From positions 1 to 42,496 of IMG/VR virus record IMGVR_UViG_3300045970_000056: 42,496 bases of DNA, one strand, 5' to 3'. The notes under the pieces are model-generated. The model saw nothing but the letters and a program-made list of their open reading frames with translations, was not told where the DNA came from and made no database searches. This document shows, in pieces, positions 1 through 42,496 of the stretch. Within the stretch, counting starts at the first letter, position 1, and every line of letters begins with the position of its first letter. This DNA comes from a virus. The position numbers and the translations under genes were made by a program.

Positions 1-136
1 TTTGAACCTACTTTTGATGGGGTTATCAAGTCAGAGTTTTTAACCCATCTTGATGAGATAGCCCATAAGCAAACACAGCCATCAGAAGCTCTTATCTTAG
101 CTCGCAATGCCGAGCTAAGAAAGAATACTGGTTCAT
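1..136. repeat. Terminal direct repeat, left copy
   Basis: Bases 1-136 match 42361-42496 at every position except 127 (A here, C at 42487). The repeat lies inside a coding gene and keeps its frame, so it most simply marks overlap of a circular or circularly permuted genome. It does not look like a noncoding terminal repeat. The mismatch changes Thr to Pro and is either strain variation or an assembly error. Confidence 0.9.
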
Positions 137-324
137 TATATGATTTAGGTGAACGGGAAGGGCATACGTGGGGACAATTACAAGCTGTGATACCTTTTAA
201 TATGTTTGAGAAAGCTATTCGTGATGGTTATGCGTTAAACAGTCAAGACCCTGATGTGGCAGCCATAGCCATGAAGAATTATTTATTAACACCAGAAGGT
301 AAAGCATGTCTGGTGCAGGATTAG
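1..324 (+). CDS. Small virion-region protein, 3' part (gene crosses the circular join)
   Basis: This is the C-terminal 107 codons of a 110-residue protein whose ATG lies at 42353, so the gene is intact only in the circular genome. The product is soluble and mostly helical by eye, with no signal peptide, membrane segment or motif I recognise. It follows the capsid, the Pro-rich protein and a PASTA-like protein and precedes two more PASTA proteins. That position suggests a head or head-surface accessory protein, but this is inference from location only. Codon 43 of this copy is ACT (Thr), while the second copy at the other end of the window reads CCT (Pro). Confidence 0.75.
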   Translation, partial: FEPTFDGVIKSEFLTHLDEIAHKQTQPSEALILARNAELRKNTGSLYDLGEREGHTWGQLQAVIPFNMFEKAIRDGYALNSQDPDVAAIAMKNYLLTPEGKACLVQD

Positions 325-334
325 GAGTTATGAA

Positions 335-901
335 ATGGCAGGAAGAATTAGATTTACCGCAGCGGAAGATGAAAGCACGTTAAAATCAGCAGATCCAAAG
401 TTAGGACGTGCTTTTCAGGCAGGCCGTGCTGCATTGATTGTGGGTACAAATACTAACCCACATGTTGCAGGTTCTGAGACTTATTTAGCTTATGAAGCTG
501 GGTATGCAACCGTTACCCCTGAAGGCACTTATGATGGTGGAGCTTATGCTATCCCCATCACGATGCCTAATTTGGCGGGATTGACCATTGCTCAAGCTGA
601 TGCAGCTATAACGGCTGCCGGATTAATTCCAGGAAAGATAACGGGAGCATTTGGCGTGGTTACTAGCCAATTACCAGCGGCTGCTGCGAAAGCACAGCCT
701 GGTGATGTAGTTACTTTTACAATTAAAGTAACTGTTCCAGACTTGACAGGTTTAACTTCAGCTGCAGCCGTAACGGCATTAACCACAGCTCATTTGATAG
801 CAGGCGTTGTTACAGGAACTACTGGTGTGGTTACTGTTCAACTTCCGTTAGCCGCTGCATTAGCGGTTAGTGGTTCGTCTGTTGCTTATACGATAGCATA
901 A
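335..901 (+). CDS. PASTA-domain virion protein (two repeats)
   Basis: The 188-residue protein has an N-terminal domain of about 70 residues that I do not recognise, followed by two PASTA-like repeats at roughly 74-132 and 133-188. Each repeat has the family pattern: a short strand (MPNLAGL, VPDLTGL), an Ala-rich helix ending AGL or AHL, a GVVT turn, then Q-x-P and a closing VxYTI-type strand. PASTA domains bind peptidoglycan stem peptides or act as rigid spacers. In phages such beta-rich domains often sit on the head or tail surface. The gene sits in a three-member PASTA cluster with 42122-42352 and 906-1190. A decoration or host-binding role is inferred. Confidence 0.7.
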   Translation: MAGRIRFTAAEDESTLKSADPKLGRAFQAGRAALIVGTNTNPHVAGSETYLAYEAGYATVTPEGTYDGGAYAIPITMPNLAGLTIAQADAAITAAGLIPGKITGAFGVVTSQLPAAAAKAQPGDVVTFTIKVTVPDLTGLTSAAAVTALTTAHLIAGVVTGTTGVVTVQLPLAAALAVSGSSVAYTIA

Positions 902-905
902 TATT

Positions 906-1190
906 ATGGCTAAGCTACAGTCCTTAAACTATAAACGTAATGTCAATATATTTACAGATGGCAACCCTACCGCACGTTTCCCTCATGTTTTACAAACTAA
1001 AGGAATGGGTAAAAGGTTTGCTGTTCCTGATTTAGCGGGTATGACAACAGCACAAGCTAATGCAACATTAACATCAGCTAACTTGTTAAAAGGTGTTATG
1101 ACAGGTACTACAGGGGTGGTTACCGTACAATCCCCCTTAGCGGGAGTCTTGGTATTTAATGGATCTTATGTGGATTACACAATAGCATGA
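906..1190 (+). CDS. PASTA-domain virion protein (one repeat)
   Basis: This 94-residue protein has about 38 basic residues at the N-terminus and then a single PASTA-like repeat (VPDLAGM ... TGTTGVVTVQSP ... YVDYTIA). The second half closely resembles the last repeat of the gene just upstream, both in protein and in DNA, so the two probably arose by duplication. It starts 5 bases after the upstream stop. Its stop overlaps a short ATG frame at 1187, discussed under findings. Function is inferred from context as virion surface. Confidence 0.7.
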   Translation: MAKLQSLNYKRNVNIFTDGNPTARFPHVLQTKGMGKRFAVPDLAGMTTAQANATLTSANLLKGVMTGTTGVVTVQSPLAGVLVFNGSYVDYTIA

Positions 1191-1230
1191 AACTATTTAA
1201 TTCAACTTTACAAATTTGCTGGGTATTAAA

Positions 1231-2256
1231 ATGGTCATAATAGCTAATTCAGAAATTGGTTATCCGGGCGCTAGTGAAACTAATGCGTTTGTCGCAAAGG
1301 AACCCTATGTGGTTAATCATTGTGGTACTCTTAGGACAATTCCCTTGGCTGGAGCATCCCGTTCACATGACTTTAGTGGGAGTGTTCCATTTATTAATCC
1401 TGTAACCAATAGAAGTGATATTCAGCAAATTCAAACGTGGTCTGGAGGGGTAGTCGCTCCCTATGATACGGGTATCACAAATAAAGGCATACCGGGTAGA
1501 GTTGATAAAACGACTTTTGGTAATGATACCGTTACCCTGATTAAATATAATAAGGGTGATGGCATTACTTTTCAAAAATGCCGATCAAAGATCATGGCGT
1601 GGCCCATTCCAAATCGAGTTCATGCAAGATTTTATTTAGAAATGGCATTTGGTAGCAATGCTGATCCTTGGGTATTGACACCAGCAGGTATCCCACCTGC
1701 CTCAGGTGTTTCTCCTGTGGCTTTTTGGGGAATCTCTGATGAAAACCAAAGTAGTGGGCCATTTGGACTTGAAGTTGATACGGATAATAGAGATCCTGCA
1801 AACTTAATGGTAAGTGTATTTCGACGTGTATTAACAGATGGTGTGAGTAAAGTTCGACTTTATATCATTAGAAGTGTACCAAGACATACTATGGTTCGTA
1901 TTATGCTGGATATGTTCCTTGATGAGAGAGCTACCTCAGCAGGTGGTAAAGGTGCTTTTAATCTTTATTATAATGATAACTTAGTATTTTCGCAAACTGG
2001 TCCAACTATGGCTAATATAACAGGTACTAAGAATCCGTACTGGTCAATACATACGTATTTGTGGACTGAAGCTCTGCCTTATAAATATAATCGAGCTATA
2101 TTTTTTAAGACCGCTAAGATGCTAGTGTATCCGGTTAAACCTATAGCACCTCCTATTCCTCCTGTGCCTCCCGTACCTCCAGTATTAACTACAGAACAAA
2201 GAGTAGATGCTCTAGAACATCGTGTAGATGCTATTGAAAAGGGTTTGGTGTTATGA
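1231..2256 (+). CDS. Predicted virion surface protein with Pro-rich, coiled-coil C-terminus
   Basis: The product has about 341 residues from the ATG at 1231; a TTG start at 1216 would add five. The first 290 residues look like a beta-rich, lectin-like fold but match no family I can name. They are followed by a Pro-rich linker of PxPP repeats and a short heptad tail (QRVDALEHRVDAIEKG) that should trimerise or dock. This layout fits a fibre-like or capsid-attached protein. The stop overlaps the next start (ATGA). No good ribosome binding site precedes 1231 or 1216. A 17-codon frame beginning at 1187 ends just past 1231, so translation may be coupled or frameshifted. Confidence 0.65.
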   Translation: MVIIANSEIGYPGASETNAFVAKEPYVVNHCGTLRTIPLAGASRSHDFSGSVPFINPVTNRSDIQQIQTWSGGVVAPYDTGITNKGIPGRVDKTTFGNDTVTLIKYNKGDGITFQKCRSKIMAWPIPNRVHARFYLEMAFGSNADPWVLTPAGIPPASGVSPVAFWGISDENQSSGPFGLEVDTDNRDPANLMVSVFRRVLTDGVSKVRLYIIRSVPRHTMVRIMLDMFLDERATSAGGKGAFNLYYNDNLVFSQTGPTMANITGTKNPYWSIHTYLWTEALPYKYNRAIFFKTAKMLVYPVKPIAPPIPPVPPVPPVLTTEQRVDALEHRVDAIEKGLVL

Positions 2257-2888
2257 CCTATGAGGAAATAGTCAGCACCTCACTGGCTTATGCAGATAGG
2301 CAAGATGTTGCTGTGATTAGTCGTGTCGATATATTTATGCGTATGGCTGAGTCACGTATTAACCGGCTTTTAGTTATTGAGGATATGAGTATTCGTTACA
2401 TATTCTCAGAGCCTAATCCTGTTAATGGACGGTATGACTTACCAGCAGATTTTTCTGCTATTCGAGATATTGCTATAGTTGACTCACTTGATTCAAAGAA
2501 TAGGCTAACGCTTTCACTGATTAACCCAGAACAAATGAATACGGCCACCAGCACAGTTAATATTGATAATAGCCTAAAACATTTTTATCAGATATTGAAT
2601 AAACAACTTGTTATACAACCTCCTGTAATTGATGGCTCTAAGTATCTCGAAATAGTTTATTACGGGAATATAGCTCCATTGACGCTTGATAATAGTACTA
2701 ATTGGATATCTAACAATCATCCTGACTTATATATTGATGGCATTCTTGTTGAGATTAATGCATTTATAAAGGATGCTGAAGCGGCTGCTTTATGGGATGG
2801 GCGATTTAAACAAGTTATTGATGAATTGGCGAATGCTGACAACCTTCTTGTGTATAGCGGTTCAAGTCTTCAAACACGGGTTGGATAA
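2253..2888 (+). CDS. Head-to-tail adaptor protein
   Basis: The 211-residue protein resembles the phage adaptor family that docks under the portal in short-tailed phages. Supporting signs are an N-terminal helical region (YEEIVSTSLAYADR ... RMAESRINR), a central beta segment with YDLPADFSAIRDI, and a C-terminal helical bundle including HPDLYIDGILVEINAF and AALWDGRFKQVIDEL. This order is typical for the family. It overlaps the upstream gene by four bases and is followed one base later by an HNH endonuclease that separates it from the tail fibre genes. The family call is from pattern memory. Confidence 0.65.
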   Translation: MTYEEIVSTSLAYADRQDVAVISRVDIFMRMAESRINRLLVIEDMSIRYIFSEPNPVNGRYDLPADFSAIRDIAIVDSLDSKNRLTLSLINPEQMNTATSTVNIDNSLKHFYQILNKQLVIQPPVIDGSKYLEIVYYGNIAPLTLDNSTNWISNNHPDLYIDGILVEINAFIKDAEAAALWDGRFKQVIDELANADNLLVYSGSSLQTRVG

Positions 2889-2889
2889 T

Positions 2890-3423
2890 ATGAAATTTAT
2901 TAAGTTGCCATCCGTAGAGTTTTTAAATAAATCATTGTCTTATAATCCTGATACTGGAAATATATTTCGTTTGACAGGAAGGTATAAGGGGGCTATTGCT
3001 GGGGCTGTAAGTGTAAAAGGAAGACACGTTATAGATTTAGTCATTGATGGAAAAACCGTTAAATTTTATTCAGCAAGAATAGCTTGGAAAATATTTTACA
3101 AAGAAGAGCCTACTTCTCAAATTGATCATATTAATGGCGATAAGTTAGATAATAGAATTTGTAATTTAAGAGCGGCTACAAATTCAGAAAATCAATGTAA
3201 TACGTCAAAAAGAGATAACTCTAGACCGTATAAAGGTGTTTTTAAACGGCGAAACGCCAAAGGAAAGCACTATAAAGATTGGACATATCAAATTAGGTTT
3301 GATTATAAACTTTATCAGGTTTCTGGGTTCGCTACTGCTGAAGAAGCATTTGAAGCCAGATGTGCTTTTGGTAAACAATTACATGGCGATTTCTATAACG
3401 CTGGAGGTGTATCATCGCTTTAG
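2890..3423 (+). CDS. HNH homing-type endonuclease with AP2-like DNA-binding domain
   Basis: The 177-residue free-standing endonuclease starts at the ATG at 2890, one base after the adaptor stop. The N-terminal 70 residues resemble the DNA-binding part of phage HNH proteins. The HNH core is at about 77-104 (IDHINGDKLDNRICNLR, then ENQCN), with His80 as the likely catalytic residue. Residues 113-175 look like an AP2-type DNA-binding domain (YKGVFKRR ... GFATAEEAF). Such genes nick or cut homing sites and spread as selfish elements. It is wedged between adaptor and tail fibre, overlaps the fibre 5' end, and provides that gene's ribosome binding site. Confidence 0.9.
   Translation: MKFIKLPSVEFLNKSLSYNPDTGNIFRLTGRYKGAIAGAVSVKGRHVIDLVIDGKTVKFYSARIAWKIFYKEEPTSQIDHINGDKLDNRICNLRAATNSENQCNTSKRDNSRPYKGVFKRRNAKGKHYKDWTYQIRFDYKLYQVSGFATAEEAFEARCAFGKQLHGDFYNAGGVSSL
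3403..3407 (+). promoter_or_regulatory. Strong ribosome binding site ahead of an ATC start
   Basis: GGAGG lies inside the end of the HNH gene. It sits 6 bases before the ATC at 3414, which is optimal spacing for initiation there. No ATG, GTG or TTG lies near it in the tail fibre frame. Confidence 0.6.
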
Positions 3424-5429
3424 AAACTGGCTCAACAATAGCGGCATTAAATGTTGCTAACCCTACAATTACTGACCCCGTAGGGCAAGCGGATGACCAC
3501 TTACGCCTTATAAAAACAGTATTAAAGACGACTTTTCCTGGTGCAGCAGGGACTGGTTATGCAATACCTATTACTGCAACAGAAGCTGAATTAAACCATG
3601 TGCATGGCGTAACCAGCGATATACAGACGCAGCTTAATACTGTGGGCACCAGTAAAGCAAATCTAGCCTCGCCTACTTTTACAGGAACTGTTTCTGGTAT
3701 TGATAAAACGATGGTGGGATTGCCTAATGTAGACAATACCTCAGACGCTAATAAGCCAGTTTCAACAGCTCAGCAAACTGCTCTTGATTTAAAGCAGCGT
3801 CTTAGCGGTAAAGATGCAACGGGTGGCTATGCTGGATTAACGCTATTCAATATAAACTTCAAAAATGTATTGAATACCTTTACTAGCTTCTTCACTAATT
3901 CTAATACAGCAGCACGTACCTATGCGTTTCCTGATAAGGATATAACGGTAGCGGGACTTGATGATATTACAGGGACTAATTCAGGGATTAATACGGGCGA
4001 CAGTGCTGTTAATTCTTTATATAGCGGGTTAATTACCAACGCTACACATACAGGCGACGTAACAGGGAGTAATGAATTAACGATAGCTAGCAAGGCAGTA
4101 ACGCTAGCTAAAATGAATGATATGGCGACAGCCTCATTGATCTATCGTAAGACAGCTGGTGTGGGTGCTCCTGAAGTCAATTCCCTGGAAACTTTGAAAA
4201 CCGACCTTACTTTAGTTAAAAGTGATGTGGGTTTAGGCAATGTTAATAATACATCGGATGCCAATAAGCCTATATCCACAGCTCAACAAGCGGCATTAGA
4301 CTTTAAGGTAGATATTACTTCTATTACTCCCGTTGCGTTTGGTGGTACTGGGCTGACAGCATTAGGGCCAGCAGGTTATGTGTTAGCGACTAATGCGGGT
4401 GTCACAGCTATGGAGTGGATAGCACCTGCATCAGGTGGTGGAGGTGGTGGCACTGGTAGTGTTACCTCTGTTAGCTGTTCAGGTGGCACGACAGGACTCA
4501 CGTTAGCGGGTGGGCCGATAACTACGACGGGCACATTCACGCTAGGCGGGTTATTAGTTTCAGCTAACGGCGGTACGGGCAATGGTTTTGCAAAGTTTAC
4601 TGGGCCTACTACCGCTGAAAAGACGTTTACTTTGCCTGATGCGAATGCCACGTTGTTATATTCAGGTGGTGCATTAGGTACGCCTGTAAGTGGAAACGCT
4701 TCTAATCTGACTAATTTTCCAACTCTTAATCAGAATACGAGTGGCACAGCGGCAGGGTTATCCACACCACTCGTTGTTGCATCAGGTGGTACAGGATTAA
4801 CGGCTCTTGGCACGAGCGCACAAGTTCTAAGGACGAATGTTGCGGGTACGGCTATGGAGTGGGCAACCGCATCAAGCGGGAGTTCAATAGGTTATTCGAC
4901 GTATGATGCTAGAAACGATTTACGAGCATTAACACCTACTGCCCATGCTTTAATTGTTGTTGAATCGTTAGGTTTATTTCAGTGGTTTTCAGGTAGCACA
5001 GAACCTGATGATGATGAAACCAGCTTTGCCACAGCATCAGGTGTTTGGCAGTTAATCGCAGCACATACAGACATGGTGTTTGCTAATTGGCTTGCAGAAG
5101 TTGATAGTTTATATAGTGCGGTAGATACGTTAACCGCATTTACGGGTAAGTTTTTACGTGGTTCTTTCAATATGACGTTGACTAGTTTGGGGGCTATTTC
5201 TACAACAGTATTCACGGCACCAGTAGCGGGAGCTTCTATTGGGGATAGTGTTATTGTTAATCCAGGAAATGGTTTTGGTAATGATGATGGTAGTAAGGCA
5301 ATTCTTAATTATAAAGCTTATGTCAGTTCAGCAAATATAGTTACTATTAATGTATGTAATTCAGCAACGGCAGCCTATGTAGCGAATATAACCCCCTCAA
5401 CCTGGTCTGTTTTAGTTATCAAACAATAG
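3414..5429 (+). CDS. Tail fibre protein, apparent ATC start
   Basis: From 3414 the frame gives 671 residues. The first usual start codon (GTG 3600) would lose about 62 residues that match the N-terminus of the collar protein at 6604: both have LE....TIA, then DPxxQxDDxLRLIKxVL, then ITATExExN. The ATC at 3414 aligns exactly with that gene's ATG, and an upstream stop at 3396 rules out much extension. Further on are two copies of a fibre repeat (VGLxNVxNTSDANKP) near 105-130 and 275-300, and two GGTGLTAL blocks separated by a Gly-rich stretch. These are common in phage tail fibres. The role is probably receptor contact. Confidence 0.75.
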   Translation: MALETGSTIAALNVANPTITDPVGQADDHLRLIKTVLKTTFPGAAGTGYAIPITATEAELNHVHGVTSDIQTQLNTVGTSKANLASPTFTGTVSGIDKTMVGLPNVDNTSDANKPVSTAQQTALDLKQRLSGKDATGGYAGLTLFNINFKNVLNTFTSFFTNSNTAARTYAFPDKDITVAGLDDITGTNSGINTGDSAVNSLYSGLITNATHTGDVTGSNELTIASKAVTLAKMNDMATASLIYRKTAGVGAPEVNSLETLKTDLTLVKSDVGLGNVNNTSDANKPISTAQQAALDFKVDITSITPVAFGGTGLTALGPAGYVLATNAGVTAMEWIAPASGGGGGGTGSVTSVSCSGGTTGLTLAGGPITTTGTFTLGGLLVSANGGTGNGFAKFTGPTTAEKTFTLPDANATLLYSGGALGTPVSGNASNLTNFPTLNQNTSGTAAGLSTPLVVASGGTGLTALGTSAQVLRTNVAGTAMEWATASSGSSIGYSTYDARNDLRALTPTAHALIVVESLGLFQWFSGSTEPDDDETSFATASGVWQLIAAHTDMVFANWLAEVDSLYSAVDTLTAFTGKFLRGSFNMTLTSLGAISTTVFTAPVAGASIGDSVIVNPGNGFGNDDGSKAILNYKAYVSSANIVTINVCNSATAAYVANITPSTWSVLVIKQ

Positions 5430-5440
5430 GAATTTTTATT

Positions 5441-6298
5441 ATGGGAATGATTAATGGTTTACGTGCGATGAACGCACTAACAGCAGGCACGATGAGCGGT
5501 GCGCAATTAACGACTTATCTGGCTTCTGGAATTAATTACGGTAGCTTTACACAGTTGTTGAACTTGAAAGGGCAGGCGAACATACTGGTTAACTCTAGTT
5601 CGGCTATGACGGCTATTGTAGCTTCCAGTACAGCGAGTGTCGCCATTAGTAATACTCCTCTATGTAACAATGCTGTATTGGGTGGCAGTTATTCCGTCGG
5701 GGCTTATCTTGACAGATTAGCCATTGTTGATGGGGCTTCAACAAATGCTACTTTAGCTGCACAAACTACTATGGCGAATGTTTCTGGATCTAGTACAGCG
5801 ATAGCTGCTGCATGGGCATCTAATACAGCTACTAAGGCAATTATGTCTAGTGCTAACGCAAAATTAGAAGTCTATAAATCGGATGTTGCACTAGCAGCGC
5901 TACAAGCTGCACCAACTCAAGTGCAAACATTAATTACTAATAAGATAGCAACCTTGATTGTTAATACTTGGCCTGGTGCGGCGATTAATTTAATTCCAAA
6001 TGGAACCAAAATTATTATTCTGCGTAGATATTATTCTGCCGCAGATTATGACTACTTTAATTGGGCGAGAGATAGCTATACTTCAGGTACTGGTAATGGG
6101 CCAGCAGCTGGAAGTGGAGTACGGACATTATATGCATCTGGAAGCGCAGCAGTGGGCTGCACTAGTGGAACTTACACCAGTAATTCGTTAGCGCCTGCAA
6201 ATGATGCTACTGGAAACTTTGTCTGTGCGGCTAATGGGTTGCGTAAAGATAGTTCTGCTACTGGAGGCCTATCATATATTTACTACATCACGGTATAA
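5441..6298 (+). CDS. Putative tail fibre or tail tip protein
   Basis: The 285-residue protein is rich in Ala, Ser, Thr and Asn. It carries a repetitive helical middle section (MTAIVASSTASVAISNTP and similar) and a Gly/Ser/Tyr-rich C-terminal domain of about 90 residues that probably folds as a tip. AGGA stands 9 bases before the ATG. It lies between the long fibre and a small assembly-like protein, so it is probably exposed on the tail. I do not recognise a named family. Confidence 0.6.
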   Translation: MGMINGLRAMNALTAGTMSGAQLTTYLASGINYGSFTQLLNLKGQANILVNSSSAMTAIVASSTASVAISNTPLCNNAVLGGSYSVGAYLDRLAIVDGASTNATLAAQTTMANVSGSSTAIAAAWASNTATKAIMSSANAKLEVYKSDVALAALQAAPTQVQTLITNKIATLIVNTWPGAAINLIPNGTKIIILRRYYSAADYDYFNWARDSYTSGTGNGPAAGSGVRTLYASGSAAVGCTSGTYTSNSLAPANDATGNFVCAANGLRKDSSATGGLSYIYYITV

Positions 6299-6301
6299 GC
6301 C

Positions 6302-6607
6302 ATGAAATTACTTATACGAGATAATCAGGTTATAGGCACAGCCACTGATGAATACAATGGCCCTGAGGAAACGAGGCCAGCAGATGACGCTTATTATGCA
6401 ACGGAAGCGGCTAGAGTAGCACAAGAGAAAAAAGATGCAGATGACCACGCATCGGCTAAAACCTATGCCAAATTAACCGCACTAAAGAATATGTCTCCCG
6501 CTGAGATTCAGACGTGGGTGACGGCTAATGTTAACACCTTAGCTCAAGCTAAAGACGCCATTATGACATTGGCTATTGGGCTATCCGTTTTAGCGAGACG
6601 ATTATGA
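6302..6607 (+). CDS. Small tail-associated protein, possible fibre assembly factor
   Basis: This 101-residue protein has a short beta start (MKLLIRDNQVIGTATDEY) and a long charged helical region, the size and shape of small phage tail fibre assembly or chaperone proteins. No diagnostic motif is visible. It starts 3 bases after the preceding stop and overlaps the collar gene by four bases (ATGA), implying coupled translation with fibre genes. Confidence 0.55.
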   Translation: MKLLIRDNQVIGTATDEYNGPEETRPADDAYYATEAARVAQEKKDADDHASAKTYAKLTALKNMSPAEIQTWVTANVNTLAQAKDAIMTLAIGLSVLARRL

Positions 6608-7392
6608 GTTTAGAACAAGCAAAAACGATTGCGCAATTACAAACCAATAACCCCACACCACAAGACCCTATTAACCAAGGTGATGACCAGCTACGCCTCA
6701 TAAAAAAGGTGCTGCAATTACAATTTCCGGGTGTTACAGGAACAGGATTCTCTACAGCCATTACAGCAACAGAAGATGAAATAAATTACCTTTCTGGTGT
6801 AACTGGCCCTATACAGGCACAGTTAGGCGGTAGTGTTCCGATAGGGGGGATTGTGATGTGGACAGGGGCTACAGCTCCTCAAAAATGGCGAATATGTGAT
6901 GGAACTAACGGAACTCCTGACCTAAGGAATAGGTTTATTGTAGGTGCCAGTACTGCCCATCCAATGGGTATAGTAGGGGGCCAGGCTGATGCTGTTGTAG
7001 TTGCACATGCCCATACTGCAAATTCTACTGGCTCTATTAATTTAGCAACAGGTGGAGCGCTATCTAATCACACTCACAACTTTACGACGAGTCCTGCCGA
7101 TGTAAACCACACGCATGGTTATACCGTTACTAATACTTCTTCACAAGGCGCATCTAGTCTTGGTGGGGGGATTGCTGTGGGTAAAGCAAGCATCATGACT
7201 GATGGGATGAGTGCAGGTAGTAATAATCCGCACGTACATTCTGGTACAACCTTAGCTGAAAATTCAATACACACGCATGGTGTAGCGGGAGCCGTAACTG
7301 TGACCACAGGTATTCTTGTGGAAGGTGTTTTAGGTACAAATGCTAATTTGCCGCCTTATTACGCGTTAGCCTATATTATGCGTTATCTGTAA
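6604..7392 (+). CDS. Tail fibre with phage tail collar domain
   Basis: The 262-residue protein has an N-terminal module of about 70 residues shared with the long tail fibre at 3414. A phage tail collar domain follows at about 80-120 (VPIGGIVMWTG ... GWRICDG-like KWRICDG, then TPDLRNRFIVGA). A His-rich stretch with HTH and HAHT motifs comes next, and the protein ends NLPPYYALAYIMRY, the usual end of this domain. His-rich loops in T4 gp12-type fibres bind metal ions along the trimer axis; a similar role is likely here. It probably makes a short fibre or collar spike. Confidence 0.8.
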   Translation: MSLEQAKTIAQLQTNNPTPQDPINQGDDQLRLIKKVLQLQFPGVTGTGFSTAITATEDEINYLSGVTGPIQAQLGGSVPIGGIVMWTGATAPQKWRICDGTNGTPDLRNRFIVGASTAHPMGIVGGQADAVVVAHAHTANSTGSINLATGGALSNHTHNFTTSPADVNHTHGYTVTNTSSQGASSLGGGIAVGKASIMTDGMSAGSNNPHVHSGTTLAENSIHTHGVAGAVTVTTGILVEGVLGTNANLPPYYALAYIMRYL

Positions 7393-7394
7393 TC

Positions 7395-9026
7395 ATGGAA
7401 ATTAAAAGTCTATCAGTCGCTGAAACTAAGGGGATTAATTCAGACATTACGCCTGTTAATTTGCCGCCTGATACCTTTTCAAGTGGTATAAACTTTCGTT
7501 GCATTAATAAGTCACTAACCTCATTCAGTGGCACATCAAATTTAGTGACTTTCGTCAACTCCGTTAATCCTGCCAAAGTGATTAGTATAATTGGAAGTGA
7601 CATTGTTTATTACGTCGTTTTTGGTAATACCTCAGTATTAATTTCAAATGGAATAAGTTTCTTTGATATCTCCTCTACCGTTTATGACGTATTAGCTGAT
7701 GGCTGGGACTACTGCGATGAAAGCCAGGTTCCTATCTTTAACAATCCTATATGGTACCCTGAATACTGGATGCCTGTGGGTAGTAATCAAGTATTGAAAC
7801 CCTTACCATTTTCTACCACTAAGACTTGGCAGGCTGCTAATAAACAAGCGAATTTAATTCGTTCTCATAAGAATTTCTTATTTGCATTAGGAACGATTGA
7901 GGACGGTACTGAATATAACAATAGGTTCAGGTGGTCAGCTCCAGCAGACTCAGGTGGCATACCCTATACGTGGGATGAAACAGACTTATCTTCTATAGCT
8001 GGGACAGCGGTATTACAGGGTAACTATGGACGCATTATTGAGGGGATGACTCAGCGCGATACCTTTGTTATTTATTCAGAAACTGGGACAAACATCCTGA
8101 CTTATATAGGCGATCCGCTTATCTGGAAGATAACTGAGTTCTCTAACACTAGTGGCATCCTTGCTAAGAATTGTGTGGTTTGTGCTGATAACAAACATTA
8201 TGTCATCACACAAGACGATATTATCATCCATGATGGAACCAACCTATCATCCTTGTTGCACAACAGATTAAGGATGCGGGTTAAGTCTGCACTCGCCTCT
8301 GAGTATTCAAAAAATTCTTATGTATTAGCTGAGTTTTCTAAAAAGGAAGTGTGGTTCTGTATTGTTGAATCAGGGTTCCAGCGACCCAATATCGCCATTA
8401 TTTATAACTGGGTAGACGACACACTTGCCTTATTAGACATAGGCGCGCGCTTTGCCAGTATGGTTTATGCACCTATTATTTTTCAAAAAGTATCGTATGT
8501 TAATGTTAATAGAAATTACGACACTATTGACACGACTTATATCGAATTAATGGGTAATGAAGTCAGTGCTAATGCTGATTGGGATAGCCAGACACAAGCT
8601 TGGGCAAATAATGATTTTCGTTGGAATTATACTAATAGTTTACCTGTTTTAGATGGAATTATTGGTATAGATCCAGTTGCTAAAACAGTGAGTGCCTTGA
8701 CTGTCAATGACTTTTCAAAGGACTTTGATACGGTATTGGTGCATGAGGACTTTGTATTTGACAATCTATTGTCGGTATCTAGTGTGGTTAGTATGTATCC
8801 CATCATTCATTGCTACGGTGAAATGTCCATACAGATGGGCTCTAAGTATAACCAAGGTGAACCCACTATGTGGCAACCGGCGGTTATCTTTAATCCGTCA
8901 CAAACTAAGAAAGTCGATATAAGAACAACGGGAGTCTATCATTCCTGGAAGTTTTCAAGTATAGGGAACGTGCCTTTTACCTTATCAGGGTTCACTATTT
9001 ACTATGCAAATAATGGTAAGCGTTAA
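7395..9026 (+). CDS. Putative tail nozzle or tail tubular protein
   Basis: The 543-residue protein is beta-rich with repeated blade-like segments, such as RWSAPADSGG, the stretch RIIEGMTQRDTFVIYSETG, and later VVCADNKHYVITQDDIIIHDG. These recall the beta-propeller nozzle proteins of short-tailed phages (T7 gp12 and P22 gp10 types). Length and position after the adaptor and before the ejection proteins also fit. No enzymatic motif is visible. The assignment rests on pattern and gene order, so a different tail structural role is possible. Confidence 0.5.
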   Translation: MEIKSLSVAETKGINSDITPVNLPPDTFSSGINFRCINKSLTSFSGTSNLVTFVNSVNPAKVISIIGSDIVYYVVFGNTSVLISNGISFFDISSTVYDVLADGWDYCDESQVPIFNNPIWYPEYWMPVGSNQVLKPLPFSTTKTWQAANKQANLIRSHKNFLFALGTIEDGTEYNNRFRWSAPADSGGIPYTWDETDLSSIAGTAVLQGNYGRIIEGMTQRDTFVIYSETGTNILTYIGDPLIWKITEFSNTSGILAKNCVVCADNKHYVITQDDIIIHDGTNLSSLLHNRLRMRVKSALASEYSKNSYVLAEFSKKEVWFCIVESGFQRPNIAIIYNWVDDTLALLDIGARFASMVYAPIIFQKVSYVNVNRNYDTIDTTYIELMGNEVSANADWDSQTQAWANNDFRWNYTNSLPVLDGIIGIDPVAKTVSALTVNDFSKDFDTVLVHEDFVFDNLLSVSSVVSMYPIIHCYGEMSIQMGSKYNQGEPTMWQPAVIFNPSQTKKVDIRTTGVYHSWKFSSIGNVPFTLSGFTIYYANNGKR

Positions 9027-9253
9027 TGGAAACTGTACCTAAAGGATTGTCCCCTGACTTAGAAAGCTATTTTACAAGGACATTAAGTCGGCTTGAGGAC
9101 TTACAATCTAACCAAGTTCCTGAGCTTAGAACCTCATTGCCTGCAAAGCCTATCTTGGGACGATTGTATTATTTTAAGAATGAGATACTACCCACTATCA
9201 CACCTATTGGCCTGTGGATTTACAAAGCAACAGGTTGGACATTTATAATATGA
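9026..9253 (+). CDS. Hypothetical small virion-region protein
   Basis: This 75-residue protein starts at an ATG overlapping the last base of the upstream stop and overlaps the next start by four bases. It has an N-terminal helix and then a Pro-containing beta segment ending GLWIYKATGWTFI. I do not recognise a family. Tight coupling to the nozzle and to the GNAT-like gene suggests a tail or internal virion role. Confidence 0.6.
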   Translation: METVPKGLSPDLESYFTRTLSRLEDLQSNQVPELRTSLPAKPILGRLYYFKNEILPTITPIGLWIYKATGWTFII

Positions 9254-9684
9254 GTCAATACCGATTTGAAATATTGCATCCTTATACCATGATTAAGATA
9301 TGGGATGACTTATTGCCCCATATAGAGCGCGTGGTTGCTATTGGGCATGGTGAGTTTTCCGCTGAGTCTATCAAGCAAAAGGTATTAAATAACCGTGGCT
9401 TTATAATTGCAGTCTATGAAGGTGACGTTATTAAGGCTGTCAATACAGCGGAAGTAGCTGTATATGATAGCGGTTTGCGCTCGTTACTTATCCCAATATT
9501 TGCAGGTGATGGTCTTAGGGATTGGGGGCCAGAATGGCTAGAAATACAAAGGGGTATTGCTATTTATTTTGATTGCAAAGAGATAAGGGGATTTGCCGTT
9601 AGGGATGGCTGGGAACGCATTTTAAAGGATTATAATTTTAAAACAACGTATTCCGTCATCACCATGCCGGTAGGAGAAGAGTAA
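9250..9684 (+). CDS. Putative GNAT-fold virion-region protein
   Basis: The ATG at 9250 (ATGA overlap with the upstream stop) gives 144 residues; an upstream in-frame ATG at 9214 is less likely. Alternating helices and strands with a C-terminal GWERILKDYNFKTTYSVITM segment recall acetyltransferase-fold proteins found in the internal-protein region of T7-like phages (gp13 type). I cannot identify a clear acetyl-CoA-binding loop, so enzyme activity is doubtful. It precedes the internal protein genes. Confidence 0.45.
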   Translation: MSQYRFEILHPYTMIKIWDDLLPHIERVVAIGHGEFSAESIKQKVLNNRGFIIAVYEGDVIKAVNTAEVAVYDSGLRSLLIPIFAGDGLRDWGPEWLEIQRGIAIYFDCKEIRGFAVRDGWERILKDYNFKTTYSVITMPVGEE

Positions 9685-10574
9685 TGGGAAGTTCAACTAA
9701 CAGTACCAGTGGAATACAGGGTGGACAAAGTACCTCTCAGAACTCCCGATCTGGTGGCAGTACCTTTGGGCAGGGTGTATTTAATGAAGGTGCGTTAAAT
9801 AGCCTCTATGGAAGCGCACAGAATTTATACAATCAGGTATCAGGGACACAGCAAGGAATGGTTCCTGGCGCTGTAAACTTTCAGAATCAGCAAGCTCAAG
9901 GCGCGGCTAATGCTAATTCTGGGATGCAACAGGGTGGCGTTTACGGTGGCTTAGGCATTGGTAATCAGTTAATGGACTCGTTGCGACAATCTCAGAATAC
10001 TCCTTCTAATATGCAAGAAGTTAACCGCATGATTATGGGAGGGAATGGCAATACGTCACTTGATGCGATGAAAGGGAGTCTTGAGGCGGATGCGGCACGT
10101 GCTCAGAACTTGAATCAAGCGGGTAATGCTGCACAGGCTGCTGGTGTGGGGATGTCTGGGAGTAGCCGACAGGGCGTTATGGATGCACTGGGCAAGAATG
10201 ATATCAATAGGGGATTAATGGCTAATGAGGCAAAATTGGGTTATGACAGTTTCAACAGTGATTTACAACGTAAGATGGATATAGCTTCCGCTGCCGATAC
10301 TAATACCTTTAACCGTCAACAATTAATGTCAGGTATGCTCGGGCAACAACAAGGTGCAGTGAATCAAGGAATTGGTAATACCACAGGTGTTCAGCAAGCG
10401 GGAATGGGGCAGTTTAATGCCGCTAATCAGCCGTGGCAGGGACTGCAAAATTACCAGAACACCTTAGGCGCACCAACGGTGCTTAATTCTGGTTCTAGTT
10501 ATAATACGGGGCAAGGTTCACAGAGCGGATCAGGATGGGGAACTACGCAAAATTCTGGTGGTACGAAAGGCTGA
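9684..10574 (+). CDS. Putative internal or ejection protein, Gly/Gln/Asn-rich
   Basis: The 296-residue protein is of low complexity: Ser/Gly/Gln-rich ends flank a central helical section (about 120-215) with AQAAGVGMSGSSRQGVMDAL and FNSDLQRKMDIA. Flexible Gly/Gln-rich proteins with a short helical core just upstream of a muramidase-bearing protein are typical of podovirus ejection proteins, which form a conduit across the cell envelope. No sequence family is certain. The stop overlaps the next start by one base (TGATG). Confidence 0.5.
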   Translation: MGSSTNSTSGIQGGQSTSQNSRSGGSTFGQGVFNEGALNSLYGSAQNLYNQVSGTQQGMVPGAVNFQNQQAQGAANANSGMQQGGVYGGLGIGNQLMDSLRQSQNTPSNMQEVNRMIMGGNGNTSLDAMKGSLEADAARAQNLNQAGNAAQAAGVGMSGSSRQGVMDALGKNDINRGLMANEAKLGYDSFNSDLQRKMDIASAADTNTFNRQQLMSGMLGQQQGAVNQGIGNTTGVQQAGMGQFNAANQPWQGLQNYQNTLGAPTVLNSGSSYNTGQGSQSGSGWGTTQNSGGTKG

Positions 10575-10990
10575 TGAAAGCGGATATAGCTCGATATAAT
10601 AATGTGGTTCAACTTGAGAACTACATTAAAGAGAATATGGATAATGTAGAACTTGAGGTGTCGCATCATCAAATACCCGGAGTCTATGTTAGAGCGATTT
10701 ATATACCAAAGGATTTTATTCTTACTAGCAAAATACATAAACACGCTTGTATTAATATTATGACAAAAGGAATATTGGCTATATCAGAAGGCAATGGGGA
10801 TTATAAGAAGTTAGTGGCTGGCGATATATTTATAAGTCCAAAAGGCACAAAAAGAGCTGGGTATGCAGTCGAAGATGTTGTTTATGTGACAGCACATCAT
10901 ACATTTGAAACAAATATTGATGTTATTGAAGATTATTTAGCTTGTGATAGCGTTGATGATTATATTAAGTATTTGGAGAATTTATCATGA
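10574..10990 (+). CDS. Cupin-fold protein
   Basis: The ATG at 10574 gives 138 residues. The middle has a single-domain cupin pattern: IHKHACINIMTKGILAI, then GDIFISPKGTKRAGYA, then YVTAHHT. These are the strands and turns of a double-stranded beta-helix with possible metal-binding His residues. Similar small cupin-like proteins occur in phage structural modules with no known function. It is translationally coupled on both sides. Confidence 0.6.
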   Translation: MKADIARYNNVVQLENYIKENMDNVELEVSHHQIPGVYVRAIYIPKDFILTSKIHKHACINIMTKGILAISEGNGDYKKLVAGDIFISPKGTKRAGYAVEDVVYVTAHHTFETNIDVIEDYLACDSVDDYIKYLENLS

Positions 10991-11457
10991 CTATAGCAGC
11001 CGCAGCAGCATCAGCTGCAACAGCCATTGGTGCATCAGCAGCAACCGCAGCGTCCGTTGGAACTATGGCGGCAGGTGCAGCAGGAGCAGCAGGAGCAGCT
11101 GGTATTGGCAGATTAGTAAGTGGTTCTGGTGGCAGTGGTGGTGGCCCTGGTAAAAGTACTGGTGATAGTATGCTTCAAGGCATACAAGAATATGTTAAAA
11201 ATATAGATATGTCACAGCCAGAAGCGGCACCGCCTGATGCACAGCCAAACTTCGCTCGTAACCCCATTCCTGCGCCTAATAATGGCGCATCTGCGACACA
11301 GCAACCCACACAGAACTTTACGCCAATATCAGGTAATCAGTTTAGTCCTGTAGCACAAACGCCTTCACGTGGCTTTGGGCAACCACAGGGTCAAGGTCAG
11401 CTTCCTGAGAATATTCAGGGATTCATTGCGCATCTGATGGGAGGATATAATGGCTAA
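10987..11457 (+). CDS. Ala/Gly-rich putative internal virion protein
   Basis: The 156-residue protein opens with an Ala/Gly/Thr-rich hydrophobic segment (about 1-45, ending AAGAAGIGRLV) that could insert into a membrane during genome ejection. A Gly/Ser linker and a Pro/Gln-rich disordered tail follow. It overlaps the neighbours on both sides by 4 and 8 bases. The composition matches small ejection-conduit proteins, but no family is recognised. Confidence 0.5.
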   Translation: MTIAAAAASAATAIGASAATAASVGTMAAGAAGAAGAAGIGRLVSGSGGSGGGPGKSTGDSMLQGIQEYVKNIDMSQPEAAPPDAQPNFARNPIPAPNNGASATQQPTQNFTPISGNQFSPVAQTPSRGFGQPQGQGQLPENIQGFIAHLMGGYNG

Positions 11458-13270
11458 TGATCCTAATGCAGGGCTAAGTACCATGCTTTCATTCCTTCAA
11501 CAGGGTTCTAATGCAGGAAATGATCCACTACCACAAATGCCAGATTATACTAGCATAAATATGCCTGCTCCACAACAGCAGCAACATCAGGGTGGTAATG
11601 GCTTTGGTGGTGTACTAAAAGGACTTCTTGGTAATCTTACAAGTCAGTATTTAGGATATAAACTAAAATCATATACTGATAAGCAAGATAATGAAGAATT
11701 TGGTGCTGCCCTTAATAAAGGTATTGAATCACAAATGAGCACTGTTGGTAAAGATAGTGCTTTTTATCCTATTTTAAAAAATGCTCTTAGTTATCCTAGT
11801 AATGAAATTGGCAATAAAAATAAACATGATTCATTAAATTATATTAATAATGCTTTAACATCTGCTGCGACTCCAACAGCAAATTATAAAGATGCCACAA
11901 ATTCAGTAACAGCACCTACTTACCAACGTCATTTTAAGAATATTGGTGCATCAGATGGCACTGAACGTAATGCTGATGGCAGTTTATCTGATATACCATA
12001 CAATCATACACCTGGTAGTTTAATAGACTATAAAGCACAAATTGCCCAAAATCAAAAAGCTTCACCTCCTGGTGCCAATCCAGAACAGTTGGCTTTATCT
12101 AAAGATCGTAATAGGATTGCGCAAGAAAGTTTAGATGCTAGATTACATCCACCATTAAAACTTGGCCCCGGTGAAGAAGTTGATCCATATAATCAAGGTA
12201 GTACAAGACTTAGAACTAATTCACCACAATGGATTGTTGCTAGTCAAAAACATGAAAAAGATTGGCAACAAAAAGAATTTATTAATACTAAAGCAGATAT
12301 AGCACAACAAAAAATTAAAAATATATTAGACCCCAAAAATAAGTCTGGGTTTGAACGTAATTTTGGTAGTAATTATAGTGGTTATTTAACTAGTCAATTT
12401 CCAGATGCTGTTGTTGTTAGAAAAGAACTTGACGATTTAAAAGATTCTTTGAAAAATGCTGGTTTAGATATGATGAAAACTGGCGGCTCTATTGGTGCCA
12501 TGTCAGTACAAGAATGGCCAATAGTACAAGGTGTACTTGGTTCTATTACACCTGGAATGCCCGAAGATGAAGCTAGAACTAAATTACAAGAAGTAAACGA
12601 TAGACTAGAAGTTATACGTAATCTTGGCACTAATAGTTATGATACTGGATGGTCTAATAGTCAGTTTTATAATCCAAAAACATCTAAACAGATACAGAGA
12701 GAAAAAGAGGATGCTCTAAAGAACAAAGATCAGCCAGAACAGTCAGGTGGTACAGGCCAACAAGGTGCTAAAAATGTCTATAATTATGGTAATCTACGAC
12801 CATCAAAATCTTCTGGTGGGTTTCAGTCTTATAAAACTCCAGAGGAAGGCATAGCAGCTATTGGTAACCAATTAAAAATATATGGTAACAGAGATGGTAT
12901 AAACACAATTGCTGGTATTGTCAATAAATGGGCACCAGAAAGTGATGGTAATGATGTTCAAGCATACATTAAAAGTATTTCACAGACAACAGGCTTAGGC
13001 CTTAATGATAAAATAGACTTAAATGATCCAGCAATGGTGCATATGATTACTGCTGGAATTATGAGGAAAGAAAGTAATAAGTGGAAAAAATCCAGTCAAC
13101 CTACCAAACAACCAGCTCAAGTTGCTCAATCAGATCAACAAATGCCAGATCAACAAACAGGTCCATTACAGACTAAATCAAAATTTACGCCAACACAATT
13201 TGGCACTAATAAAAAGAATGGTAGAAAATACTTTATAAATGCTGATGGTAAGCCGGAGTATGTACCATGA
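11450..13270 (+). CDS. Internal virion protein with muramidase-like domain
   Basis: The 606-residue protein has a Gln-rich N-terminus, a long helical middle, and a domain at about 440-550 resembling virion-associated peptidoglycan hydrolases. That domain reads YNYGNLRPS ... GFQSYKTPEEGIAAIGNQLKIY ... INTIAGIVNKWAPESDGNDVQAYI, then KIDLNDPAMVHMITAGIMRKE. This is the usual NPGNLR-like, WAP and closing helix pattern. It likely opens the cell wall locally at infection. It is the only wall hydrolase I can identify, so it might also serve in lysis. Codon use is more AT-rich than in the genes just upstream. Confidence 0.65.
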   Translation: MANDPNAGLSTMLSFLQQGSNAGNDPLPQMPDYTSINMPAPQQQQHQGGNGFGGVLKGLLGNLTSQYLGYKLKSYTDKQDNEEFGAALNKGIESQMSTVGKDSAFYPILKNALSYPSNEIGNKNKHDSLNYINNALTSAATPTANYKDATNSVTAPTYQRHFKNIGASDGTERNADGSLSDIPYNHTPGSLIDYKAQIAQNQKASPPGANPEQLALSKDRNRIAQESLDARLHPPLKLGPGEEVDPYNQGSTRLRTNSPQWIVASQKHEKDWQQKEFINTKADIAQQKIKNILDPKNKSGFERNFGSNYSGYLTSQFPDAVVVRKELDDLKDSLKNAGLDMMKTGGSIGAMSVQEWPIVQGVLGSITPGMPEDEARTKLQEVNDRLEVIRNLGTNSYDTGWSNSQFYNPKTSKQIQREKEDALKNKDQPEQSGGTGQQGAKNVYNYGNLRPSKSSGGFQSYKTPEEGIAAIGNQLKIYGNRDGINTIAGIVNKWAPESDGNDVQAYIKSISQTTGLGLNDKIDLNDPAMVHMITAGIMRKESNKWKKSSQPTKQPAQVAQSDQQMPDQQTGPLQTKSKFTPTQFGTNKKNGRKYFINADGKPEYVP

Positions 13271-14943
13271 GTGGTAGTAACTTAGTTCCAGAAGAAGATA
13301 TGCAAGATTTGGTACCCAATAAGAATCTTGTACCAGAAGAAGATTTGCAAGATTTAATGCCGCAGGCTGGTGGTATGCCAGCAGTTACTAAAGGTCAAAG
13401 AACTGCTATGCAAGACTTGTTAGATAGGTCTCATAATGCACTGTATGGTATGGCTGGACGTGGAGAGGAGATGTTTGCTGGATTAACTGAGAAACTTCAG
13501 TCACCAGAATACATGCAGAAGATAGCAGCTCAAAGAGAGTGGCGTAAAAACACTCCCGGTGCAGAATTTGGCGGTATGGGTACAGATGCTATAGCATCAT
13601 TATTACCTACATTAAAGTATCCTAAAATGGCTGGGTTAATTGGTTCTGGTATGTCTGGTTACATGCAAGGTTTTGCAACTAAACCTGGTACTTTACAAGA
13701 ACGTGCGGATCAAGGTATGGAATCTGGTATTGGTGGTGTAGTAGGTTCTGCTATACCAGGTGCCCTATCCAAAGTTTTTGGCGGTGTGCCATTATCAGCA
13801 GAAGCTAAGACACTTATAAAGGAAGGCGTACAACCAACTGTTGGCCAGGCTATAGAACAGAAGACTGGGCTAGGTGGTATTGTTGGTTCTGGCGTATCAA
13901 GATTAGAAAGTGCTTCTCAGTCATTGCCATTCTCTGGTGCTGCTACGCGGCATGCTCGCAATAGAGCTATGGATAATTGGGAACAATCTACTATTAAAAT
14001 GGCAGAGGACCCAGATTTAGGTATAACTGCAGGTGGTATGACTGGTTCAGATGGTATTAGCCATCTTTATCATAAAGGATTTAAACCTGCTTATAAAGAT
14101 TCTTTATCTGGTCAATCAGTTCCTGTTACACCACGATTGTTTTCTGATATACATATTGAATTGCAGAATCCCAACTTATTCATGACAAATGAAGCTAGAA
14201 ATGAAACACGTAATTTTTTAGAGTCACAATTTAGGTCTATTAAACAAATACCTGGCCCTGGTAGCCAAACTGCTACGCATTATTCTGCGCAAGATTTACA
14301 TGATATAGAATCCAATATTGCTGGCCATGCTCGTAAATTAATTGGTTCACAAGATAAAAACCAGAGAGGCCAAGGACAATTACTTGATAATATAGAAGAA
14401 GCTTTAGCTAAGTACCGTAGAGATTTTTTACCACCATATGTGGCACAGAAGGTAGGTCGTATAGATGATAAGTATGCTATATACAAGCATTTAGAAAAAG
14501 CATCCGGTACATTATCTGCTGATGCCGGGCACTTTACACCAACACATCTATTATCGGTCGAGAAACGAATGGATCCAAGCAAAGATAAAGGCGCATTTGG
14601 TAGAGGTGAAGCATTAATGCAACAATGGGCTCAAGCTGGTAAGACTGTGTTGCATGATACTGTTGGCGTATCTAGTGCTCCATCCAGATCAATGTTTAAA
14701 AATGCTTTAACTTTACCTGGTGTTATTGGCACTGGTATTGAAGGTGGTGTATTATCTCATCCTGCTATATGGGTACCTTATGGTGGCATAGCTACTGCAT
14801 TAGCTGCCGGCTCTACTAAACCTGTACAGAAAATATTGACTGGTGGTGGGCCAACACAGAAAAGACTTGCAGAATTATTAGATAAAATTGGTAAACCTGT
14901 CGGTAAGTCTTTAGGTGTTGGATTATCTTTGAATGATGATTGA
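13267..14943 (+). CDS. Putative ejection protein with N-terminal LVPEED repeats
   Basis: The 558-residue protein begins with two near-identical acidic repeats (NLVPEEDMQDLVPNK and NLVPEEDLQDLMP). A Gly-rich hydrophobic zone follows at about 100-190 and then long helical regions. Large proteins like this at the end of the internal-protein cluster are usually injected with the genome in short-tailed phages. It overlaps the muramidase-like gene by four bases and is the last long gene of the rightward late block. No catalytic motif is visible. Confidence 0.5.
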   Translation: MSGSNLVPEEDMQDLVPNKNLVPEEDLQDLMPQAGGMPAVTKGQRTAMQDLLDRSHNALYGMAGRGEEMFAGLTEKLQSPEYMQKIAAQREWRKNTPGAEFGGMGTDAIASLLPTLKYPKMAGLIGSGMSGYMQGFATKPGTLQERADQGMESGIGGVVGSAIPGALSKVFGGVPLSAEAKTLIKEGVQPTVGQAIEQKTGLGGIVGSGVSRLESASQSLPFSGAATRHARNRAMDNWEQSTIKMAEDPDLGITAGGMTGSDGISHLYHKGFKPAYKDSLSGQSVPVTPRLFSDIHIELQNPNLFMTNEARNETRNFLESQFRSIKQIPGPGSQTATHYSAQDLHDIESNIAGHARKLIGSQDKNQRGQGQLLDNIEEALAKYRRDFLPPYVAQKVGRIDDKYAIYKHLEKASGTLSADAGHFTPTHLLSVEKRMDPSKDKGAFGRGEALMQQWAQAGKTVLHDTVGVSSAPSRSMFKNALTLPGVIGTGIEGGVLSHPAIWVPYGGIATALAAGSTKPVQKILTGGGPTQKRLAELLDKIGKPVGKSLGVGLSLNDD

Positions 14944-14996
14944 TTTAGATCTTATCATCTCTTTTAGAATGATTCAAATTCGATCGAGAATGATGA

Positions 14997-15058
14997 TTTA
15001 AGAAGAGAAAAATAAAAAGAGATATAATTCTATCAATTTAAAATTTTCTCTTCTTAAA
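14997..15058. repeat. Perfect 15-bp inverted repeat at the convergent junction
   Basis: TTTAAGAAGAGAAAA at 14997-15011 is perfectly inverted at 15044-15058, with a 32-base loop. It lies between the last long rightward gene and a tiny ORF that meets the leftward ligase. It could act as a terminator or RNA processing site, although no clean T-run follows the stem. Confidence 0.7.
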
Positions 15059-15071
15059 TAAATCCAAACAT

Positions 15072-15176
15072 ATGAGTAGACGTGAATATCTAAAACATAT
15101 AGCTAAAGGAGCGGCACCATTTGCTATAAGCGGCCTAGGAATACAACAAATGGTAGATCAGAAAGATAAAAAATAA
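15072..15176 (+). CDS. 34-residue peptide with Tat-like motif
   Basis: The ORF encodes SRREYLKHIAKGAAPFAISG and a short polar tail. The start of this sequence matches the twin-arginine signal pattern (S/T)RRxFLK with Tyr for Phe, followed by a mildly hydrophobic stretch. No strong ribosome binding site precedes it. It ends 3 bases before the ligase stop on the other strand. It may be a true microprotein or the remnant of a larger gene. Confidence 0.4.
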   Translation: MSRREYLKHIAKGAAPFAISGLGIQQMVDQKDKK

Positions 15177-15179
15177 TTA

Positions 15180-16220
15180 TTATGTTCTAAAATACTTAGC
15201 GACAGGATGAAATGGCACTCCATCATTGGTATATTCAAAGAACTCTACATTAACAATTCTACCAATATAATCGCACGAGTTAATAAGTATTTCAATCTTT
15301 TCATCTATATTCCCTGGTGCTGATACTCTGAAATATCCTCCTGTTGGTAATTGACATTCAAGAACAGCCCAACCATCTTTTGATGCTATAATATTAGTTA
15401 TTAAAAACTCAGCATCTAGCCATTTTTTAATTTTAATAAGACTTTTACTACGTTTACCAGCTTCATAACCAGTGTCATTGGTACGTAGTATGAGGCCTTC
15501 ATAACCAGCAGCAATAGAAGCTCGTAAATTTTCCTCTATATCTTTGACACCAGGAAATAATGTTGGTGCTACCTTAACACTTTCACTAACAAATTCATAT
15601 TCCATTATTCGTTCTAATCTTTGTTCATAAGGATTATTAATAATAGTATCATAAATAATATAGTCTAACTTATCATTTCCAGGTTGAATTTTTTTAATGA
15701 GACTACCTGCATCTTGTAGTGCCATACCATGCACATAAAGCTCTCCATCTAAAATAACGCCTGGTTGTATACCAATACTATCAGTTATATGTTTAATAGT
15801 ATTGATCTGTTTACCATTGCGGGAATAAGCTATTGGCCCTTCTTCAGTTCCCATAATTAGGCACCGATGACCATTATACTTATACTGCACAAAGCACTTC
15901 TTAAAATCAACTTTTGAGTCTTTTAATTGTTGCGCTAGCATAGGCTTTAAGAGCTTGCTTGCGTTCAAGCCTACCGATTGCCTTGCTTCTTCGATTGTGT
16001 AGCAGTAGCCCTTGTCTAATTGCTTATTTACCCTAGAATTTACCTGCAAAGCAAGCTGTTCGTCTAAATTACGCCCCGATTGATTAATTGATATATTTTC
16101 ACGCTTAGACTGCATTGATCCATTAAGCTGGCCCCACTCTATCAATATACTTTTTGCTTCTTCAAATATTGTCCATATTTGAATAGCGTTTGTAGCTGTA
16201 ACTTTGTATAATGTTACCAT
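15180..16220 (-). CDS. ATP-dependent DNA ligase
   Basis: The 346-residue enzyme seals nicks by lysine adenylation. The start is the ATG at 16220, with AGGA seven bases upstream. The N-terminal 90 residues resemble a WGR-like DNA-binding region (IEWGQLNG ... GRNLDEQ). The adenylation motif is K114-YNG, with Asn in place of the usual Asp, followed by DGELYV (motif III), YEGLILR (motif IV) and SLIKIKKW (motif V). The C-terminal part forms an OB-fold domain ending YFRT. It is the last gene of the leftward block, coupled to two tiny membrane-protein genes. It would act at replication, joining lagging-strand fragments. Confidence 0.92.
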   Translation of the reverse strand: MVTLYKVTATNAIQIWTIFEEAKSILIEWGQLNGSMQSKRENISINQSGRNLDEQLALQVNSRVNKQLDKGYCYTIEEARQSVGLNASKLLKPMLAQQLKDSKVDFKKCFVQYKYNGHRCLIMGTEEGPIAYSRNGKQINTIKHITDSIGIQPGVILDGELYVHGMALQDAGSLIKKIQPGNDKLDYIIYDTIINNPYEQRLERIMEYEFVSESVKVAPTLFPGVKDIEENLRASIAAGYEGLILRTNDTGYEAGKRSKSLIKIKKWLDAEFLITNIIASKDGWAVLECQLPTGGYFRVSAPGNIDEKIEILINSCDYIGRIVNVEFFEYTNDGVPFHPVAKYFRT

Positions 16221-16221
16221 T

Positions 16222-16317
16222 TCAATCCTTATTAATATAAAGCACTGCGACAACATACGTTAGTAGTATCATGCCAACAAAAATTAAGAATACCGATTCT
16301 CCATTGCAAGCATTCAT
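16222..16317 (-). CDS. 31-residue membrane peptide
   Basis: The peptide starts immediately after the upstream stop (TAAATG) and ends one base before the ligase ATG. It has a short polar N-terminus and one clear membrane segment (FLIFVGMILLTYVVAVLYI) followed by NKD. The tight packing between two genes supports real translation. Function is unknown; single-span peptides in phages are sometimes inner-membrane lysis or host-takeover factors. Confidence 0.6.
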   Translation of the reverse strand: MNACNGESVFLIFVGMILLTYVVAVLYINKD

Positions 16318-16494
16318 TTAATCAATACTCCCATTGGATTTTAAATGTCTCCAAACAGTTCTTATTCCCCAGGTGAGCAGTCCGATTATTGCCCATACAG
16401 GAGCAAAGTCCATTATTAAAAACCATATAAAGGCTATTAGTGCTTTTTCACTCATACTATCTAATGCATTAATAAGCTGTATCATGTCGTTCAT
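16318..16494 (-). CDS. 58-residue membrane protein, possible holin
   Basis: The ATG at 16494 overlaps the HTH gene stop (ATGA). The protein has an amphipathic N-terminus and two adjoining hydrophobic stretches (ALIAFIWFLIMDF and VWAIIGLLTWGI), ending in a basic and polar tail. Size and layout allow a small holin, but it lies in the replication block instead of near a wall hydrolase, so a different membrane role is equally possible. Confidence 0.55.
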   Translation of the reverse strand: MNDMIQLINALDSMSEKALIAFIWFLIMDFAPVWAIIGLLTWGIRTVWRHLKSNGSID

Positions 16495-16838
16495 TTGCAG
16501 TCCTCGCAATCTTGGTAACTATAACGCCCATTTCTCAAGGCAGGTTGGCAGAATAGTATATGCATCAGGGTTTTGCCTGAATACACGAATACTCGTTTTG
16601 GTTGTCTAACACCCCATACATCTTTTTCATTGGGCTGTTTATGTGATTTTGATCGTTTCTCCGTGGTGTTTAATTCCTCAATAAAATATTCACCTGCATT
16701 CCTATCATAGTAGATGTGATTGCCTATACGGATAGGTGATAACTGTGTATTCTTAATACAGAGCTTCCTAACCGTTTCTATGGGCAGTCTTGTTCTTTCA
16801 CGTATTTCTTGTCTAGTTATATATTTTTCAGTATCCAT
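16491..16838 (-). CDS. HTH DNA-binding protein (excisionase/MerR-like N-terminus)
   Basis: From the ATG at 16838 the protein has 115 residues. The first 55 match small winged HTH proteins: YITRQEIRERTRLPIETVRK, then a PIRIGNHIYYDRN wing. The C-terminus is basic and ends with a CEDCK motif. An upstream in-frame ATG at 16865 lies inside a terminator hairpin, so I prefer 16838. A conserved promoter and the hairpin precede it, giving a leader of about 95 bases. It could be a middle or late transcription regulator, possibly the factor that reads the conserved promoter motif; that is speculative. Confidence 0.6.
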   Translation of the reverse strand: MDTEKYITRQEIRERTRLPIETVRKLCIKNTQLSPIRIGNHIYYDRNAGEYFIEELNTTEKRSKSHKQPNEKDVWGVRQPKRVFVYSGKTLMHILFCQPALRNGRYSYQDCEDCK

Positions 16839-16848
16839 AATAAACTCT

Positions 16849-16877
16849 AAAAATAAGGCGGTCATGACTCCGCCTTA
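16849..16877 (-). terminator. Rho-independent terminator or attenuator
   Basis: On the minus strand the stem TAAGGCGG... pairs with CCGCCTTA (16854-16861 with 16870-16877) around an 8-base loop and is followed by TTTTT at 16853-16849. It lies downstream of the modification operon but also inside the leader of the HTH gene. It can therefore end the operon, attenuate the HTH gene, or both. Confidence 0.75.
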
Positions 16878-16902
16878 ATAAGTGTGCCGACAACTGAGAG
16901 AC

Positions 16903-16919
16903 ACCTAGCCGGCTTAGGT
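16903..16919. promoter_or_regulatory. Palindrome in the HTH gene leader
   Basis: ACCTAGCCGGCTTAGGT is an imperfect palindrome with arms ACCTA/TAGGT around AGCCGGCT. It stands between the conserved promoter at 16939-16969 and the terminator at 16849-16877. It may be an operator or the upstream hairpin of an attenuator. Confidence 0.45.
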
Positions 16920-16938
16920 AATTTATTATTTAAAATAT

Positions 16939-16969
16939 ATTATATCATATAATGATTAATAAAGATACT
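16939..16969 (-). promoter_or_regulatory. Conserved phage promoter (copy 1)
   Basis: On the minus strand this reads AGTATCTTT-N13-TGATATAAT, an extended -10 element with a conserved upstream block. It lies just after the dCTPase-like gene and should drive the HTH, membrane protein and ligase genes. The predicted RNA start is near 16932. Confidence 0.65.
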
Positions 16970-16973
16970 TATT

Positions 16974-17369
16974 TTAATACCCATTATTTTGTCTACTTAT
17001 ATTCTTCCCAAATTTTATAGTATATTCACTATCTATATTATCTGGTGTTATGCCTGCTGCTAGGCATATATTAAGGCAAAAGCATAACATATCTATAGCT
17101 TCTTCTCTTATATTGCAGTTTGATACATACCTTTTATCCGCTAAATCAGTATATTTTGTAGACCATGGCTTTAATATGGATCTATTATCATTACTAATTG
17201 CAAGTATTATTTCTGTTATTTCTTCATTAAGGTAAGATTGTTGGTTTCTTATATATTCAACTACTTCGCCACATGATAAATCTACTGAACTTGATGGATT
17301 GTGGTGGCTACCATAGTTATCTGCAATTTTTCTTAGTAAAAGTTTTTGATTACTTAATATTTTATTCAT
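16974..17369 (-). CDS. All-alpha dCTPase/dUTPase-like pyrophosphatase
   Basis: The protein has 131 residues from the ATG at 17369, which overlaps the upstream stop (ATGA). It shows the metal-binding pattern of the dimeric dUTPase/MazG superfamily: EExxE at 49-53 (LNEEITEI), EExxD at 89-93 (REEAID), and the family's C-terminal signature KFGKNISRQNNGY at 119-131. These enzymes hydrolyse dNTP to dNMP and pyrophosphate. In an operon with a hydroxymethylase and a kinase, the likely job is to destroy dCTP (perhaps also dUTP) and supply dCMP, as T4 gp56 does. Substrate choice cannot be read with certainty. It is the last gene of the operon. Confidence 0.8.
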   Translation of the reverse strand: MNKILSNQKLLLRKIADNYGSHHNPSSSVDLSCGEVVEYIRNQQSYLNEEITEIILAISNDNRSILKPWSTKYTDLADKRYVSNCNIREEAIDMLCFCLNICLAAGITPDNIDSEYTIKFGKNISRQNNGY

Positions 17370-18109
17370 AATGGTGCTTCTAATAGCCATTTACCAAAAT
17401 CTGATTCAAATTTACAAGTTAATAGATCATTTACACTTGTTATAGGTGGATAATATACATATTCTTTTATATCAGCAAATATAATATGTTCTGCCATACC
17501 GAATTGGTAATCATATATATGTAATGAATCGGCAGAAAATACAAATATGCCTGTTTTAAGCCCAAGTATTCTAGCTATCATTTCCCATAACCACCAGTAT
17601 GTTGGCAAGTCTGCGCCTAGACCGAATATTGCATCGGAACTACGAAACTTAACATGTATATTTAATTTACCATCAACTATTCTAAATTGTGGACCAACAG
17701 AACATACAACATCTTTATTGCCTGTAAATAAATGTTCTTTACATAACATTGGTATTATCGCCTGTCTACTATATGGGTCATTAATTAATGTATTAACAAC
17801 CCAATCTATGCCATTTGGGAACCAATATTGTCCATAGTTAGAAAATATTTTACCATCATCTTGTACTATTTTATTCCATGTTTTTGCATACTTACATATT
17901 CTTGTATCATATGGGTTAGCATTTAAGTACCACTGAAATTCTCTTTTAACATAGTCAAGATTAAAGTTTCTACCTTCATAATTAGACCATGGATCAGTAA
18001 TAATACCTTGGAAGTACTCTATCTCTCTTATCAGTTTACCACGAGGGCTGGTTTCTTTGCCGGTGGTAAACACTTCTGTTATTATATCTAGCACATCATA
18101 TTGTTTCAT
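17366..18109 (-). CDS. Thymidylate-synthase-fold dCMP hydroxymethylase (predicted)
   Basis: The 247-residue protein carries the thymidylate synthase core: NYGQYWF at 91-97, DPYSRQAIIP at 111-120, catalytic Cys136 in VCSVGPQF, RSSD at 156-159, and the HIYDYQ dUMP/dCMP-loop at 197-202. Spacing is exact: Cys to Arg is 20 residues and Cys to the pyrimidine-selecting residue is 31, as in E. coli thymidylate synthase (Cys146, Asn177). Here that residue is Asp167. T4 dCMP hydroxymethylase also has Asp (Asp179, Cys148). I infer dCMP plus methylene-tetrahydrofolate gives 5-hydroxymethyl-dCMP. A good ribosome binding site (AAAGGA) precedes the ATG, and it overlaps both neighbours. Confidence 0.82.
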   Translation of the reverse strand: MKQYDVLDIITEVFTTGKETSPRGKLIREIEYFQGIITDPWSNYEGRNFNLDYVKREFQWYLNANPYDTRICKYAKTWNKIVQDDGKIFSNYGQYWFPNGIDWVVNTLINDPYSRQAIIPMLCKEHLFTGNKDVVCSVGPQFRIVDGKLNIHVKFRSSDAIFGLGADLPTYWWLWEMIARILGLKTGIFVFSADSLHIYDYQFGMAEHIIFADIKEYVYYPPITSVNDLLTCKFESDFGKWLLEAPL

Positions 18110-18582
18110 AGTCTTTCCTTTATTAAATCTATAATGTAATATAAATAATCTGTTTCATAATCATAATATATAACATCATGAAATGCCATTACTTCATCGT
18201 ATCTATCCCTTAATAGTATATTATCTTTTATTAATTGTACTTTATGAATTTCAGAATACTTATCTTTTAAAACTATATTACCAACATGGTTGCAATATAT
18301 TAAAATATACCTATCTGATAATTCTTTAGCAAGGTTATCTAAGAATCTATTTTCAATAATACGTCCATTACCATATACTTGTTCTGAAAACAGTGTGGTA
18401 CGATCTAATATTACACCACTATCTATCATAGCAATTTGTGTATTTAAGCATGATAATAATTCTAATGCATTATTTGGGCCTAGTCCTGAGTGGTAATAGG
18501 TTTTATCAAAATGTTTAGTTAATTCTTTAGCTAATGTAGTTTTACCACTACCATTCATTCCGCATACTATTATTGCTTTCAT
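18106..18582 (-). CDS. P-loop deoxynucleoside monophosphate kinase (predicted)
   Basis: The 158-residue kinase has Walker A GMNGSGKTT at 8-16, a DR motif at 60-61 (ILDRTTLFSEQVYG) typical of nucleoside monophosphate kinases, and an Arg-containing lid near RDRYDE. It follows the carbamoyltransferase directly (its ATG touches the TAA) and overlaps the hydroxymethylase. By analogy with T4 gp1 it should phosphorylate 5-hydroxymethyl-dCMP to the diphosphate, leaving the last step to a host kinase. An alternative is the kinase type that phosphorylates hydroxymethyl bases already in DNA, as in thymidine hypermodification; the small size and thymidylate-kinase look make the first more likely. Confidence 0.75.
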   Translation of the reverse strand: MKAIIVCGMNGSGKTTLAKELTKHFDKTYYHSGLGPNNALELLSCLNTQIAMIDSGVILDRTTLFSEQVYGNGRIIENRFLDNLAKELSDRYILIYCNHVGNIVLKDKYSEIHKVQLIKDNILLRDRYDEVMAFHDVIYYDYETDYLYYIIDLIKERL

Positions 18583-20151
18583 TTATACCTCTACTAATGT
18601 TATTGTACGTTTTTCATAATCCCGTATTTGTTGAAATGAATGATTCATTATTACATCTTGTATATCATATACAATTGGTTGGCCATGCACATTAAAAGAA
18701 GTATTTATAAGTATTGGAAACTTTTTAAGTATACCATGCATATAATGACCTTCGTCAATAACTTGTGGCCTACCAGAAAAAACACCACGAAGATTATAGG
18801 CAGCACCTATCATTCTATCATTAACATAATTATATTCTAAAGCTATTATCATATGTTCGACAGACCTAATTATATTGCATGGTTGATCGAATACTTTATT
18901 ATAAGTAAAACGGTTCATAACTGGGCATAGTGGCATTACTTCATGCCGCTCATTTAGATGCCCAATATATTTTGCATTACGTTCTGTTGGTAAGGCAATT
19001 GTGCTTGTATTACAATAAGCTCTCTCACCAAATTCCATTCTATCTATTACTACATTCACGATTCTATCAAAGCATAGGTGTTCATACAAATCTTTAGCAA
19101 GATGTTCTGTAAATATTAAATTACCAGCAGAAGCATATTTAGTTTTATCAATTTTTGGTCGTATGCCAAAACAAAGATCATCTTGTATTACAAAGTCATT
19201 ATTATATATTTTGTATAGTCCAAGGCCAGCACCACAATCACCAGATAATGGCATTATGCATATGGAATCCACATAATGCGCCAGGTAACCGTTTAATTGT
19301 ACATTCATAAAGCAACCGCCAGCTAATAATAGATTCTTTATATTGTATTTTTGTATTATATGCCTAAATATCTGTTGTACAACTTCTTGTAATACAGTTG
19401 CTATTATTGGTGCATCATTTTTTGTAAAATACATGGATAAAAATTCATGCACATATTTATGCATTTTAACCAATTCTGTTAAACTATAGTCATCTGCATT
19501 ACGTTTATACATATTATACATAATAATACCGTATAAAACATCTATAATATAATTAGCATTATTTAAGTCTTGATGTGTAGTAGATGCTGCTAAAGCATTT
19601 AGTTTCCATTCGTCTTGGTTCATTTTAAAACCACAGAAGTCTGTAGCATATTGGTACCATAGACCTAATGAAGCAAGATAATTTTTATATGTATGTATAG
19701 GAATAGCACAATCTTCATCAACTTCATATATACTTGTGACTTCGCCAAGATTGCCAAAACCATCTGCAACTATTATATGTGTGTTTGGTTGTATTTTATC
19801 TTTTGCATAAGCCATAGCTGAATACGCATGGGCATCATGATGTGTGTATATATAATTTGATGATATGAGTTTCTTACCTTTAACAAAATCTGGATGAAAA
19901 TGTTTTTTGTTCATTTTAAACACATCACCAGTTGGTTCCCAATGTGATATGTATATAGTAACATCATCTGGTATTACATGGAACTTCTCAATTTCTTGTA
20001 TTGCTTGTATAGGAAATTGAGAATCTGACTTGATTTTTGTTATTCTCTCATTTTGGTAGCCATTTACTACCTTATTATCTTGTATTGCTATTGCACTAGA
20101 ACCATGCCCTAGCGTTAATACTAATGAATCTATTGTAAGTTTATCTATCAC
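18583..20151 (-). CDS. NodU/TobZ-family O-carbamoyltransferase
   Basis: The 522-residue enzyme starts with GTG at 20151 (AAGG upstream). Family motifs occur in order: GHGSSA at 15-20, NERITKIKSDSQFP at 34-47, the metal site HHDAHAYSA at 104-112, DGFGNLGE at 130-137, AGGCFMN at 277-283, DCGAGLG at 305-311, EFGERA at 373-378, and NTSFN in the C-terminal domain at 483-487. Known members use carbamoyl phosphate and ATP to place a carbamoyl group on a hydroxyl of a sugar or antibiotic. Next to a hydroxymethylase, the likely acceptor is the hydroxymethyl group of the modified base in DNA or nucleotide. It is the first gene of the operon, about 20 bases from a conserved promoter. Confidence 0.92.
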   Translation of the reverse strand: MIDKLTIDSLVLTLGHGSSAIAIQDNKVVNGYQNERITKIKSDSQFPIQAIQEIEKFHVIPDDVTIYISHWEPTGDVFKMNKKHFHPDFVKGKKLISSNYIYTHHDAHAYSAMAYAKDKIQPNTHIIVADGFGNLGEVTSIYEVDEDCAIPIHTYKNYLASLGLWYQYATDFCGFKMNQDEWKLNALAASTTHQDLNNANYIIDVLYGIIMYNMYKRNADDYSLTELVKMHKYVHEFLSMYFTKNDAPIIATVLQEVVQQIFRHIIQKYNIKNLLLAGGCFMNVQLNGYLAHYVDSICIMPLSGDCGAGLGLYKIYNNDFVIQDDLCFGIRPKIDKTKYASAGNLIFTEHLAKDLYEHLCFDRIVNVVIDRMEFGERAYCNTSTIALPTERNAKYIGHLNERHEVMPLCPVMNRFTYNKVFDQPCNIIRSVEHMIIALEYNYVNDRMIGAAYNLRGVFSGRPQVIDEGHYMHGILKKFPILINTSFNVHGQPIVYDIQDVIMNHSFQQIRDYEKRTITLVEV

Positions 20152-20176
20152 CTTATTACCTTTTAATTAAATGATT

Positions 20177-20207
20177 ATTATATCAAAATTTTACTATCAA
20201 AGATACT
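20177..20207 (-). promoter_or_regulatory. Conserved phage promoter (copy 2), drives the modification operon
   Basis: The minus strand reads AGTATCTTT-N13-TGATATAAT, beginning right after the helicase stop codon. A 22-base stretch here (20193-20214) is identical to 26057-26078. The -10 ends 26 bases before the carbamoyltransferase GTG, giving a leader of about 20 bases. Confidence 0.7.
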
Positions 20208-20208
20208 A

Positions 20209-21558
20209 TTATTTTTTAAAATAATCTAGTAAAAAAGTCTGGAATGACTCTTTACCTTCTAGTATTTTTAGTACATGCTCATCTACAGTATCTTTAGCTA
20301 TGATATGATGTATAGTTACAGATTTTTTAATACCTTGTCTATAGACTCTATCATTGGTTTGTATATAGAGTTCTAAATCAAACGTTAAACTGAACCATAC
20401 CACATCTTCACAACCACCATATTGTAGGTTTAATCCATGGCTAGCAGATTTTGGTTGTATAAACATCACTGGTATTTCACCGCGATTCCATTTATCAGAG
20501 ACTTGTTGTAAATTTGTATTTTTATCTATCAGTTTTGGTGCTTGTGGAAAGGCTTTTTGTAACTCTGCTAGATCATGTAAAAACTCATAAACTACCAATA
20601 ATGGCCTGCCATTAAGGTCTTCAACCAGAGTTTTAATGGCCTCGACCTTTTCGTCATGCAGATGCAATACTTGCCTATCTTCTAAGTACACATTACCATT
20701 AGCTATCTGTTTCAATTTAGATGCTTTAGCCGCTGCATTAACAGAAAATATAGGTGACTTTTCATCTAGTTCAGATTCTAAGTCATCTTTTACTGCTTTG
20801 TATCTAGCTTTAACACTTAATGGTAATTCTATATAGATGTTATTATATAGTATTGGTGGTAAATTGAGTTCATCTTTACTTTTATGCATTACAATATCAT
20901 TTATTGCTGCATAAATCTCTGTTTCAGCATCAGGGAATAATTTAAAGTCATATGGATTATAAGAGTTTGGTTGGTAAAAATATTTTGTTCTAAAATGTGT
21001 AATATATTTTGATAACCTTTTACCCATATCTAATAGGTAAATCTGTGGCCAAAGTTGTATCATACCATTTGGTGCTGGTGTACCAGTTAATATTAATCTA
21101 CGTTTGAATTTTGGTAACACTGCTTTAATAGCTTTAAATCGCAATGATGTGTGATTCTTGAATAAGGTAGATTCATCAAATACACACATAACTGTCTTTT
21201 TGTCAAAAAAATGTATATGTTTAGTTAATAGCCAGTTTAATCCTTCAGGATTTATAACATAAATATCATAATGTTTTTTGATAGTAATATCTTTATCTTT
21301 ACCATGCAAAACACCAATGGTTAGGTGTTTAGTATGATCCCACTTTTTAACTTCATCTGGCCATACTAATGTAGCTACTTGTTTTGGTGCTATAACGAAT
21401 AATGTATCTACATCATTGTATTCTTTAAGTATTGCAAATGTAGATAATGTAATTACTGTTTTACCAAGACCTGGTGGCAAGAAAAGACCGGCATAATGCC
21501 GGCCTAATATCCATTTAATACCATCATCTTGGTAGTGATGTGGATAGAATTTAGCCAT
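20209..21558 (-). CDS. SF2 (SNF2-like) DNA helicase
   Basis: The 449-residue ATPase has Walker A PPGLGKT at 28-34, a DEAD-box variant DEST near 127-130, and the LTGTP motif (RRLILTGTPAPNG). The second RecA-like lobe has SASHGLNLQYG and QTNDRVYRQGI, the motif V and VI region with the arginine fingers. This is the compact SNF2-like helicase type common in phage replication or recombination modules. It likely remodels forks or branched DNA. It overlaps the upstream gene by 8 bases. Confidence 0.88.
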   Translation of the reverse strand: MAKFYPHHYQDDGIKWILGRHYAGLFLPPGLGKTVITLSTFAILKEYNDVDTLFVIAPKQVATLVWPDEVKKWDHTKHLTIGVLHGKDKDITIKKHYDIYVINPEGLNWLLTKHIHFFDKKTVMCVFDESTLFKNHTSLRFKAIKAVLPKFKRRLILTGTPAPNGMIQLWPQIYLLDMGKRLSKYITHFRTKYFYQPNSYNPYDFKLFPDAETEIYAAINDIVMHKSKDELNLPPILYNNIYIELPLSVKARYKAVKDDLESELDEKSPIFSVNAAAKASKLKQIANGNVYLEDRQVLHLHDEKVEAIKTLVEDLNGRPLLVVYEFLHDLAELQKAFPQAPKLIDKNTNLQQVSDKWNRGEIPVMFIQPKSASHGLNLQYGGCEDVVWFSLTFDLELYIQTNDRVYRQGIKKSVTIHHIIAKDTVDEHVLKILEGKESFQTFLLDYFKK

Positions 21559-21835
21559 GATATTTTTCCGACATTCTATCGACTTCTCTAAAAAATTCTT
21601 TTAAGTATTTAAACTTATTTTTTGATTCAAATATGGATTCAAGTTCAGAATATGAAGTTAATCTATATTTTTGTGATACATAATTCGCATAGCAATTAAC
21701 TATTAATAAATTATTTCTTTCTTCAACTGTATCAGTATTCATTATTATGCGCTCTCTTATTTCATCTGGCATTTCAAACAATATAGATATAAGATTTGCT
21801 GCTTCTGTTGGTGTTTCAACATCTGATAATTTCAT
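21551..21835 (-). CDS. Hypothetical helical protein
   Basis: The 94-residue protein is predicted helical and charged, with no family I recognise. Its ATG overlaps the upstream zinc-ribbon gene stop (ATGA) and its end overlaps the helicase start. That tight coupling suggests a helicase partner or a nucleotide-metabolism accessory. Confidence 0.6.
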   Translation of the reverse strand: MKLSDVETPTEAANLISILFEMPDEIRERIIMNTDTVEERNNLLIVNCYANYVSQKYRLTSYSELESIFESKNKFKYLKEFFREVDRMSEKYHG

Positions 21836-22041
21836 AAAAGTCTCTTTTGATTAGTATTAAGTTTCCAGTCAACCCAATAACCACAATCTGTGCAATATTT
21901 GAGTTGAAGTGAGCGCATCTCACCAAGAGCTTTGCATCCACATTTAGGGCATTGCTTAGTTGTCATGCGCCATTTTCTACCGAATATCAGTAGTTTAACT
22001 TGTTGGTAAAAGGTTAATTTGTGATATTCGTTTAGGTTCAT
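21832..22041 (-). CDS. Zinc-ribbon protein
   Basis: From the ATG at 22041 (AAAGG 7 bases upstream) the protein has 69 residues; an upstream in-frame ATG at 22071 overlaps the previous gene and is less likely. Two CxxC knuckles (CPKCGC and CTDCG) about 15 residues apart form a zinc ribbon in a basic protein. Such small ribbons often bind nucleic acid or a polymerase subunit. No specific role can be read. Confidence 0.65.
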   Translation of the reverse strand: MNLNEYHKLTFYQQVKLLIFGRKWRMTTKQCPKCGCKALGEMRSLQLKYCTDCGYWVDWKLNTNQKRLL

Positions 22042-22042
22042 G

Positions 22043-22309
22043 CTAAAACCTTTCTCTGTGGTAAGAATCATTTTCGTGGTTTTCTAGTATGTAGGTTTCG
22101 ATTTTTCTGAACGTGTCGTCTGACAGTAAACAGCCTATTTCAATATCTGTTCCACTGACGGTTACTATGTCTATGTCAACTTCTGGATACTCCTCAGGGT
22201 AAGAATCTTCCCAGGGGCCTGACAGTTTAGCAGGACGACCTGAGTAATAGTAGAACTGTATATCTAGTTTAACGTCTTCAATCACTACTGATGTGTTGCT
22301 TAATTTCAT
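22043..22309 (-). CDS. Hypothetical acidic protein
   Basis: The ATG at 22309 has AAGG 8 bases upstream; an upstream in-frame GTG at 22318 sits on the ribosome binding site. The product has 88 residues and is acidic and beta-rich (VDIDIVTVSGTDIEIG). I do not recognise a family. It ends one base before the next ATG. Confidence 0.6.
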   Translation of the reverse strand: MKLSNTSVVIEDVKLDIQFYYYSGRPAKLSGPWEDSYPEEYPEVDIDIVTVSGTDIEIGCLLSDDTFRKIETYILENHENDSYHRERF

Positions 22310-22324
22310 TTTATTCACCTTTTG

Positions 22325-22807
22325 TTATTTAAAAATTTTATTTTTAAAATTTTCAAGTTCTGTAAGTCTTTTTATGATTTCCTTAATTTCTATTTCATGT
22401 TTTTTGTCGTTCTCTACAATTAGTCTTTGGCATTCTACCATTTGCATTTGAACTTCACTTAATATTACAGGTTCTGATGCGCATCTATCAATATTATTTG
22501 TTTCACCACTTCTTATCATGAATCTAATTAGATTATATGGGTCTATTCCTTTAGGTGCATGTCTAGGTTCAGTTACATCGTCATACATACATTTGTATAC
22601 TTTGCGCGCTGTTGTTAAAATGTGTGTAGCTGCTGTACCACAATTAAAGTCGTACATTATAACAACAGCTTCTTGTGGATTTTGTATACCCTCTATATCT
22701 TTTAATGCATCCATGCATTTAATTATAGAGCCTTTAGGAACTTTACTTTTTTTAGGTTCATTAACATTAATATTGCTATTCATATTTAGTGTGACATTTG
22801 GACTCAT
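22325..22807 (-). CDS. Hypothetical protein with C-terminal coiled coil
   Basis: The 160-residue protein has an Asn/Lys-rich N-terminus, a helical middle (KCMDALKDIEGIQNPQEAVV and later YNLIRFMIRSG) and a C-terminal helix suited to coiled-coil pairing. No family is recognised. It is the first gene after the promoter at 22842-22872, with AAAAGG upstream, and leads the run to the helicase. Confidence 0.6.
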   Translation of the reverse strand: MSPNVTLNMNSNINVNEPKKSKVPKGSIIKCMDALKDIEGIQNPQEAVVIMYDFNCGTAATHILTTARKVYKCMYDDVTEPRHAPKGIDPYNLIRFMIRSGETNNIDRCASEPVILSEVQMQMVECQRLIVENDKKHEIEIKEIIKRLTELENFKNKIFK

Positions 22808-22841
22808 ATCTCATTCACCTTTTTGATTGATTTAAAAATAT

Positions 22842-22872
22842 ATTATATCATCTATTCACCATAATAGATACA
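22842..22872 (-). promoter_or_regulatory. Conserved phage promoter (copy 3)
   Basis: The minus strand reads TGTATCTAT-N13-TGATATAAT, with the TATC core and the extended -10 at the standard spacing. It overlaps the end of the VRR-NUC gene and gives a leader of about 28 bases to the ATG at 22807. Confidence 0.6.
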
Positions 22873-23129
22873 ATAAATAAATCTATATTTTCTTTTGTGG
22901 ATATTACTAAATAGTTAGGCGTGAATCTTTTTATTATTTTGCCAACTACTATTTGCTGTATATCACGCTTCTCTCTTGGTCGTTTTAATTCTATAAACCA
23001 TACCTGCCTATTTATAAAGACAATACGATCTGGTACACCACGATTACCAGGTGATGACCACTTAAAAATATGACCACCACATTGGTTAATTTGTTTTATT
23101 AAATATTGTTCTATGTCTCTTTCTATCAT
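22848..23129 (-). CDS. VRR-NUC nuclease
   Basis: The 93-residue protein is a stand-alone VRR-NUC domain of the PD-(D/E)XK superfamily. It has SSPGNRGVPDRIV at 25-37 with the first acidic residue Asp34, IELKRP at 46-51 (Glu47 and Lys49), and the conserved Gln near 58-59. Phage members act as structure-specific or Holliday-junction-type nucleases. It sits between a Cas4-like nuclease and the helicase, consistent with recombination or replication-intermediate processing. A perfect inverted repeat covers its start codon. Confidence 0.88.
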   Translation of the reverse strand: MIERDIEQYLIKQINQCGGHIFKWSSPGNRGVPDRIVFINRQVWFIELKRPREKRDIQQIVVGKIIKRFTPNYLVISTKENIDLFIVSIMVNR

Positions 23130-23150
23130 ATATTAGAACCTTCTAATATA
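23129..23150. promoter_or_regulatory. Perfect inverted repeat abutting a start codon
   Basis: TATATTAGAA and TTCTAATATA flank a CC spacer. On the minus strand the AGAAGG ribosome binding site sits in the top of the potential hairpin just before the ATG at 23129. It could be an operator or a translational control element. Confidence 0.6.
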
Positions 23151-23238
23151 GTTTTAAGAATTATCAATTATTGATTCTATAATTAATTAGAATATATCGA
23201 AAATTCGAATCTCAGATGGCCTAGATTCAATTTTCTTT

Positions 23239-23266
23239 TCAATCTGATATAATCATATCAGATTGA
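23239..23266. repeat. 12-bp inverted repeat with 4-base loop
   Basis: Arms at 23239-23250 and 23255-23266 are perfectly complementary around AATC. It is in the 173-base gap between the Cas4-like and VRR-NUC genes. There is no T-run on the minus side, so an operator or RNA-processing hairpin is more likely than a terminator. Confidence 0.6.
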
Positions 23267-23302
23267 GATTTTATCTTCTTAAATCAATTATTTTATCTTT
23301 GT

Positions 23303-23950
23303 TTATAGTTCTTTGCCTATAGGACATAGGTGCTTTACATAACAATATCGGCAATAGTCATTTTGTTTAGGTTTGAATGTAGTATCATTAATCATAGCAT
23401 CTACACGTTCTTGCCAGTGCTTCTTATCTTCTTCTAATGTACTATTGTCAAATTCATAGGTATATACCTCACCAGACTTTAAATACCAAAATTCAACTAT
23501 AACCTCTGTATCATTGGTACGCATCATGTGGGTATTAGCATAAAGTCTAGCTTGATGTTTGTGGTCATCATAATGCCTACCAGTCTTGAAGTCTACTATG
23601 TAGTTATCAATTCTAGCATCTAACTTCATACGTAACCAGGCTTCAGGATGCATCCAACCATTTGGTATTAACTCCCATTTATTATTAAATGTAAGTTCTT
23701 CTTCTGGTAATGCATTAAGTTCTCTAAGTTTTTTAAATTCATTTGTAAATTTATCTAATACAGCTGGCAATTCTTGTATCTTGCCTAGTAGGTAGTTTTC
23801 TGCTGCTTCATGCGCTGCTGTGCCTTTTAACATGGCATAAGATGTTTCTTCTGGTATCTTAGCTATCTTTTGATACATGTACTTATGAGGGCATTGCTCA
23901 TAAGAATTTAGTGTTGAGTTAGACCATGATACTTTTCTTTTATAACTCAC
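23303..23950 (-). CDS. Cas4/RecB-like PD-(D/E)XK exonuclease
   Basis: The 215-residue nuclease has Cys20 (SYEQCPHKY) plus Cys200, Cys203 and Cys209 (YCRYCYVKHLCP), the four-Cys iron-sulfur site of Cas4-like enzymes. The catalytic core has His47 (TAAHEAAE), Asp111/Asp115, DFKTG with Asp120 and Lys122, and Gln133 (HQARLY). These enzymes degrade DNA from ends. No cas1 or CRISPR array is near, so a recombination or replication role is likely. The start overlaps the zinc-ribbon gene by four bases. Confidence 0.88.
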   Translation of the reverse strand: MSYKRKVSWSNSTLNSYEQCPHKYMYQKIAKIPEETSYAMLKGTAAHEAAENYLLGKIQELPAVLDKFTNEFKKLRELNALPEEELTFNNKWELIPNGWMHPEAWLRMKLDARIDNYIVDFKTGRHYDDHKHQARLYANTHMMRTNDTEVIVEFWYLKSGEVYTYEFDNSTLEEDKKHWQERVDAMINDTTFKPKQNDYCRYCYVKHLCPIGKEL

Positions 23951-24216
23951 ACTACTAACCTAAATTTATTTATACGAGGCTTGTTTAACCTATTATTTTC
24001 ATCAATTATTTTTTGTAAAGTATAGCCGTACTCTATTAGTTTTTTGTCTTTCCATGGTTTTTGTGAGTATTGATAGTAATATGCTTTATTGCCATAAACA
24101 TAATGTGCTCCATAATGCGCAAAACTACATTTAGGGCAGCCATCAATATGCTTGTTACTAAATATCCATTTACAACTAGCGCATACCCTTAATTTTGCCA
24201 ATTTTCTAGTCATCAA
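23947..24216 (-). CDS. Zinc-ribbon protein
   Basis: The 89-residue basic protein has CASCKWIF and CPKCSF knuckles 15 residues apart in the first half, and a Tyr/Lys-rich C-terminus. It overlaps the DNA polymerase end by 11 bases and the Cas4-like start by four. It is likely a small nucleic-acid-binding accessory of the replication module; no family is recognised. Confidence 0.6.
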   Translation of the reverse strand: MMTRKLAKLRVCASCKWIFSNKHIDGCPKCSFAHYGAHYVYGNKAYYYQYSQKPWKDKKLIEYGYTLQKIIDENNRLNKPRINKFRLVV

Positions 24217-25984
24217 TATATTCCTTCAAATCTGAAAAGTTATAACCAGTAGAGCCATCAGATACCAGAGGGCAATCAAGGCCAGGTATTTCATCCATAG
24301 CCCATTTTAGTATCTTCATCTCTGTATCAACATCATCTGGATTACACTCTAATACCAATTCATCATGCACAGTCATTAATAGCTCGCCTTTGCGGTCTGG
24401 GTGGTACCAATACCGTATCATCGATTCTTTGGTGATGTCTGCACTGGAACCTTGTATTAATACATTACCTAATTTATAATAGAATTGCCGTCCATCTTTA
24501 GCCTCTTCTACATCATATGATCTGCCACCCCATGTTCTGATCTTCTTACCAGATTTAGATAACTTCTCTATGTCCTTCATTAATTGTTTAAACTCTGGTA
24601 AAGCCTCATCATAAGCTCTAAAGAATGCTCTGGCTGTTTCTATAGACACATTATATTTTCTAGACATGGCATCAGGCCCACCACCGTACAATTTTAAGAA
24701 GTTAATGATCTTAACAAAGAACCGACTGACCTCTAGGCCTGTCTTTTCTTTTATTATTGCACTAACGAATGCATGTATATCTGTTTTAGGGTCATCTTGA
24801 TACTTCTTTAATATGGCACCTTCAGCATAATGCGCGGCGACACGTAATTCTTGACCAGAGAAGTCACGACGAACGAATATCTTGCCTTCGGATGGCACAA
24901 TAACTGATCTAGCATGGAAGTCATCTTCTTCTAAGTTATGTTTTGGTAATTGCTGTATATTTGAAGAAAAACGGCCAGTTCTCGTGCCAAAATCACCTTC
25001 AGATCGTGTTTGATTATAATATGGATAGAATTTATTTTTATATAGTTTTGCTGATTCGTAGAATGGCTTTATATATGTACCTACTAATTTCTGTTTTTTG
25101 CTTCTATTCTTTAAAAGAGATGATAGATTAGGGTCACTTATAATGTCTTCTATGAAGTCTTTACCAATACGAGGCTTACCAGTTTTTTCTGTGTATTGAA
25201 CCTTAGACATATATATAAGGCCTCGTTTCTGTAATGCATAAAACATACCCATAGATCCAGGTTTAGCACCATTTGAATATGCCATTATCTGCATATCCAT
25301 TAGATTAAATGCTTTATTTTCTCTGTTGTATATTTCTCCAATGTTTGGTGCTATATTAATACCTCTTTGCTCCATGTCTATAACGATTGGTAATATACGC
25401 ATCTCTCTTTGAAATGCATCATATATATTTTGTTGACCTTCTATGATTGGTGCACTAAATATTCTAGGTGCTAAAGTCTGATATAGAATATAAGTTCTGT
25501 CTGTATCTGATTCAGCATATATACCAACAAGATCACCTGGTGCTTTACATATATCTTGGCCAGGCTTAAATCTTCTGGTCATTAGCCACTTATTTAAATT
25601 ATCTTGCTGTTCTGGCGGCATACCACAATATTTTTCTGTAAGTGGCTTGAGAGATAAGGAGGATTCACGAGGATCTATTAAATACATCATTATCATAGTG
25701 TCAATGATGCGGGATGGGTCTGGAACTGATAGACCAAAATGTTCTAAAGCAACTCTCAGGTCGAATTTAGAGTTATGGCATATTATTTTATCTTCTAAGT
25801 CCCATATATGACCTAATAATTGTGCCGCCTTATCTTTTGAGCAGTTATTATTAGTTGGATGGCCCCAGGCATAATAATAAGATGGGTTATTATTTAGTTT
25901 TATTGAGACACCAACTGGTATTGGTGAATAAGGTGAGCCATTTATTATTGCATGTGTCTCAAAATCAATTGTATATAGATTCAT
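24206..25984 (-). CDS. Family A DNA polymerase with 3'-5' exonuclease
   Basis: The 592-residue replicative polymerase has exonuclease motifs DFET at 7-10, NSKFD at 71-75 and a YAESDTD block at 156-162. Polymerase motif A is RRDFSGQELR (Asp374, Glu379). Motif B is R421-x3-K425-x3-F429-x3-Y433-G, identical in spacing to Taq R659/K663/F667/Y671. Motif C is VHDE at 539-542. The DFGTRTGRFSS template-binding segment is at 331-341. There is no 5'-nuclease domain. It must accept modified dCTP if the predicted pathway is right. AAGGA stands before the ATG. Confidence 0.95.
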   Translation of the reverse strand: MNLYTIDFETHAIINGSPYSPIPVGVSIKLNNNPSYYYAWGHPTNNNCSKDKAAQLLGHIWDLEDKIICHNSKFDLRVALEHFGLSVPDPSRIIDTMIMMYLIDPRESSLSLKPLTEKYCGMPPEQQDNLNKWLMTRRFKPGQDICKAPGDLVGIYAESDTDRTYILYQTLAPRIFSAPIIEGQQNIYDAFQREMRILPIVIDMEQRGINIAPNIGEIYNRENKAFNLMDMQIMAYSNGAKPGSMGMFYALQKRGLIYMSKVQYTEKTGKPRIGKDFIEDIISDPNLSSLLKNRSKKQKLVGTYIKPFYESAKLYKNKFYPYYNQTRSEGDFGTRTGRFSSNIQQLPKHNLEEDDFHARSVIVPSEGKIFVRRDFSGQELRVAAHYAEGAILKKYQDDPKTDIHAFVSAIIKEKTGLEVSRFFVKIINFLKLYGGGPDAMSRKYNVSIETARAFFRAYDEALPEFKQLMKDIEKLSKSGKKIRTWGGRSYDVEEAKDGRQFYYKLGNVLIQGSSADITKESMIRYWYHPDRKGELLMTVHDELVLECNPDDVDTEMKILKWAMDEIPGLDCPLVSDGSTGYNFSDLKEYIDD

Positions 25985-26003
25985 TTATGTCCTTAGTTAA
26001 ATT

Positions 26004-26040
26004 AAAAAAGCCATCATCTAATTTATTCAGATAATGGCTT
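26004..26040 (-). terminator. Rho-independent terminator overlapping a promoter start region
   Basis: On the minus strand AAGCCATTATCT pairs with AGATGATGGCTT (one G-T pair) around a 9-base loop and is followed by a T-run to 26004. It follows the 257-residue gene. The stem begins directly after the -10 of the promoter at 26041-26071. Confidence 0.85.
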
Positions 26041-26071
26041 ATTATATCATGAATTGACTATCAAAGATACT
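26041..26071 (-). promoter_or_regulatory. Conserved phage promoter (copy 4), ahead of DNA polymerase
   Basis: The minus strand reads AGTATCTTT-N13-TGATATAAT, starting just after the stop of the upstream gene. The RNA start would fall near 26034, inside the terminator stem, so only read-through RNA from upstream contains the full hairpin. Confidence 0.65.
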
Positions 26072-26076
26072 ATTAT

Positions 26077-26850
26077 TTAACTCATTTTACTTCGTTTAAC
26101 AGTAGATGCATCCGCCTGGTCTAATGGCACATAGTTAGATGTGTCATACGGGCCAGATACCGCAGCAGTATATTCAGTTAGAGATTTAGAAATTTTGCTG
26201 ATAGTGTCTGGATCGGCTGTTGTTATGTACAGTGGTACAATACTCGGCCAGGCTGAGTCATCATCGAATGTTAGTTTGGTAACCACAGCCCATGTCGGCA
26301 GCTTGTGCACCACAGTGATATTCTTAGTGTATCTCGCATAGGCTTTTAATGAGGTCGGTGGTATATTGATGATGGCTAGATCACCAAGGTTTGGTTGGTA
26401 TTGGTCATGATCCAGTTTAGTTACAGCAGCCACCAACAGACGACGACCATTACGGCATGCTTTACCTTTGCCATTCTTGGCAGAACCGAACTCATTCTTT
26501 GGGCAGGTGTTGCATGATGCTGATTGCTTATCTGGCGAGGTCTCATGTGGTGTCATTTCACTTAAGACTGAGTTGATGGCAAAACATGCTGGTGGTGTGA
26601 TAGTGTCTGGATCATAGTCACGGTCATAATATGAATGATCGTACATATCTGCTAAGATCACCACATCTAAAGTTGTGCCTAATTTTTCATCACCTATCGA
26701 GAACTTCTTGCCTTTAATAGACATGTACGGTATTGAGGATATCTCTGCCGCACCTTGATCTTCGGCAGCCTTTGCTAATAATTGTTTAACCTCGTCTGTT
26801 AGGACGATTTGTTGGCCACCTAATTGTTGTGTTGCTACTTCAGTTGTCAT
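26077..26850 (-). CDS. Phage replication-region protein with Cys cluster
   Basis: The 257-residue protein has a Cys-rich stretch SASCNTCPKNEFGSAKNGKG followed by KACRNGRRLLV at about 108-140, which could bind zinc. Beta-rich flanks and an acidic region follow. This type of protein recurs beside phage DNA polymerases and may bind single-stranded DNA or assist recombination, but I cannot name a characterised family. AGGA precedes the ATG. A strong terminator follows the gene. Confidence 0.6.
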   Translation of the reverse strand: MTTEVATQQLGGQQIVLTDEVKQLLAKAAEDQGAAEISSIPYMSIKGKKFSIGDEKLGTTLDVVILADMYDHSYYDRDYDPDTITPPACFAINSVLSEMTPHETSPDKQSASCNTCPKNEFGSAKNGKGKACRNGRRLLVAAVTKLDHDQYQPNLGDLAIINIPPTSLKAYARYTKNITVVHKLPTWAVVTKLTFDDDSAWPSIVPLYITTADPDTISKISKSLTEYTAAVSGPYDTSNYVPLDQADASTVKRSKMS

Positions 26851-26882
26851 AGTGATTTCCTAGATTTAATTGAGGTTGATTT

Positions 26883-26911
26883 GCCTAGGTTACCGCCTAG
26901 GCTCGGTTTTT
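26883..26911 (+). other. GC-rich hairpin between two leftward genes
   Basis: GCCTAGG at 26883-26889 pairs with CCTAGGC at 26896-26902. TTTTT follows on the plus strand at 26907-26911, so it is terminator-like only rightward, where no gene needs one. It may stabilise or process the leftward RNA between the 276- and 257-residue genes. Confidence 0.45.
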
Positions 26912-27740
26912 ATTCTGCTGATTCAGTTTCTTCGACTTCTTGGTCAGTTTCTTCGATGAAGTGACGTACGAATACCAGTTCCTCATCAGGAGTTTCGGTT
27001 GCTTCAGGATTAGTGATAGTTGCCTTGCCATCTTTTCTGATTTGACCCATTGCCTTGGTCCATGCACGATTCCACATGATTGGTCTTTGGTTATCATCTA
27101 ATGTATCTTTGGTGATACCAGCAGCTCTCAGGGCCGCAGACAGAGAATCATAGAAGTTGCCTTGGAATTCGATCTCGTAGGCTGGTTGAAATTCCATCGG
27201 TTTACGATCACCACCAGTGGCAGGTCGTCTACCACCGAATGCTGCCAACGAGTTGAAGGCATAATCTTTGACAGGTTGTGGCAGATTCTGATTTTCTGTA
27301 ATAGTTTGGAATGTTACGATTGCAGACTTCAGTTCTTCAGAGATTCTTGCATCTTCGCCTAAAGTGTAGATGGCTGAGTGCATATCAGAGATGACCTCGC
27401 CATGTTCGTTGGTGACGACTTCAGCAGATAAGGCCTTGCGAAGTTCACGTATCTCGTTAAACACCTTCTCTTTAGGTGGTTGTTTTGCTTTAGTGGTTTT
27501 TTGTTTAGGAGACTTGTAAGTTTCCAGATTCTCCAATGCTGCTACAGTAGCAGGGCTGTCATCACCCAATGCATCTTGCAGAGACAGGTAGACAGTGATC
27601 AGAATTTTTAATGTTTCTGATGCATCATCTGAGTCGTTAAGTTCTTGTAGTTGTGCGGTGCTATGAATAGCCTCTTGTAAGAGGCGTTCTTCGTTAGTTT
27701 GCTCAGGTTGTGTTGCTTGGTCTTGATTTTGGTCTGGCAT
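26910..27740 (-). CDS. Hypothetical protein of the replication block
   Basis: The 276-residue protein is acidic at both ends with a Lys/Gln-rich linker near 75-92 and a C-terminal domain (YEIEFQGNFYDSLSAALRAAG ... WNRAWTKAMGQI). That domain resembles the short module seen in proteins that place a small helical DNA-binding tail after a helical coil. No enzyme motif is visible. AAAGGTG precedes the ATG. It lies between primase-helicase and polymerase genes, so a replication accessory is plausible. Confidence 0.55.
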   Translation of the reverse strand: MPDQNQDQATQPEQTNEERLLQEAIHSTAQLQELNDSDDASETLKILITVYLSLQDALGDDSPATVAALENLETYKSPKQKTTKAKQPPKEKVFNEIRELRKALSAEVVTNEHGEVISDMHSAIYTLGEDARISEELKSAIVTFQTITENQNLPQPVKDYAFNSLAAFGGRRPATGGDRKPMEFQPAYEIEFQGNFYDSLSAALRAAGITKDTLDDNQRPIMWNRAWTKAMGQIRKDGKATITNPEATETPDEELVFVRHFIEETDQEVEETESAE

Positions 27741-27833
27741 AATATCACCTTTGTGATTGAGGGTTTAGGAATATCATCATTTGATGATATGATATATATT
27801 ATCATAAATATACTGAATAATACACTTTTATTT

Positions 27834-28043
27834 TTAATTATTTAAAGATTCTTTATAAATATTATAAAAATTATGTATAAAATTTGTCTCATTATTTTTT
27901 TCAATATCACTTAATATATTAAGTGTATTTAATATAACATCGTTAGGCGATATCGCATGGGCATATATTAGCATATTTAAATTATTTGTTAATGTAGTCT
28001 TATGTTCTTCATTCATTTTATGTAATTTATTATACTTATCCAT
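27834..28043 (-). CDS. Hypothetical small helical protein
   Basis: The 69-residue protein is Asn/Lys-rich and helical with no motif I recognise. AAGGTG sits 8 bases before the ATG, and it follows the primase-helicase stop by 10 bases, supporting expression as part of that operon. Confidence 0.55.
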   Translation of the reverse strand: MDKYNKLHKMNEEHKTTLTNNLNMLIYAHAISPNDVILNTLNILSDIEKNNETNFIHNFYNIYKESLNN

Positions 28044-28053
28044 TTAATTCACC

Positions 28054-30105
28054 TTAATATTTTCTGTTATCGCCTAAATTAGTTAATAATGTTCTTACTC
28101 GTGTTGTTTCTTTATACATATCAGATGGTGACTGATACAAATTAACTTTAGATTTCTTAACATACCAACCTCTATCTTCAGTTTGTCTAACACCACCACC
28201 TTCTGGTACAGCTTTAATTCGCCTGCCAGGATTGCCACTGTCCCAGCGTACCCAGCCATTAGTTTCTAGCCAGTTTGCTATATTATTAATAGAGTATCTG
28301 CTATCAGTTGGCAATACCATTGATAATAGTTTAGGTAGTGCTATATCATAATCTTCTAGCAGCTCTTCCAGCATAATTTCTTCGTTTGACCGTGTTATAG
28401 CCAACATTTCATCGAAGTAGGTTGTCTTGAATGGTCTGGTATTAGGTGAGAACTTAGATAGGTCGTATTTCAATAGATAGTCGAATAGAAATTGCGGCCC
28501 ACCACATTTTCTCCAACCCTCGTGGTAGGTTGACTTCTGTTCTGTGGTCATAGGTTCCGGCGCTCTTACCACAAATGCTCTACGATCATTAGGGGATAGT
28601 GACATAGCATTAAGATTATTAGTTATCACCACAACATTGCATACATTTCGTTGAAAGACCTTCTTACCACCCTTAATGTTCAGCATCATCATGTCGCTGG
28701 ACTCTGTAGCTGTTATGCGTTTGTAGAACTCAATCGCATCTCCATGAAGGCCAGCAGCTTCAGAGATGTGCACCAGTTTTGTCTGGTATAGCCCATCGTC
28801 CCACTGCCCCTTAATATCATTATTACCCATAGACTTGAATGCTGTACCCAATATCTCAGCCAGTGGCTGGAATAGGGAGTCTTTACCAGCGTCCTCAATG
28901 CCTAAGATGACTGGCTGCCAATTACACTTGAGTTGTGGTTGCTGTACAGTAAAAGCGATCCACCATAACAGTGCCTCAGCGTAGTCTTCTTCTGGCACCA
29001 CATGATGCAGCAGATCTAGCCACGGTTGTACAGGGCCAGGCTCTGGCTCGATGTTAAACCGCCGCCATGTGTTTAATAATAGGCGGTTACCATCTGTTAA
29101 GGTGCGTTGCTCTTGATTATGTGGTACAGGTGACCAGCCATAATCAGCACATTCGTTAAAGCCATCTTGATGTGGCAACCAGTTAGTTATCTTAGGTGGT
29201 GAGTCTTTAGTACCAGGGAATTGCTTAAGGTAAGAAGTGTTCAGAGAATCTTTTGAACATGCTGTATCTATGATAAAGTCGTACCATTCGTTTGTCTTTA
29301 CTACATGGTATATATTGTTAATGTATTTTGAGTATTTCGATTCTTCTCTGCCAGATATAGAATCAATTATCCTCTGCACATCGTCTGTATCTAATGGTGG
29401 ATGTGTATGCTTTTGATTAAATACCATTAGATTCACAATAGCTTCTGCCTTAGAGTTAGCTGTTGCAAGGTAGTGCCCAAATAATGCTGCTAAACCAGTG
29501 TTACGGTTACCATCGTATAAGTCGTTGGGTGGAGTGTATGAGTCTTGTTTGGTTTTGTTAGATTTTGGCTTTAGTAGAGTTGTGAGTTGTTCGTATGAAT
29601 ACTTTTTATTGGGATGCCACTCTATAAGATGAGGATGCGGTGTTGGATCATAGTCTGGCTTCTCATTAATGCCGAATGGCAGACGTACCAGTCTCACCAC
29701 ACCCGTCAATCCGGGATCTGAGTATGGGCTCTTGGATAATAGGCGGGTTAGAGTTTTGGCTTCGTTTATGTTGGTTATTGGGTGTTGGAGTATATAACCC
29801 CATTGGTAGTTTTGTGGGCTTGTTTCTATTATGTATGATGGATCAAGAGGAGGTTTTTGAGCTTTCGTATTTATGTCATCTAATACCAATATGTTCAGAG
29901 ATAGGAAGTTCTCATTCTTACGGCCACCACCGATCACAGAAGCGATAGTATAATATGCTGGTTTATGTGGTGATAGGTCTGAGATTGCGTCGCTGAGAGA
30001 TTTATACTTTGAATTTGCTAGAAAGGGTTGTTGCTGTGGGTCTGGAAATATTGCTTGGAGAAATTCTTGTACTGATATTGGTACTGGTATAGATTGGTTT
30101 GGCAT
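28054..30105 (-). CDS. Primase-helicase (AEP-like primase plus SF3-type helicase)
   Basis: The 683-residue protein joins two modules. The N-terminal part has an archaeo-eukaryotic/RepB-like primase pattern: VLDDINTK at 74-81 with the acidic pair Asp76-Asp77, and RLVRLPFGINEKPDY at 138-152. A linker helix domain follows at about 195-255 (GNRNTGLAALFGHYLA). The C-terminal half has an SF3-like helicase with P-loop variant GIEDAGKDS at 402-410 and LVHISEAAG as Walker B region. This matches NrS-1-type primase-polymerase/helicase proteins with a DUF5906-like helicase part. It leads the leftward replication block and probably recognises the nearby origin. Confidence 0.85.
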   Translation of the reverse strand: MPNQSIPVPISVQEFLQAIFPDPQQQPFLANSKYKSLSDAISDLSPHKPAYYTIASVIGGGRKNENFLSLNILVLDDINTKAQKPPLDPSYIIETSPQNYQWGYILQHPITNINEAKTLTRLLSKSPYSDPGLTGVVRLVRLPFGINEKPDYDPTPHPHLIEWHPNKKYSYEQLTTLLKPKSNKTKQDSYTPPNDLYDGNRNTGLAALFGHYLATANSKAEAIVNLMVFNQKHTHPPLDTDDVQRIIDSISGREESKYSKYINNIYHVVKTNEWYDFIIDTACSKDSLNTSYLKQFPGTKDSPPKITNWLPHQDGFNECADYGWSPVPHNQEQRTLTDGNRLLLNTWRRFNIEPEPGPVQPWLDLLHHVVPEEDYAEALLWWIAFTVQQPQLKCNWQPVILGIEDAGKDSLFQPLAEILGTAFKSMGNNDIKGQWDDGLYQTKLVHISEAAGLHGDAIEFYKRITATESSDMMMLNIKGGKKVFQRNVCNVVVITNNLNAMSLSPNDRRAFVVRAPEPMTTEQKSTYHEGWRKCGGPQFLFDYLLKYDLSKFSPNTRPFKTTYFDEMLAITRSNEEIMLEELLEDYDIALPKLLSMVLPTDSRYSINNIANWLETNGWVRWDSGNPGRRIKAVPEGGGVRQTEDRGWYVKKSKVNLYQSPSDMYKETTRVRTLLTNLGDNRKY

Positions 30106-30129
30106 ATGGTTACCACTGTGCTAATTAAT

Positions 30130-30229
30130 ATCACCGCTGATATACAGAACGGGATTGTCCTGATACTAGTGCGCCCCTAGAGCCAAACCAAATAACGGGA
30201 TAGGGGCGACGAATATCAGAGGCGGTGAT
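30130..30229 (-). promoter_or_regulatory. Nested hairpin leader of the primase-helicase gene
   Basis: Three nested complementary pairs occur in the leader: ATCACCGC with GCGGTGAT (30130-30137 with 30222-30229), CTGATA with TATCAG (30137-30142 with 30214-30219), and CGCCCCTA with TAGGGGCG (30172-30179 with 30201-30208). The RNA from the promoter upstream would fold into a long stem just before the start codon. A regulatory leader or an origin element are both possible. Confidence 0.6.
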
Positions 30230-30245
30230 CTCAAATAACGAGATA

Positions 30246-30278
30246 ATTATATCATATAAATTGAAAAGATGATATAAT
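30246..30278. promoter_or_regulatory. Overlapping divergent promoters (copy 5 of the conserved type)
   Basis: ATTATATCAT and ATGATATAAT face each other. Leftward, TGATATAAT (30254-30246) has the TATC core at the standard distance; rightward, TGATATAAT (30270-30278) does too, because each -10 doubles as the other's upstream block. It should serve the primase operon and the small-terminase-like gene. Confidence 0.6.
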
Positions 30279-30335
30279 TATTTTGATTATTTTACTACTC
30301 TTGTAGTAGAGTAGTAGATATAGGGTGGGATCGAG

Positions 30336-30570
30336 TGGGACCACCAGTGGAACCAGGAATGGAGCCAGTTGGAAGGTTCGTAAGTTATTGATTTTATTGA
30401 TAATTATCTATAATGGAACCAGTGGAACCAATATTATTCAAATAGAATATAATTAAAAAATATGATATTTATTTAATTAGACTTGGAGAGTTGGTTCCAT
30501 TGGGTCCACGATTATAAATCATTGATTTTAAACGAGTTTTTCTACATATCGTGGAACCAATTTGGTTCCT
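30336..30570. repeat. Cluster of nine TGGAACCA-type sites (iteron-like)
   Basis: TGGAACCA or one-mismatch forms occur at 30336, 30348, 30360, 30414, 30423, 30492 (inverted), 30501 (inverted), 30552 and 30563 (inverted). They form groups with 9-12 bp spacing, near one helical turn, separated by about 50-70 bp. The 486-base gap 30106-30591 also holds the structured leader, the divergent promoters and a 9-bp inverted repeat at 30293-30316. It is a likely origin or operator region. Confidence 0.7.
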
Positions 30571-30594
30571 CTCTACATATTATGAAGGTAAATG

Positions 30595-31020
30595 ATGAAA
30601 ATATCGCAAGCATTAAGACAATATGAGATGCAAATCCTCTCTGAAAAGAAGGTAAAAGCAGGCCTACGTGCCGAAGAATTAAGAGAAAAATTGGACCCTG
30701 AGGCGGCTGTGGTAGGCCTGATGTCATTGGGAGAACAGGCCAAGACATGCGATCTGGTAGACCTGCCGAGATTACAATTTCAGGCTACTATCCTTACTAC
30801 TATTCTGAAGAAGTGTATGCCAGATCTGAAGGCATTAGAGATATCTAGTGATAAGCTGAAGACTACGACTCTTGTGATCGACCTTGGTGATGTTGACTTC
30901 ACGTCGGAACGACGTGATGTTGACTTCACGTCGGAACGACGTGATGTTGACTTCACGTCGGAACGACGTGATGTTGACTTTGGAAATGTGGTAAGCGATA
31001 CTGCAGATTATAGACAATAA
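30595..31020 (+). CDS. Putative small terminase subunit
   Basis: The product has 141 residues from the ATG at 30595; the adjacent ATG at 30592 adds one Met. AAGG precedes it. The helical N-terminal two-thirds (ALRQYEMQILSEKKVKAG, LDPEAAVVGLMSLG, TILKKCMPDLKALEI) resembles small terminase-like DNA recognition proteins. The C-terminus has three copies of RDVDFTSER from a 27-bp tandem repeat. It is the only rightward gene before the large terminase, though three leftward genes and the repeat regions separate them. The assignment is tentative; an origin-binding protein is an alternative. Confidence 0.45.
   Translation: MKISQALRQYEMQILSEKKVKAGLRAEELREKLDPEAAVVGLMSLGEQAKTCDLVDLPRLQFQATILTTILKKCMPDLKALEISSDKLKTTTLVIDLGDVDFTSERRDVDFTSERRDVDFTSERRDVDFGNVVSDTADYRQ
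30889..30980. repeat. 27-bp tandem repeat with internal palindromes (3.4 copies)
   Basis: Three exact 27-base units (30889-30915, 30916-30942, 30943-30969) are followed by 11 bases of a fourth. Each full unit holds the hyphenated palindrome TCACGTCG-GAA-CGACGTGA, completed across the unit junction. The units keep the reading frame. The GC-rich character stands out from the AT-rich surroundings and suggests a protein-binding array. Confidence 0.85.
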
Positions 31021-31048
31021 AAAGCCTCAGGCATTACTGCTTGAGGCT
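31019..31048 (-). terminator. Rho-independent terminator
   Basis: On the minus strand AGCCTCA (31048-31042) pairs with TGAGGCT (31029-31023), with GC pairs inside the loop, followed by TTTTT. It ends the three-gene leftward unit 32127-31060 and stops RNA from entering the small-terminase-like gene from the wrong side. Confidence 0.85.
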
Positions 31049-31059
31049 GTGGTGTGGTA

Positions 31060-31257
31060 TTACTTATAAAATACTGGTAGCAATAATATTGGAATTAACC
31101 ACCACCATTGTCGCTGTGATACTATGGTATCATTCAATACAATAATATTATCCCACCATACAACAATAATGCCTGGATGGTGCATAACTCTCATAACTAC
31201 ACTAACACTAATGATAGTAATAGAGAGAGCTATCATTTTCAATAATAGCTCTTTCAT
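31060..31257 (-). CDS. Hypothetical membrane protein
   Basis: The 65-residue protein has two hydrophobic segments (LLLKMIALSITIISVSVVM and WWWLIPILLLPVFY) joined by a short loop, and a small cytoplasmic start. It follows the 122-residue gene by two bases and precedes a terminator. A membrane role in early takeover or lysis timing is possible; no family is recognised. Confidence 0.55.
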   Translation of the reverse strand: MKELLLKMIALSITIISVSVVMRVMHHPGIIVVWWDNIIVLNDTIVSQRQWWWLIPILLLPVFYK

Positions 31258-31259
31258 AA

Positions 31260-31628
31260 TTATACCACCTGTATGATGATAGTCTTATCTTTAGAAACAG
31301 TCCAAGTCATAGGACCTTTTTTGATACCGTTCCTGATCTTGGTCCAATTAGGACAATGACCTCGGTTGATTATTGGGATACCTTCACCGATTTGGAGGGC
31401 TGGAATGGTGACATAACCTCTAACACCATCGACTAGAAGTTTGATGGTATTCTGGCGAGGTGATTTACGAATCTTTGGAACTGAACTCACAACTTCTGGC
31501 GAATAAACACCTTTAACAGTAGGTGGTATAAGTGGCAAGATGACTCCAACATCTGATGGTTTTAATACCATCATATTTGGGATAAATGGAGTCTCGGTGG
31601 CGATTGATTTTTTAGCTTTCATAGTCAT
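31260..31628 (-). CDS. Hypothetical basic protein
   Basis: The 122-residue protein is basic, with a beta-rich C-terminal half (RQNTIKLLVDGVRGYVTIPAL-like start, then TWTVSKDKTIIIQVV). AAAGG stands 9 bases before the ATG. I do not recognise it. Its control-region location and small size suggest an early regulatory or host-interaction role. Confidence 0.55.
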   Translation of the reverse strand: MTMKAKKSIATETPFIPNMMVLKPSDVGVILPLIPPTVKGVYSPEVVSSVPKIRKSPRQNTIKLLVDGVRGYVTIPALQIGEGIPIINRGHCPNWTKIRNGIKKGPMTWTVSKDKTIIIQVV

Positions 31629-31701
31629 TTTAATATACCTTTGATTCGGTTGCCTATCATAGAATTATGATGGGGTATTCATTCTATATTTTAAAGAGCT
31701 T

Positions 31702-31835
31702 AAGATAATTTCTTATCTTGGTTATATTATAGATCAAATATATAATATATCAATATTTATTTTTCATTCTCATGAAATAAATATGGATATATTATCTATC
31801 ATCATCATGATTATATTATAGGTCATGATGATGAT
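31702..31835. repeat. Three consecutive hairpins in a leftward intergenic gap
   Basis: AAGATAA/TTATCTT (31702-31708, 31713-31719), ATATTTATTT/AAATAAATAT (starting near 31752 and 31776), and the 13-bp ATCATCATCATGA/TCATGATGATGAT (31798-31810, 31823-31835) follow each other between the 98- and 122-residue genes. They may be RNA processing or stability elements. Confidence 0.5.
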
Positions 31836-31845
31836 AATATCAATA

Positions 31846-32127
31846 TTATTTATTGAATAAAGAATCTATAGATGATCTTTCTTCATTATCATCTATTAAT
31901 GAAAAGTTTAGATTATAATTATCGAATAATATCTGGATATCAAATTCATCTAATATTAGATCATCTAAACCTTTTAATCTTTCTTTATATTCATCCATAG
32001 ATAATTCTTCGGATTGAATATCATCTTCAAAATCGTGATAATCAATATATCTATTAATCAATCGTTCAAAATTATTAGAATCAATATATCTCATTATTGA
32101 TTCATTCATCTTTATTTTAATTCTCAT
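31846..32127 (-). CDS. Hypothetical highly acidic protein
   Basis: The ATG at 32127 follows an extended -10 by about 20 bases and has GAGAG upstream; a start at 32142 would lie at the RNA start itself. The 93-residue product is very rich in Asp and Glu across the C-terminal two-thirds (YHDFEDDIQSEELSMDEY, ILDEFDIQILFDNY). Such acidity is seen in DNA-mimic anti-restriction and anti-nucleoid proteins, so that is one guess. No family is recognised. Confidence 0.55.
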   Translation of the reverse strand: MRIKIKMNESIMRYIDSNNFERLINRYIDYHDFEDDIQSEELSMDEYKERLKGLDDLILDEFDIQILFDNYNLNFSLIDDNEERSSIDSLFNK

Positions 32128-32146
32128 TTTATTATCTCTCATTTAT

Positions 32147-32155
32147 ATTATATCA
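32147..32155 (-). promoter_or_regulatory. Extended -10 element ahead of the acidic-protein gene
   Basis: The minus strand reads TGATATAAT, the same extended -10 as the conserved promoters, but the usual TATC upstream block is missing. It would start RNA about 15 bases before the ATG at 32127. Confidence 0.5.
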
Positions 32156-32236
32156 TCCCATTGATGATATTTATATTATAGATCATATTAAAATAAATAT
32201 CTACTTTTATTTTATTTATTTTCATGCCATATTTAT

Positions 32237-32431
32237 ATGTTATATATCTTATAACATTAATATATTATATATCTTATAACATATCTATATCTTATAACAT
32301 TAATATATTATATATATCTTATAACATATCTATATCTTATAACATTAATATATTATATATATCTTATAACATATCTATATCTTATAACATTAATATATTA
32401 TATATATCTTATAACATATCTAAATGTTATA
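32237..32431. repeat. AT-rich 45-bp tandem array, eight CTTATAACAT sites
   Basis: CTTATAACAT occurs at 32248, 32273, 32291, 32318, 32336, 32363, 32381 and 32408, with spacing alternating 18 and 27 bases (25 for the first). The array is bounded by inverted ATGTTATA copies at 32237 and 32424. An open frame across it is a by-product of the 45-base period. It looks like a binding array or DNA-unwinding region within the gene-free stretch 32156-32815. Confidence 0.85.
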
Positions 32432-32516
32432 TGGTGCAGTTATACTATATGCTGCCATAATCCTCTTTTTTGACCGGCTGGGGGAGAATGACTATGGATG
32501 TAGATGGCCACCAGTA

Positions 32517-32724
32517 TTCGTACTGTTTTTAAGCTTTAAAAAAAAAAAAATTACTATATTACATCTTCGTACTGTTTTTAAGCTTTAAAAAAAAAAAAAT
32601 TACTATAATACTTATGTATTATAGTAATTTTTTAAGCTTTAAAAAATTACTATAATACATAAGTATTACATCTTCGTACTGTTTTTAAGCTTTAAAAAAT
32701 TACTATAATACATAAGTATTACAT
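32517..32724. repeat. Complex repeats with a 30-bp perfect inverted repeat
   Basis: A unit starting TTCGTACTGTTTTTAAGC occurs at 32517, 32566 and 32673. Each is followed by an A-run and TTACTATA. Inside, bases 32606-32635 are perfectly inverted at 32639-32668 around GCT, and an 18-bp hairpin (A-run side to T-run side) lies at about 32594-32633. The region could form a cruciform, act as strong terminators, or mark an origin or packaging site. Confidence 0.8.
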
Positions 32725-32761
32725 ATTATACTTATCTAGATAAAAAAATAAAAAATATTTC

Positions 32762-32790
32762 TTGACAAACACAAATATTAAGAATATAAT
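32762..32790 (+). promoter_or_regulatory. Consensus sigma70 promoter for the late block
   Basis: TTGACA at 32762-32767 and TATAAT at 32785-32790 are both perfect hexamers with a 17-base spacer. The -10 ends 26 bases before the large terminase ATG, with AGGTG as ribosome binding site. Confidence 0.9.
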
Positions 32791-32815
32791 TAATAGATTA
32801 TTAATTAGGTGAACT

Positions 32816-34222
32816 ATGTTATATAAGCCAACTCCTACAGGTCGTAAATTTCATTTAGCTAGAGATACTAATCTAGGTTTTGTACGTACAATCGTTGGTC
32901 CATTCGGGAGTGGTAAGAGTGTTACTTGTGTTATGGAACTACTATTGATAGCAACACATCAAGAACCAGACAATTATAACATAAGAAGAACAAAATTCGC
33001 CATAATCAGGAATACTTATCGTGAACTATTAGACACAACTATGGCTACATTTTTCACATGGATACCGAAGGAATCTGGTACGTATTCTGCCTTAAATATG
33101 ACGTTTATGCTAGATCAGCAACTACCAGACAATACTCAGATGCAGGCAGAATTCCTATTTCGAGCCTTAGATAAGCCTGATGATATTAAGAAACTACTTT
33201 CTTTAGACATCACAGCTGCCTGGATAAATGAGGTAAGAGAAATCTCCAAAACTGTATTCGACGCTGTACAAGGTCGTGTAGGACGCTACCCTCCCAAAAT
33301 TCTTGGTACCTCACCAACATTTTTTGGTCTCATTACAGATACTAATGCTCCAGACTCAGACCATTGGTACTACACTTTATTCGAGGAAACATGCCCCTCA
33401 AACCATATTATATTTCATCAGCCATCAGGTCTCTCTCCTAATGCTGAAAACATAGAGAATCTACCTAAAAACTACTATCAGAACATGTCTCATGGTAAGA
33501 CTAAAAACTGGATTGATGTCTATGTCCACGGCCGGTATGGCTTTATTGCCGATGGTAGGCCGGTATGGCCAGAATATAAAGACGACACTCATTATTCTCC
33601 AATACCATATACTCCTGATCCTCGTCTACCACTGTACATTGGTATTGACTTTGGTTTAACACCTGCTGCTGTAATAGGACAGAAACTCACTTCTGGTAAA
33701 TTTGTCATCTTCGACGAACTGTGTACGTGGGATATGGGTGCTGTCTCTTTTGGTCGTATACTTAAAGAAAAACTGAATCATGACTATCGCCTATTCCAAA
33801 CAATAGAGATTTATGGTGATCCTGCGGGAACAGGCCGAAGCCAATCAGATGAATCTACACCATTCCAGATTTTATCCAACCAAGGTATTGACGCCTATCC
33901 TACATACACCAATGATTTCGAGATTAGAAGGGAAGTCCCTGCCGACTATATGCTACGACTAGCATTCGATGGGTCTCCCGCATTCCAAGTCTGTTCTGGT
34001 GCCCCTACCACTCGCAAAGCATGTGGTGGTGGATATAAGTATAAGCGTTTACAGGTCACTGGTGAGGACCGCTTCCATGACATACCGGACAAGAACAAGT
34101 ACTCTCACGCTGGTGATGCACTACAGTACATGATGCTGGGTGCAGTTGGTGGTGACCGTATCGTAGGCAGTTATGGCCATCAGCTTATAGACTACACTCA
34201 GACTAATAGGACAATCATATGA
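32816..34222 (+). CDS. terL: Terminase large subunit
   Basis: The 468-residue packaging motor has Walker A VGPFGSGKS at 27-35, Walker B AAWINEVRE at 134-142, and an RNase H-like nuclease domain starting YIGIDFGLTPAAV with Asp278. Later acidic sites are in EIYGDPAGTGRSQ and HAGDALQYM. It drives DNA into the prohead and cuts concatemers. Length is normal for the family. It is expressed from the consensus promoter just upstream and overlaps the holin-like gene by four bases. Confidence 0.95.
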   Translation: MLYKPTPTGRKFHLARDTNLGFVRTIVGPFGSGKSVTCVMELLLIATHQEPDNYNIRRTKFAIIRNTYRELLDTTMATFFTWIPKESGTYSALNMTFMLDQQLPDNTQMQAEFLFRALDKPDDIKKLLSLDITAAWINEVREISKTVFDAVQGRVGRYPPKILGTSPTFFGLITDTNAPDSDHWYYTLFEETCPSNHIIFHQPSGLSPNAENIENLPKNYYQNMSHGKTKNWIDVYVHGRYGFIADGRPVWPEYKDDTHYSPIPYTPDPRLPLYIGIDFGLTPAAVIGQKLTSGKFVIFDELCTWDMGAVSFGRILKEKLNHDYRLFQTIEIYGDPAGTGRSQSDESTPFQILSNQGIDAYPTYTNDFEIRREVPADYMLRLAFDGSPAFQVCSGAPTTRKACGGGYKYKRLQVTGEDRFHDIPDKNKYSHAGDALQYMMLGAVGGDRIVGSYGHQLIDYTQTNRTII

Positions 34223-34473
34223 CCGACCCATCAACGACACATACAGGTTTCGTGGAAGCATTACAAGTTGGTAAGGAATTACCTAATTCTTTGGGCTGGA
34301 AGGTTGCACAGAACTATATTAATGCCATTGTTTCAATAATTCCTATTATTGGCGCATTTGTACCCGCCGTTTCCTTAATCTTGACGCCTGATGTAATTGC
34401 TACGTTAGCGGGAGTGGTCGGCTCTGTTAATGCATACATCACCACAGCCTCAACGACTAAGATAGGGTTGTAA
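34219..34473 (+). CDS. Putative holin
   Basis: The 84-residue protein has a polar N-terminus, two membrane segments (INAIVSIIPIIGAFVPAVSLIL and VIATLAGVVGSVNAYI) separated by a short TPD turn, and a polar tail TTASTTKIGL. This layout is common in small holins, which form timed holes in the inner membrane. It is coupled to the terminase by ATGA overlap. No separate endolysin lies nearby, so the call stays tentative. Confidence 0.6.
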   Translation: MTDPSTTHTGFVEALQVGKELPNSLGWKVAQNYINAIVSIIPIIGAFVPAVSLILTPDVIATLAGVVGSVNAYITTASTTKIGL

Positions 34474-34477
34474 ACAC

Positions 34478-35191
34478 ATTGACATCGTACATGAGTTAAA
34501 AACGGATCCAACTGCTTTAACAACTGAAGCCTTACTCAGAGAAATAGGGCACCTTAAAGCACAGGTAGACATTAGACTGAATGGTATGGATAAGGCATTG
34601 GTTCTCTTTCGAGAAGAGGCAATTCGAATCCATATCGAAATGGATAGACGAATACTACCAGTAAGAGAACTCGTCGCTGAACGATTTTCTTCTGTCGAGT
34701 TACAGTTTGAAGGAATAGAAAAACGATTTTATGAAAGGGATATTAGAGTTAACCAGAATACTGAATATAATAAAACAGCTATAGCAACGGCACTCGCTTC
34801 ACAAAAGGAAATAGCAGCGGATCATATCACTGCGTTAAGTGCAGCGATAAATAAATCAGAACAGCATACGACAAACCAGTTAGAACAACAGAGGACAGTC
34901 CTAATCTCAGTAGAGAAAACACTGTCAGAAAAGATAAATGATGTGTCTGACCGGATGAATCGCTGGGAAGGTGTAGGCAGTGGTAAAGGACAAATATCTG
35001 CACCTTTGTGGGCAATGGCAGCTTCTGTACTGACAGCCTTAATGATAGCAGGCTTAATGATGTTATTTGACAAACCTATGAATACCAAAGATAGTCAACC
35101 TTCTATAAATGCAACTAACATCGCAGATATTACTAGACGACTGGATAGTATAGAACAAACATTATTAAGACAACAACTTGGGAAACCGTAA
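34478..35191 (+). CDS. Coiled-coil membrane-anchored protein, apparent ATT start
   Basis: The open frame reads clearly protein-like from ATT at 34478 (IDIVHELKTDPTALTTEALL ... IRLNGMDKAL). The first usual start, ATG at 34586, would cut off 36 such residues. The product then has 237 residues: long helical coiled coils up to about residue 165 and one C-terminal membrane span (LWAMAASVLTALMIAGLMMLF) with a short outside tail. The role is unknown. Its place after a holin hints at a lysis accessory, but virion association is also possible. If 34586 is the true start, the protein has 201 residues. Confidence 0.6.
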   Translation: MDIVHELKTDPTALTTEALLREIGHLKAQVDIRLNGMDKALVLFREEAIRIHIEMDRRILPVRELVAERFSSVELQFEGIEKRFYERDIRVNQNTEYNKTAIATALASQKEIAADHITALSAAINKSEQHTTNQLEQQRTVLISVEKTLSEKINDVSDRMNRWEGVGSGKGQISAPLWAMAASVLTALMIAGLMMLFDKPMNTKDSQPSINATNIADITRRLDSIEQTLLRQQLGKP

Positions 35192-35195
35192 TGCT

Positions 35196-35279
35196 ATGAT
35201 ATCACTTATTAACATAGGGTTATTTATCATAGGTATAATGGTGCTACGGGCTGCTTATGATTACTATGATGATTACTGA
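35196..35279 (+). CDS. 27-residue membrane peptide
   Basis: The ORF begins 4 bases after the upstream stop. It encodes one membrane segment (ISLINIGLFIIGIMVL) followed by an acidic Tyr/Asp tail. Compact spacing with neighbours suggests it is real. No function can be assigned. Confidence 0.45.
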   Translation: MISLINIGLFIIGIMVLRAAYDYYDDY

Positions 35280-35305
35280 TTACACTTTAAATTAGGATAA
35301 CTACA

Positions 35306-35368
35306 ATGAGCAAGACAAAGAAAAAAGAACCCCCAATGCCAGGAAAACCGGGTAAAAAAGGCTGTTAA
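35306..35368 (+). CDS. 20-residue Lys/Pro-rich peptide
   Basis: AGGATAA lies before the ATG. The peptide is basic and ends GKKGC. Tiny Lys/Pro-rich peptides of this look occur near portal genes in other phages, but their function is unknown to me. Confidence 0.4.
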   Translation: MSKTKKKEPPMPGKPGKKGC

Positions 35369-35372
35369 TTCC

Positions 35373-35747
35373 ATGACAGGTTTATCATGGGAGGATACTA
35401 AATATATGCATAATAGGCATCAAGAGCATCATGAACACTCTGAACCCTCAGAGCATAACGTACACATAACCATTCACCAACACACCATAGAGGAAATACT
35501 AATGAAAATTAATGAATTACTGACAGTCAACCAATCAATCAAAGGCCAACTGAACAAAGCAGAAGCAGAAATTGTTGCCAAGATTACCGAATTGCAAGAT
35601 GCTGTTGCTGCCTTAACTGAGGCGTCTGCCAATGTCGACCTTCCGCAAGATGTTGTTGATTCAATTGCAGAAGTTCAAACGGCTGCGCAAGCATTAGATG
35701 ACATCAACGCAGACCCAACTCCTGCTCCAGTAGACCCTGCTGTATAA
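35373..35747 (+). CDS. His-rich coiled-coil protein
   Basis: The 124-residue protein has a His/Glu-rich N-terminus (HNRHQEHHEHSEPSEHNVHI), a central helical coil (about 43-90) and an acidic Pro-rich tail. The His cluster could bind metal. It precedes the portal by 20 bases. The role is unknown; a minor head or scaffold accessory is plausible. Confidence 0.6.
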   Translation: MTGLSWEDTKYMHNRHQEHHEHSEPSEHNVHITIHQHTIEEILMKINELLTVNQSIKGQLNKAEAEIVAKITELQDAVAALTEASANVDLPQDVVDSIAEVQTAAQALDDINADPTPAPVDPAV

Positions 35748-35767
35748 ATAACTAAAGCACATTAACG

Positions 35768-37999
35768 ATGGCCAAACAAAAGAAGCTTACTGACGACGAT
35801 ATATTAGCGATCATAGCCAATGAGCTATCTATGGCCAATGTGACGGTGCAGACGCCACAAGACCTAATTGATCCACTTAATTACTACTTAGGCAACCCAC
35901 AAGGTAATGAACAAGAGGGTCGCTCCGCCTTGATCTCTACCGATGTTGCCGATGCGATTGAGTGGATCATTCCTCAAGTAATGAAGTCATTTACTCAGAA
36001 CAATGAGGTGGTCATCTTTGACCCGATTGGCCCGGATGATGAGAAGCAGGCAGAACTTGAAAGCGAGTTCGTTTACGACATATTAATGAAGCAAAATGAT
36101 GGATTTATCTTAATTCATCAATTTGTTAAAGACGCCTTAATGCAGCGAAATGGTATTTTAAAAGTTTACTATGAAAATAATGAAGAAGTTACAACAGAGT
36201 CCTATAGTGGCTTATCTGAAGAGCAATTACAGATGTTGGTGGCCGATCCGACTGTTGAGATTTTAAAGCTATCAGAAAACATTAGTTATACATCAGTACC
36301 AGAAAATCCAAATGTACAATACTCTACTTATATTGCACAAGAAATTAAGTCCTATGATGTCAAAATTAAAATCACTAACAACAACCCAAAAATATGTATT
36401 GATGCTGTTCCTCTTGAACAGTTTCGCGTTAATAATCAGCACAATTCTATAAACCTCGATAAAGCAAGATTCACGTCACACATAGTAACCAAGTCCGTCT
36501 CAGATTTGATTGAGGAAGGCTATGATCAAGAGATCGTGCAAAACTTGGGCGAAGCCAACTTACTTAGATCATCGTATCGGTTTGGCGCACAACATGAAAA
36601 TACACTCCTACCCGCTGCCTTTGTTGATGATTTATCTTCAAAGCTGGTTGACGTGTGTGAGTGCTTTCTTAAACTCGACATGGATGGCGATGGGATTGCC
36701 ACGCCTATGAAGATAACAGTTGGGGATTCCTTACCACCAACTGTGGTCCTATCTAAAGAAGAAGTAGATTGCAGTCCTTGGGTAGCTTGCACGTCTATTA
36801 TCATGAGCCACAAGTTTAAAGGCTTATCCATCTATGATCGACTCAAACAGATTCAGGATAACAAGACTGCCTTACTTCGTAACATCATGGATAACCTGTA
36901 CCTTCAAAACAATCAGAGAAACGTCATCGTGGAAGGACAGGTTAATATTGACGATATGTTGGTGTCTCGTCCTGGTGGTATTATTAGGACTAAGCGTATT
37001 GACGCTATTACTCCTCTCCAAACTCCTCAGATAGGAGATACTGGTTTCACGATGATGAAGTATCTTGATGAAGTTAAAGCGGGGCGTGTTGGCGTATCAT
37101 CTGAAGGAACCGCTACACCACAGAATATTGGAGATAGAGTAGGTTCAGAAGGCGTTGAACGCATGATGACTGCTAAGGAAGAACTTGTTGGTCTTATCAT
37201 AAGGGTAATTTGTGAAACTGGAATCAAACCGCTCTGTACGAAAATACGTGATTTGTCAGTCAAGCACTTGGACACTGTTCAGGATTTTAAGTTCAGAGGG
37301 GAATGGGTACAGGTCAATCCTTCATCTTGGAAACCTAGACTCAAATCTACAGTACGGGTTGGAACAGGGACAGGAGACCACCAGAAGCAAATGGCCGCCA
37401 TGGCCCAAGTAATGGCTGTACAAAAAGAGTTAGCGCAAACGCCATTGGCTTATATATGTAGTCCTGAGAAGGTATACAGTGCTTTGGATGATCTTTGCAA
37501 GTTTAGCGGTCTTAATGGTGCTGCCCGATATTTTGTTGATCCTTCAAGCCCTGAAGGGCAACAAGCGGCACAACAAGCCCAACAAACTGCACAACAAGCT
37601 AGTCAAAAACAAGAGCAAGCCACAGTAGAAACATTGCGTCAGCAAGCAGAATTGGCTAAGTCTGCAACGACTACCGCTGAATCATTAATGGCTAATGTGC
37701 AGCTTAAAGGACAAGTTGAGCTAGGGAAACATCAACGTGAAATGGATAAAGCGACTTCACAAGCTCAGATTGCCGCTCTACAAATGCAGCTTGAGAAACA
37801 AACCTTACTCCTGGATGCGATTAAGACCAAGCACAAGGATGAACTGGATAAAGAGAAAATGCTACTTGATAACGCGATTAAACTCACGCAAATAGAAGCG
37901 ACAGCCAAAGCAGATCAGGACGCTAACTTTATAGCGAATCAACAATTGATACAAGCAGCGGAAGAAGCCAGCGATAAGGAAGAAGGTGAATCAGATTAA
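35768..37999 (+). CDS. Portal protein
   Basis: The 743-residue protein is the portal, the twelve-subunit ring through which DNA enters and leaves the head. Size and order (terminase, portal, scaffold, capsid) match. The core has family-like stretches such as DVADAIEWIIPQVMKSF near the N-terminus and GLSIYDRLKQIQDNKTALLR in the stem region. The C-terminal 150 residues form a Gln/Ala/Lys-rich coiled coil that likely makes the barrel. The long form resembles portals of phages with SU10-type capsids. Confidence 0.85.
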   Translation: MAKQKKLTDDDILAIIANELSMANVTVQTPQDLIDPLNYYLGNPQGNEQEGRSALISTDVADAIEWIIPQVMKSFTQNNEVVIFDPIGPDDEKQAELESEFVYDILMKQNDGFILIHQFVKDALMQRNGILKVYYENNEEVTTESYSGLSEEQLQMLVADPTVEILKLSENISYTSVPENPNVQYSTYIAQEIKSYDVKIKITNNNPKICIDAVPLEQFRVNNQHNSINLDKARFTSHIVTKSVSDLIEEGYDQEIVQNLGEANLLRSSYRFGAQHENTLLPAAFVDDLSSKLVDVCECFLKLDMDGDGIATPMKITVGDSLPPTVVLSKEEVDCSPWVACTSIIMSHKFKGLSIYDRLKQIQDNKTALLRNIMDNLYLQNNQRNVIVEGQVNIDDMLVSRPGGIIRTKRIDAITPLQTPQIGDTGFTMMKYLDEVKAGRVGVSSEGTATPQNIGDRVGSEGVERMMTAKEELVGLIIRVICETGIKPLCTKIRDLSVKHLDTVQDFKFRGEWVQVNPSSWKPRLKSTVRVGTGTGDHQKQMAAMAQVMAVQKELAQTPLAYICSPEKVYSALDDLCKFSGLNGAARYFVDPSSPEGQQAAQQAQQTAQQASQKQEQATVETLRQQAELAKSATTTAESLMANVQLKGQVELGKHQREMDKATSQAQIAALQMQLEKQTLLLDAIKTKHKDELDKEKMLLDNAIKLTQIEATAKADQDANFIANQQLIQAAEEASDKEEGESD

Positions 38000-38018
38000 C
38001 AACAAAAAGGTGAAGAAA

Positions 38019-38222
38019 ATGATTGAAGGAAAAATGACAACAGAAGAGTATCTAAGAGAATTGAAAAAAGAGGCTATTAAAGAGGATTTGTTACAAGCAT
38101 TTATGCATGGCGTAGGAACTGAAAGAGCTGTGGGGAATACGGGAGGTATTCTTTATGACGGAAATTATACACTTGATCCTCGTGAAATGGCGCTGGATTG
38201 GTACGATAACGTCATAAAATAA
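38019..38222 (+). CDS. Hypothetical small protein
   Basis: AAAAGG lies 8 bases before the ATG at 38019; a second ATG at 38034 also has AAGGA nearby. The 67-residue product is helical with a C-terminal YDGNYTLDPREMALDWYDN segment. It starts the run of seven small genes between portal and scaffold. No family is recognised. Confidence 0.55.
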   Translation: MIEGKMTTEEYLRELKKEAIKEDLLQAFMHGVGTERAVGNTGGILYDGNYTLDPREMALDWYDNVIK

Positions 38223-38231
38223 GTTAATCTA

Positions 38232-38348
38232 ATGAAAATAGCCATACTCTATGTAGTATTTATTTTCTTAGTTGCATGGGTAGGATTCCATTTAGGTGAG
38301 TCTATTGTAAATAATGTACAAATGCTTATACAAAAGGTGAAACAATGA
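38232..38348 (+). CDS. 38-residue membrane peptide
   Basis: One strong membrane segment (IAILYVVFIFLVAWVGFHLG) is followed by an amphipathic tail ending KVKQ. The stop overlaps the next ATG (ATGA), supporting translation. Function is unknown. Confidence 0.6.
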   Translation: MKIAILYVVFIFLVAWVGFHLGESIVNNVQMLIQKVKQ

Positions 38349-38515
38349 ATGACTATATAATTATAGAAAGTACGAGTTTGCCAAGCCTTGCAAAGAGTGT
38401 GGTTGAGAAGATGGATGAAATGTATTTCCCATTAGGGAACATTACCGTATATCCCTTTGAAGATGGTAAAGGTAATGACAGACTGTTCTATCAAGCGATG
38501 GCTAGTTATAAATGA
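38345..38515 (+). CDS. 56-residue hypothetical protein
   Basis: The ATG overlaps the upstream stop, with AAAGGTG as ribosome binding site. The protein has an alpha/beta pattern (DYIIIESTSLPSLAKSVVEK, then YPFEDGKGNDRLFYQAMASY) that recalls small DUF1737-like phage proteins. The stop overlaps the next start. Confidence 0.6.
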   Translation: MNDYIIIESTSLPSLAKSVVEKMDEMYFPLGNITVYPFEDGKGNDRLFYQAMASYK

Positions 38516-38760
38516 TGAATACTGAACAGCTTGAAAGAGAAATATTTATTGGGGGTAATGCAAATAAAGCTTATCTTTTATGGGTAAACCAATACATAAG
38601 TACTCAGCAAGAAATTTTATTTGAAGAATTTAAACAAGCTAATTTCCAGGCTTATGCGAGCTTACAAGCTAGAATGAATGCCATCAACGAACTTGAACGT
38701 TCTATAAAGCAGGATATTGAAACAGGTAAATTAGCCAGTAAACAACTAAAAGGGGAGTAA
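38512..38760 (+). CDS. Hypothetical helical protein
   Basis: The 82-residue protein (ATG at 38512 or 38515) is helical and charged, with a long amphipathic stretch (YISTQQEILFEEFKQANFQA) and a Lys-rich end. It is coupled to both neighbours. A capsid-assembly accessory is possible from its place ahead of the scaffold, with no sequence proof. Confidence 0.55.
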   Translation: MMNTEQLEREIFIGGNANKAYLLWVNQYISTQQEILFEEFKQANFQAYASLQARMNAINELERSIKQDIETGKLASKQLKGE

Positions 38761-38761
38761 T

Positions 38762-38947
38762 ATGGAATTGCCAAGATATTTAGTAGACGCTTTATATAAA
38801 TACTCTGAAGATAGCATCAGAGAGCAAGAGCAATTTGTGGAGTTACAAAAGCAAGCAGAAGAAGCTGATTTGGCTGAGGCTATTAAAGCGAAGCATAAAG
38901 ACTCTTGGTTAGAACACTTGTTTAGACCTACAAATAAAGGGGGATAG
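38762..38947 (+). CDS. Hypothetical helical protein
   Basis: The 61-residue protein starts one base after the upstream stop (GGGGAG upstream). It is helical and charged (SIREQEQFVELQKQAEEADL) with a basic end. No family is recognised. Confidence 0.55.
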   Translation: MELPRYLVDALYKYSEDSIREQEQFVELQKQAEEADLAEAIKAKHKDSWLEHLFRPTNKGG

Positions 38948-38948
38948 T

Positions 38949-39125
38949 GTGGTTACGCCAGTGTTAGAAATGGATGATAAATCTCGTATGTTATTAAAAG
39001 ACTACCAAGAAATTGTATCAGGTCAGGTTGCGCTAGATAAAAATGCACATTTAAAAATGATTCAGCATAAATTAAACCATGATGAGCAGTTGCAAAGAAT
39101 ACAAGATAATTTAAAAGGTGAATAA
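38949..39125 (+). CDS. 58-residue hypothetical protein, GTG start
   Basis: A GTG at 38949 follows GGGGGA and starts one base after the upstream stop. The product is helical and charged (MDDKSRMLLKDYQEIVSGQV, then KMIQHKLNHDEQLQRI). It ends directly at the next ATG, so the spacing supports it. Confidence 0.55.
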   Translation: MVTPVLEMDDKSRMLLKDYQEIVSGQVALDKNAHLKMIQHKLNHDEQLQRIQDNLKGE

Positions 39126-39425
39126 ATGAACGAAATTAATGAAAAAACTTTACACAATTTGGATATATCGGGTGCAAGAATAAATGTCCCCGATATTAAA
39201 GTTGTTGGCAATGGCGATATGTTTAAGTTGCTGTGCAAAGCGTCTAGTCAAAAAGAAGGATGGATGAAAAGTACAAAAGCCTGTGAAGTTAATGGTGGCT
39301 GTATTGTTCAAGTAACCACACAGCAGAAGAATCCAGACGGTTCTTATGTTGTCGCAGAAGCAGTCACATTTGTTCCAAATTGTCATATAGAAGATGATGA
39401 CAATAATGGTAGAAAATTAGTATAA
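39126..39425 (+). CDS. Hypothetical protein ahead of the scaffold
   Basis: The 99-residue protein has AAAAGG upstream and begins MNEIN, the same first residues as the scaffold gene that follows. A beta-rich middle includes KACEVNGGCIVQVTTQQKNP with two Cys, and the tail is acidic. The role is unknown, but its position suggests capsid assembly or decoration. Confidence 0.6.
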   Translation: MNEINEKTLHNLDISGARINVPDIKVVGNGDMFKLLCKASSQKEGWMKSTKACEVNGGCIVQVTTQQKNPDGSYVVAEAVTFVPNCHIEDDDNNGRKLV

Positions 39426-39435
39426 AGGCAAATGA

Positions 39436-40575
39436 ATGAACGAAATTAATGTCACAACCGACTCTACCCCACAGGCGACCGGAAGTGTAACAGACCAGAT
39501 ATCAGCGTTGTTGATGGAAGAACATAATCCACAACCGATGAAGCAAGAGAAAGACCCTAACGCATATAAACCTAAAGCATCAAAGCCCAAAGCTCCAGAA
39601 TCTGAGCCGGATTTACCCCCAAGTGAAGATTCAATGGACAGTGACGAAGATGAAGAAGGTGATGAAGTAGAACCTGGTAATGAAGCAGAGCCAGAAGAAG
39701 AAACTGATACTGAGAATGAGGAAAGCGAAGCTACCTGGTCGAAAGTATTAGGTGTACCCGATGACAAGGTTGTACTTGATGACGAGGGTGAGTTTGCAGG
39801 CTTTAAAATTAAAGTCGATGGTAAAGTTGAGGTTGTTCCTACCGCTGATTTAATAGCAGGGTTTCAGAATAACAAATCAAATACCCAAAAGAGCAAAGCC
39901 ATTGCGGAAGAAAAGAAACAACTTGAAACGCATAAGATGCAACTCTTGCAAGAGTATGGCACCAAGATTAAAGACGCTGAGGCATTAACCACATACCTTG
40001 AAAACTCGTTAGTTAAAGAATATCAAGGTGTGGATTGGAATAGCCTCCGTTATAGCAATCCAGGTGAATATGCAGCATTAGTACAAGATTACAACATCCG
40101 AGTGGATGAGATACAAAAGATTAAAACGGCGACTGACACTGTAAAACAACAAGAGACCGAAAAGTACACACAAGAATTTGGACAAAAGACGCAAGCGTAT
40201 ATACAAGAGCAAGTTCAACAAGCGATAGAGAAACATCCCGAGTGGCAAGATACCAAGAAGTTTAAATCTGCGTTAAGTGATATGCAGAACTTCGTATCTG
40301 AAACGTATGGCTTCTCCGCTCAAGAATTCGCAGATGTAAAAGACGCCCGTATATTGGACCTCATTTTGGATGCTAAGAAGTATCGTGCTGGAAAGACGGT
40401 GGCAGAGCAAAAACTGGCTAAACCTGTGGGTAAGTTTCAAAAACCTACTGGACAGGTAAAAGCGACTAAAACCAAATTAGAGCAGCTGACTAGCAAAGCA
40501 AAAACTTCAAGCGGTTATGCAAAACACGCAGCGGAAACGGATGCGGTGGCAGAGCTGCTCAAAAACATATATTAA
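39436..40575 (+). CDS. Capsid scaffolding protein
   Basis: The 379-residue protein has a very acidic, disordered region (about 50-100, with SDEDEEGDEVEPGNEAEPEE), a long coiled coil (about 145-270) and a basic C-terminus (QKPTGQVKATKTKLEQL). This acidic-coil-basic layout directly before the major capsid gene is typical of scaffolds, which use the basic tail to bind capsid protein during prohead assembly and are then removed. Confidence 0.85.
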   Translation: MNEINVTTDSTPQATGSVTDQISALLMEEHNPQPMKQEKDPNAYKPKASKPKAPESEPDLPPSEDSMDSDEDEEGDEVEPGNEAEPEEETDTENEESEATWSKVLGVPDDKVVLDDEGEFAGFKIKVDGKVEVVPTADLIAGFQNNKSNTQKSKAIAEEKKQLETHKMQLLQEYGTKIKDAEALTTYLENSLVKEYQGVDWNSLRYSNPGEYAALVQDYNIRVDEIQKIKTATDTVKQQETEKYTQEFGQKTQAYIQEQVQQAIEKHPEWQDTKKFKSALSDMQNFVSETYGFSAQEFADVKDARILDLILDAKKYRAGKTVAEQKLAKPVGKFQKPTGQVKATKTKLEQLTSKAKTSSGYAKHAAETDAVAELLKNIY

Positions 40576-40593
40576 TATAGGGGTAAGAATACC

Positions 40594-41625
40594 ATGAGTA
40601 CCGCAAACCTGGATTCCGCTGACCTTAAAGCGGCCACATATAAAGGACTTATTAGAGAAGATGTGATGAATCGCATTTTCGATATTAGTCGAATTCCACT
40701 GCCTTTCACAGATATGGTAGGCAGTGATACACATAAGAATGAATATACAGAATGGACTCTTGATGTACTTGCTGCTCCAGACGTTACTAACGCCGTGGTT
40801 GACGGGTCTGATGCAAGTGGTAATAATACTGTTATTGGCAATCGTGTAGGTAATCATTCTCAAATCAGTCAAAAAGTAGTAAGAGTTTCATTTCGTGCCG
40901 ATGCAAGCGATGTAATTGGAAGAACCAAAGAAACATCTTACCAAGTCATGAGACGCCAACAGGAGTTGAGACGTGATGTTGATGCTATCTGTTTACAAAA
41001 TCAAGCTTCAGTCTCTGACGATGGTGGCTCTACAGCAGGCAAGGTCGGTGGCCTTCCTACTTGGTTATCTAGCCATAATTATGGTGGTACCGCTGGTGGC
41101 TTTTCTGGCTCTACTGGCCTCACTGTGGCTAGGATTCCGACTGCTACTAGAGCATTAACTGAAACATTGGTTCGTGATGCAGTACAAGCGGTTTATCAAG
41201 ACGGTGGCGATCCTACTGTTTTAATGTCTATTCCTGGCGTTATTCGTAAGTTCTCTGAGTACTTATTTACTTCTTCTGCTAGAGTCGCAACACTCATGTC
41301 AGACCAAGGTAAATCAAGCGAAAAAGCGACTGCTTTGGGCTCTGTTAATGTCTTCGTGACTGATTTTGGTACTCTTAAAATGGTGCCTAATCGACTCCAA
41401 AGAACTCACGCTGACTCTGGTACGACCCAGGTTGCTGATGTGTTTATTCTTGACCCTTCCTACTTATCCATTTCGTATCTTAAAGGGTACAGAACTGAAG
41501 ACTTGGCTAAAACAGGATTGGCAGAGAATAAACAAATGTCAGTTGATTGGACTTTGAAAGTATTAACTGAAAAATCAATGGCAATCATTGGCGATATCAG
41601 CACCACAGCGGCTGTAACACTTTAA
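40594..41625 (+). CDS. Major capsid protein (SU10-type)
   Basis: The 343-residue protein resembles the SU10 major capsid family (DUF5309): GLIREDVMNRIFDISRIPLPF near the start, then NRVGNHSQISQKVVRVS, and RRQQELRRDVDAICL as the long spine helix. The C-terminal half holds SIPGVIRKFSEYL and DPSYLSISYLKGY. It likely has the HK97 fold. GGGG precedes the ATG, and a strong terminator follows, consistent with high expression. Confidence 0.88.
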   Translation: MSTANLDSADLKAATYKGLIREDVMNRIFDISRIPLPFTDMVGSDTHKNEYTEWTLDVLAAPDVTNAVVDGSDASGNNTVIGNRVGNHSQISQKVVRVSFRADASDVIGRTKETSYQVMRRQQELRRDVDAICLQNQASVSDDGGSTAGKVGGLPTWLSSHNYGGTAGGFSGSTGLTVARIPTATRALTETLVRDAVQAVYQDGGDPTVLMSIPGVIRKFSEYLFTSSARVATLMSDQGKSSEKATALGSVNVFVTDFGTLKMVPNRLQRTHADSGTTQVADVFILDPSYLSISYLKGYRTEDLAKTGLAENKQMSVDWTLKVLTEKSMAIIGDISTTAAVTL

Positions 41626-41654
41626 AAACGAACAGAATAGTACCTGCTAGTTTT

Positions 41655-41690
41655 CCTACTGTGGTTATTCACCTTTCCACAGTAGGTTTT
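41655..41690 (+). terminator. Rho-independent terminator after the capsid gene
   Basis: CCTACTGTGG (41655-41664) pairs perfectly with CCACAGTAGG (41677-41686) around a 12-base loop and is followed by TTTT. It separates capsid mRNA from the genes downstream; partial read-through is expected because no promoter is evident after it. Confidence 0.9.
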
Positions 41691-41708
41691 AATTCCAAGG
41701 AGAACGAA

Positions 41709-42122
41709 ATGACCACACCAAAAGTAACCCCAGCAACACCTAACGTGCCACCTGTCGTACAGCCAAATGTCACGCATCCAACTGTTACGCAACCTCAAGT
41801 TGCAACAATTCCTAATCCACCAAAACAGCCTGTGTCGCAAAATGTAATTCAGCCATCGCCCACGATGGAAACGCTTGCAGCTGAGCCTAAGTTGCCTAAT
41901 CATCCCCTGAATCAGCTCACTCAAAATGATGTTGATAGAAAGGATGCAAGAGCCCGTGGCTATTCTTTAGGCCCCGACGCACCTAAATCAACAAGAACCA
42001 TTAGGAACATTCACACGAATGCCTTAAATCTTGAAAGTGGGATTATTGAGCCTGGACAAACTGGTTTGGCAACAGATGCTGAAGTTAGTTGTTTGTTAGG
42101 TAAGTATGTGGAGGTATCGTAA
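41709..42122 (+). CDS. Pro/Thr-rich head-associated protein
   Basis: AAGGAG stands before the ATG at 41709; an in-frame ATG at 41661 lies inside the terminator. The 137-residue product has a Pro/Thr/Gln/Val-rich disordered first half and a folded second half (NLESGIIEPGQTGLATDAEV) that looks like a small beta domain. Disordered N-terminal arms of this kind are seen in head decoration or head-tail joining proteins. No family is certain. Confidence 0.6.
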   Translation: MTTPKVTPATPNVPPVVQPNVTHPTVTQPQVATIPNPPKQPVSQNVIQPSPTMETLAAEPKLPNHPLNQLTQNDVDRKDARARGYSLGPDAPKSTRTIRNIHTNALNLESGIIEPGQTGLATDAEVSCLLGKYVEVS

Positions 42123-42352
42123 TGACAACGGTAGCGACACCCACCTGCACAGGATTAGCTGTAGCAGCTATTGAAACGGCCTTAAGAACGGCTGGTCTAG
42201 GGCATTCCGGTATGAAAGCATCAAGAGCTGAGGGTGGTGCTCTGGATGGCGGTATTGCATCGACATTGCTTTGTTCTTCACAATCACCTACTGCCGGAAC
42301 TGTCGTTGACCTGGGTACGAATGTCGCCTTGAAGTTTACGGATAGAATGTAA
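42122..42352 (+). CDS. Small PASTA-like protein
   Basis: The 76-residue protein is nearly one PASTA-like repeat: a start (TCTGLAVAAIETALRTAGLG), a central turn region, then QSPTAGTVVDLGTNVALKF, which matches the usual QxPxxGtxVxxGtxVxL ending. It starts in the upstream stop region and ends directly at the next ATG. With the two genes after the join it makes a PASTA cluster. A head decoration role is inferred. Confidence 0.6.
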   Translation: MTTVATPTCTGLAVAAIETALRTAGLGHSGMKASRAEGGALDGGIASTLLCSSQSPTAGTVVDLGTNVALKFTDRM

Positions 42353-42496
42353 TGTCACTGTTTGAACCTACTTTTGATGGGGTTATCAAGTCAGAGTTTT
42401 TAACCCATCTTGATGAGATAGCCCATAAGCAAACACAGCCATCAGAAGCTCTTATCTTAGCTCGCAATGCCGAGCTAAGAAAGAATCCTGGTTCAT
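42353..42496 (+). CDS. Small virion-region protein, 5' part (continues at base 1)
   Basis: The ATG directly follows the stop of the PASTA-like gene. The 48 codons here continue, through the circular join, into the frame at 1-324. This copy has CCT (Pro) at codon 46, while the left copy has ACT (Thr). The whole protein has 110 residues. Confidence 0.75.
42361..42496. repeat. Terminal direct repeat, right copy
   Basis: This copy is identical to bases 1-136 except position 42487 (C here, A at 127). It shows that the window is a closed genome with a 136-base overlap. Confidence 0.9.

Follow-up and report, generated by a model that had tools for sequence, protein, structure and literature searches.

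We analysed a window of 42,496 bases, the whole stretch of an IMG/VR virus record from a tailed phage. On its + strand, an SU10-type adaptor or virion structural gene (2253..2888; PF24175, E 5.5e-24; phrog_2941) is followed by a gene for a free-standing HNH endonuclease of 177 amino acids (2890..3423), a tail-fibre gene of 671 codons when read from an ATC at 3414 (3414..5429) and a gene for a collar-domain tail protein that shares its N-terminal domain with the fibre and starts at an ordinary ATG (6604..7392). The HNH protein was identified by matches to phrog_99 (E 4.1e-46) and PF13392 (E 2.1e-11; 43.7 bits against a cut-off of 24.8) and by alignment of related HNH proteins. The fibre matched phrog_6465 over residues 2-77 together with tail-fibre PHROGs, while the collar-domain protein matched phrog_6465 over residues 1-64, phrog_5795 and, weakly and below the cut-off, PF07484. 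Elsewhere in the window, two adjoining genes (335-901 and 906-1190) contain, by eye, repeated VPDLTGLT-type segments that are PASTA-like, and a 522-amino-acid gene with a GTG start on the − strand (18583-20151) looks carbamoyltransferase-like, also by eye.

The fibre frame (3399-5429) opens behind a TAA at 3396-3398 and ends with the stop codon at 5427-5429. A codon scan agreed with the original prediction that the frame is open from 3399 with no usual start until GTG 3600; the start-like codons upstream are ATC 3411, ATC 3414 and five ATA or ATT codons. The HNH stop codon, TAG, lies at 3421-3423, so the HNH and fibre genes overlap. Among genes 90 codons or longer, the fibre is the only real complete case in the window to lack ATG, GTG and TTG throughout its first 60 codons; the other frame picked out in this way (1-321) is truncated at the edge of the window.

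Translated from 3414, the fibre product (IALETGSTIAALN...) aligns without gaps with the protein encoded at 6604 (MSLEQAKTIAQLQ...), with 36 of 66 residues identical by eye, and the match of each to PHROG 6465 begins at position 1 or 2 of that family. The proposed alignment of ATC 3414 (3414..3416) with the ATG of the collar gene thus stands, and it extends to the relatives: of 159 rows from relatives, 157 have ATG at the corresponding codon and 2 have GTG, the rows being drawn from two scans and counting some contigs twice. Since all 159 rows carry ATG or GTG here, the alignment places ATC 3414 at the homologous position of the fibre start and marks it as exceptional among relatives. Nearby pairs of tail proteins with a common N-terminal domain were seen both in the window (3414-3610 and 6604-6800) and in one relative, L010 (621-820 and 2352-2582).

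Codons 2 to about 62 of the fibre encode this conserved N-terminal domain. Against a profile built from 53 relatives, codons 2-66 gave an HMM score of 108.0, within the leave-one-out range of 73.8-118.8 and in the middle of the scores of intact relatives. Comparison with relative L013 over 61 codons gave a pS of 0.78 and a pN of 0.17, similar to the adaptor gene values of 0.84 and 0.17. By these measures the domain appears undecayed, which argues against long disuse and is compatible with very recent loss; its conservation mostly reflects the time before the ATC change and is no proof of present translation. These data bear on the idea that the ATC inactivated the fibre gene, leaving a fibre-poor phage that relies on the collar protein at 6604. 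Two proteins in the window do share the N-terminal domain, and in relatives L002 and L004 the fibre place itself is taken by a collar-type gene, but the 671-codon frame is open throughout and its N-terminal domain is intact. We regard inactivation as improbable, with the reservation that a very recent loss would look alike.

The history of the start region emerges from relatives without the HNH gene, which is missing at the equivalent site in L002-L012 and L016. In HNH-free relatives with 70-77% identical adaptors, a fibre or collar gene begins no more than about 10 bases after the adaptor stop, the collar type lying directly at the insertion place in L002 and L004. The junction in L016 reads ggttaggataatATGagtctggaa, with the fibre-type gene start ggttaggataatATG at the matching place; in the window it reads ggttggataatATGaaattt, and the ATG there belongs to the HNH gene (2890). 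The two 5′ junctions agree over ggataatATG, and the L016 comparison shows that the native fibre Shine-Dalgarno (SD) and start region, ggttggataatATG (2877..2892), now serves as the HNH gene start. The fibre resumes at GCTTTAGAAAC (3417), matching L007 from codon 2 on (ATGGCTTTAGAAAC). Because the fibre ATG of the best-match relative occupies the position of the HNH ATG at 2890, the comparison shows that the HNH gene was inserted between the native fibre start site and codon 2, taking over the native start and ribosome-binding region. The original prediction held that homing of the HNH gene had rewritten the fibre start and left an ATC, unless the base was a sequencing error; comparison with HNH-free relatives, where the adaptor runs straight into a fibre or collar ATG, bears out the insertion and the rewritten start region, though not that homing itself left the ATC.

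Two further readings are that −1 frameshifting within the overlap at 3399-3420 yields a fusion of HNH and fibre proteins, and that the HNH segment is an intron removed by splicing. Splicing is countered by the lack of any Rfam match in the window, to a group I or group II intron or otherwise, and by an HNH reading frame that fills the inserted segment. Frameshifting draws some appeal from the overlap and from an internal GGAGG about 10 nt 5′ of CTT-TAG, a likeness to stimulated sites in layout only; by inspection, however, there is no slippery heptamer, and a P-site CTT would need to re-pair on GCT. We rejected both readings, which seem the most remote of the explanations weighed.

In exchange for the native region, the 3′ end of the HNH gene supplies a new one. 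As originally proposed, a GGAGG lies within the HNH end six bases 5′ of ATC 3414; we located it at 3403..3407, in the codons for A-G-G-V. Predicted pairing with the anti-SD gives −10.6 kcal/mol for a start at 3414, the strongest value among the scored genes of the window (the next is −10.2; the collar gene at 6604 has a weak −3.5). GGAGG occurs only 12 times on the + strand of the window, where an SD score as good as that of 3414 is reached at just 0.25% of the positions sampled. RNA folding over 3374-3453 showed nothing unusual (z 0.70). These scores also weigh on the view that GTG 3600 is the sole start of the fibre, which would then lack its N-terminal domain. No conventional start precedes that codon in the frame, but it has almost no SD (−0.7), and its use would drop an undecayed domain that is present in every surveyed relative. 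An internal start was likewise rejected and is very unlikely.

The first base of the HNH TAG lies 7 nt 3′ of the A of ATC 3414. Given this overlapping layout, termination-reinitiation is plausible, and fibre translation is probably coupled to HNH termination; work in E. coli has demonstrated SD-dependent termination-reinitiation at overlapping gene pairs (PMC6728339). AUC is among the rare but known bacterial start codons (PMC6397469). It would be expected to be weak, yet here it is paired with the strongest SD of the window and with likely coupling to the HNH gene, so the effect on fibre output is not readable from the sequence.

To place this arrangement in context, we aligned related HNH proteins, took 80 of their loci together with eight annotated phage loci, and counted over the 81 distinct HNH 3′ ends that were followed by sufficient DNA. 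The start of the next gene overlapped or adjoined the HNH stop in 39 of the 81, and 33 of these 39 starts had an SD score of −5 or better, the SD itself falling entirely or for the most part within the HNH tail. In several relatives (L132:1950-1992, L133:1020-1060, L139:1940-1977 and L208:2930-2970), the codons of a conserved C-terminal HG(E/D)F motif, QGEF in L208, double as the SD of a next gene with an ATG that overlaps the stop of the HNH gene. At L188 and L200, a G-G pair after the conserved codons creates the GGAGG that the window also has. Phage genes often overlap and the 39 of 81 come without a matched control for other phage genes, so we report overlapping next-gene starts as context, not as a property special to the HNH family. 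For HNH genes of this kind, the layout in the window is ordinary, and the AUC is its one unusual feature.

The next genes of the 39 begin with ATG in 38 cases and GTG in one, although this outcome was built into the search, which sought such starts. A separate look for startless frames downstream of related HNH genes found none: inspection of the translations showed that the candidate at L143, a RecT-like gene, has a GTG that is plausible as its start and that the remaining candidates are likely non-coding frames. Thus, no other surveyed HNH insertion has lost the ATG or GTG of the next gene, which counts against reading the AUC as a start, as does the low amount in which an essential fibre would be expected from such a codon. 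The survey also goes against the earlier suggestion that homing left the ATC, as all 39 next genes at HNH stops retain a conventional start. In unrelated viruses, GGAGGTGTATCATGGCTTTA is an ordinary ribosome-binding site followed by ATG. With next-gene starts of HNH relatives being ATG or GTG and this string being ordinary elsewhere, it appears more likely that an ATG later underwent a G-to-C change, or that the base is an error, than that the insertion event made the ATC.

The base error is the main rival to AUC initiation. Here, the ATC would be a consensus or assembly error, or a minority variant, and the real virus would have ATG at 3414 as a normal start on the HNH-supplied ribosome-binding site. 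The sequence is one base from a canonical ribosome-binding site and ATG that is found verbatim in unrelated viruses, and ATG or GTG is the rule in all relatives and in all surveyed overlaps of HNH and next genes. Against this, single-base consensus errors that hit a start codon are rare a priori, and the surrounding sequence is intact in both frames. No second copy of the locus was found when viral_contigs was searched with an exact string from the HNH tail and genome_contigs with the junction string, near-identical records possibly lying outside the searched sets. We consider an error possible but on the unlikely side.

We therefore favour, with moderate confidence, fMet initiation at AUC 3414, driven by the SD and possibly coupled to HNH termination. 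A free-standing HNH homing-endonuclease gene has inserted exactly at the fibre start site; its ATG now uses the former ribosome-binding site of the fibre, and its 3′ end provides the replacement GGAGG ahead of fibre codon 1. That codon would subsequently have become ATC, probably by a single-base change after the insertion and most likely from ATG. AUC 3414 is then most likely read with fMet, either by direct initiation on the strong SD or by reinitiation of ribosomes finishing the HNH gene.

Several known systems resemble parts of this arrangement. Phage free-standing HNH endonucleases (phrog_99, with the T4 mob genes as the studied model) share the HNH_3 domain, the free-standing organization and insertion at a gene boundary; unlike in the mob model, the downstream start codon in the window is ATC. 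Endonuclease genes of T4 also embed control signals for downstream genes, but these are promoters (PMC2988022), whereas the HNH gene of the window embeds a ribosome-binding site. In Salmonella phage INT55 and Escherichia phage vB_EcoS_ASO78B, the 3′ end of a related HNH gene carries an SD and overlaps the start of the terminase gene, which begins with ATG rather than ATC. Among rare bacterial AUN starts, infC and pcnB use AUU and are alike in having a non-NUG start behind an SD, presumably read by initiator tRNA; the window differs in that a phage structural gene lies directly 3′ of a mobile-gene insertion and its use of the codon is putative. Hecht et al. are said to have measured initiation from all 64 codons in 2017. 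We found no published description of a phage AUC start in the literature searched.

A stronger version, that the HNH insertion swapped the fibre start for an AUC behind the strongest SD of the window, coupled to the endonuclease, as a naturally selected non-NUG start tying fibre dosage to a mobile gene, is doubtful in our view. If real, the AUC would be a rare start codon of modest interest in itself, and gene callers limited to ATG, GTG and TTG would annotate the fibre without its conserved N-terminal domain. It would be a naturally occurring AUC start of a phage structural gene, and would indicate that a mobile gene can seize the start of its neighbour and return a replacement ribosome-binding site.

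Follow-up and report, generated by a model that had tools for sequence, protein, structure and literature searches.

A four-gene operon in the window that we analyzed (IMG/VR record IMGVR_UViG_3300045970_000056, 42,496 nucleotides) very probably encodes, judging from its sequence, a complete pathway by which 5-carbamoyloxymethylcytosine (5cmdC) takes the place of cytosine in the phage DNA. The genes encode a carbamoyltransferase (CT), a P-loop kinase, an enzyme with the thymidylate-synthase fold (TS), and an all-alpha dNTP pyrophosphatase, and they are apparently co-transcribed. If this reading is correct, then a phage of roughly 42 kb has a compact gene set for making 5cmdC, and restriction enzymes are predicted not to cut DNA with this capped cytosine. 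The predicted product has already been published: Yang et al. (2021, eLife 10:e70021; PMC8670742) described the association of CT with TS and a pyrophosphohydrolase in sewage phages. Because that study already showed the CT chemistry with a related phage enzyme, the operon is a good further example and not a new kind of system. The features of the operon and its flanks are as follows:

16974-20151, minus strand: operon of four genes (CT, P-loop kinase, TS-fold enzyme, and all-alpha dNTP pyrophosphatase).
18583-20151, minus strand: CT, a proposed 5-hydroxymethylcytosine O-carbamoyltransferase of 522 amino acids (from Pfam, phrog_1601, and its phage clade).
18106-18582, minus strand: P-loop (d)NMP kinase of 158 amino acids, a proposed hmdCMP kinase (from phrog_761 and the predicted fold).
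17366-18109, minus strand: TS, a proposed dCMP 5-hydroxymethylase of 247 amino acids (from PF00303 and active-site residues).
16974-17369, minus strand: all-alpha dNTP pyrophosphatase of 131 amino acids, a proposed dCTPase similar to T4 gp56 (from T-even matches and metal motifs).
20177-20185, minus strand: TGATATAAT, a candidate -10 element just upstream of CT (8 in the window versus 1.8 expected).
16854-16913, minus strand: structured intergenic element 3' of the operon, which ends in a terminator-like hairpin.

The initial annotation described four open reading frames packed on a single strand, and we confirmed this: all are on the minus strand, and adjoining genes touch or share 4 bases. 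CT starts with GTG and ends at the base directly before the ATG of the kinase. The stop of the kinase and the start of TS overlap by 4 bases (ATGA, 18106-18109), as do TS and the pyrophosphatase (17366-17369). For the pyrophosphatase, we preferred a start at 17369 over the mechanical call at 17390, because the protein from a sister phage, whose core genes are 67-90% identical to those of the window, begins with MNTILNHQRLLL, versus MNKILSNQKLLL here. It is plausible that the operon is a single transcription unit behind one promoter. The longer sequence around the candidate -10 element, AGTAAAATTTTGATATAAT, is also found upstream of the cassette that replaces these genes in the sister phage. 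A general promoter scan of the window did no better than chance (52 found versus 47.7 expected). Downstream of the operon, the hairpin lies at 16854-16877, and the sequence of the intergenic element is conserved in the sister phage. Rfam had no match for the operon region, including this element.

Several features support the assignment of TS as a putative hydroxymethylase of the dCMP type, with an active site of the cytosine type. TS matches Thymidylat_synt (PF00303; E = 6e-18), and its C136, S137, and D167 align with C148, T149, and D179 of T4 gp42. In E. coli numbering, it has Asp at position 177 (D167) and a residue other than His at position 147 (S137). The combination of Cys, Thr or Ser, and Asp is found in all 37 CT-linked TS sequences (36 besides that of the window), versus Cys, His, and Asn in thymidylate synthase. 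When solved structures are ranked, CMP and dCMP hydroxymethylases come ahead of thymidylate synthases; the best match is the CMP hydroxymethylase MilA (54.6 bits), and T4 gp42 is close (46.0 bits).

The best phage matches to the pyrophosphatase by tblastn are T-even-type proteins (31-35% identity over 98%, with E values down to 2e-13), several of which are annotated as dCTP pyrophosphatase. Its translation contains the metal-binding motifs EExxE (EEITE) and ExxD (EAID), and it matches phrog_173 (4e-10). Its scores for dUTPase_2 and PRA-PH are narrowly below the Pfam cutoffs; for PRA-PH, the genome search gave 1.3e-4 and 17.6 bits, versus a cutoff of 21.3 bits. This protein alone is no mark of base modification, because the sister phage retains it and does not contain CT, TS, or the kinase. 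Thus, its role is not exclusive to the carbamoylation pathway.

The initial annotation named T4 gp1 as the kinase of the known pathway. For the kinase of the window, the nucleotide-kinase fold was borne out, but we found no homology to gp1 beyond the P-loop, and the best families are of the thymidylate-kinase type. In Pfam, only a P-loop was matched. The kinase matches phrog_761, "thymidylate kinase" (5e-10; 15 of 15 members), and the only family described as "deoxynucleoside monophosphate kinase," phrog_139, was a weak match (E = 0.14). In a structure model (pLDDT 91.8), the nearest solved folds are YorR and thymidylate kinases. The P-loop (GMNGSGKTT) and the D60-R61, S66, and Y70 positions are kept. 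The protein seems to be a thymidylate-kinase-like (d)NMP kinase, and we propose hmdCMP as its substrate.

CT has both of the expected domains, intact (Carbam_trans_N, 4e-22, and Carbam_trans_C, 3e-18), and matches phrog_1601 (5e-54). Its reading frame is intact, its THHDAH motif is retained, and it aligns over its full length with its relatives. The nearest relatives that we found are only about 34-40% identical; IMG/VR scans that used CT or TS as a single sequence retrieved none, and alignment queries were needed. In a tree that left out the enzyme assayed by Yang et al. (2021), CT lies within a clade of 30 phage sequences (support 100/100), apart from cellular CTs and from the sugar-type CTs of phages. 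At the positions of TobZ W408, G421, and R423, as mapped by the motif spacing in homologues, CT has V, C, and T. The Thr at the R423 position is present in all 30 rows of the phage clade; G421 and R423 are kept in all 21 alignable cellular CTs. TS adjoins CT in 30 of the 31 loci of the phage clade and in 0 of 26 control loci, and a kinase is a neighbor in 18 of the 31. Since the cassette recurs in phages that are 33-40% identical, its genes are not together by chance.

The chemistry put forward in the initial annotation, carbamoylated hydroxymethylcytosine, is supported by the active site of TS, the homology to T-even dCTPases, the fold of the kinase, and the clade of CT. In the pathway that we propose, the pyrophosphatase would convert dCTP to dCMP, which would both remove the normal base and supply the substrate. 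TS would convert dCMP to 5hmdCMP, the kinase would form 5hmdCDP, and the host's NDP kinase would form 5hmdCTP. The phage's family-A polymerase (24206-25984) would incorporate the modified base. CT would use ATP to make carbamoyl-adenylate from carbamoyl phosphate and would transfer the carbamoyl group to the 5-hydroxymethyl group, either of 5hmdCTP or, at the replication fork, of single-stranded DNA. As a neutral group, the carbamate would shield the DNA against restriction. Our analysis establishes the order and families of the genes, the active-site residues, the clade of CT, and the conservation of the cassette; we infer the substrate specificity of all four enzymes, the extent of substitution, and the shielding. 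We see no sign that restriction pressure is relaxed, as the window avoids palindromic sites no less than the sister phage does (for GC-rich 6-mer palindromes, o/e was 0.61 in the window and 0.70 in the sister).

In the initial annotation, carbamoylation was the final step. Hydroxymethylcytosine is the probable target of CT, but carbamoylation may precede polymerization instead of coming last, on DNA, because the CT of Yang et al. accepts free 5hmdCTP as well. A more specific scenario, which is conceivable but which we rather doubt, is that 5cmdCTP is made before replication and used by the phage polymerase, with the operon-sized module being self-contained and swapped at a fixed slot for cassettes of other nucleotide chemistry, such as that of the sister phage.

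The sister phage bears on the exchange of such modules. In the same slot, from the promoter to the pyrophosphatase, it has a different nucleotide cassette (a deoxyribosyltransferase, a YfbR-like HD protein, DUF6378, and ThyX), and a dCMP deaminase follows the pyrophosphatase. Therefore, the modification seems to be a swappable module: the chemistry of base modification would be exchanged as a block between a common promoter-like sequence and a common pyrophosphatase. The operon is part of a replication block, next to genes for a helicase, a polymerase, and a ligase, and the terminase of the window is nearest to those of phages named as podoviruses. We also considered the protein at 26077-26850, whose structure model was of too low quality to be used (pLDDT 59.7), as a fifth, pathway-specific gene, because in 15 loci a homologue immediately precedes CT. 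We rejected it: the family is common in contigs outside the CT search results.

How likely is it that these genes have another role? CT might act on 5-hydroxymethyluracil, with TS being a dUMP hydroxymethylase in a hypermodification of the thymidine type. TS-fold dUMP hydroxymethylases and DNA-base kinases do occur in other phages, and the kinase here is an uncharacterized P-loop protein. However, the invariant Asp at 177 and Thr or Ser at 147, the cytosine substrates of the closest solved relatives of TS, and the resemblance of the kinase model to mononucleotide kinases make this very unlikely; also, the published CT did not convert 5hmdUTP (or 5mdCTP) (PMC8670742). There is similarly little chance that the target is RNA or ribonucleotides, with TS acting like MilA on CMP and carbamoylated hydroxymethylcytosine being formed in RNA. 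MilA is the best solved match, and the published CT acts weakly on RNA (PMC8670742), but MilA and gp42 score similarly, the operon includes a dCTPase homologue, and its neighbors are replication genes.

It is also highly improbable that CT is a NodU/TobZ-like enzyme for a sugar, lipid, or small molecule that is beside a 5hmdC operon by chance. Other phage CTs, from cyanophages and XacN1, do sit among glycosyltransferase and sugar-nucleotide genes, but those CTs are outside the clade of the window's CT, whose members nearly all adjoin TS, and TS was found in 0 of 6 of their loci. The searches that we made identified no sugar genes in the window, and no glycosyltransferase such as T4 uses on hydroxymethylcytosine among the proteins scanned (not every small ORF). 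Somewhat less improbable, yet still unlikely, is that the genes act only in part, so that virions contain 5hmdC with incomplete or no carbamoylation. With denatured T4gt DNA as the substrate, about 30% of sites escaped modification by the published CT, and duplex DNA slowed the enzyme several-fold (PMC8670742). Against this, the frame of CT is intact, its motifs are conserved, and it is the first gene of the operon. Overall, we favor the complete pathway to 5cmdC.

The closest parallel is the system of Yang et al., in which a phage CT associated with TS and PRA-PH converted 5hmdC and 5hmdCTP to 5-carbamoyloxymethyl-dC in vitro (PMC8670742). Both systems have a CT with N and C domains, a TS with Asp at 177, and a neighboring pyrophosphohydrolase of the PRA-PH type. 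In the window, however, CT, the kinase, TS, and the pyrophosphatase are contiguous members of a single operon, and there is no dCMP deaminase; also, the product of the published system was demonstrated in vitro, whereas that of the window is predicted. Our literature searches on 5cmdC in a named virion turned up the 2021 paper alone. Two papers from 2026 on defense and hydroxymethylcytosine mention carbamoyl merely in passing.

Among cultured phages, Xanthomonas phage Xp15 and Acinetobacter phages MD-2021a, Effie, and HHU4 have the same gene set, with CT, a PRA-PH pyrophosphatase, a kinase, TS, and ligase likewise in a replication block. Their order is CT, pyrophosphatase, kinase, TS, and dCMP deaminase, whereas the order in the window is CT, kinase, TS, and pyrophosphatase; the lack of a dCMP deaminase in the window weighs against the proposed pathway, since 19 of the 31 records that we searched have one. 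In Bacteroides phage BF503P2, CT is accompanied by two TS-fold enzymes, with no match to the window's kinase or to PRA-PH. Xp15, Effie, HHU4, and BF503P2 are thus cultured carriers of related genes, whose virion base was not examined in the literature that we searched.

Among characterized enzymes, the O-carbamoyltransferases TobZ, GdmN, and NovN share the two-domain fold family and the HHxxH motif with CT. In the phage clade, however, Thr replaces R423 of TobZ and Cys mostly replaces G421, and the predicted substrate is a nucleotide base rather than an antibiotic. The hydroxymethylcytosine pathway of T4 (gp56 dCTPase, gp42 dCMP hydroxymethylase, gp1 kinase, and glucosyltransferases) follows the same logic, and its dCTPase and hydroxymethylase are homologous to those of the window. 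The window's kinase resembles thymidylate kinase and YorR rather than gp1, the decorating step is a CT instead of a glucosyltransferase, and, unlike in T4, all of the pathway genes are in one operon.

The initial annotation placed the operon correctly and named the right gene families, according to ORF positions and to Pfam and PHROGs: four ORFs, all on the minus strand, run without gaps from 16974 to 20151. The operon sits within a minus-strand replication block of DNA ligase, SNF2-type helicase, exonuclease, family-A DNA polymerase, and primase.

Features of the operon and its replication block (operon genes assigned by Pfam and PHROGs)
15180-16256, minus strand: DNA ligase, replication block
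start overlapping the TS by 4 bases (17366-17369), minus strand: pyrophosphatase, weaker assignment than CT or TS
17366-18109, minus strand: thymidylate-synthase-fold enzyme (TS), clear assignment; its start overlaps the kinase stop by 4 bases (18106-18109)
18106-18582, minus strand: kinase, weaker assignment than CT or TS
18583-20151, minus strand: carbamoyltransferase (CT), clear assignment, directly abutting the kinase
20209-21558, minus strand: SNF2-type helicase, replication block
24206-25984, minus strand: family-A DNA polymerase, replication block

The 42,496-base virus record also contains genes for terminase, portal, scaffold, major head, and tail proteins. The closest named relatives of its terminase are in Vibrio phage vB_ValP_VA-RY-3, Cronobacter phage vB_CsaP_Ss1, and Burkholderia phage BcepC6B. 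Amid the structural genes is an HNH endonuclease gene (2773-3423, plus strand), whose mechanically predicted ORF shares bases with the end of the SU10-adaptor gene. A 257-amino-acid protein without a Pfam match (26077-26850, minus strand; conserved C113, C116, and C132) may be an accessory factor in replication or may bind single-stranded DNA; in 15 related loci its homologue immediately precedes CT on the upstream side, and its family is common in other contigs too. TGATATAAT occurs 8 times (1.8 expected), at 16939, 20177, 22842, 23245, 26041, 30246, 30270, and 32147; several copies are directly upstream of gene blocks, and it looks like a common -10 element.

Active-site residues provide strong evidence that the TS would act on a cytosine nucleotide, which could be either dCMP or CMP. 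Against solved structures, the TS scored highest with the CMP hydroxymethylase MilA and T4 dCMP hydroxymethylase, and thymidylate synthases scored lower; C136 and D167 align with Cys148 and Asp179 of the T4 enzyme. TS genes on modified-cytosine contigs are marked by Asp at 177 and an altered residue at 147 (PMC8670742). We aligned the window TS with 36 homologues from CT-linked loci: the catalytic, 147, and 177 positions are Cys, Thr, and Asp throughout, except that Ser replaces Thr in the window and in one other. A true thymidylate synthase segment has Cys, His, and Asn. Bacteroides-type phages (L005, at 9456-10259 and 12336-13013; also L016, L017, and L021-L023) have two TS-fold hydroxymethylase-like genes next to a single CT, both with the Cys/Thr/Asp signature.

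The CT belongs to a 30-row clade (support 100/100) that is separate from cellular and cyanophage CTs in a maximum-likelihood tree. Searching phage records with tblastn, we found full-length relatives (32-34% identity) in Xanthomonas phage Xp15, in Acinetobacter phages HHU4, MD-2021a, and Effie, and in Bacteroides phages; cyanophage CTs were more distant. Alignment searches found 24 CT loci in IMG/VR, Xp15 again among them, and 22 in genome bins, two of which (L111 and L112) fall in the clade. Of 31 loci, 30 have a TS next to CT (the remaining contig is truncated) and 18 have the kinase; the same models found neither gene at any of 26 control CT loci (20 cellular and 6 from other phages). Several phage CTs outside the clade sit amid glycosyltransferase and sugar-nucleotide genes. 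The positions of TobZ W408, G421, and R423 were named as the most different between the two CT sets (PMC8670742). With numbering mapped by motif spacing, the window CT has V, C, and T there; all 30 clade rows share this Thr, and all 21 alignable cellular CTs keep G and R at the last two positions.

The pyrophosphatase has EExxE and ExxD motifs in translation, and its best phage matches are T-even-type proteins, several annotated as dCTP pyrophosphatase (31-35% identity over 98%). The kinase was modelled with confidence (pLDDT 91.8), and the structures most similar to the model are B. subtilis YorR and thymidylate kinases; all 15 members of its family match phage thymidylate kinases as a family. 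Kinase relatives are also encoded beside a pyrophosphatase, a Cys/Thr/Asp TS, and dCMP deaminase in two other phages, Pseudomonas phage PMBT14 and Gordonia phage Gibbous. Therefore, the kinase is more likely to help make the hydroxymethylated nucleotide than to act in the carbamoyl step. In both phages, a gene without a Pfam match directly precedes the TS (L136 6959-7744 and L137 6206-7111, respectively); these are candidates for a different hmC decoration.

By homology, the pyrophosphatase would convert dCTP to dCMP, which the TS, given its active site, would convert to 5hmdCMP. The kinase fold suggests phosphorylation to the diphosphate, and host NDP kinase would form the triphosphate. CT would then carbamoylate at the nucleotide or DNA stage, by analogy with a related CT whose activity others have shown. 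We infer that the modified DNA would be shielded from restriction; a composition test gave no support for shielding.

Most window genes are present in a sister phage, IMGVR_UViG_3300045747_000093 (L134), with replication and head proteins 67-90% identical (helicase 89%, terminase 87%, major head 89%, primase 69%). We found no CT, TS, or kinase in this sister. In both phages the slot runs from a promoter-like sequence that follows the helicase to the pyrophosphatase (54% identical). The sister fills it with genes for a nucleoside deoxyribosyltransferase, a HD hydrolase of YfbR type, DUF6378, and a ThyX-family protein, and a dCMP deaminase follows the pyrophosphatase; this region spans 16913-19799 of the sister. 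This indicates that the slot swaps entire nucleotide-metabolism cassettes around a common pyrophosphatase, whose presence alone is thus no proof of 5hmdC. The usual ThyX motif is RHRxxSxNExSxRY; the sister has RHRMFTFSAQCSDR, so its cassette may be another for base modification. An intergenic element, CCTAAGCCGGCTAGGTGTCTCTCA...GGCGGAGTCATGACCGCC then TTATTTT, is conserved between the sisters (window 16854-16913, sister about 16655-16720, both minus strand); an Rfam search with the window copy gave no match.

The carbamoylated-cytosine chemistry proposed in the initial annotation is well supported by the TS residues, the CT clade, and pyrophosphatase homology, yet it restates a 2021 result, and systems of this type are already in the literature. 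Yang et al. (eLife 2021, PMC8670742) reported the association of CT, TS, and PRA-PH on modified-cytosine contigs. Their purified CT, with carbamoyl phosphate and ATP, converted 5hmdC in DNA and 5hmdCTP to the 5-carbamoyloxymethyl product, was inactive on 5hmdUTP and 5mdCTP, and preferred single-stranded DNA. What we add are residue-level and clade-level tests, cultured phages to assay, and the sister cassette swap. Unlike the 2021 system, the window joins genes for all four predicted steps in one touching operon, and it lacks the deaminase of most relatives.
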